This document shows positions 1-39,194 of a stretch of DNA of 39,194 nt, one piece after another (the first letter of the stretch is position 1; every line of letters begins with the position of its first letter). The DNA is from an uncultured Prolixibacteraceae bacterium (GTDB lineage: Bacteria > Bacteroidota > Bacteroidia > Bacteroidales > Prolixibacteraceae): positions 1 through 39,194 of the forward strand of contig CAILJH010000092.1 in assembly GCA_903834475.1 (NCBI GenBank). Reading direction: 5' to 3'. The position numbers and the translations under genes were made by a program. Under the pieces are notes generated by a model. That model saw only the letters and a program-made list of their open reading frames with translations. It had not been told where the DNA came from and made no database searches.

Positions 1-240
1 GATTTGGCAAAGGTATATGCTTTTAAAGGCGAGAAGGAAAAAGCATACCAGTTTTTGGATGAAGTAAATGAAAATCAGGTTTTCCCTTTGTGGTGGGTAA
101 TCCAATTCAAATGCAATCCACTGTTTAATAATATACGCCAGGAACCCCGGTTTCAGAAAATACTGAAGGACGTTGAAGCCAAATACCAGGCCGAACACGA
201 ACGGGTACGGAAATGGCTGGTAACTCAGGGTATGCTGTAA
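1..240 (+). CDS. C-terminal end of a TPR-type protein (partial)
   Basis: The reading frame is open from the first base of the window and ends in TAA at 240, so only the last 79 or so codons of a gene that starts upstream are visible. The fragment reads as a degenerate TPR-like helical repeat (AKVYAFKGEKEKAYQFLDEV). It is followed by a tail of the form PLFNNIRQEPRFQKILKDVE and a charged end (AEHERVRKWL). In Bacteroidota this tail style is common at the C-terminus of large TPR proteins, often fused to a helix-turn-helix or kinase-like N-terminal domain. That N-terminal part cannot be seen here, so the role is unknown. A TTG at position 4 could be mistaken for a start, but nothing supports initiation there. 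Confidence 0.7.
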   Translation, partial: DLAKVYAFKGEKEKAYQFLDEVNENQVFPLWWVIQFKCNPLFNNIRQEPRFQKILKDVEAKYQAEHERVRKWLVTQGML

Positions 241-327
241 ATTTGTTATGATAAGTCTTTAGATATTCTTTTTATCTTTCCTGATTTCATTTCAGAGAGA
301 ACATTCTCGATTTCCAAAAATCTCTCT

Positions 328-407
328 TTGCAATATAATTTCAACCCCTGACAAAATTTTTTAATGAATTGTTTGAGATTTTAATCATCCGAACAGTGTG
401 TGCTATG
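328..407. repeat. Diverged ~80-bp intergenic repeat, copy 1
   Basis: An ungapped alignment by eye to 3287-3366 gives about 72% identity, best over the first 30 bases (TTGCAATAT then TGACAAAA shared) and around the CTATG at the end. The two copies bracket the S74-like and M6 protease genes in direct orientation. Its nature is unknown. Confidence 0.55.
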
Positions 408-447
408 ACTTGAATCCGCATTTTTCCGAAATTTGACGAACAATAAA

Positions 448-475
448 CAACCCGGTCTTTATCAAAACCGGGTTG
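448..475 (+). terminator. GC-rich hairpin, possible terminator of the TPR gene
   Basis: Perfect 9-bp inverted repeat CAACCCGGT (448-456) and ACCGGGTTG (467-475) around a ten-base loop. No U-tract follows, so this is a weak intrinsic terminator call; it could also be an RNA-stabilising or regulatory stem before the gene at 544. Confidence 0.4.
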
Positions 476-543
476 AGACGCAAAATGATTGTTAAACCGG
501 ACAGGGAAATTGCAGCTTCACTGCCCACAACCTTCCCAAAAAT

Positions 544-1458
544 ATGAAAAATATTTCAATTTTTTTAGTGGCAGGATTCATCTTTCTTTCATTTATTGTT
601 CCGGCGCAAATAAAGATCATCAGTAATGGAAATGTTGGTATCAGCACCCCCGCACCGGCATTTAAACTCGATATAAATTCAGTTGAATCGAGATTCTTCT
701 ATTCCGGAAAAAATGCACTTCACATCAATCATTTTGGAATGGATCCAAGGCTGTGCAGTTCCGATAAAATTGTGTTTTATAAAACCGATGGAAGCGGATT
801 TGCGAACATCGAATGCCAGGTTTTGACTCAACAGGCTGACCGGAATTTAAATGAAAACATTGTTTCCCTTGAAAACATGGGCATTCCGACGATTGAGAAG
901 CTGAACGGAGTTTCGTTCAGTACGAAAAACGATCCAACTAAAAGGATTCAGTCCGGACTTTTTGCTCAGGATGTCGAGTCGGTCATTCCCGAGGCTGTTT
1001 TTACTAACGACAGCACAAAAATCAAGTCGCTGGCCTATTCTGCCATCATTCCTTACCTGGTGGAAGCCATAAAGGAACAGCAAATCCAAATCCGGGAGTT
1101 AACAGACATGATCGTTTCGCTGAATGAAAATCTGGTTGCCAAAGGATTACTAATTAATTCGTTCGCTACCAGTTATCTTCAAAATACCGGGAATGAAAAA
1201 GCGCGGCTGGATCAGAATATCCCCAATCCATTCAGCAAAGAAACCAGGATTGGTTGCTTTATTCCGGAAACGGCCACTTCATCATTCCTGAATAATTATT
1301 CTATGAATGGAACTCTTTTACAGCGTTTTAGCATAAAAGACAAAGGGAAGCAATTCGTAACTGTCGATGGACTAAGTTTAATTCCGGGAACCTATCTCTA
1401 TTCGTTGGTAGTCGATGGTAAGGAAGTCGGGGTTCGCAAAATGATACTTGAAAAGTAA
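544..1458 (+). CDS. Secreted S74-like (tail-fibre chaperone-like) protein with T9SS sorting domain
   Basis: A 304-residue protein. Residues 1-22 form a signal peptide (hydrophobic core after MKN, ending near PAQ). The middle, roughly residues 115-195, resembles the S74 intramolecular chaperone found at the ends of phage tail fibres and of many Bacteroidota surface proteins: QSGLFAQDVESVIPEAV, then LAYSAIIPYLVEAIKEQQ leading into a coiled coil. Residues from about 220 to the end fit a type A T9SS C-terminal domain (LDQNIPNPFSKETRI, then a GTYLYSLVVDG strand and a K-rich end). It should therefore be exported to the periplasm and moved across the outer membrane by T9SS. The start has a good signal peptide directly behind it. 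It sits 19 bp before the M6 protease gene and probably shares its transcript. The natural substrate or partner is unknown. Confidence 0.8.
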   Translation: MKNISIFLVAGFIFLSFIVPAQIKIISNGNVGISTPAPAFKLDINSVESRFFYSGKNALHINHFGMDPRLCSSDKIVFYKTDGSGFANIECQVLTQQADRNLNENIVSLENMGIPTIEKLNGVSFSTKNDPTKRIQSGLFAQDVESVIPEAVFTNDSTKIKSLAYSAIIPYLVEAIKEQQIQIRELTDMIVSLNENLVAKGLLINSFATSYLQNTGNEKARLDQNIPNPFSKETRIGCFIPETATSSFLNNYSMNGTLLQRFSIKDKGKQFVTVDGLSLIPGTYLYSLVVDGKEVGVRKMILEK

Positions 1459-1477
1459 TATTTCAGAATGAAGTTAA

Positions 1478-3250
1478 ATGGAACGTAAACGGTTTTTATC
1501 TTCAGCTTTATGTTGTTTGATGTTGGTTTTCAACGCATCAGGAGCCTATCTGACTAATTTTCCACAAAAGTTAATTCAGCCCGATGGAAAGGTAATTCAT
1601 TGTTTTCTGAGTGGAGACGAGTATTATAGCTGGTTGCACGATGAGGCCAGCTTCACCATTATCCAGGACCAGGAAACCGGCTATTATTGTTATGCATTGA
1701 ATCAGAACGGTATGCTTGTTGCATCGAAATACATCGTTGGAGTTGACGATCCAGCATCAGCCGGCCTCCAGCCAGGTATTCAGATTTCTCCGGAGGCTAT
1801 TTTAAAATTGAGGAAGCAATCGACACCGGATTTACCCGATGAACCTGAACCAGAAATCAAAAGCGCTCTGATGAATGCTCCTCGAACCTTGAATAATATT
1901 GTAATATATGTCCGGTTTTCAGACCAAACAACGGAATTTGAACCCAAGCAAGCGACCTATTCCAGCTATTTTAATTCTGCAGAGACCGGTGCTAATTCCA
2001 TGTATAATTACTTCCGGGAGGTATCGTACCAAAAGCTCAACATTGTCAGTTTGTTTTTCCCTTTAAACAATGGCAAGGAGATTAAATCGTACAGGGATGC
2101 TCATATCCGGAATTATTATTGTCCGTCCACTGCTCAAAACGATTCGGGTTATTCTGTGACTGACGGAGGAACAATGAGGAACGAAAGGGAATATAAACTG
2201 ATTGCCAACGCGATAAAATTTATCAAAAACCAAGTTCCGTCATCACTGAATCTGGATACCGATAAGGACGATAAGGTGGACAATGTTTGCTTTATTATCC
2301 GCGGAAATCCATTCATACCAACTACTTCCTGTTCAATACTTCTTTGGCCTCATGCATTCAAAAGATATTACAGCGATATTTACATCAAATCAAAATGGAT
2401 CAACTGCTATAATTTTCAGATTGAAGGTTATTTAGATTATAAGCAAACAGGGGTACTCTGCCACGAAATGTTTCATTCGATCGGTGCAGGTGATTTATAT
2501 CGTTGTGTTTCAAACGGAATAAGTCCGGTTGGTCCATGGGATATCATGGCCGAAACTACCAATCCGCCACAATCGATGTGCGCCGAATACAAAGCCAGGT
2601 ACGGAAGATGGATTAATCTTGATTCTATCCCGGAAATTAAAGTTTCAGGACATTACAGCCTTAATCCGATAAGCTCGGCAAAAAACAACTGCTATAAGAT
2701 TAATTTTTCAAATCCTTATGAGTATTATATGCTGGAGTTTCGTGTGAAATCGGGCACTTTCGAAAGTTCCCTGCCAGGTACCGGCCTGATCATTTACCGG
2801 ATAGACAAATCGGCTTGTTGCCGGAATCTCAACGGACCGCCGGATTGGATCTACATTTTCCGTCCTGGAGGTTCAAATTCTGTGAATGGTAACATTGCGG
2901 AAGCATATTTTGATGCTTCCGTAGGAAGACCAGCATTTCAAAATACTTCCTATCCGGCCTGTCATTTAAATACGGATTCTAAGGATAATATTTCCATTGA
3001 AAACATCCTTGTAACGGGCAATACCGTCTCATTTGATGTCCGGTTTTATAATGTTGAGTATTCCAATACCGATCAATTGCCTCCTGTAACGAAAGCTATT
3101 AATCAGATAAAAACATCAGGTTCCGTGGTGGTTAAAAACGCTGACCGGATTTTATTTGATTCCGGAGACGAAATATTTCTAAACGAGGGATTTGAAGTAA
3201 AGGCTGGCGGTCAGTTTGAAACCATAGTAAGCAGCTGTGGCAGTAAATAA
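1478..3250 (+). CDS. Secreted M6-family zinc metalloprotease
   Basis: A 590-residue protein with a signal peptide at residues 1-23. The zinc site HEMFHSIGAGD (residues 329-339) fits the HExxHxxGxxD form of M6 (immune inhibitor A-like) metalloproteases, with H329 and H333 as ligands, E330 catalytic and D339 the probable third ligand. The downstream WDIMAE supplies the expected Met-turn region. An N-terminal region of about 130 residues (GDEYYSWLHDE, TGYYCYA) matches the pro-region style of Bacteroidota M6 proteases. The C-terminus (VVVKNADRILFDSGDEIFL, then EGFEVKAGGQFE and a final Cys) resembles the '3-coathanger stack' surface domain rather than a classic T9SS tail. It follows the S74-like gene by 19 bp and is closed by a strong terminator at 3444-3483. 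Catalysis is near certain; the target protein is unknown. Confidence 0.88.
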   Translation: MERKRFLSSALCCLMLVFNASGAYLTNFPQKLIQPDGKVIHCFLSGDEYYSWLHDEASFTIIQDQETGYYCYALNQNGMLVASKYIVGVDDPASAGLQPGIQISPEAILKLRKQSTPDLPDEPEPEIKSALMNAPRTLNNIVIYVRFSDQTTEFEPKQATYSSYFNSAETGANSMYNYFREVSYQKLNIVSLFFPLNNGKEIKSYRDAHIRNYYCPSTAQNDSGYSVTDGGTMRNEREYKLIANAIKFIKNQVPSSLNLDTDKDDKVDNVCFIIRGNPFIPTTSCSILLWPHAFKRYYSDIYIKSKWINCYNFQIEGYLDYKQTGVLCHEMFHSIGAGDLYRCVSNGISPVGPWDIMAETTNPPQSMCAEYKARYGRWINLDSIPEIKVSGHYSLNPISSAKNNCYKINFSNPYEYYMLEFRVKSGTFESSLPGTGLIIYRIDKSACCRNLNGPPDWIYIFRPGGSNSVNGNIAEAYFDASVGRPAFQNTSYPACHLNTDSKDNISIENILVTGNTVSFDVRFYNVEYSNTDQLPPVTKAINQIKTSGSVVVKNADRILFDSGDEIFLNEGFEVKAGGQFETIVSSCGSK

Positions 3251-3286
3251 ATTAAAACACGGGGAAGAAGCATAATTTCCTTCTCA

Positions 3287-3366
3287 TTGCAATATTATTT
3301 AAATCCTTGACAAAAATATTCATTGATTGGTTTGATTTTGTAATCTTCTGCAGAATAGTTTCTATG
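3287..3366. repeat. Diverged ~80-bp intergenic repeat, copy 2
   Basis: Direct-orientation counterpart of 328-407 (about 72% identity, no gaps needed). It lies 36 bp past the M6 protease stop codon and upstream of the terminator at 3444. Confidence 0.55.
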
Positions 3367-3443
3367 TCAAGCCTTCCTATTTGTTGGAAATTTGTATAAA
3401 GAAAATGAAGATTGGTTTTAGCTAAGTCATATGTGTAGGTTTG

Positions 3444-3483
3444 AGAGCGGAGAAGCAAAGTTTTGTTTCTCCGCTCTTTTTTA
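3444..3483 (+). terminator. Rho-independent terminator after the M6 protease gene
   Basis: An 11-bp stem AGAGCGGAGAA (3444-3454) with TTCTCCGCTCT (3467-3477), followed by a run of six T. It separates the protease pair from the glycoside hydrolase cluster. Confidence 0.88.
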
Positions 3484-3666
3484 AGCTATCCAGCTTTTGT
3501 GTTCGGTAACTTCCAATCACTGATTTTTTTAATACAATGGTTTTCATGAAGGTTTCAGGCTATAAATGGTTCGTATGTTTTAACTTATGGTTGATTTATT
3601 GAACGTTGATCCGGATAAGTTTTACGACTTTTGAAACTTGAACTATTTACCTAAACTGAACCTGTC

Positions 3667-4878
3667 ATGAAAAAAGGATTTGTACTTTTATTTCTCCTCT
3701 TCACCTTTTTTGCATATGCCCAGAAGTTTCCAAATCTGGCATTAACGCCACCAATGGGTTGGAACAGCTGGAACAAATTCTCATGCAATGTGAGTGAGAA
3801 ATTGTTGAAAGAAACGGCGGATGCCTTGGTATCGTCAGGAATGCGCGATGCCGGATATGAATATATAATTGTCGACGATTGCTGGCAAATTAGCCGGGAT
3901 AGCATGGGTTTTATAGTGGCCGATCCGGTACGTTTTCCTTCAGGAATAAAGGCTTTGGCCGATTACATTCATTCCAAAGGTTTAAAATTTGGTATTTATT
4001 CGTGTGCAGGAACAAAAACCTGTGCCGGTCGTCCGGGTGGTCGCGGACACGAATTTCAGGATGCATACCTGTATGCCAAATGGGGCGTCGATTACCTGAA
4101 ATATGACTGGTGCAGCAGCGATGGCCAGAGCCAAAAAGAATCATACCGTTTGATGAGCCGGATGCTGAAAGAAGCCGGACGACCTATCGTTTTCAACCTC
4201 TGCGAATGGGGTGGGAGCAAACCTTGGGAATGGGCTGGTGAGGTCGGACATTTATGGCGGACAACCGGCGATATTTTCGATTGTTTTGATTGCGAGAAAA
4301 AGAATGGCGGATGGTCGGCCTGGGGTGTCATGAAAATTCTGGATATGCAGAAAGATATTCGTCAATATGCCGGACCGGGTCATTGGAACGATCCCGACAT
4401 GCTGGAAGTTGGCAACGGTGGAATGACCGTAAGCGAAGACCGGGCCCATTTCTCTATGTGGTGTATGATTGCCGCACCGTTAATTGCAGGTAACGATATA
4501 AAAACCATGTCGCAACAGACTCATGATATCCTGACCAATAGCGATGCCATCGATATTAACCAGGATGCACTCGGAATTCAGGGGATGAAGATCAGTTCGG
4601 AAGATGGTCTGGAAACCTGGCTGAAGCCTTTGAGCGCAGGTGATTGGGCCGTTTGCTTTCTGAACCGTTCGGCAACAGCAAAACCAATTGATTTCGACTG
4701 GATAAAAAATGTGGTTACTGATGATTTTTCGAAACGGAAACTGGATGCTTCGGCTGAAACATTCAAGATCAAGGACGTCTGGACAAAAACGGAACTTGGA
4801 ACAACACAGAAGGCATTAAAAACTGAAGTGCCATCGCATGACGTGCTGATGCTTCGGTTGAGTCTCACAAAAAAATAG
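3667..4878 (+). CDS. GH27 alpha-galactosidase, secreted
   Basis: A 403-residue protein with a signal peptide (residues 1-19, ending AYAQ). The family signature LTPPMGWNSWNKF lies at residues 26-38. VDDCW follows at 69-73 and the nucleophile motif KYDWC at 145-149 (D147). The predicted acid/base is D202 in WRTTGDI. A C-terminal beta-sandwich completes the usual GH27 length. The enzyme removes terminal alpha-1,6-galactose, for example from galactomannan side chains, which fits the mannanases downstream. It is the first gene of the hydrolase cluster, and a hairpin terminator follows it (4931-4968), so part of the transcription probably ends here. Some GH27 members act on alpha-N-acetylgalactosamine or beta-L-arabinopyranose, so exact specificity is not proven. 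Confidence 0.92.
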   Translation: MKKGFVLLFLLFTFFAYAQKFPNLALTPPMGWNSWNKFSCNVSEKLLKETADALVSSGMRDAGYEYIIVDDCWQISRDSMGFIVADPVRFPSGIKALADYIHSKGLKFGIYSCAGTKTCAGRPGGRGHEFQDAYLYAKWGVDYLKYDWCSSDGQSQKESYRLMSRMLKEAGRPIVFNLCEWGGSKPWEWAGEVGHLWRTTGDIFDCFDCEKKNGGWSAWGVMKILDMQKDIRQYAGPGHWNDPDMLEVGNGGMTVSEDRAHFSMWCMIAAPLIAGNDIKTMSQQTHDILTNSDAIDINQDALGIQGMKISSEDGLETWLKPLSAGDWAVCFLNRSATAKPIDFDWIKNVVTDDFSKRKLDASAETFKIKDVWTKTELGTTQKALKTEVPSHDVLMLRLSLTKK

Positions 4879-4930
4879 AAGTTTACACTTCAAACAGATT
4901 TTTTAATTAGTTAGTTTTTTTAGTTAGACC

Positions 4931-4968
4931 TTCAGGCATGAGAGAAATCTCATGCTTGAATTTTCTTT
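4931..4968 (+). terminator. Terminator between GH27 and GH2 genes
   Basis: A 13-bp stem (4931-4943 with 4948-4960, one G-T pair, GAAA loop) followed by TTTTCTTTC. The gap to the next gene is only 120 bp, so read-through or attenuation is possible. Confidence 0.75.
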
Positions 4969-4998
4969 CAGACAACACCACTTTTTTATCTCTGTAGA

Positions 4999-6801
4999 AT
5001 GAAAACTAAAGCAATTGTTTTCCTGATTAACTGCATTGTTCTGATATTTAATTGTTCCGTTTCAGTTGTCGCACAATCTGCCATGACTAATGTTTCGGGC
5101 CGCCATTGCATCAGTTTGAATGGAAAATGGCAATCGATTCCTGATCCTACCGGAATTGGGAACTGGCGCGAAGTCTGGAAAGATCGGAAACCGCAGAAAA
5201 AGACAGATTTTGTTGAATATTCTTTTGAGGGCAGCCCGTTGCTGAATGTTCCCGGTGACTTCAATACCCAGATGCCGGAACTCACTTACATGGAAGGAAC
5301 CGTTTGGTACAAAAAAACTTTTACCAATAGGCTGAAAAGCGGAAATCGTTTGTTTATTCATTTTGGTGCAGTAAATTACAAGGCCGATGTTTATCTGAAT
5401 GGAAATTTGATCGGCAGCCACGAAGGTGGATTTACCCCATTCCAGTTCGAAATAACAAAAGTCCTGAAAGACGGCATCAATACCATCGTGGTTAAGGTAA
5501 ACAACAACCGGGCAGCTGATGGAATCCCCGGAACCGGATACGATTGGTTCAACTACGGCGGAATTACCCGCGATGTGAATCTGATTGAAACCGAAACTAC
5601 CTTTATTGAAGATTACTTCGTTCAGCTGAAAAAACATTCGATGAACGAAGTGCTGGGCTGGGTCAAACTCAACGGCAATCAGCTTTCGCAGAAGGTTTCA
5701 GTAAAAATTCCTGAATTAGGCATCGATTTTAAAACTCAGGCTAATGCTGAAGGTTTGGCTGAGGTTAAATTTTCTTCAAAATTTAATCTCTGGTCACCCG
5801 AAAATCCCAAGCTTTATGAGCTAATCATTCAAAGCGAAACAGATACAATTACCGATAACATTGGTTTCCGGAGTATGGAAACGAAAGGTGCTCAGATTTT
5901 GCTGAACGGTAAACCTGTTTTTCTGAAAGGTGTGAACATTCACGAGGAAAATCCATACCGGGCTGCCAAAGCATTTTCGGAATCGGATGCTTTAACATTA
6001 CTAAACTGGGCAAAAGAACTGGGTTGTAACTTCGTGCGTTTATGCCATTATCCACACAACGAATACATGGTAAAGTTGGCCGAAAAAATGGGACTCATGG
6101 TTTGGGACGAGATTCCGGTATATCAGCATATTGAATTTGCAAGTCCGGGAGTGACTGATAAAATGAGCCTGATGCTGAAAGAGATGATCCGTCGCGACCG
6201 GAACCGATGTGGGGTTTTTCTCTGGAGCATTGCCAACGAAACCTATGCGACTACTCCAAACCGCAATCAGGCCCTGATTGACCTTTCAAAAGTATGTCGC
6301 CAGCAGGATTCAACCCGATTGATCACGACTGTGCTTTGCAGTCAGGGCTATGAAAATAATACCTTCAACGTTTGGGAAAAACTATACAACTACTTCGATG
6401 TGATGTCGGTCAATGAATACCTTGGCTGGTATTCGCCATGGCAGGGAAAACCCGCTGATGTGAAATGGAAATTAGTTTGCAGCGATAAACCCATGATCAT
6501 TTCGGAATTTGGAGGCGAAGCGCTGTTTGGCAGCAATTTCGGACCAAAAGATGAAGCTGATTCATGGAGTGAAGAATATCAGGAACAGATTTACAAAGAT
6601 CAGATTGAAATGTTTGGTACAACGCCTAATCTGGCAGGAGTCTGCCCTTGGCTACTGGTCGATTACCGATCGCTGGGCCGGATGCACCCGCTCAAGCAGG
6701 GCGGCTGGAACCGAAAAGGTTTGCTCTCTGACCGGGGCGAGAAAAAGAAAGCCTGGCATATCCTAAAGACTTATTATAACGGAATAAAAAATGAATATTG
6801 A
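4999..6801 (+). CDS. GH2 family glycosidase, beta-glucuronidase-like
   Basis: A 600-residue secreted enzyme (signal peptide about 1-26, ending VVAQ). The order is N-terminal sugar-binding jelly roll (about 30-195), Ig-like domain (about 200-290) and TIM barrel (about 295-600). The acid/base is E414 in WSIANETY and the nucleophile is E503 in IISEFGGEALF. Two features recall GH2 beta-glucuronidases: NEYLGWY (472-478) and an N-x-K motif, NRKG at 571-574, placed where glucuronidases bind the carboxylate. The mannan setting would suggest beta-mannosidase, but the motifs favour a beta-glucuronidase or beta-galacturonidase-like activity. At 600 residues it is shorter than typical GH2 beta-mannosidases. 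It is followed by GH26 within about 30 bp. Confidence 0.85.
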   Translation: MKTKAIVFLINCIVLIFNCSVSVVAQSAMTNVSGRHCISLNGKWQSIPDPTGIGNWREVWKDRKPQKKTDFVEYSFEGSPLLNVPGDFNTQMPELTYMEGTVWYKKTFTNRLKSGNRLFIHFGAVNYKADVYLNGNLIGSHEGGFTPFQFEITKVLKDGINTIVVKVNNNRAADGIPGTGYDWFNYGGITRDVNLIETETTFIEDYFVQLKKHSMNEVLGWVKLNGNQLSQKVSVKIPELGIDFKTQANAEGLAEVKFSSKFNLWSPENPKLYELIIQSETDTITDNIGFRSMETKGAQILLNGKPVFLKGVNIHEENPYRAAKAFSESDALTLLNWAKELGCNFVRLCHYPHNEYMVKLAEKMGLMVWDEIPVYQHIEFASPGVTDKMSLMLKEMIRRDRNRCGVFLWSIANETYATTPNRNQALIDLSKVCRQQDSTRLITTVLCSQGYENNTFNVWEKLYNYFDVMSVNEYLGWYSPWQGKPADVKWKLVCSDKPMIISEFGGEALFGSNFGPKDEADSWSEEYQEQIYKDQIEMFGTTPNLAGVCPWLLVDYRSLGRMHPLKQGGWNRKGLLSDRGEKKKAWHILKTYYNGIKNEY

Positions 6802-6831
6802 TCTAAAATGCAACTAAATCAGCCTAATTAT

Positions 6832-7821
6832 ATGAAAATGAAAACGATAATTATTTTTGCAATCGTATTTTTTCTTGCTTTTTCCCCCAATTTGGTCATA
6901 GCTCAACAATTTCTCTGTACCCCGAACCCTTCCAAAGAAGCTGTTGCTTTATACAAGTACATTCTGGATATGAAAGGTAAAAAGATACTGTCAGGTCAAC
7001 AGGATTCGCCATGGGGAATCGATGAATTTGCCTACCTGAAAGAAAATACAGGCAAGCAACCGGCTATCAAAGGCATGGACTTCATTTCGCAAAAAGACAA
7101 CCCCGGCGAAGTTCAAAAAGCCATCGACTGGTGGAAGGCCAGTGGAATTCCAACCATCATGTGGCATTGGGGAGCACCATCCGTTGGCGAAGGATATGAA
7201 GCCAGCAAAAAGCCCATCGAAATTGACAGTTGTTTTGTTGATGGAACGCCTCAGTACAAAGCATTCTGGGCTGAACTGAAAGCAAAGGGTGATTTGCTTC
7301 AGCAGCTTAAAGATGCTAATGTGCCGGTAATTTGGAGACCTTTTCATGAGTTAAATGGCAACTGGTTCTGGTGGGGAAAGCAAGGTCCGGAACGGTTTAA
7401 AAAGCTTTGGATCACGATGTACAATTACTATGTGAAAGAACGCGGACTCAATAACCTGATCTGGACACTTTGCTATACCGGAAAACCCGATTCAGACTGG
7501 TATCCAGGCGATCAGTATGTTGACATTGCCGGAGCCGACACCTATGTGAAAAATGACGCACCGCAAATGGAAATGTACAATAAAGTTAAAGCAATCACCA
7601 GCAACAGAATTCCGATTGCTTTTCACGAATGTGGTACACCACCAAATCCCGACAAATGCCTGAGTGAGGGCGGAATGTGGTCGTGGTGGATGGAATGGCA
7701 TACATCACATTTACAAAATCTGGACAAAACTTACCTTAAATTTATGTACGACCATGAATTGGTAATTACTCTGGACGAAGTTCCTGATATTATGGCAACG
7801 TATGGTGCTAAATCCAGGTAA
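6832..7821 (+). CDS. GH26 endo-beta-mannanase, secreted
   Basis: About 329 residues from this ATG. An upstream in-frame ATG at 6808 would add eight polar residues before the signal peptide, so 6832 (MKMKTIIIFAIVFF) is preferred. The mature enzyme is a single GH26 TIM barrel: GKKILSGQQDSPWG near the start, the acid/base Glu in WRPFHELNGNWFWWG, and the nucleophile Glu in IPIAFHECGTPP. The family cleaves internal beta-1,4-mannosyl bonds in mannan, galactomannan and glucomannan. A few members act on mixed-linkage glucan or xylan. No carbohydrate-binding module or T9SS tail is present. It sits between the GH2 gene and a propeller gene on what looks like one transcript. Confidence 0.9.
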   Translation: MKMKTIIIFAIVFFLAFSPNLVIAQQFLCTPNPSKEAVALYKYILDMKGKKILSGQQDSPWGIDEFAYLKENTGKQPAIKGMDFISQKDNPGEVQKAIDWWKASGIPTIMWHWGAPSVGEGYEASKKPIEIDSCFVDGTPQYKAFWAELKAKGDLLQQLKDANVPVIWRPFHELNGNWFWWGKQGPERFKKLWITMYNYYVKERGLNNLIWTLCYTGKPDSDWYPGDQYVDIAGADTYVKNDAPQMEMYNKVKAITSNRIPIAFHECGTPPNPDKCLSEGGMWSWWMEWHTSHLQNLDKTYLKFMYDHELVITLDEVPDIMATYGAKSR

Positions 7822-7850
7822 ATAAAATGCAGCGATTTAATTTTCGAACT

Positions 7851-8843
7851 ATGAAAAAAAGCTCATTTCTTTCAGTAATTCTGTTCTTTATTTTTGCTTT
7901 TTCCAATGCACAAATCCCAAATAAGGATTATAAACTACCCGGAAAAGGCCTGAAACAGCACGACTTCGTATACGCTGGCGAATGGGACATGCGAAAACCA
8001 AAGGCACAATCGATGTTCGTCGTTCGCAGTGGAAAAGTGGTATGGCAATACTCAATTCCTCAGTTTACAGCTGCAGGTGCTGTTCAGGAATTCGATGATG
8101 TAACCATGCTTTCGAATGGGAATATTGTATATGCCTGCATGTCAGGTGCCGGAATTATTACTCCCGAAAAGAATATCATCTGGCAATACATTTGCGCTCC
8201 CGGAACTGAAACTCATTCCTGCCAGCCCATCGGAAAAGATAGCGTATTGATGGTTCTCAACGGACCGGTTGGAAAGGTTTTAATATTCAACACTGCAATA
8301 AATAAACTGCTCAAAGAAATTGTTATCCCAACAGCTTCAACCAGCCCACACGGGCAGTTTCGCCATGTCAGATGGACGAAAAATAAAACAATAATGGTTG
8401 GCCTTTTTGCTGAAAAGAAAGTCGTAGAATTTGATTTGGATGGCAAAGAAATCTGGTCGGTTAACGCAGCTTCCGCATGGTCGGCGATTCGCCTTCACAA
8501 TGGCAATACACTGATTTCAGGAGATGGACAAGGCTATACTCGCGAAGTCAATCCGAAAGGTGAAACTGTATGGGAATTTACCCGTGCTGATGCCCCTTTT
8601 ACTATTGGAAATACACAAACTGCTAATCGTCTGGCAAACGGCAATACAGTGATTTGTAACTGGATTGCCGGAAACAACAAAACCGAAGAATGGGCCGGTA
8701 CCGTTCAGGTTTTCGAGGTAAGTCCGGATAAAAAAATAGTTTGGGCACTATCTTCATGGGAAAATCCTGATTTGGGACCGGCAACCTATATTCAACTGCT
8801 CGATGAACCGGGAAATCCGGAAAATGGTGAACTTCAACGATAA
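7851..8843 (+). CDS. Secreted PQQ-like beta-propeller protein
   Basis: About 330 residues from this ATG. The in-frame ATG at 7827 would put eight residues in front of a good signal peptide, so 7851 (MKKSSFLSVILFF) is chosen. Repeated propeller blades are visible as variations of VVWQYSIPQ, IIWQYICAPG, EIWSVNA, TVWEFTR and IVWALSSWENP, separated by LSNGNIVYA, LHNGNTLISG and LANGNTVICN turns. This pattern is typical of PQQ-like or arylsulfotransferase-like propellers. There is no evidence of cofactor binding and no catalytic residue can be named. Its place inside a hydrolase cluster suggests a role in polysaccharide binding or in scaffolding, which is inference only. Confidence 0.75.
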   Translation: MKKSSFLSVILFFIFAFSNAQIPNKDYKLPGKGLKQHDFVYAGEWDMRKPKAQSMFVVRSGKVVWQYSIPQFTAAGAVQEFDDVTMLSNGNIVYACMSGAGIITPEKNIIWQYICAPGTETHSCQPIGKDSVLMVLNGPVGKVLIFNTAINKLLKEIVIPTASTSPHGQFRHVRWTKNKTIMVGLFAEKKVVEFDLDGKEIWSVNAASAWSAIRLHNGNTLISGDGQGYTREVNPKGETVWEFTRADAPFTIGNTQTANRLANGNTVICNWIAGNNKTEEWAGTVQVFEVSPDKKIVWALSSWENPDLGPATYIQLLDEPGNPENGELQR

Positions 8844-8863
8844 TATTCCTAAAAAACAGATAA

Positions 8864-10486
8864 ATGAATACAACAATCAATAAGTTCAAACTAATTATTT
8901 TATTACTCACCTCAGCTTCAGTGTCTGTATTTGCGCAGGCAAAAGAAATGCCAATCCCCAAAATAATCGAAAAAGATGGTCGCCATGCGCTCCTTGTGGA
9001 TGGTCAGCCGTTTTTAATTCTTGGTGGACAGGCACACAATTCCAGTGGCTGGCCAGGAATGATGCCGCAGGTATGGTCTGCCATTGAAACAATGCACGCC
9101 AACACGCTCGAAGTGCCAATTTACTGGGAGCAGATTGAACCTCAGCCCGGAAAATTTGACTTTTCGGTCGTAGATATGCTTTTGAAGCAAGGACGTGAAC
9201 ACAAAGTTCATCTGGTACCTTTATGGTTTGCCACCTGGAAAAACGGCAGCAATCACTATATGCCCGAATGGATGAAACGTGATGCCGTGAAGTATCCAAA
9301 CATTACCGGGAAAGCAGGTCAGCCGGTAGATTCGCCTTCTCCTCATACGCTGGCTGCGATGGAAGCCGATGCAAAAGCCTTCGCCGAAGTGATGAAATAT
9401 TTAAAGAAAGCCGACCCGCAACATACGGTGCTGATGGTTCAGGTTGAAAACGAACCCGGTGCATGGGGAAGTGTTCGGGATTATTCCGAAGCAGCCCAAA
9501 AACTTTTTGAAGGACAGGTTCCATCTGAATTACTCCAGCCGGAAGTTCTCAATGCTTTGAACAAACCGGTTGTTTCCGGAGGAACCTGGACCGAAGTATT
9601 CGGTAAAGATGCCGACGAATATTTTCAGGCATGGTCTGTGGCGCGGTACATTGGTCAGGTTGCTGCTGCCGGTAAAGCAGTGAATTCATTGCCATTGTAT
9701 GTCAATGCTGCGCTGCGTGATCCGCTCAGCAATCCAAGTGCGTCAAACTATGAAAGTGGCGGGCCAACCGATAACGTGATTCCAATCTGGAAGGCGGCTG
9801 CACCGGCCATCGACTTGCTGGCTCCTGATATTTATATGCCTGAAAGCGAAAAGGCACTGAAAGTGATCGAATTGTATGATCGGACGGACAATCCTTTGTT
9901 TGTACCTGAAATTGGATCAGGTGAGGAATATGTGCGGTATTTTTATCCGGTACTCGCACATGGTGGGATTGGTTTTTCTCCGTTCGGGATTGATGCCAAT
10001 CGAATTGGTGAGAAAAAGGAAGAAACAGAAACCCGGCTTGCTTCAATTTCAAAGGAATACGCGATGGCCACACCTATGATGAGGGAATTGGCTAAATGGA
10101 GTTTTGAAGGGAAGATCAGGTCTGTTGTAGAGCATGAGGATCATGCGGAACAAACCATTGACCTCGGCTTGTGGCAAGCTAAGGTGACATTTGGTGCTTC
10201 AAGAAGAAACAATGTTCAAACCAATGAAAAACCGGTTGGCAAGGCGATGGTGGTTCAATTGGGCGAAAATGAATTTTTGCTGATTGGTACACTTTGTCAC
10301 TTCACGTTTCAACCAGTTGGTGCCAATTCAGGCAAAACCTGGCAATACCTGAAAGTTGAAGAAGGCAGGTATGAGGATGGAATCTTCAAGCTGTTACGAA
10401 TCCGGAATGGGGATGAAACGGATTGGGGCGGTCCGAGAATTGGGGCTGAGCCAGTGGTTCTAAGGACAAAGTTGACAACACGTTGA
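8864..10486 (+). CDS. GH35-like beta-galactosidase (DUF5597 type), secreted
   Basis: A 540-residue protein with a signal peptide (about 1-25, ending VFAQ). The barrel has LVDGQPFLILGGQAHNSSGW near residues 44-63, the acid/base E197 in VQVENEPGAWG, and the nucleophile E349 in LFVPEIGSG. The C-terminal third (about 390-535) matches the DUF5597-type beta-sandwich of bacterial GH35-like enzymes. These are retaining beta-galactosidases that act on oligosaccharides such as those from xyloglucan, galactan or galactoglucomannan. It begins 20 bp after the propeller gene. The specific linkage cleaved cannot be read from sequence. Confidence 0.85.
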   Translation: MNTTINKFKLIILLLTSASVSVFAQAKEMPIPKIIEKDGRHALLVDGQPFLILGGQAHNSSGWPGMMPQVWSAIETMHANTLEVPIYWEQIEPQPGKFDFSVVDMLLKQGREHKVHLVPLWFATWKNGSNHYMPEWMKRDAVKYPNITGKAGQPVDSPSPHTLAAMEADAKAFAEVMKYLKKADPQHTVLMVQVENEPGAWGSVRDYSEAAQKLFEGQVPSELLQPEVLNALNKPVVSGGTWTEVFGKDADEYFQAWSVARYIGQVAAAGKAVNSLPLYVNAALRDPLSNPSASNYESGGPTDNVIPIWKAAAPAIDLLAPDIYMPESEKALKVIELYDRTDNPLFVPEIGSGEEYVRYFYPVLAHGGIGFSPFGIDANRIGEKKEETETRLASISKEYAMATPMMRELAKWSFEGKIRSVVEHEDHAEQTIDLGLWQAKVTFGASRRNNVQTNEKPVGKAMVVQLGENEFLLIGTLCHFTFQPVGANSGKTWQYLKVEEGRYEDGIFKLLRIRNGDETDWGGPRIGAEPVVLRTKLTTR

Positions 10487-10562
10487 AAGAAAGCATACCC
10501 CAGGTAATGAATTTGATACCCATAAATTAAAACAGATCAAATAGAACCTCAACCAAACTAAA

Positions 10563-12770
10563 ATGAAAAACCAACTCACCAGGCAATTAATCCCCGGAAA
10601 ACTGAAAGGAATCTTCCTTTTTAGTTTTTTCCTTATTTCCGGATTTACCTATGCTCAAAAAACAGAGCAGGCAACCTATCCTTTTCAAAATCCTGATATG
10701 CCGCTTGAGGAGCGCGTGAATAACATTGTTTCCCTGATGACGCTTGATGAGAAAGTGGCGTTTCTCAGCCAGCGACCGGGCGTGGAACGGTTGGGTATTA
10801 AAAGTATGGGCCATGTGGAAGGCTTGCATGGTCTGGCACAAGGAAAACCCGGCGGATGGGGACGGAGAGGAGCCGTTACCACGACCACGTTTCCACAATC
10901 TTATGGCATGGGCGAAACCTGGGATCCCGAAATCATCCGTCAGGCAGGTGCCATCGAAGGGATTGAAGCCCGCTATGTTTTTCAAAGTCCAAAATATGGC
11001 CGTGGTGGTTTGATCATAAGGGCACCCAATGCCGATTTGGGTCGTGATCCCCGCTGGGGTCGCACCGAAGAGTGTTTCGGAGAAGATGCATACTTCAACG
11101 GAGTAATGTCGGTGGCCATGATTAAAGGTCTTCAGGGCGACGATCCCAAGTATTGGTTGAGCGCATCGCTTTTGAAACATTTCTTTGCCAATAGCAACGA
11201 AGACAATCGTACCAGCACATCGTCGAATTTTGATACACGACTGTTTTATGAGTATTATTCGCTTCCCTTCCACATGGGATTTGTTGAGGGCGGTGCAAAA
11301 TGCTTCATGACATCGTATAATCTTTACAATGGAGTTCCTTGCACGGTAAGCCCGATGATCGAGACTGCAACAGTCAAACAATGGGGAGTTGACGGCGTGA
11401 TTTGTACGGATGCCGGAGGTTTCAAAAACCTGACTGGTTCACAGAAATACTATGAAAATACCACTCAGGCTGGCGCAGGCACTGTCAATGCAGGTGTCAA
11501 TCAATACCTCGACAAAAATTTTGAGGCTCCGGTGAAGAAAGCGATTGTAGAAGGTTTACTGACTGAAAAACGACTTGATGAGGACATCAAAGGCACATTG
11601 CGCGTTTTCATACGGTTGGGGTTACTCTATCCTGCCGACCGCGTTCCATATTCCAAAATAGGGAAAGACACTTTGGAAACCAAGCCATGGGATACTCAAA
11701 AAAACAAGGATATGGTTCGGCTGGTTACTCAAAAATCCATCGTACTCATGAAGAATACCGGAAACATCCTTCCCCTGAACAAGAAGACTGTCAAGTCGAT
11801 CGCTGTGATTGGGCCGCGTGCAGACCAAGTGGTGTTCGATTGGTACAGTTCTGAAGGACCATACGCAATCACCCCAATGGCAGGTGTTAAAAATAAAGTC
11901 GGTAATAAAGTGAAGGTGCAGTTTGCGTTGGGCGATGATGTCGCTGCCGCGGTGAATCTCGCCAAATCATCAGATGTGGCTATTGTGTGCGTGGGAAATA
12001 ATCCCAATCTGGACAATGGCTGGAAGAAGATTTCCGGACCGGATGAAGGTCGGGAAGATCTGGATCGCAAAATCATCACGCTCGATAAACAGGAAGAACT
12101 TATCAAACAGGTGTTGGCTGCCAATCCCAAAACGATTGTCGTACTTAAAAGCAGTTTTCCATATGCGATGAACTGGACTCAGGAAAATGTGCCCGCTATT
12201 CTGCACATGGCTCACAGCAGTCAGGAAGAAGGCAATGCACTGGCAGATGTGCTGTTTGGTGACTACAATCCTGCCGGACGTTTGGTGCAAACCTGGCCAA
12301 AATCGTTGGAACAGTTGCCTGAAATGCTGGATTACAACATTCGCAATGGCCGGACTTATATGTATTTCAAAGGTGAGCCACTTTATCCGTTTGGTTTTGG
12401 TCTGAGTTACACCACATTCGCATTTTCGAACATCAAAACCAGTGCTCCAAATCTGGCAAAAGAAGGTTCGATCACGGTAAATGTGGATGTTGAAAACACT
12501 GGCAAACGGGATGGTGATGAGGTTATTCAGCTCTATGTCAGACACCTGAATTCACAGGTTAGTCGTCCGGTACAGGAACTCAAAGGATTTCAGCGCATAA
12601 ATCTGAAAGCCGGAGAACGCAAGACTTTATCAATCCCGCTGGATTCGAAACGTTTGGCATACTGGGACATCAGTAAAAATGACTGGCAGGTCGAGCGCGA
12701 CAGCATTGAGGTCCGGGTTGGCGCCTCATCCGCAGATATTCGCTTGAAAAAGGCACTTAAAGTAGAGTAG
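10563..12770 (+). CDS. GH3 family beta-glycosidase
   Basis: A 735-residue secreted enzyme (signal peptide to about residue 31, ending TYAQ). The order is GH3 N-terminal barrel (about 40-360), GH3 C-terminal alpha/beta sandwich (about 385-610) and fibronectin III-like domain (about 650-720, EVIQLYVRH then ELKGFQRINL). The nucleophile is D283 in VICTDAGG. KHFFANSNEDNR carries the conserved substrate-binding KH segment. The TDAGG form is more like the xylosidase branch of GH3 than the SDW form of classic beta-glucosidases such as the second GH3 here. So beta-glucosidase, beta-xylosidase or another exo-activity remains open. Spacing to the next gene is 17 bp, consistent with one operon. Confidence 0.87.
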   Translation: MKNQLTRQLIPGKLKGIFLFSFFLISGFTYAQKTEQATYPFQNPDMPLEERVNNIVSLMTLDEKVAFLSQRPGVERLGIKSMGHVEGLHGLAQGKPGGWGRRGAVTTTTFPQSYGMGETWDPEIIRQAGAIEGIEARYVFQSPKYGRGGLIIRAPNADLGRDPRWGRTEECFGEDAYFNGVMSVAMIKGLQGDDPKYWLSASLLKHFFANSNEDNRTSTSSNFDTRLFYEYYSLPFHMGFVEGGAKCFMTSYNLYNGVPCTVSPMIETATVKQWGVDGVICTDAGGFKNLTGSQKYYENTTQAGAGTVNAGVNQYLDKNFEAPVKKAIVEGLLTEKRLDEDIKGTLRVFIRLGLLYPADRVPYSKIGKDTLETKPWDTQKNKDMVRLVTQKSIVLMKNTGNILPLNKKTVKSIAVIGPRADQVVFDWYSSEGPYAITPMAGVKNKVGNKVKVQFALGDDVAAAVNLAKSSDVAIVCVGNNPNLDNGWKKISGPDEGREDLDRKIITLDKQEELIKQVLAANPKTIVVLKSSFPYAMNWTQENVPAILHMAHSSQEEGNALADVLFGDYNPAGRLVQTWPKSLEQLPEMLDYNIRNGRTYMYFKGEPLYPFGFGLSYTTFAFSNIKTSAPNLAKEGSITVNVDVENTGKRDGDEVIQLYVRHLNSQVSRPVQELKGFQRINLKAGERKTLSIPLDSKRLAYWDISKNDWQVERDSIEVRVGASSADIRLKKALKVE

Positions 12771-12787
12771 AAAAAAAAGGACTGACT

Positions 12788-15271
12788 ATGAAAAAAAGAA
12801 TTCTGTTTTTCAATCTGATATTGGTAAACTTGTTTTGTCTGAATGTCTGGTCTGCAAATTTGCCAGGTCGCCAGCATTTGTTGATGGATTACAACTGGAA
12901 ATTCATTCAGGCAAATGTGAAGGATGCGGAAAAGTCAAATTTCAATGATTCGAAATGGCGAACACTCAACCTTCCTCACGATTGGAGTATCGAAGGTGAG
13001 TTTAAAGAAGATGCAAGCTCGCAAGGTTCCGGAGGGTATCTTCCAACGGGGATCGGATGGTACCGCAAGGAATTTAAGTTATCTGAAATGAGGAAAGATC
13101 AACAATTCCGGATAGAATTTGACGGCGTTTATATGAACAGTGATGTCTGGATCAACGGGCAACATTTGGGAAAACATGTTTATGGATACACAGGGTTTTC
13201 CTACGATTTGACTCCATTTCTTAAAAAAGGAAAAAACATTATTGCGGTCAAGGTTGACAATTCGCTTCAGCTAAGCAGTCGTTGGTACACCGGTTCAGGA
13301 ATTTACCGGCATGTTTGGTTGAACGTTACCAATCCGGTTCATCTGGTTCATTGGGGAACGTATATAACCACGCCTGTGGTTGACTCAACTTCTGCGAAAG
13401 TTTTGGTTCGTACTTCTGTTGAAAACAAGCTTTCCATTCCTAAAAAGATGGTTTTGAGATCGGTGGTAAAAGATTCTGCAGGCAAAGAAATTGGATCAAT
13501 TGAATCACCTGTTTCAATCACTTCCTCCGGAAAAGAAGAAATTGAACAAACAATTCAGGTCACAACTCCATCACTTTGGTCAATCGAAAATCCTGCTTTA
13601 TATACCTTAAATTCATATCTTCTGGAAGGAACCAAAGTGGTTGACGACTACATTTCCACTTTTGGTATCCGTCACATTGAATTTGATAAGGATAAAGGTT
13701 TTCAGCTGAATGGGAAGCATGTGAAAATGAATGGAGTTTGCTTGCATCACGATGCCGGTTGTCTTGGCGCTGCTGTTCCCGTGCAGGTATGGGTTCGGCG
13801 GTTGAAGGTGTTAAAGGAAATGGGTTGCAATGCCATCCGCACCTCGCATAACCCGCCAGCTCCCGAATTTCTTGACCTTTGCGATAAAATGGGCTTTCTG
13901 GTCATGGACGAAATATTTGATGAATGGCTGGAACGAAAAGCTCCGGAATACGGATACCATAAATACTTTCAGGAAAATTCACAGGCCGACTTGGTTTCCA
14001 TGGTCCATCGAGATCGCAACCACCCATCGATTGTAATTTGGAGCTCCGGAAATGAAGTTCCCGATCAGGTCAAAGAGAATGGCAGCGAAACACTCCTGAA
14101 ATTAATGGACACATTTCACAAGGAAGATCCAACCCGGCCTGTAACTCAGGCCAACGATCATATTGCCGGAGGCGATGGCCCGGCTAAACTGCCATTTCTT
14201 GAATTGCAGGATATTGTTGGCTACAACTATGTCGACCGCTGGCGTGAGCGTCGGGAATTGTATTACAGCATCGACCGGCACGACCATCCGAATTGGAAAA
14301 TGATTGGAACTGAAAATGTTTCCATTCCGGGAGTCCGCGGTCAATACTTAATTCAACCCGATGCTTCGGATAATCGTCCCGGACGTCCGAGAGATTACCG
14401 GAAAAACATGATTCAGGCTGAACAACTTTGGAAGTTCACAGCGGTACATGACTATGTAATCGGTGATTTTATGTGGACGGGCATCGATTACCTCGGAGAG
14501 GCCCGCTGGCCAAATAAGAGTGCAAGTTCAGGAGTGATCGACCTTTGTGGATTTCCAAAAGATGGTTTCTATTTCTATCAAAGCCAGTGGACACAAAAGC
14601 CAATGGTTCACCTATTCCCGCATTGGAACTGGAAAGGCCATGAAGGTCAGGTTATTTCGGTAATAGCCTATTCCAATTGCGACAGTGTTGAACTTTTCCT
14701 GAACGGTAAATCATTTGGGGTAAAATCCTCTGTTTTTCCGCAACAGGGCGTTTCAAAAGCATGGAATGCCTATGATCACCCGTTTGTTCCGGCAACCACT
14801 TCTGATTTGCATTTGAGCTGGGATGTACCTTACGAACCAGGTATTTTGAAAGTAGTTGGGAAAAAAGGCGGAAAAATTGTCACCGAAGAAATACACACAA
14901 CTTCCAAACCATTGGCAATCAGACTATCATCTGAACGGAGCGAGATTGATGCAGATGCCAATGACATTGCAAACATTAAAGTTGAAATATTGGATGAAAA
15001 TGGATGGGTCGTCCCTGATGCCGATAACCTGATCGAATTTAAAGTGGAAGGCGAGGGAATATTAAAAGGGACAGATAATGGCAACCCTCAGGACAAAACC
15101 CAGATGCAAAGAAAGCAAAGAAACGCCTTTAACGGCCTGGCACTTGCGGTAATTCAATCGACCCGGAAAGTTGGAAACATTCGGTTAACGGTAGTTTCTG
15201 CTGGCCTTAAAGAGGCCGTTTTAGAAATTGTCACAAATAAAATAGTCAATGGCCCCCAAAGTCTTAAATAA
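12788..15271 (+). CDS. GH2 family beta-galactosidase, DUF4982 type
   Basis: An 827-residue secreted enzyme (signal peptide about 1-23). The N-terminal sugar-binding domain is marked by LPHDWSIEGEF and YTGSGIYRHVWL. An Ig-like domain follows, then the barrel with acid/base E423 in IWSSGNEVPDQ and nucleophile E509 in MIGTENVS. The C-terminal part has a DUF4982-like segment (HWNWKGHEGQVISVIAYSNC) and a bacterial Ig-like domain ending near AFNGLALAVIQSTRKVG. These enzymes remove terminal beta-galactose from plant-type oligosaccharides. It is a paralogue of the GH2 gene at 21252, but lacks that protein's inserted domain near the C-terminus. No T9SS tail is evident. Confidence 0.88.
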   Translation: MKKRILFFNLILVNLFCLNVWSANLPGRQHLLMDYNWKFIQANVKDAEKSNFNDSKWRTLNLPHDWSIEGEFKEDASSQGSGGYLPTGIGWYRKEFKLSEMRKDQQFRIEFDGVYMNSDVWINGQHLGKHVYGYTGFSYDLTPFLKKGKNIIAVKVDNSLQLSSRWYTGSGIYRHVWLNVTNPVHLVHWGTYITTPVVDSTSAKVLVRTSVENKLSIPKKMVLRSVVKDSAGKEIGSIESPVSITSSGKEEIEQTIQVTTPSLWSIENPALYTLNSYLLEGTKVVDDYISTFGIRHIEFDKDKGFQLNGKHVKMNGVCLHHDAGCLGAAVPVQVWVRRLKVLKEMGCNAIRTSHNPPAPEFLDLCDKMGFLVMDEIFDEWLERKAPEYGYHKYFQENSQADLVSMVHRDRNHPSIVIWSSGNEVPDQVKENGSETLLKLMDTFHKEDPTRPVTQANDHIAGGDGPAKLPFLELQDIVGYNYVDRWRERRELYYSIDRHDHPNWKMIGTENVSIPGVRGQYLIQPDASDNRPGRPRDYRKNMIQAEQLWKFTAVHDYVIGDFMWTGIDYLGEARWPNKSASSGVIDLCGFPKDGFYFYQSQWTQKPMVHLFPHWNWKGHEGQVISVIAYSNCDSVELFLNGKSFGVKSSVFPQQGVSKAWNAYDHPFVPATTSDLHLSWDVPYEPGILKVVGKKGGKIVTEEIHTTSKPLAIRLSSERSEIDADANDIANIKVEILDENGWVVPDADNLIEFKVEGEGILKGTDNGNPQDKTQMQRKQRNAFNGLALAVIQSTRKVGNIRLTVVSAGLKEAVLEIVTNKIVNGPQSLK

Positions 15272-15316
15272 ACTTTCGAAAAGCAGATTAAAACCAAACT
15301 AATAAGACCAAACAAA

Positions 15317-16552
15317 ATGACCAACCTCAAATTTATAATGTTCATTTTCATATTGTTGATAGCAAAATCTACTTTAATTACACAGGCACAAAACTGGCCC
15401 AACTGGCGTGGCCCCAATGGAGACGGAACCAGTGTCGAAACCAACTTGCCGGTAAAGTGGGACTCAATAACCAATGTAATATGGAAAAGCCCAATACCGG
15501 GAATTGGCCATTCTTCGCCGATTGTTTGGGAAGATAAGCTTTTTACTATCACAGCTTTTCCTGAAACTCATGAGAAAGCTCTGCTTTGTTATGATTGTAA
15601 ACGCGGCGGTTTATTGTGGCAAAAAACAGTACTTAAATCTGCTTTCGAAAATAAACACGGCGACAATAGTTTTGCATCCGGCACACCTGCAACAGATGGC
15701 AAACTGGTTTATGTGTCGTTTCTTGACGGAGATGATGTGTTTGTAGCGGCTTACGATTTTGCCGGAAATCAGATTTGGGTTCAACGGCCCGGCAAATTTT
15801 CCAGCCCTCACGGTTACAGTTGTTCCCCGGCGCTATTCGAAGACAAAGTAATTATCAATGGTAACAGCAAAAGCGATGATTCTTTTGTTGCTGCTTTGAG
15901 CCGAACTGATGGAAAGATAATTTGGAAAATTTCGCAGAAAAATCCGGCTCACAGTTTTAGTACGCCTATTTTCAGGAAAATGGCGAATAAAATGCAGATG
16001 ATTTTTTTGGGCAATAAGGAAGTTGCTTCTTATAATCCTGAAGATGGCTCAAAATATTGGTTTGTAAATGGACCGTCTGAAGATTTCAGTGCAAGTCCGG
16101 TTTATAATGAAAAAAGTGGATTGGTATTGATCAGCAGTGCCTGGCCTCAGCGCAATTTATTGGCAATTAAACCTGATGGAATAGGTGATGTAACTGAAAG
16201 TCATGTGGTTTGGAGAGCTACTGAAGGCGCTTATTATGTGCCATCTCCGGTTTGTACCGACGATTACCTTTTTACCACAATGACCAACGGTAAAGTTCAC
16301 TGCATTGAAATTGCCACCGGGAAAATTCTATGGACGGAAGAGTTGGGTAAACAATATTCTTCTTCTGTTTTGGCAAATGGCTTGGTTTACATGCCAAACG
16401 ACCAGGGATTTATTACCGTGATAAAGCCAGGTCCGACCTTCGAAGCCATTTCAAAGAATTCTATTGGCGAAAGAATGATTGCATCGCCAGCCATAAGCAA
16501 TGGAAAAATATATCTGCGTGGAGATAAACACCTCTTCTGCATTGGAAAATAA
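15317..16552 (+). CDS. Secreted PQQ-like beta-propeller protein
   Basis: A 411-residue protein with a signal peptide (about 1-25). The mature start WPNWRGPNGDGTSVET is the classic opening of PQQ-binding-like propeller proteins. Blades follow as VIWKSPIPGIGHSSPIVWED, LLWQK, QIWVQRPG, IIWKISQK and ILWTEELGKQYSSS. These proteins are abundant in polysaccharide-degrading bacteria. Most lack a shown enzymatic function, and no PQQ ligands can be asserted here. It is a separate subfamily from the propeller gene at 7851. Position between GH2 and GH5 genes suggests co-expression with the hydrolases. Confidence 0.8.
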   Translation: MTNLKFIMFIFILLIAKSTLITQAQNWPNWRGPNGDGTSVETNLPVKWDSITNVIWKSPIPGIGHSSPIVWEDKLFTITAFPETHEKALLCYDCKRGGLLWQKTVLKSAFENKHGDNSFASGTPATDGKLVYVSFLDGDDVFVAAYDFAGNQIWVQRPGKFSSPHGYSCSPALFEDKVIINGNSKSDDSFVAALSRTDGKIIWKISQKNPAHSFSTPIFRKMANKMQMIFLGNKEVASYNPEDGSKYWFVNGPSEDFSASPVYNEKSGLVLISSAWPQRNLLAIKPDGIGDVTESHVVWRATEGAYYVPSPVCTDDYLFTTMTNGKVHCIEIATGKILWTEELGKQYSSSVLANGLVYMPNDQGFITVIKPGPTFEAISKNSIGERMIASPAISNGKIYLRGDKHLFCIGK

Positions 16553-16669
16553 TGATTGATATGCTCATAAATTTCAGATTCGTATCAAACGGAACCTGAC
16601 TTTTCGGAGTGAGTTCCCAACCGGCCCAACCGGCAGGTATCCAAGAAATTAAAAATAAACTATTTATAC

Positions 16670-17986
16670 ATGAAAAAAATACTGGTTATTTTAAGTGTTG
16701 CTCTTCTGATTTTTATGTCGTTTACATCCGATGGCAAACAGAAGAACATATTTGTTCAGGTTAAAAACGGACAATTTATCCGTGACGGAAAGCCTTATTA
16801 TTATATCGGAGCCAATTATTGGTACGGTGCCATTCTGGGTTCGAATGGGGTGGGAGGTAACCGCCAGCGCCTGATTGAAGAGCTCGATCTGATGAAAGCC
16901 AATGGCATCGACAATCTTCGTGTCCTGGCAGGAGCTGAGGGTCCCGATGGCGAACCTCGCCGGGTGAGTCCGGCTCTTCAGATTTCTCCGGGAGTTTACA
17001 ATCAGGATTTACTTGCCGGATTGGATTTCCTTCTGGCCGAAATGGGCAAACGAAAAATGGTTGCCATTCTGTTTCTGACTAATGCATGGGAATGGTCGGG
17101 TGGTTTTTCGCAATACGTTTCTTGGGCCGAAAAGAAACCAATTCCTTATCCAGAAGTTGCAGGTCACACTTGGGGCGAATTCATGTCGTTTTCAGGAACC
17201 TTTCACCAGTGTACTGAAGGCAAGGAAATGTTCAGGAAACACATCAAATATATGCTGGAGCGTACCAATCAGTTCACGGGAATTCCTTATTCAAATGATC
17301 CGGCCATTATGACCTGGGAATTGGCCAATGAACCCCGTGCTTTTTCGAATGCCAATAAAGTGCCATTCCTGAATTGGGTAAACGAAACTGCAGCCTATAT
17401 TAAATCAATCGATCCGAATCATCTGGTAACTGTTGGTTCTGAAGGGAAAGCCGGATGCGAGGGTGACATTGGTCTATTCGAAAGTATTCACAGTTCAAAA
17501 AATGTAGATTACATGACGGTTCATATCTGGCCTTTTAATTGGGGATGGCTAAATTCAAAAGACATGGCCGGAACCATGGCGAAAGCCATCGATAACACCG
17601 GAAAATATATTGACGAACATCTGAAGGTCGCTCAGAAACTGGGCAAACCACTGGTATTCGAAGAATTTGGTTTGCCTCGCGATGGTTTTGTTTTTACTCC
17701 CGGATCACCGGTTACTTTGCGCGATCAGTATTATGATTTTTCGTTTGGCCGTGTTCTCGAAAGTACCGGGAAAAAGGGCCTGTTGGCCGGTGTTAATTTC
17801 TGGGCATTCAGTGGAACCGGAAAGCCGAATGCTGAAAGAACCGATAACATGTGGAAAACAGGTGATGACTATCTGGGCGATCCGCCACAGGAAGCTCAGG
17901 GTTTGAATTCAGTTTTCAACAACGATCCGACAATGAAAATTGTCAAAAAATATAACAGTCAGATTAATATGTCGTTGAAAAAATAA
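16670..17986 (+). CDS. GH5 endo-beta-1,4-mannanase, subfamily 7-like
   Basis: A 438-residue secreted protein with an N-terminal hydrophobic signal (about 1-22). FVQVKNGQFIRDGKPYYYIG and ANYWYGAILGS near residues 28-58 are typical of GH5_7 mannanases. The acid/base is E221 in TWELANEPRAF and the nucleophile is E332 in LVFEEFGLPRDG. Other landmarks are VHIWPFNWGW and FWAFSGTG. It should hydrolyse internal bonds of mannan, glucomannan or galactomannan. With the GH26 enzyme, the cluster has two independent mannanase folds. The gene is preceded by 117 bp without a clear promoter or terminator. Confidence 0.9.
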   Translation: MKKILVILSVALLIFMSFTSDGKQKNIFVQVKNGQFIRDGKPYYYIGANYWYGAILGSNGVGGNRQRLIEELDLMKANGIDNLRVLAGAEGPDGEPRRVSPALQISPGVYNQDLLAGLDFLLAEMGKRKMVAILFLTNAWEWSGGFSQYVSWAEKKPIPYPEVAGHTWGEFMSFSGTFHQCTEGKEMFRKHIKYMLERTNQFTGIPYSNDPAIMTWELANEPRAFSNANKVPFLNWVNETAAYIKSIDPNHLVTVGSEGKAGCEGDIGLFESIHSSKNVDYMTVHIWPFNWGWLNSKDMAGTMAKAIDNTGKYIDEHLKVAQKLGKPLVFEEFGLPRDGFVFTPGSPVTLRDQYYDFSFGRVLESTGKKGLLAGVNFWAFSGTGKPNAERTDNMWKTGDDYLGDPPQEAQGLNSVFNNDPTMKIVKKYNSQINMSLKK

Positions 17987-18123
17987 GTGCATCTCATTGA
18001 AATTATCTTGGCAATAGTCAGTCTCATTATTTATACTATGAATTTCACAATAACTTAATCGCTATATAAATTTTTGTGTTTGAACAATTTGTACTTTCAG
18101 CGCTTTCCTAAAATGTTAAAATC

Positions 18124-24176
<6,053 letters not shown>

Positions 24177-24196
24177 GATTTGTGCCTCCTGTTTTA

Positions 24197-24225
24197 TTGT
24201 CGACAGAAATATTTTGGTAAATTTG
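24197..24225 (+). promoter_or_regulatory. Bacteroidota-type promoter of the DUF6807 gene
   Basis: TTG at 24197-24199, an 18-nt spacer, then TAAATTTG at 24218-24225, matching the TTG / TAnnTTTG consensus of Bacteroidota sigma-ABfr. It lies 27 bp before the chosen ATG at 24253 and also argues against the upstream TTG start inside it. Confidence 0.7.
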
Positions 24226-24252
24226 GAACTATCAACTAAACAATTACATCTC

Positions 24253-25272
24253 ATGAAACAAATCTTCCTTTCAGCACTGATCTTAATCCTGTCAGTTAGC
24301 CTTTTACATGCTGAAAAATGGCAAAAGGTTGAGTTTAAAAATAAAGAACAGGATAAAAAAGTTGAGGTGTATGTTGATGGGAAATTTTTCACGGCATACA
24401 TTTATCCGGATAATATGGAAAAACAGTCGCTTTACCCGATTGTAAGTGCCTCCGGAAAAACAATTACCCGCGGTTATCCTTTAAATCCGAGACCTTTTGA
24501 GCGCACCGACCATCCTCATCATGTGGGTTTGTGGTTTAATTTCGGTAGTGTAAATGGTCTGGATTTCTGGAACAATTCGTTTGCCATCAAGCCGGAAGAT
24601 AAACCCAAATACGGTACGGTGAAATTCAAAAGTATCGTTTCTGAAAATCCTGAAAAAGGTGAATTGGTCACTGCGTCAGAATGGGTTGATGTGAATAACA
24701 AGGTGCTTTTGAACGAAGAATCTACCTTTACTTTCTCCGGATCGACCAATCTGCGAACAATCGTACGGACAACCAAACTGACCGCTGTTCAGGAAGTTAT
24801 TTTCAATGAAAACAAGGAAGGATTGCTCGGTATGCGTGTCGATCGTGCATTTGAAGAACCAGCCACGAAACCTGAAAAATTTCTGGATGCCAACGGAATT
24901 GAGACCGAAGTTCCGGTACTGAATAATGATGGAGTAAATGGTGTTTACCGGAATGCCGAGGGTCTGAAAGGTGGCGAGGTATGGTCAAAAAGAGCACCTT
25001 GGGTTGCTCTTCGCGCTGTGAAAGAAGGAGAAGTACTTACCATTGTAATCCTTGATAATCCAAAGAATGCGAATTATCCGGCATGGTCACATGCCCGTGG
25101 TTATGGCTTATTTGCAACAAACAACCTGGGAGGCCGCGTTTTTGATAAAAATACTGCTGAGGTGAAAGTTGTACTGAAGCCGGGCGAAACTATTGTGTTT
25201 AAACACAAGGTAGTTATCGGCGGTGATCTGACTGATGCTGAAATTAACGGAATGGCAAAAGACTTCAAATAG
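24253..25272 (+). CDS. Secreted DUF6807 (PmoA-like) family protein
   Basis: 339 residues from this ATG. An in-frame TTG at 24214 would add 13 polar residues and overlaps the promoter, so it was rejected. Residues 1-20 form a signal peptide (ending SLLHA). The mature protein shows the family signature YPIVSASGKTITRGYPLN followed by ERTDHPHHVGLWFNFGSVNG, and a WVALRAVKEGEVLTI strand later. DUF6807 is also called PmoA-like in some annotations. Many members occur beside sugar hydrolases and dehydrogenases, and no biochemical role is established. The HPHH segment could bind metal or substrate, which is speculation. It closes the cluster and may have its own promoter. Confidence 0.85.
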   Translation: MKQIFLSALILILSVSLLHAEKWQKVEFKNKEQDKKVEVYVDGKFFTAYIYPDNMEKQSLYPIVSASGKTITRGYPLNPRPFERTDHPHHVGLWFNFGSVNGLDFWNNSFAIKPEDKPKYGTVKFKSIVSENPEKGELVTASEWVDVNNKVLLNEESTFTFSGSTNLRTIVRTTKLTAVQEVIFNENKEGLLGMRVDRAFEEPATKPEKFLDANGIETEVPVLNNDGVNGVYRNAEGLKGGEVWSKRAPWVALRAVKEGEVLTIVILDNPKNANYPAWSHARGYGLFATNNLGGRVFDKNTAEVKVVLKPGETIVFKHKVVIGGDLTDAEINGMAKDFK

Positions 25273-25295
25273 GAATTGCCACTTTCCCTGTTTTC

Positions 25296-25389
25296 TGCCA
25301 CAAAGACCCAAAGACTCCGGAATTTAAGAATCCAAAGATTCTAATGTTCTCAACTTTGTGCAACTTCGTGTCTTGGCGTCTTAGTGGCA
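25296..25389. repeat. Palindromic intergenic element between convergent genes
   Basis: The left end TGCCACAAAGACCCAAAGAC (25296-25315) matches the reverse complement of the right end ending at 25389 (TGCCACTAAGACGCCAAGAC) at 17 of 20 positions. A smaller perfect hairpin AGAATC-CAAA-GATTCT sits inside at 25327-25342. It lies where the DUF6807 gene (plus) and alpha/beta hydrolase gene (minus) converge, so the RNA could fold on either strand and act as a bidirectional terminator. Similar 'CCACAAAGACACAAAG' palindromes are known as scattered intergenic repeats in Bacteroidota genomes. Confidence 0.7.
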
Positions 25390-25430
25390 TTTCAACTTTA
25401 GATAGAAAATTTGAATCAGATTCCGGGTAT

Positions 25431-26237
25431 TTAGCGAAGAAACTCCCAAACTGCATCCATGAAAAGCTGCGGTTGTTCGGCATGCAGCCAATGGCCGGCA
25501 TCAGGTATTTCAACAATTTTTGCTTCAGGGTAAATTCTGCAGATGGATGGGTAATCATTCGGAAGAATATAGTTTGAATTGGCTCCCTTGATAAATAAAA
25601 CCGGATAACTGAGTATCGGAATACGGTCATCGAACCAGCGGGCATTCACTCCCTTGATTATTTCATCGAGGTTATCATACAAAACCGGAACATTCAGGAG
25701 CCATTCGAATTGATGGTTTTCCTTATTCCGGTGTACATTTTTTAGCAAGAATTGTACAATCTGAACATTGTCGATACGTTCGAGCAGGAAAATCTCCACC
25801 TGTTTCCGGGATTCAATTTTGCTGAAATCGATTTCGAGCATGGCCCGTAAAATGTTGTTGTGCAGGTAATACTGGCTTTCGTCGTTCAAGAGGAAATAAT
25901 CTTTCGGAGCAATATCAACAACGATCAGTTTTTCAATGTGTTCAGGGTAATCAGCAGCAAAATTCATGGCTGTCTTTCCTCCCATGCTATGACCCATTAC
26001 AATCGCTTTTCCGATTTTATGCTGTTCGAAGAATTCAGCTAAATCATTCTTCATGGCTTCGAAAGTGTGTACTTCCGAATTGGGCGATCGCCCGTGATTG
26101 CGCTGATCAACGGAGAAAACCTGGTATCTGGCAGAAAGTTTCTTTGCCACCGTCAACCAGTTATCGGATGAACCATAAAGTCCGTGAATAATCACAATGG
26201 GGGTTCCGGTGCCTTCAACCCGGTAAAACAATTTCAT
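25431..26237 (-). CDS. Alpha/beta fold hydrolase (YbfF-like esterase)
   Basis: A 268-residue cytoplasmic protein with no signal peptide. The fold signature is clear: oxyanion-hole HGLYGSSDNW near residue 19, DQRNHGRSP at 44-52, nucleophile elbow GHSMGG with S84, and catalytic His in DAGHWLHAEQP near residue 249. It resembles the YbfF/ABHD11 group of small acyl esterases. It sits 6 bp downstream of pdxJ on the minus strand, so the two are likely co-transcribed. The natural substrate is not known. Confidence 0.87.
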   Translation of the reverse strand: MKLFYRVEGTGTPIVIIHGLYGSSDNWLTVAKKLSARYQVFSVDQRNHGRSPNSEVHTFEAMKNDLAEFFEQHKIGKAIVMGHSMGGKTAMNFAADYPEHIEKLIVVDIAPKDYFLLNDESQYYLHNNILRAMLEIDFSKIESRKQVEIFLLERIDNVQIVQFLLKNVHRNKENHQFEWLLNVPVLYDNLDEIIKGVNARWFDDRIPILSYPVLFIKGANSNYILPNDYPSICRIYPEAKIVEIPDAGHWLHAEQPQLFMDAVWEFLR

Positions 26238-26243
26238 ATGGAT

Positions 26244-26957
26244 TTATTGCAAACAGTAAAGGTAATCCTGAATTGTGGCTCGCAGTCCCATGTAAAGCGC
26301 ATCAGCAATGAGAGCATGGCCGATGGACACTTCATCGAGATATTGCACATGGTCGTGGAAGAATCGCAGATTTTTCAGGCTTAAATCGTGACCGGCATTG
26401 ACTCCTAATCCAAGCTGATGAGCGAGTTTCGCAGCTTCTTTGAATGGGGCAACGGCTCGAATCGGATCAATCGTGTATCCTTTTGCAAAGGATTCGGTAT
26501 AGAGTTCAACCCGGTTGGCACCTGCTTCCATCGCACCTTCAATGGCTGATAATTCCGGATCAACAAAAATTGAAGTCCGGATTCCTTCGGCCTTAAAACG
26601 GGAAACCACTTCTTTCAGGAACGATAAATGTGCCTGAGTATCCCAGCCATGATCGGAAGTGAGCTGGGTAATGGAATCGGGTACCAGTGTTACCTGATGT
26701 GCCTTTACGGCAATCACCAATTGGATGAAATCTTCGGTAGGATAGCCTTCAATGTTAAATTCAGTGGTAATATGGGCACGAATGTCATAAACATCCTGAC
26801 GGGTGATATGCCGTTCATCGGGCCTTGGATGAATTGTAATTCCCTGAGCTCCAAATTTTTGACAGTTAATTGCAGCTTCCAGAACATTAGGTGTGTTTCC
26901 TCCCCTTGAATTTCGTAATGTTGCTATTTTGTTTATATTTACACTTAGTCTGGTCAT
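26244..26957 (-). CDS. pdxJ: Pyridoxine 5'-phosphate synthase
   Basis: A 237-residue cytoplasmic enzyme of usual PdxJ length. It joins 1-deoxy-D-xylulose 5-phosphate with 3-amino-2-oxopropyl phosphate to make pyridoxine 5'-phosphate, the last ring-forming step of the DXP-dependent vitamin B6 route. Family landmarks are LSVNINKIATLRNSRGG at the N-terminus, GAQGITIHPRPDERHI at about 34-49, NIEGYPTEDF, VTLVPDSITQLTSDHGWD, and GVNAGHDLSLKNL near the end. The divergent CBS gene starts 68 bp away, so a shared regulatory region is possible. Identity is very secure. Confidence 0.96.
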   Translation of the reverse strand: MTRLSVNINKIATLRNSRGGNTPNVLEAAINCQKFGAQGITIHPRPDERHITRQDVYDIRAHITTEFNIEGYPTEDFIQLVIAVKAHQVTLVPDSITQLTSDHGWDTQAHLSFLKEVVSRFKAEGIRTSIFVDPELSAIEGAMEAGANRVELYTESFAKGYTIDPIRAVAPFKEAAKLAHQLGLGVNAGHDLSLKNLRFFHDHVQYLDEVSIGHALIADALYMGLRATIQDYLYCLQ

Positions 26958-26988
26958 AATCTGATTTTAAAAGGTGCAAGTTACAATT

Positions 26989-26996
26989 TAGATTTG
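26989..26996 (+). promoter_or_regulatory. Possible -7 element of the CBS-domain gene
   Basis: TAGATTTG fits the TAnnTTTG consensus, 29 bp before the CBS gene start and inside the divergent pdxJ/CBS spacer. No TTG lies at the right distance upstream, so only the -7 part is supported. Confidence 0.4.
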
Positions 26997-27025
26997 ATAC
27001 GGAGTATATTGAAATTTCAAAAAGG

Positions 27026-27691
27026 ATGATTGCAAAAGACCTTATATCTGAAGTTGTTCCGGCTTTACGGCTGACCGATACCGGTCAGAAGGCTTTGAAC
27101 TGGATGGAAATTTTCCGGATTTCACATTTGCCTGTTGTTGACGGCACTAAACTGATTGGATTAATCTCGGACAAAATTATATACGATCTGAATATTCTGG
27201 ATCAACAGGTAGGAGATTATGCCGAACATTTGCTTTCGCCTCATATACATGTCAATCAGCATATTTACGAAGTTCTATCTGTTGTATCAATACTCAAACT
27301 TACTGCTCTTCCGGTACTTAATCTTCATCATGAATACTGCGGAGTAATCACTGTATTGGATTTATCTAAGAAATTCACCGATTTGGTTGCGGTTAATGAG
27401 CCTGGTGGGGTTATTGTGCTTGAATTAAATTCAATTGACTATTCACTTTCACAGATTGCACAGATTGTAGAAGGTAACGATGCCAAAATCCTGAGTTTTT
27501 ATATCAGCCAGTCGCATGAAACAAAGATGATGACTGTTACCCTGAAGATTAATGTCATAGATTTATCTGCAATTATTCAGACCTTTGTGCGATACGATTA
27601 CAACATCAAGGCCGTTTATATGGATGAGTCGATCATTCAGAATTTATATGACGACCGCTTTGATCAGTTGATGAAGTTTATGAATATCTAA
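27026..27691 (+). CDS. CBS-domain protein
   Basis: A 221-residue cytoplasmic protein. Two CBS motifs are visible: MEIFRISHLPVVDGTKLIGLIS at about 27-48 and SILKLTALPVLNLHHEYCGVIT at about 88-109. These pair to form an adenine-nucleotide-binding Bateman module. The C-terminal part (about 125-215, GGVIVLELNSIDYSLSQIAQI) resembles an ACT-like regulatory domain as in AcuB-type proteins. No catalytic domain is attached, so it probably senses energy charge or a related nucleotide. It lies 23 bp before nadK, and the pair may share a transcript. The name of the ligand is unknown. Confidence 0.85.
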   Translation: MIAKDLISEVVPALRLTDTGQKALNWMEIFRISHLPVVDGTKLIGLISDKIIYDLNILDQQVGDYAEHLLSPHIHVNQHIYEVLSVVSILKLTALPVLNLHHEYCGVITVLDLSKKFTDLVAVNEPGGVIVLELNSIDYSLSQIAQIVEGNDAKILSFYISQSHETKMMTVTLKINVIDLSAIIQTFVRYDYNIKAVYMDESIIQNLYDDRFDQLMKFMNI

Positions 27692-27714
27692 TTTCCAGCA
27701 TTAAACATTCATTC

Positions 27715-28596
27715 ATGAAGATAGCATTATACGGACTGTCCATAAATCCGGATTTTTTTGAAGAATTAACCAGACTTTTTGATTTGTTTCAGGAGAAGCA
27801 AATTGATTGTATCATTTACCGGCCTTTCCTTGAATACCTCCGGCAGGATTGCGAAATTCATCCTGAAATTTCGGGCACGTTTGAGAATGGCAACGATTTG
27901 CCCGAGGATGTTTCGTTTTTATTGAGCATCGGAGGCGATGGCACTATGCTGAAGTCCTTTATTACGGCCAAACACTGGTCGATTCCATTGGTCGGGATCA
28001 ATTCCGGACGGCTTGGCTTTCTTTCAGATATTTCGCGCGATGAGATTGAAAAGGCATTAAATGATATTCTGGATGGCAATATCATTATCGACGAACGAAC
28101 GGTGCTTGAACTGGAGATAGTTAATAACGGGCAATCTGAATTTCAATATGCACTTAACGAGATCACAGTTACCAAGCTCGATTCTTCGGCAATGATTAAT
28201 ATTCATGCCTATATAAACGACGAATACCTGAATACCTACTGGGCTGATGGGCTGATTATTGCAACTCCTACTGGTTCTACGGCTTATTCGCTTAGCGTTG
28301 GCGGCCCAATTCTGACACCTGATTCAGAAAATTTTGTAATCAGTCCGATTGCACCTCACAATCTGACTGTCAGACCATTGGTGGTTCCTGATCATCATTC
28401 AATTACCCTTCAGGTTGAAGGTCGCGGACTTCAATTTCTCACTTCGGTCGATTCACAGTTTGAGGCTATAAACTTCCCGGTATTGCTGAAGATCCGTAAG
28501 GCTCCATTTAAAGTGAAGACAATCAGGCTTAAGGATCATACTTTCTTTACTACGCTTCGGAATAAACTGATGTGGGGTGTTGATAAACGTAATTAA
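27715..28596 (+). CDS. nadK: NAD kinase
   Basis: A 293-residue cytoplasmic enzyme that phosphorylates NAD to NADP using ATP or polyphosphate. The catalytic GGDGT motif is at residues 73-77 (SIGGDGTMLKSF). Next come the family segment PLVGINSGRLGFLSDI, an NEITV site, and the glycine-rich GLIIATPTGSTAYSLSVGGPI. The length is normal for bacterial NadK. It begins 23 bp after the CBS gene. The following 176-bp gap carries a possible promoter for the porG-like gene. Confidence 0.96.
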   Translation: MKIALYGLSINPDFFEELTRLFDLFQEKQIDCIIYRPFLEYLRQDCEIHPEISGTFENGNDLPEDVSFLLSIGGDGTMLKSFITAKHWSIPLVGINSGRLGFLSDISRDEIEKALNDILDGNIIIDERTVLELEIVNNGQSEFQYALNEITVTKLDSSAMINIHAYINDEYLNTYWADGLIIATPTGSTAYSLSVGGPILTPDSENFVISPIAPHNLTVRPLVVPDHHSITLQVEGRGLQFLTSVDSQFEAINFPVLLKIRKAPFKVKTIRLKDHTFFTTLRNKLMWGVDKRN

Positions 28597-28676
28597 TTTC
28601 TCCCTGAGCTTAACAATTTTTAACCTCTATTTGGGTTTTATAATATGCATCAGGCATGGATATATCAGAATTGTAT

Positions 28677-28684
28677 TACTTTTG
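28677..28684 (+). promoter_or_regulatory. Possible -7 element upstream of the porG-like gene
   Basis: TACTTTTG fits TAnnTTTG and lies 88 bp before the ATG at 28773. A matching TTG at the expected spacing is absent, so support is partial. Confidence 0.35.
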
Positions 28685-28772
28685 TAACGCTTGAAAGGTG
28701 TTATGTTCAGAGTGTAAATGATAGTGTATGAATGTTTTATAGCGATTTAAACCCTTTCAAAATTGGATTTCG

Positions 28773-29564
28773 ATGAAGCAAATATTGGCAATTTTTCTAA
28801 TTGGATTTCTGGCAATTGAAGCGTTTGGACAACCCAGCGTCGATATCGGTATTTTTGGAGGAGCCGGCACCTATTTTGGTGACATGACAAAAATTGATTT
28901 TGGGAAATCGGTTAATCCGGCATACGGAGGTTTTGTAAGGTATAATTTTAACCCACGGTTTGGCCTGAGGTTTAATGTGGTTAATGGAACTATTGGTGCT
29001 GAAGGCAATTTTGATAAGGAATTATGGAAATTCAGTAAAAATGTGATGGACATATCACTTTTATTTGAGTTTAATTACCTTAAATACATTGTTGGTGATA
29101 AGATCACTCCCTGGTCGACCTTTATATTTTTTGGCTTAGGTTTACAGACTTATAATTACGAAATGAATCAGGTTAAATTGACGCCAATTGTAGATCCGAC
29201 ATACTTTGCTAAAGCCGATTTTTCAGGACCTGTAATGTCACCCACGATTCCTTTCGGATTGGGTGTAAAATACAACTTAAGCAAACGCTGGGGAATTGGA
29301 TTGGAAGGTGGTTTAAGGAAAACATTCTCCGATAAACTGGATGACCTGGACGATCCGATGAGTTATTCATATTCGAATTTAAATACGCCACCGGTTGATG
29401 TTCAGGTGAAATATACCGATCAGTGGCACAATAATGACTGGACAGCTTATGCCGGAATTCATTTGGTTTATAAGTTAATATACGGGAATAAGGAATGGGA
29501 TCTCCGGACTCCGCGAAATCGAATGATAGACTGGGGCATCTGGAATAGCATTCGCAGACAATAG
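28773..29564 (+). CDS. porG: Outer-membrane DUF6089 protein, PorG-like T9SS component
   Basis: A 263-residue protein with a signal peptide (about 1-19) and a beta-barrel pattern of alternating aromatic strands (VDIGIFGGAGTYFGDMT; YNFNPRFGLRFNVVNG; FGLGVKYNLSKRWGIGLEGG; WTAYAGIHLVYKLIYGN). DUF6089 includes PorG of Porphyromonas gingivalis, an outer-membrane barrel needed for type IX secretion. There porG likewise lies just upstream of uppS, the Omp85/bamA gene and the ompH pair, as here. That synteny is the main reason for the symbol. The T9SS tails on proteins at 544 and 18124 show that such a system is needed. It could be a general barrel of the same family if another PorG exists elsewhere. 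Confidence 0.75.
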   Translation: MKQILAIFLIGFLAIEAFGQPSVDIGIFGGAGTYFGDMTKIDFGKSVNPAYGGFVRYNFNPRFGLRFNVVNGTIGAEGNFDKELWKFSKNVMDISLLFEFNYLKYIVGDKITPWSTFIFFGLGLQTYNYEMNQVKLTPIVDPTYFAKADFSGPVMSPTIPFGLGVKYNLSKRWGIGLEGGLRKTFSDKLDDLDDPMSYSYSNLNTPPVDVQVKYTDQWHNNDWTAYAGIHLVYKLIYGNKEWDLRTPRNRMIDWGIWNSIRRQ

Positions 29565-29629
29565 ATTGATTATAGAATACCATATTAGGGGTTTATAAAA
29601 ACCGGTAAGTGATAGTTTAAACGATAGAA

Positions 29630-30373
29630 ATGTTATTTAAAGACAAACTAATAAGCGACAGAATACCAAAGCATGTAGCCATTATAATGGATGGAAACGG
29701 ACGTTGGGCTGCACAATCCGGGAATGAACGAACTTTTGGACACGAACACGGTGTTGAAGCTGTTCGCTCGGTTGTGGCTGGTGCCGGCGAAATTGGAGTG
29801 CAATATCTCACACTTTATGCTTTTTCTACTGAAAATTGGTCACGCCCAAAAGACGAAGTAGATGCCCTGATGGGACTTTTAGTTCAGGTTATTTCAGACG
29901 AAACAGACGAGTTGCAGAAAAGCAACGTACGACTTCGGGTCATCGGTGATATAAAAAGCCTTCCTCAAAATGTTCAGGAAAAATTAGCATGGTCGATTGA
30001 AAAACTAAACTCATCAACTGGACTAACGCTGGTCCTGGCATTGAGCTACAGTTCAAAATGGGAAATTACAGAAGCCGTGAAACGAATAGCAGAACAGGTA
30101 AAACTAGGAAAAATAGAACCCTCAGAAATTGACAATGAACTGATGGATCGTTTCATGAATACATCGGAAATGCCTGATCCTGAATTATTAATACGTACAA
30201 GTGGCGAATGCCGGATCAGCAATTTTTTATTGTGGCAGATTGCATACAGCGAATTATATTTTACGCCTAAATTGTGGCCCGATTATCGAAAGGAAGATTT
30301 ATTTGAGGCTATTTATGACTTTCAGAACAGGGAAAGAAGGTTTGGTAAAACGAGTCAACAATTAGTAAGCTAA
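29630..30373 (+). CDS. uppS: Isoprenyl transferase (undecaprenyl diphosphate synthase)
   Basis: A 247-residue cytoplasmic cis-prenyltransferase that condenses isopentenyl units onto farnesyl diphosphate to give the C55 lipid carrier for cell wall and O-antigen precursors. HVAIIMDGNGRWA lies at residues 15-27 with catalytic D21. LTLYAFSTENWSRP follows, and the C-terminal PDPELLIRTSGECRISNFLL holds the conserved Arg and Ser that bind diphosphate. The gene is 15 bp ahead of bamA, and this order is conserved in Bacteroidales. Identification is secure. Confidence 0.95.
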   Translation: MLFKDKLISDRIPKHVAIIMDGNGRWAAQSGNERTFGHEHGVEAVRSVVAGAGEIGVQYLTLYAFSTENWSRPKDEVDALMGLLVQVISDETDELQKSNVRLRVIGDIKSLPQNVQEKLAWSIEKLNSSTGLTLVLALSYSSKWEITEAVKRIAEQVKLGKIEPSEIDNELMDRFMNTSEMPDPELLIRTSGECRISNFLLWQIAYSELYFTPKLWPDYRKEDLFEAIYDFQNRERRFGKTSQQLVS

Positions 30374-30388
30374 TTCAATTAGAATAGA

Positions 30389-33061
30389 ATGCATAAAATA
30401 AAATTGTTCATTATTCTGCTGTTATTCAGTGCAAAAGCTTTTTCGCAGGAAGCTGTAACCGACAGCACAAACTTTTCCATTTATTATTCAAGTCCAAAGG
30501 AATATGTAATTGCGGGAATTGCTATCGATGGAATACGCTATTTGGATACACAGGTCTTGATTTCGATTTCAGGTCTGAATGTTGGCGATAAAATTATGAT
30601 TCCTGGTGATGCGATTACCAATTCAATCAAAAAACTTTGGAATCACGGTTTGTTTTCGGACGTTAAAATTACCGCTGATAAAATAATTGGCGATAACATT
30701 TGGCTGAAGATTAGTTTGCAGGAACGCCCCCGGTTGGCAGCTGTGAATTTTAGCGGTGTAAGTAAATCGGAAAAAGATGATATTACCAAAAAAGTATTAC
30801 TTCTGAAGGGCAGTCAGGTTACCGATAATCAGGTGAATACTGCAAAAAAAATAATCAAGAACCTTTTTCTTGAGAAAGGATTTTTAAACACTGAAGTGAA
30901 TATTATTCAGCGGGATGACACCACTCAGAACAACAGTGTCATTCTCGATATCAATGTGGATAAAAAGGCAAAAGTTAAAATCAGGGATATTGTTTATCAT
31001 GGTAATAAGAATCTGAAAACTATGGTTTTAGATCATTCAATGAAAAAAACCAAAGCTAAAAAGATCATGAATTTTTTCAGTTCAAAGAAATTCCTGTCTG
31101 AAAAATTTGCAGAGGACAAAATTAACCTCATTAAAAAGTACAATGAAAATGGTTATCGGGATGCAACCATCTTAAAAGATTCGATAACAAAACTTGCCAA
31201 GGACAGGGTTCGGCTCGATATTTGGCTGGATGAAGGAAACAAATATTTCTTCAGAGATATCAAGTGGGTTGGTAATACAGTTTATCCGTCAGATTACTTG
31301 AATGCTTTTTTGGGAATTAAAAAGGGCGATGTTTTTGATCAGAAATTATTGGACAAACGCACCAAAAATGATGAGGATGCTGTGAGCAGTGTTTATCTCG
31401 ATCATGGATATTTGTTTTTTAATTTGTCTCCAATAGAGACTCATATAACAGCCGATTCAATTGATTTCGAGATGCGTATTTATGAAGGACGACAGGCAAC
31501 CATCAATAAAATTGGGATTTCAGGAAATACCAAAACCAACGAACATGTTGCCCGACGCGAGCTTCGGACACTGCCCGGCGATCTATTCAGTAAAACAGAT
31601 ATTATCCGGACCGTTAGGGAGTTGTCACAATTAGGTCACTTTGACCCTGAGGCAATTAACCCGGATGTTAAGCCTCACCCTGAAAGCGGAACGGTGGATA
31701 TTAATTATGGATTGGTAGAAAAGGCAAATGACCAGATCGAACTCTCAGGAGGTTGGGGTGCAGGAATGTTCGTAGGAACAGTCGGTTTGAAATTCTCCAA
31801 TTTTTCGGTTCGGAATATTTTCAACAAAGAAGCCTGGAGGCCACTGCCAACTGGCGATGGACAAGCGTTGGCTCTCAGGGCGCAAACCTCAGGACAATAT
31901 TATAAATCCTACAGTCTGACTTTTACTGAGCCTTGGTTCGGTGGTAAAAAGCCAAATTCATTTACCATATCGTTATCTCACTCAAGAGTAAATTATTCGG
32001 CAAACAATTCCATGTCGAGTGCATATAGCAATCCGTATGGTGGTTATGGCAGCGGATATGGCAGTGGTTATGGGAGCGGTTACGGCAGTGGATATGGTAG
32101 CGGTTACGGCAGTGGTTACGGAAATTATTATGGTTCAGGTTCCTATGACTATGGAACGAATTATTCCTATAGTTCTACCTCATCTGCTACTGATCAGATT
32201 CAGACCACTTCAGCAGCTGCAGTCGGTTACGGTTACCGCTTAACCTGGCCGGATGATTATTTCACGATGTATCACGAACTGTCTTTTCAGCATTACGAAC
32301 TGCAAAATATGGCAGGTTATTATTATTTCCTGAATGATGGAACTGGCAAAGGAAATGGAGGTTTTAACAATTTCAGTTTTAAAACTGCATTCGGTCGGAA
32401 CTCAATGGATCAGCCATTGTACACCCGTCGCGGATCAAATATTTCACTTTCGCTTCAATTTACACCACCATATTCACTCATTAACGGGGTTGATTACAGT
32501 AATCCGGCTTTAACCAACGAACAACGGTACAAATGGATTGAATACCATAAATGGATGTTTAAAGGTGACTGGTATTCACCACTTTCGAAAGATACCAAAT
32601 TGGTTCTGCATACCAAGTTTGAATATGGTTTTCTGGCACATTACAACAAATACCGTCAATCGCCATTTGAAGGATTTAGGGTGGGAGGTTCAGGTATGTC
32701 AGGATATAATCTCTACGGAAGTGATATCGTTTCATTGCGTGGATACAAGGATTATAGTTTGAGCAGGTCTCAGGGATCGAATATTTACAACAAGCTTTCA
32801 ATGGAAGTCAGGTATCCGGTTATTCTAAAACCATCTTCAACGATTTATTTGCTTACATTTTTGGAAGCAGGAAACGCATGGAACAATTTTGAAGATTATA
32901 ATCCATTCAAACTTCACCGTTCTGCAGGTGCCGGAGTCCGGATCTTTCTGCCGATGTTTGGTTTGATGGGAATCGATTGGGGATATGGATTCGATAAGGT
33001 GGTGGGTCAATCCGATGCCGCCGGAAGCCAGTTCCACTTTGTTATCGGGCAACAATTTTAA
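30389..33061 (+). CDS. bamA: Outer-membrane protein assembly factor BamA
   Basis: An 890-residue Omp85 protein. The signal peptide is about 1-19 (ending KAFSQ). POTRA repeats fill about 43-430: LISISGLNVGDKIMIPGD, the INKIGISGNTKTNEHVARRE segment and DLFSKTDIIRTVRELSQLG are typical. The barrel begins near QIELSGGWGAGMFVG (about 450) and ends with FHFVIGQQF, whose terminal Phe fits the outer-membrane signal. It is slightly long for BamA because of a low-complexity loop at residues 554-577, six copies of Gly-Ser-Gly-Tyr encoded at 32048-32119. It inserts beta-barrel proteins, including the PorG-like barrel, and is followed by its usual chaperone genes. Confidence 0.95.
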   Translation: MHKIKLFIILLLFSAKAFSQEAVTDSTNFSIYYSSPKEYVIAGIAIDGIRYLDTQVLISISGLNVGDKIMIPGDAITNSIKKLWNHGLFSDVKITADKIIGDNIWLKISLQERPRLAAVNFSGVSKSEKDDITKKVLLLKGSQVTDNQVNTAKKIIKNLFLEKGFLNTEVNIIQRDDTTQNNSVILDINVDKKAKVKIRDIVYHGNKNLKTMVLDHSMKKTKAKKIMNFFSSKKFLSEKFAEDKINLIKKYNENGYRDATILKDSITKLAKDRVRLDIWLDEGNKYFFRDIKWVGNTVYPSDYLNAFLGIKKGDVFDQKLLDKRTKNDEDAVSSVYLDHGYLFFNLSPIETHITADSIDFEMRIYEGRQATINKIGISGNTKTNEHVARRELRTLPGDLFSKTDIIRTVRELSQLGHFDPEAINPDVKPHPESGTVDINYGLVEKANDQIELSGGWGAGMFVGTVGLKFSNFSVRNIFNKEAWRPLPTGDGQALALRAQTSGQYYKSYSLTFTEPWFGGKKPNSFTISLSHSRVNYSANNSMSSAYSNPYGGYGSGYGSGYGSGYGSGYGSGYGSGYGNYYGSGSYDYGTNYSYSSTSSATDQIQTTSAAAVGYGYRLTWPDDYFTMYHELSFQHYELQNMAGYYYFLNDGTGKGNGGFNNFSFKTAFGRNSMDQPLYTRRGSNISLSLQFTPPYSLINGVDYSNPALTNEQRYKWIEYHKWMFKGDWYSPLSKDTKLVLHTKFEYGFLAHYNKYRQSPFEGFRVGGSGMSGYNLYGSDIVSLRGYKDYSLSRSQGSNIYNKLSMEVRYPVILKPSSTIYLLTFLEAGNAWNNFEDYNPFKLHRSAGAGVRIFLPMFGLMGIDWGYGFDKVVGQSDAAGSQFHFVIGQQF
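32048..32119 (+). repeat. Six 12-bp tandem units inside bamA encoding GSGY
   Basis: Six in-frame 12-bp units (GGC AGC GGA TAT and third-position variants) followed by degenerate GNYY and GSGSYDYG. They fall in the N-terminal half of the barrel, so probably in a surface loop. Changes in copy number would be in-frame. Confidence 0.85.
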
Positions 33062-33122
33062 ACCGATTAATTTTGGTCTGGTATTTGCTAAACCTCAAAA
33101 AAACAATTTAAAATATGACATC

Positions 33123-33638
33123 ATGAGGAAACTGGTTATTATCACAGGAATTTTAATGATTGCAGCGGCAACTTCTTTTGCTCAGAAATTTGCCTTCGTC
33201 GACTCCGAGTATATTCTGGGAAATATTCCCTCCTATAAAGCAGCTCAGGAGCAGTTGGATCAGCTTTCAGCCCAGTACCAGAAAGAGCTTGAATCGATGC
33301 ATGCCGAAACAGAACAGATGTACAAAGACTTTCAGGCAGAAAGTGTATTGCTTTCGGACGAAATGAAACGGAAACGCGAAGATGTGATTATCTCAAAGGA
33401 AAAGGAATACAAAGAGTTACAGCGTAAATATTTCGGACGCGATGGTGATTTGTTTAAGAAACGGCAAGGCTTGGTGAAACCTATACAGGACGATATATTT
33501 AAAGCCATTCAGGATATTTCAACTGAAGGGAATTATGCCGTCATTTTCGACAAAGCAAACGGGATTACTTTAATTTTCACCAATCCTAAATTTGATCTTT
33601 CCGATCAGGTTTTAGCTAAACTTGGATATAAAAATTAA
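33123..33638 (+). CDS. skp: OmpH/Skp periplasmic chaperone 1
   Basis: 171 residues from this ATG. An in-frame ATG at 32985 lies inside bamA and leaves the signal peptide internal, so it was rejected. The signal peptide is residues 1-21 (MRKLVIITGILMIAAATSFAQ). FAFVDSEYIL and a long charged coiled coil (about 35-120) follow, then a C-terminal GNYAVIFDKANGITLIF strand typical of the OmpH/Skp fold. Skp trimers hold unfolded outer-membrane proteins on their way to BamA, and the position 62 bp behind bamA fits that role. Confidence 0.9.
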   Translation: MRKLVIITGILMIAAATSFAQKFAFVDSEYILGNIPSYKAAQEQLDQLSAQYQKELESMHAETEQMYKDFQAESVLLSDEMKRKREDVIISKEKEYKELQRKYFGRDGDLFKKRQGLVKPIQDDIFKAIQDISTEGNYAVIFDKANGITLIFTNPKFDLSDQVLAKLGYKN

Positions 33639-33651
33639 TATTATAATTTTG
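33622..33651 (+). promoter_or_regulatory. Bacteroidota-type promoter of the second skp gene
   Basis: TTG at 33622-33624, a 19-nt spacer, then TAATTTTG at 33644-33651, a full match to the TTG / TAnnTTTG consensus, 28 bp before the ATG at 33679. The upstream half lies within the last codons of the first skp gene. Confidence 0.7.
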
Positions 33652-33678
33652 TCACGTTAAAAATTTAATCTAAAAAGT

Positions 33679-34254
33679 ATGAAAAGTGTTTTCAAAATTT
33701 GTGTTTTAGGAATGCTGTTACTTTCAGCAGGGTTTGCCAATGCCCAGACTCCAAAATTCGGTCATATCGATTTGCAGGCTCTCATTCAGATTATGCCTGA
33801 AAGAGCCGTTGCAGAAAAACAATTTACTGCCTATCAAAAAGAGCTTGAAGATGCTCTGGGCATCATGCAAAAGGAATTCCAGACCAAATACGTGGAATAT
33901 GCTGCAAAAAAAGATTCTTTGTCTGAAACCATTCGGAAAATGAAAGAAGAAGACTTGAATTCAATGAACGAACGCATTCAAACTTATCAGTCAAGTGCAC
34001 AACAACAACTTCAGACCAAACAGAGTGAACTGTTGAAACCTGTGTTTGATAAAGCTGATAAGGCAGTTAAAACAGTTGGAGCAGAAAAAGGCCTGATCTA
34101 CGTATTCGATATGAGCTCCAGATCTATCCTTTACAATTCAAAAGAAAGTTTGGATTTGATGCCTTTTGTTAAAGCTGAATTAGATAAAATACCTGCATTA
34201 GATAAAGCGCCTGAAGCTGAGAAAAAGGCAGCTCCGGCTCCTGCAAAAAAATAA
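33679..34254 (+). CDS. OmpH/Skp periplasmic chaperone 2
   Basis: A 191-residue paralogue of the preceding gene. The signal peptide is residues 1-23 (ending ANAQ). FGHIDLQALIQIMPERAVA and a coiled coil (about 45-120) follow, with the strand KGLIYVFDMSSRSILYNS closing the Skp-like core. It differs from its neighbour by a low-complexity C-terminal tail rich in Ala, Pro and Lys. Two tandem skp/ompH genes after bamA are usual in Bacteroidales. Here the second has its own promoter match and is followed by a strong terminator, so its level may be set independently. Confidence 0.9.
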   Translation: MKSVFKICVLGMLLLSAGFANAQTPKFGHIDLQALIQIMPERAVAEKQFTAYQKELEDALGIMQKEFQTKYVEYAAKKDSLSETIRKMKEEDLNSMNERIQTYQSSAQQQLQTKQSELLKPVFDKADKAVKTVGAEKGLIYVFDMSSRSILYNSKESLDLMPFVKAELDKIPALDKAPEAEKKAAPAPAKK

Positions 34255-34273
34255 GTTTAGCTAAATCATTTTG

Positions 34274-34302
34274 AAAGCCATCTTTTAAAGATGGCTTTTT
34301 TT
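34274..34302 (+). terminator. Rho-independent terminator after the skp pair
   Basis: AAAGCCATCTTT (34274-34285) and AAAGATGGCTTT (34287-34298) form a near-perfect stem followed by a T-run. It also rules out the ATG at 34291 as the murI start, because that codon lies inside the hairpin. Confidence 0.88.
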
Positions 34303-34326
34303 ATTTTTGTTAAAACTGATTTTCAA

Positions 34327-35163
34327 ATGACTTCCAAATTTCAACCCATTGGAGTTTTCGATTCGGGATATGGTGGTTTAACCATCCTGAAAGAGTTCCT
34401 GAACGACCTTCCCGGATACGATTTTATTTATCTGGGCGATAATGCCCGTGCTCCTTATGGTTCACGTTCATTTGAGGTAGTTTATGAATATACACTTCAG
34501 GCTGTAAATAAGCTTTTCGAAATGGATTGCCCTTTGGTTATTCTGGCCTGTAATACGGCATCAGCCAAAGCATTGAGAAACATTCAGCAAAACGATTTGC
34601 CAAAAATGGATCCTGAACGACGGGTTTTGGGTGTTATCCGGCCGGCAGTCGAATCCATTGGCAAATATACCCGAAATGGTCATGTTGGAATACTTGGAAC
34701 AGTCGGGACTGTTCTGTCTGATTCATATCCCATTGAACTCAAAAAGTGGGCTGGCGAGAGTGTTTTTCAAACAACCCAGGAGGCATGCCCGATGTGGGTT
34801 CCTTTGGTTGAAAACAATGAAATGGATACGCCGGGAGCTGAATATTTTGTATCGAAGAATATCGCCAGTTTGCTTGCTGCTGATCCTGAAATTGATGCTA
34901 TCATTTTGGGATGCACACATTATCCATTACTCTTGCCTGTAATTGAGAAATTTGTACCTGAAGGCGTACAATTACTCGAACAGGGTAAAGTGGTAAGCGC
35001 TAAATTGGTTGAATACCTGAACCGTCATCCGGCGATGGATGAGAAATTATCGAAATCCGGATTGGTTAAATATTATACGACCGAAAATGTGGAGGTATTC
35101 GAAAAGAATGCGACTAATTTTATTGGTAAAATTATCAGAAGCGAGAAGCTGATTTTAAAATAG
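34327..35163 (+). CDS. murI: Glutamate racemase
   Basis: A 278-residue cytoplasmic enzyme that interconverts L- and D-glutamate, supplying D-Glu for peptidoglycan. The start at 34327 (MTSKFQPIGVFDSGYGG) was chosen because the longer frame begins within the preceding terminator. GVFDSGYGGLTIL is at 9-21. The two catalytic cysteines are C75 in LACNTASA and C196 in LGCTHYPLLLP. IYLGDNARAPYGSRS is also characteristic. It is the last plus-strand gene of this block and converges on the nucleotidyltransferase gene 9 bp away. Confidence 0.95.
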   Translation: MTSKFQPIGVFDSGYGGLTILKEFLNDLPGYDFIYLGDNARAPYGSRSFEVVYEYTLQAVNKLFEMDCPLVILACNTASAKALRNIQQNDLPKMDPERRVLGVIRPAVESIGKYTRNGHVGILGTVGTVLSDSYPIELKKWAGESVFQTTQEACPMWVPLVENNEMDTPGAEYFVSKNIASLLAADPEIDAIILGCTHYPLLLPVIEKFVPEGVQLLEQGKVVSAKLVEYLNRHPAMDEKLSKSGLVKYYTTENVEVFEKNATNFIGKIIRSEKLILK

Positions 35164-35187
35164 AAAAGCTGTTTACCAAAGCTTTTC
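35163..35187. terminator. Bidirectional hairpin between convergent genes
   Basis: GAAAAGCT (35163-35170) and AGCTTTTC (35180-35187) pair perfectly around a nine-base loop, overlapping the last base of murI and the stop codon of the facing gene. A-rich and T-rich arms allow it to work on both strands. Confidence 0.55.
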
Positions 35188-36072
35188 CGGATAAATTCCC
35201 TGATCGGTTAATTTTTGAATCTGTTCGACAACAAAAGGTTTATCTTCTTTATAAGTAACTCCAAACCAGGGTGATTCAGCTTTCAATACTTCAACATTAG
35301 CTTGTCCTTGATTTATCATTTCAAAAACCACAAATGGAATGTAGAATTCAGATTTTGGCTGATTAATGTTTGCGGTTAAAAAATCAACGAATTGGCTTTC
35401 AATGTTTCCAAATACAGAAGGCTGAAATCCCCAGAAATTCATCGAAACTGTTTCTTTTCCGGTCAGTTCAACAGTTTGCTGATTTTCCGATTCGCATAAT
35501 ATATGCTTTTCTTCCTGTCTGATTTTATGAGTTTCGGTGATTTTTGTCAATTGCTTATTTTCGTCAGTAACGCAAATTCCCCTCGAAACGGAACCGAATT
35601 CAGACAAGGTGTTGTCCAATTGATAACCAACCATCGCATAGTTGTCGCCCGATACTGATTGAGATAAATATTTGGCAACAACCTGATATGCTTCAGCTCC
35701 ATAAAAATCATCGGCATTGATAGCGGCAAACGGCTCAGAAATTACATCTTTGGCCATTAAAACCGCATGTCCGGTACCCCAGGGTTTTTCCCGACCTTCG
35801 GGAAGGTCAAAACCTTCGGGCAGTTTATTAACTTCCTGATAAACGTATTCAATCTCTATTTTTCCGGCAAGTTTTGACTCAAAACGGTCTTTGAATTCCT
35901 CAGCAAAACTTTCACGAATGACAAATACTACTTTGCCAAATCCTGCCCTGATAGCATCAAAAACCGAATATTCAAGTATGGTTTCTCCATTTGGTCCAAC
36001 AGGTTCAACTTGTTTGAGACCGCCAAAACGGCTTCCCATGCCAGCAGCTAAAATTAACAGGGTTGGTTTCAT
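35173..36072 (-). CDS. Sugar-phosphate nucleotidyltransferase
   Basis: 299 residues from the ATG at 36072. The open frame reaches 36132, but its first 20 residues are polar and family similarity begins at MKPTLLILAAGMGSRFGG, the nucleotide-binding motif. KQVEPVGPNGETILEYSVFD follows, then PWGTGHAVLMAK, and the metal-binding AINADDFYG. These are hallmarks of GT-A-fold NTP:sugar-1-phosphate transferases (the UTP or dTTP-glucose group). Cytoplasmic, making an activated sugar for glycans. Sugar and nucleotide cannot be decided from sequence. It shares no operon with murI, which faces it. Confidence 0.85.
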   Translation of the reverse strand: MKPTLLILAAGMGSRFGGLKQVEPVGPNGETILEYSVFDAIRAGFGKVVFVIRESFAEEFKDRFESKLAGKIEIEYVYQEVNKLPEGFDLPEGREKPWGTGHAVLMAKDVISEPFAAINADDFYGAEAYQVVAKYLSQSVSGDNYAMVGYQLDNTLSEFGSVSRGICVTDENKQLTKITETHKIRQEEKHILCESENQQTVELTGKETVSMNFWGFQPSVFGNIESQFVDFLTANINQPKSEFYIPFVVFEMINQGQANVEVLKAESPWFGVTYKEDKPFVVEQIQKLTDQGIYPEKLW

Positions 36073-36155
36073 AATCATATCTTTTGGATGGTTTGAATTT
36101 TGATTTCGGCCAAAATTACACTTTTCCTGCAAATCTCAAATCAGGTAAAGGTCTG

Positions 36156-36196
36156 AAACGGAAAAAGGATGCCGATAAGACATCCTTTTTCCGTTT
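36156..36196 (-). terminator. Strong hairpin after the DUF1097 gene
   Basis: A perfect 16-bp inverted repeat, 36156-36171 with 36181-36196, around a nine-base loop. It lies between two minus-strand genes, so it should end the DUF1097 transcript before the nucleotidyltransferase gene. The A/T-rich outer arms could also serve the opposite direction. Confidence 0.8.
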
Positions 36197-36231
36197 ATTT
36201 CAGTTTTGAGAGTATATTTCAGGTTCGTTTA

Positions 36232-36756
36232 TCAGGCTTTCTTTGCTATTGATTTCTCGTAGAAGCCTCTTAAATTAACGGTTACAATTCCATAGATCAT
36301 CCCGATTGCGCAGTATGTTAAAATGGTTATTGCCGATGAAGTCATAGTTGAACCCGGGTAAAGTTTCCCAAATGCAAAGAATACTGCAGATGAAACAAAT
36401 AATGCAGGAACAAAATCAAAAAGAGAAGGTGCTCTTTCGACTGCACACATAGGTATTACCACAACTAAAACTGCCAGAGGCAAAGCCCAGAAGCCGGTGG
36501 CACTAAATATGCCTACCAAATAAATAATTGTTACTGCGGCAATGATACCCATCACATAGCCCAAAAAAGTGCGAAGTCCTCCCTTAAAAGTTCCGCCAGC
36601 AAGGAAATACATGGCCCAGGCCTGAAACGTAACCCAGCCAAATCCTCCTTTATCAGAGATTGGCATGAAAGAATTAAGTAACTGATCGATTACAATAAAC
36701 GAAGCAGCCAGTGCAGCAATGAATACGGGGATTACAATAAATTTTTTAAAATCCAT
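36232..36756 (-). CDS. DUF1097 family membrane protein
   Basis: A 174-residue integral inner-membrane protein with about five or six hydrophobic segments: IVIPVFIAALAASFIVID near the N-terminus, WAMYFLAGG, GIIAAVTIIYLVGIF, LPLAVLVVVIPMCAVE and FVPALFVSSAVFFAFG, and a last one near TILTYCAIGMIYGIVT. It resembles the YcdZ-like DUF1097 family, which has no established function and is sometimes linked to small-solute transport or stress. It stands alone on the minus strand with its own terminator. Confidence 0.75.
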   Translation of the reverse strand: MDFKKFIVIPVFIAALAASFIVIDQLLNSFMPISDKGGFGWVTFQAWAMYFLAGGTFKGGLRTFLGYVMGIIAAVTIIYLVGIFSATGFWALPLAVLVVVIPMCAVERAPSLFDFVPALFVSSAVFFAFGKLYPGSTMTSSAITILTYCAIGMIYGIVTVNLRGFYEKSIAKKA

Positions 36757-36862
36757 AAGGTTTTAGATTTAGTGGTTTACATTAAATTAGTCATTTGGTA
36801 AATATAGAAAATATATCAAATAAGATATTTTATTTCCGGTTTTTATTCTTTTTAGAACACCA

Positions 36863-36985
36863 CCAGAAACAAGTATAGCCCGATAAGAATCGAGCTAGTT
36901 GTAATGGGTTATATGTTTGCGTTAAAACTTCTAAACCGGGATGGTTTTGAAAATACCTGAGTTGAACATGAACAATTAAGGAACA
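36863..36985 (+). repeat. 123-bp direct repeat, left copy
   Basis: Identical over 123 bp to 39072-39194, 2,209 bp away. Potential structure: a 9-bp stem (36873-36881 with 36906-36914, with G-T pairs) and a small AAACC/GGTTT hairpin at 36933-36947. The right copy touches the window edge, so the full repeat is probably longer. Confidence 0.95.
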
Positions 36986-37125
36986 AGTATTAATCAAAAG
37001 CCAGAACGGGTTGCGAACGTCAATATTTTTCAAGAACAATTAATAACTAAGGAACAAGTAGTAATCATTAAAACACTAAAACACAAGTTTGAACAAGAAT
37101 GTGAACCAGTATTAATCATTAAAAC
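36964..37125 (+). repeat. Three degenerate tandem units of a peptide-gene leader
   Basis: Units starting at about 36964, 37034 and 37091 share GAACA..AAGGAACAAGTA or GAACCAGTA followed by TTAATC or GTAATCATTAAAAC. The last unit (37103-37125) is an exact inverted counterpart of 38906-38928 upstream of the peptide gene. After the first and third units TTGCGAAC recurs, as TGCGAAC also does in the peptide gene's first codons. Confidence 0.65.
37103..37125 (+). repeat. 23-bp inverted repeat, left arm
   Basis: Exact reverse complement of 38906-38928. The right arm is the 5' leader of the double-glycine peptide gene, just upstream of its ATG, so this arm is a plus-strand copy of that leader. Confidence 0.85.
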
Positions 37126-37160
37126 TTTAAAAGAACGATTGTTGCGAACGAACTAATATT

Positions 37161-38684
37161 TTAATTTTCTGAATATTTCATTTTGCGAAGGATTGCCTGA
37201 GCTTTTTGCTGATAGAATCCCGAGTTTTTAGCTATTTCACTAAATTGATTGAAAGCTTTTTTGTCTTCGTTTGTTTGCAGGTAACACAATCCGATATACC
37301 AGTCTGCCTGTTCGACGAAAAGGTTGTCTTTATTGATTTTTACGGTATTATATTCCTTGATTGCATTTTGGTATTTTCCTGTTTCCTGGAGCGCTACTCC
37401 GGAATAAAAATGGCCTACCATATTGTTCTGATCCCTTGAAACGACTTCTTGAAAAAGGTTCAGCGCAGTATTATAATCCTGGTTATCAAATTTTTGCAGG
37501 GCGGCAGTAAGTTTCTGGTCAGTTGTGGAACTTGCAGAACGGTTGATGCCTGTTGTTTGATAGGTGGTGTAAAATTTCTGATACAGTTCGCCCTGCGATG
37601 ATTGTCTGGATAATAGTCCGGCAATTCCCAGAAGCAGGATGAGCGAGGCAGCAACCGAAGCGAAAACAAACTTCCGGGCTTTAAATTGACCGACAAATGA
37701 TTGTTCAGTTTGTTTTTCAGCAGCAATTTCGCCTGCAATATTTTGAATTTTGTTTCTCAGGTTCATGACATCATTTTCTTTCAATGCCAGGTCGATGTTA
37801 CGCATCAGGCTGATCTCATCAGAAAGTTCCTGATTATTGGCTAATTCGGCCTCAAACGATGCGAATTGGTCATCGGAAAGCTCGTTGTACAGGTAGCCTT
37901 CAATTTCTTCTATCCTGGAAGATGAGTGGAACTCTGAATTCTGGATTTCAATGAGTGAAGCCCTCAGGTCCATGATGTCATTTTCAGCCCATGCAAGGTC
38001 GATATCCCTGATTAGCTGAACATCGTTTGCCAGGCTTGTATTTAGGGCTAATTCTTCTTCAAACTGAGCCCTGGTATCAGAATCCATGCGACCGAATACG
38101 TATTCTTCGATCTCTTCGGCTGAAAATTGGTGAGCCGGAACGGTCTGTGCAATTTGTTTTAAATTGGCTCTGATTTCGAGTATGTCGCTTTCTTCGAGCG
38201 CATTCTGTACTTCAGAGAAAAGGTTTTCTTCGTAAGCGGAGAAAGATTCCTCGTCACTTACCGGATTTGCATCCGCTGCTTGTTCTTTGTAGAACTGGTG
38301 AATGTTTTCCTTACCGGCAATCTGGTGTTGGTAAAGATGTATTTTAGGGAATGAATGTTCTATTTTGCTGATCGCTTCAGAACTTACCTGACGGCTCAGG
38401 CTTTCCCATGATGCCAATTCTTCGGATAGACCGAAATTGAATGAATCGAAAGCATTAATATTTTCTGTATCAGATTGATTTTGAACGATATTGTTCAGGT
38501 TTTTACGCAGACTGATCAGGTCTTGTTCAGCAATAGCCTGTACTACTTCCAGATGAAGATTAAGTTCATCGGCCAGGTCAGAGTCGATAGCCATCTGGCT
38601 TTCGATTTCATTCGATTCAGATTGGGTTAACTCTGCATCGAGATACCGGTCAATTTGCTCAAAATGTTCTGATTTGCGTATCAT
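37161..38684 (-). CDS. Membrane protein with four anti-sigma-like repeats and TPRs
   Basis: A 507-residue protein without a signal peptide. The N-terminal ~320 residues hold repeated modules: about 7-70, a half-module at 149-182, then 187-250 and 257-320. Each ends in a motif of the form ExDhxxLRxxLxxI (EQDLISLRKNL, ESDILEIRANL, ENDIMDLRASL, ENDVMNLRNKI). The full modules begin IExYLxxEL then FExEhAxNxxL, like the cytoplasmic end of Bacteroidota anti-sigma factors, but the zinc-binding HxxxCxxC is absent. One transmembrane helix follows (about 338-358), then TPRs (about 391-495) outside the cytoplasm. This topology suggests a membrane sensor or scaffold. It lies 84 bp downstream of the double-glycine peptide gene on the same strand. 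No sigma-factor gene is in view. Confidence 0.75.
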   Translation of the reverse strand: MIRKSEHFEQIDRYLDAELTQSESNEIESQMAIDSDLADELNLHLEVVQAIAEQDLISLRKNLNNIVQNQSDTENINAFDSFNFGLSEELASWESLSRQVSSEAISKIEHSFPKIHLYQHQIAGKENIHQFYKEQAADANPVSDEESFSAYEENLFSEVQNALEESDILEIRANLKQIAQTVPAHQFSAEEIEEYVFGRMDSDTRAQFEEELALNTSLANDVQLIRDIDLAWAENDIMDLRASLIEIQNSEFHSSSRIEEIEGYLYNELSDDQFASFEAELANNQELSDEISLMRNIDLALKENDVMNLRNKIQNIAGEIAAEKQTEQSFVGQFKARKFVFASVAASLILLLGIAGLLSRQSSQGELYQKFYTTYQTTGINRSASSTTDQKLTAALQKFDNQDYNTALNLFQEVVSRDQNNMVGHFYSGVALQETGKYQNAIKEYNTVKINKDNLFVEQADWYIGLCYLQTNEDKKAFNQFSEIAKNSGFYQQKAQAILRKMKYSEN

Positions 38685-38768
38685 CTGATTGTTTGTTAGC
38701 GTGTTGTGCGACTGTTTCCAGTGCCTGAGGTAATTAAAAAATGAGTGATTGTAAGCTGAAATGTAAAA

Positions 38769-38897
38769 TTAGTTCAGACCAGCATATGAATCAGCCGATT
38801 TGCCACCTTTTACTAAAGAAAGTTCTTCTGAGGTTAAAACGTCGAAAGAGAAAGAATCAAAATTTGTTGTTTGGTTGTTCGCAGTTAAAGTTTTCAT
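38769..38897 (-). CDS. Double-glycine leader peptide, 42 residues
   Basis: A very small gene read ATG (38897-38895) to TAA (38771-38769). It begins MKTLTANNQTTNF and contains the leader motif LTSEELSLVKGG (residues 21-32), an excellent fit to the LSxxELxxIxGG double-glycine leaders cut by C39-peptidase ABC exporters. The predicted core after the GG is ten residues, KSADSYAGLN. The leader is acidic (D and E clusters), as usual. A mature product this short fits a pheromone or a modified peptide better than a large bacteriocin. No C39 exporter, modification enzyme or immunity gene is in the window. The frame is open only on this strand; the overlapping plus-strand frame is basic and lacks family features. 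Its leader is duplicated in nearby repeats. The anti-sigma/TPR gene follows 84 bp downstream. Confidence 0.75.
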   Translation of the reverse strand: MKTLTANNQTTNFDSFSFDVLTSEELSLVKGGKSADSYAGLN

Positions 38898-38905
38898 TTT
38901 TTTTG

Positions 38906-38928
38906 GTTTTAATGATTAATACTGGTTC
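38906..38928 (-). repeat. 23-bp inverted repeat, right arm (peptide leader)
   Basis: Exact reverse complement of 37103-37125, ending 8 bp upstream of the ATG of the double-glycine peptide. It therefore lies in the mRNA leader or promoter of that gene. Confidence 0.85.
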
Positions 38929-39071
38929 CTTAATTATTCTTGTTCGATGGTTTATCCCCAGAATCGACAAAAGGTAACCCTGTATTTAGAAAAAAAATGA
39001 AAAAATATTTGAATATTATTTTAATGATCTAAATATCAATACGATAAATAAAAATTAAAATTAGAATATTT

Positions 39072-39194
39072 CCAGAAACAAGTATAGCCCGATAAGAATC
39101 GAGCTAGTTGTAATGGGTTATATGTTTGCGTTAAAACTTCTAAACCGGGATGGTTTTGAAAATACCTGAGTTGAACATGAACAATTAAGGAACA
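39072..39194 (+). repeat. 123-bp direct repeat, right copy (cut by window edge)
   Basis: Identical to 36863-36985 and in the same orientation. Homology runs to the last base of the window, so the true right boundary is outside. By analogy with the left copy, peptide-leader units may follow on the plus strand. Confidence 0.95.

Follow-up and report, generated by a model that had tools for sequence, protein, structure and literature searches.

A conserved double-glycine precursor peptide gene that accompanies a TPR-CHAT protein and an ECF sigma factor in Prolixibacteraceae

The window analysed here (39,194 bp, the whole of contig C92) contains a small minus-strand ORF of 42 codons that is a real, conserved gene for a double-glycine precursor peptide, beyond what chance would produce. 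Comparison of related genomes gives good support to its membership of a locus that also encodes a caspase-like TPR-CHAT protease, an ECF sigma factor and an anti-sigma-like membrane protein with C-terminal TPRs (hereafter asTPR). Our favoured reading, to which we give slightly more than an even chance, is that the peptide is the short, linear, exported signal arm of an ECF sigma switch composed of CHAT protease, anti-sigma and sigma.

An earlier, sequence-only reading of this DNA had proposed a 42-residue double-glycine peptide with a ten-residue core, and the translation bears it out exactly: from an ATG start, the leader MKTLTANNQTTNFDSFSFDVLTSEELSLVKGG, ending in LTSEELSLVKGG, is followed by the ten residues KSADSYAGLN (Table 1). 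That reading had named a conserved frame in related genomes and a bias towards synonymous substitutions as the marks of a true gene, and both were found. The peptide was matched in 20 of the 23 genomes of the window's genus (none in G003, G005 and G021), the weakest match (G008, E 0.004) being partial, in a contig that stops inside the gene. For 16 distinct 42-codon DNAs (the window and 15 relatives, longer or cut relatives being excluded), pN/pS was 0.284 over the whole peptide, 0.239 in the leader and 0.386 in the core. The other two sense frames were interrupted by stops in 16/16 of these DNAs, as were two of the antisense frames, the third having stops in 7/16. Moreover, the 60 nt preceding the ATG are almost invariant in 17 aligned genus sequences. 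Genus conservation, pN/pS, this invariant upstream region and the association with the CHAT locus rule out a spurious ORF.

Table 1. Positions in the window of the precursor gene, its neighbour and the associated non-coding elements.
Feature	Coordinates	Strand	Description or basis
Double-glycine precursor gene, 42 aa	38769..38897	-	translation; genus conservation; locus association in relatives
Leader, residues 1-32	38802-38897	-	
Core KSADSYAGLN, residues 33-42	38772-38801	-	
Stop codon	38769-38771	-	
asTPR, 507-aa membrane protein directly downstream of the peptide	37161..38684	-	three anti-sigma-like helical repeats (by eye), TM 334-363, C-terminal TPRs
ECF-like promoter GGGTTACCTTTT-N13-ATAAA	38951..38980	-	begins 83 nt before ATG; 17/17 genus sequences
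Conserved 5'UTR CCATCGAACAAGAATAATTAAGGAACCAGTATTAATCATTAAAAC...	38898..38950	-	alignment of genus sequences
5'UTR element, inverted copy 1, 3' flank of asTPR	37091..37125	+	
5'UTR element, inverted copy 2	37034..37081	+	
5'UTR element, inverted copy 3	36964..37006	+	
134-nt direct repeat, left copy	36852..36985		3' flank of peptide-asTPR unit; 97% identical to right copy, spacing 2209
134-nt direct repeat, right copy	39061..39194		contig ends in repeat

The window's own genome (G000, 66.3% complete) yielded no CHAT match and no sigma match, and the contig breaks exactly where relatives have the remainder of the locus. As an example, the single-contig genome G001 shows in order a TonB-like protein (by eye), the ECF sigma factor, the TPR-CHAT protein and two peptide-asTPR units that are divergent from the CHAT gene. 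Named genomes were scanned with an alignment of the sigma factor, and the best 80 of 129 loci were used. These 80 belong mainly to Prolixibacteraceae (Sunxiuqinia, Mangrovibacterium, Draconibacterium, Maribellus, Mariniphaga, Prolixibacter, Puteibacter and MAGs), with some MAGs of other Bacteroidales, and a CHAT match longer than 150 residues was present in 61 of them. The genus-type locus also occurs in MAG records labelled Odoribacter sp. and Chitinophaga pinensis (L083, L087), labels that look doubtful.

The association of the peptide with the CHAT gene was counted on 92 CHAT ORFs from loci L032-L154. Seven with less than 300 nt upstream were dropped and identical upstream regions collapsed, leaving 67 distinct loci. 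With a leader pattern written after the peptides of the first locus maps were known, a double-glycine ORF divergent from the CHAT gene, at most 700 nt upstream, was found in 63 of the 67; the controls gave none on the same strand, none in the 3' flank and 0.18 expected in shuffled sequence. A wider peptide set was used for these locus counts, since a narrower first set missed the Sunxiuqinia-type peptides. The four remaining loci are L066, where the peptide is cut by the contig end, L107 and L151, which offer less than 400 nt of room, and L147, where the double-glycine ORF lies 1.5 kb off. In a sample of the phylum, 3 of 395 genomes had a sigma match at E <=1e-35, and relatives of asTPR and CHAT lay near sigma in all three, the CHAT relatives being 25% identical (over just 340 residues in L220). 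The triad occurs there without the peptide: no double-glycine peptide was found near CHAT in L219, L220 and L221, from genomes of two other families. A 207-aa protein adjoins CHAT in two of these three loci. A defence system was also considered and rejected: PADLOC recognised only CHAT, through a single generic TPR match, and did not match sigma, asTPR or the peptide.

The contig ends in the right copy of the direct repeat, which suggests that another peptide-asTPR unit follows on the right. In G001 two successive peptide-asTPR units are identical over 2220 bp, and the same tandem arrangement was found in G012, G011 and G103 (2200, 2192 and 2497 bp identical). Among the 20 peptide-bearing genus genomes, five have two copies, and in 12 a copy lies within 500 bp of a contig end, as compared to 0.92 expected from contig sizes alone. 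Given the tandem units of relatives and this excess near contig ends, the window's contig most likely ends inside a tandem peptide-asTPR array. The identity of tandem units over 2.2-2.5 kb in four species (L032, L064, L034, L037) suggests recent duplication or gene conversion. Elsewhere in the window, a long row of glycoside hydrolase-like genes (3667-25272, plus strand, by eye) is probably a polysaccharide-use cluster.

The CHAT protein matches PF12770 with 201.1 bits (cut-off 24), and the CHAT-site residues His778 and Cys826 are present in 72/72 distinct proteins. By hydropathy, 71 of the 72 have a C-terminal transmembrane segment and 45 a hydrophobic segment at the N-terminus, and this pattern suggests that the protease is periplasmic and tethered to the membrane. 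A model of the L078 protein (pLDDT 83.8, pTM 0.75) matched Craspase TPR-CHAT/Csx29 entries of the PDB at ranks 1-4, then the anti-sigma factor DdvA and separase, with low TM-scores (0.23-0.45 by query length). Its further matches, which include many TPR proteins, extend to kinesin light chains in complex with cargo peptides, one of these peptides a tryptophan-acidic motif, and the CHAT profile matched the TPR protein NprR (4gpk, E 2.9e-10), again among many TPR chains. The sigma factor matches PF04542 (29.1 bits, cut-off 24) and TIGR02937 (49.2 bits, cut-off 42.9), and was found at >=85% identity in 19 of the 23 genus genomes, those without a match being G000, G003, G007 and G021.

Members of the asTPR family combine C-terminal TPRs with a single transmembrane segment (detected in 72/75) and between one and three helical repeats that look anti-sigma-like by eye. 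The match of asTPR to NF052375 is sub-threshold (34.4 bits vs 100), and in more than 20 of the 80 loci (best 80 of 129, from match coordinates) the start of asTPR overlaps the end of the sigma gene. From this NCBIfam match and the gene order, asTPR is probably the anti-sigma factor of the locus's ECF sigma. Its structural model was poor (pTM 0.33), and the structure search returned TPR-type matches only, with no anti-sigma fold match. We also considered a leader-like segment in asTPR ('FDSFNFGLSEEL') and rejected it; its score exceeded the 95% shuffle level in L064 and L067 only, whereas in most pairs it did not (36 vs 38 in the window).

In E. coli, the periplasmic protease DegS is switched on by short peptide ends and cuts RseA, the membrane anti-sigma of sigma-E. 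In the type III-E CRISPR system, a TPR-CHAT protease (Csx29), the inhibitor (Csx30) of an ECF-like sigma factor and the sigma itself (CASP-sigma) are encoded together; Csx29 cleaves Csx30, and the passages covered of the same paper draw the DegS/RseA parallel for this system (PMC10028731). Csx29/Craspase entries are also the first four PDB matches of our CHAT model. The loci described here differ from type III-E in that reading them by eye revealed no Cas7-11 or CRISPR array, CHAT has a C-terminal transmembrane segment and is probably periplasmic, asTPR is a membrane protein and a double-glycine leader peptide is the conserved partner. They differ from DegS/RseA in having a TPR-CHAT protein and a dedicated precursor peptide in place of a PDZ/trypsin-like protease and porin C-termini. 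The DdvS/DdvA pair of Myxococcus xanthus likewise consists of an ECF sigma and an anti-sigma factor that spans the membrane, and DdvA structures (8rw5, 8rot) were matched by the CHAT model at ranks 5 and 7 (E ~2e-12, TM-score 0.23-0.24); there, however, DdvA itself is the anti-sigma factor. The signal inducing DdvA is described as unknown in the passages covered of PMC4374960, which make no mention of a double-glycine peptide.

Our favoured reading is supported at the level of sequence by the divergent placing of peptide and TPR-CHAT genes, the invariant CHAT His and Cys, the presence of the ECF sigma and asTPR in the locus, and, as described below, the selection on the core in one group, the orthology of the exporter and the promoter. 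A C39 transporter would cut the leader at the double glycine and export the core. In the periplasm, the core, usually aromatic-acidic, would be bound by the TPRs of the CHAT protease and/or of asTPR, altering CHAT activity so that CHAT would cleave asTPR. Sigma would then be freed for transcription from GGGTTACC-N17-ATAAA promoters, among them the one before the peptide-asTPR operon itself, and feedback on this operon would yield more signal together with more anti-sigma. The proteolysis and sigma-release steps are proposed because Csx29 cleaves a sigma inhibitor and because of the DegS/RseA parallel (PMC10028731, passages covered). The exported peptide would thus take the place of the misfolded porin ends of DegS/RseA, or of the target RNA of Csx29/Csx30/CASP-sigma.

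The peptide could instead be a substrate of CHAT, or its pseudo-substrate or inhibitor, the exported core occupying the protease or being trimmed by it and so keeping CHAT off. We regard this as unlikely, although the strict divergent pairing of the two genes and the short, mostly aromatic-acidic cores agree with it, and multiplied peptide-asTPR units would suit a titrating factor. The core has no recognisable cleavage site, but Craspase orthologues cut non-conserved sites (PMC11106740, passages covered) and sequence is therefore no guide to cleavage. The same-strand adjacency of peptide and asTPR in the genus, L149 and L153 points equally to the anti-sigma side.

Export was examined through the C39 exporters. 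The remark of the sequence-only reading that no exporter is adjacent is true within the window, that is, within a whole contig broken off where the locus continues in relatives. In L149 and L153 (Bacteroidales/Marinilabiliales MAGs), a co-directional row comprises the peptide, asTPR, a HisKA-type gene, two LytTR genes, a C39 exporter and an HlyD-type gene (domains checked with Pfam for L149 only), and L147 has three consecutive genes, its double-glycine ORF, a C39 gene and one of HlyD type. Prolixibacteraceae genomes have a C39 gene, with a neighbour of HlyD type (194 aa, shortened, in G014), beside rpsL-rpsG-fusA-like genes (by eye), a position found in all six genomes from which the region was fetched (G001, G015, G014, G011, G040, G103). 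In a comparison of ten proteins, these six orphan C39 proteins are 62-68% identical to those of L149, L153 and L147, and in the single-contig genome G001 the orphan is the sole C39 match. PF03412 was detected in 125 of 140 family genomes and in 22 of the 23 of the genus; G007 has the peptide, yet neither a C39 match nor a sigma match. The sequence comparison supports the orphan C39 as the probable exporter of the peptide in relatives, and export itself is predicted.

The C39 protein of the window's own genome (contig C242) was rejected as the exporter. It is only 25-29% identical to all the exporters above (same ten-protein comparison) and has its own double-glycine peptides of 61-66 aa 2-4 kb away, and for these reasons we judged it to serve other clients. 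The suggestion that a remote C39 exporter would be used is supported by relatives with their orthologous orphan gene, but the window's own 66%-complete genome has a C39 of another subfamily. Paralogous peptides were also sought there, and a single peptide copy was found in this incomplete genome, tandem units being seen in relatives. The three double-glycine leader peptides near the C242 exporter (L036, 14036-15229, minus strand) look class-II-bacteriocin-like by eye. In L154, beyond sigma, CHAT, peptide and LytTR, 18125-20193 (plus strand) encodes a VKOR-type thiol oxidase-like protein (by eye) and three short Cys-containing double-glycine leader peptides.

Leaders of the double-glycine type carry hydrophobic residues at -4 and -7 before the two glycines, and the window leader has V at -4 and L at -7. 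The closeness to the family consensus claimed from the sequence alone holds for these two positions, but not at the curated cut-offs of the profile models: the window peptide scores 14.5 bits with TIGR01847 (cut-off 15.7) and 21.2 bits, E 2.8e-4, with PF10439 (class IIc bacteriocin, gathering cut-off 27.1). Two of five relatives pass TIGR01847, with 17.3 and 15.9 bits. TIGR04149, a model of rSAM-modified RiPP precursors, gives the window peptide 12.4 bits, under its cut-off of 25. Gathering relatives by leader pattern (hydrophobic -4/-7 and GG) gave 78 unique peptides with cores of 10-27 residues, 31% Asp+Glu and a mean charge of -2.7. There is no Cys among their 1209 core residues, which excludes a Cys-type core and agrees with the earlier remark that the core lacks the Cys of lanthipeptides. 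Of 66 unique cores, 49 contain the motif D-x-[FYW] (14.5 on average and at most 25 in shuffles), a contrast inflated by relatedness. The Draconibacterium core of L137 reads GTPKSRDKDIFDFEEE; non-acidic cores occur in two clades, and L053 has one precursor with the core written twice.

Paralogous precursors allowed leader and core to be compared. In seven distinct Draconibacterium-type loci with three precursors each (L046, L048, L049, L070, L071, L131 and L138, with L144 and L137 duplicating L046 and L048), leaders are 34-53% identical and cores 81-100%. All three cores are identical as proteins in L048/L137, L049, L070 and L071, where DNA differences are only synonymous; they are one residue apart in L046/L144 and L131, and 81-94% identical in L138. 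The same tendency to keep the core while the leader diverges was seen in L074 and L115. The Prolixibacter-type loci L047, L100 and L101 (leaders 45-100%, cores 73-100%, counting true peptides) and L154 (51% and 50%) do not show this contrast. Judged from these alignments, the core is under selection in the Draconibacterium group.

These properties bear on the kinds of peptide that the sequence-only reading had listed, namely bacteriocin, pheromone or modified-peptide precursor; signalling fits best and a bacteriocin less well. There is a small chance that the peptide is a bacteriocin directed against competitors, with the sigma circuit merely regulating its production, as the double-glycine leader, the PF10439 match (under the cut-off) and the C39 exporter of relatives would allow. 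Cores of this length, composition and negative charge speak against it, and so does a core that evolves slowly and is common to paralogues in the Draconibacterium group; no adjoining immunity-like gene was recognised by eye. Still less probable is a RiPP precursor whose maturase is encoded elsewhere: the leader weakly resembles the TIGR04149 model, but the cores have no Cys, and reading the listed locus ORFs by eye revealed no modification enzyme or rSAM enzyme. Finally, an unexported peptide with an intracellular role, in which the 'leader' would be the functional part, is very improbable, since the good conservation of the genus leader (pN/pS 0.24) is set against Draconibacterium-group paralogues that diverge in the leader and not in the core, and against an orthologous C39 with its HlyD-type partner in the same gene row as the peptide in L149 and L153.

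Across 17 genus sequences, one of them from the window, the ECF-like promoter block upstream of the peptide and the next ~50 nt hardly vary. The pattern was found at 54 sites in 22 of the 23 genus genomes, the reversed-pattern control giving one, and the shorter pattern with N17 at 68 genus sites vs 13 in the reversed control. L149 and L153 have an identical block with identical spacing ahead of their peptides, and Prolixibacter-type and L102-L104 peptides have a variant of it (GGGTAACC...TATTAA or similar) at about the same distance. Among 77 upstream regions taken with the narrower peptide pattern, which missed Sunxiuqinia-type peptides and included a few non-peptide ORFs, the strict pattern was present before 20 (shuffled 0.02) and a relaxed one before 30 (shuffled 0.85). 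The pattern was not found upstream of the peptides in the Draconibacterium/Maribellus group, and preceded 0/92 CHAT genes and 1/101 sigma genes. G021 (99% complete) has no peptide and no sigma match, yet retains two sites, and the motif may therefore serve a second sigma; G005 has the sigma and neither peptide nor promoter site. Both G021 and the pattern-less Draconibacterium group argue against a private sigma-promoter pair.

In 11 genus genomes, a site lies 58-78 nt ahead of a gene for a protein of 73-78 aa (..NFYGLIFDCPV..C..), the loci being L181 in the window's own genome, L199 in G001 and nine more of the genus; one member, scanned against Pfam and NCBIfam, had no match. The only three sites of G001 are those of its two peptide copies and of this gene. 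Other sites, among those read, lie before various genes or before none recognised.

The 5'UTR element recurs in inverted orientation behind asTPR. Eleven genus units, window included, have two or three inverted copies each; the best copy in these and in two further genus units scores 33-60, vs shuffle maxima of 25-31, four genus rows with a cut asTPR being uninformative. Outside the genus, inverted copies were found in L055 (50 vs 25) and L040 (34 vs 26), barely in L044 and L037 and not in L045. Loci that lack asTPR after the peptide, Sunxiuqinia-type ones included, showed none immediately behind the peptide gene. The predicted duplex of the window's 5'UTR and 3' flank has -45.5 kcal/mol (shuffled mean -18.3, minimum -28.1). 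The transcript ends could thus pair, and end-to-end pairing of the mRNA or antisense control is possible.

RRNPP/Rgg-type TPR receptors are cytoplasmic proteins of Gram-positives. With these receptors, and with double-glycine pheromone systems that use C39 (PCAT) exporters, the present locus would share the leader, the predicted PCAT export, a short linear signal and putative TPR receptors, but here the bacterium is Gram-negative and the TPRs belong to a protease and to an anti-sigma-like protein. Bacteroidales RiPP clusters also have double-glycine precursors with PCATs, some with TPR or HK/RR genes, but the clusters described have modification enzymes; in the passages covered of that paper 'sigma' is absent and 'chat' occurs in author names (PMC10352776). 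The covered passages of a paper on graspetides contain neither 'CHAT' nor 'sigma' (PMC8939145). In the literature searched, seen in part and without subscription journals and preprints, we found no description that links a double-glycine peptide to both a CHAT protease and a sigma factor; within that scope the parts of the locus are of known kinds and their combination was not found. We put forward only tentatively, as a possibility short of an even chance, that the locus represents a new class of cell-cell signalling, in which a dedicated exported peptide acts in the periplasm through a TPR-gated CHAT protease, whose cleavage of a transmembrane anti-sigma releases an ECF sigma to transcribe the operon of signal and anti-sigma.

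To our knowledge, the input signal is unknown for many ECF sigma/anti-sigma sets of Bacteroidota. Here the locus itself offers a candidate sigma input, a core of 10-27 residues behind a double-glycine leader. Cultured Draconibacterium, Sunxiuqinia, Mangrovibacterium and Prolixibacter carry the locus, which makes it accessible to a synthetic peptide with a defined promoter as readout. The CRISPR-associated arrangement of Csx29, Csx30 and sigma would gain a non-CRISPR counterpart and, if the proposed signalling class is true, this would be a Gram-negative peptide pheromone system whose receptor output is caspase-type proteolysis.
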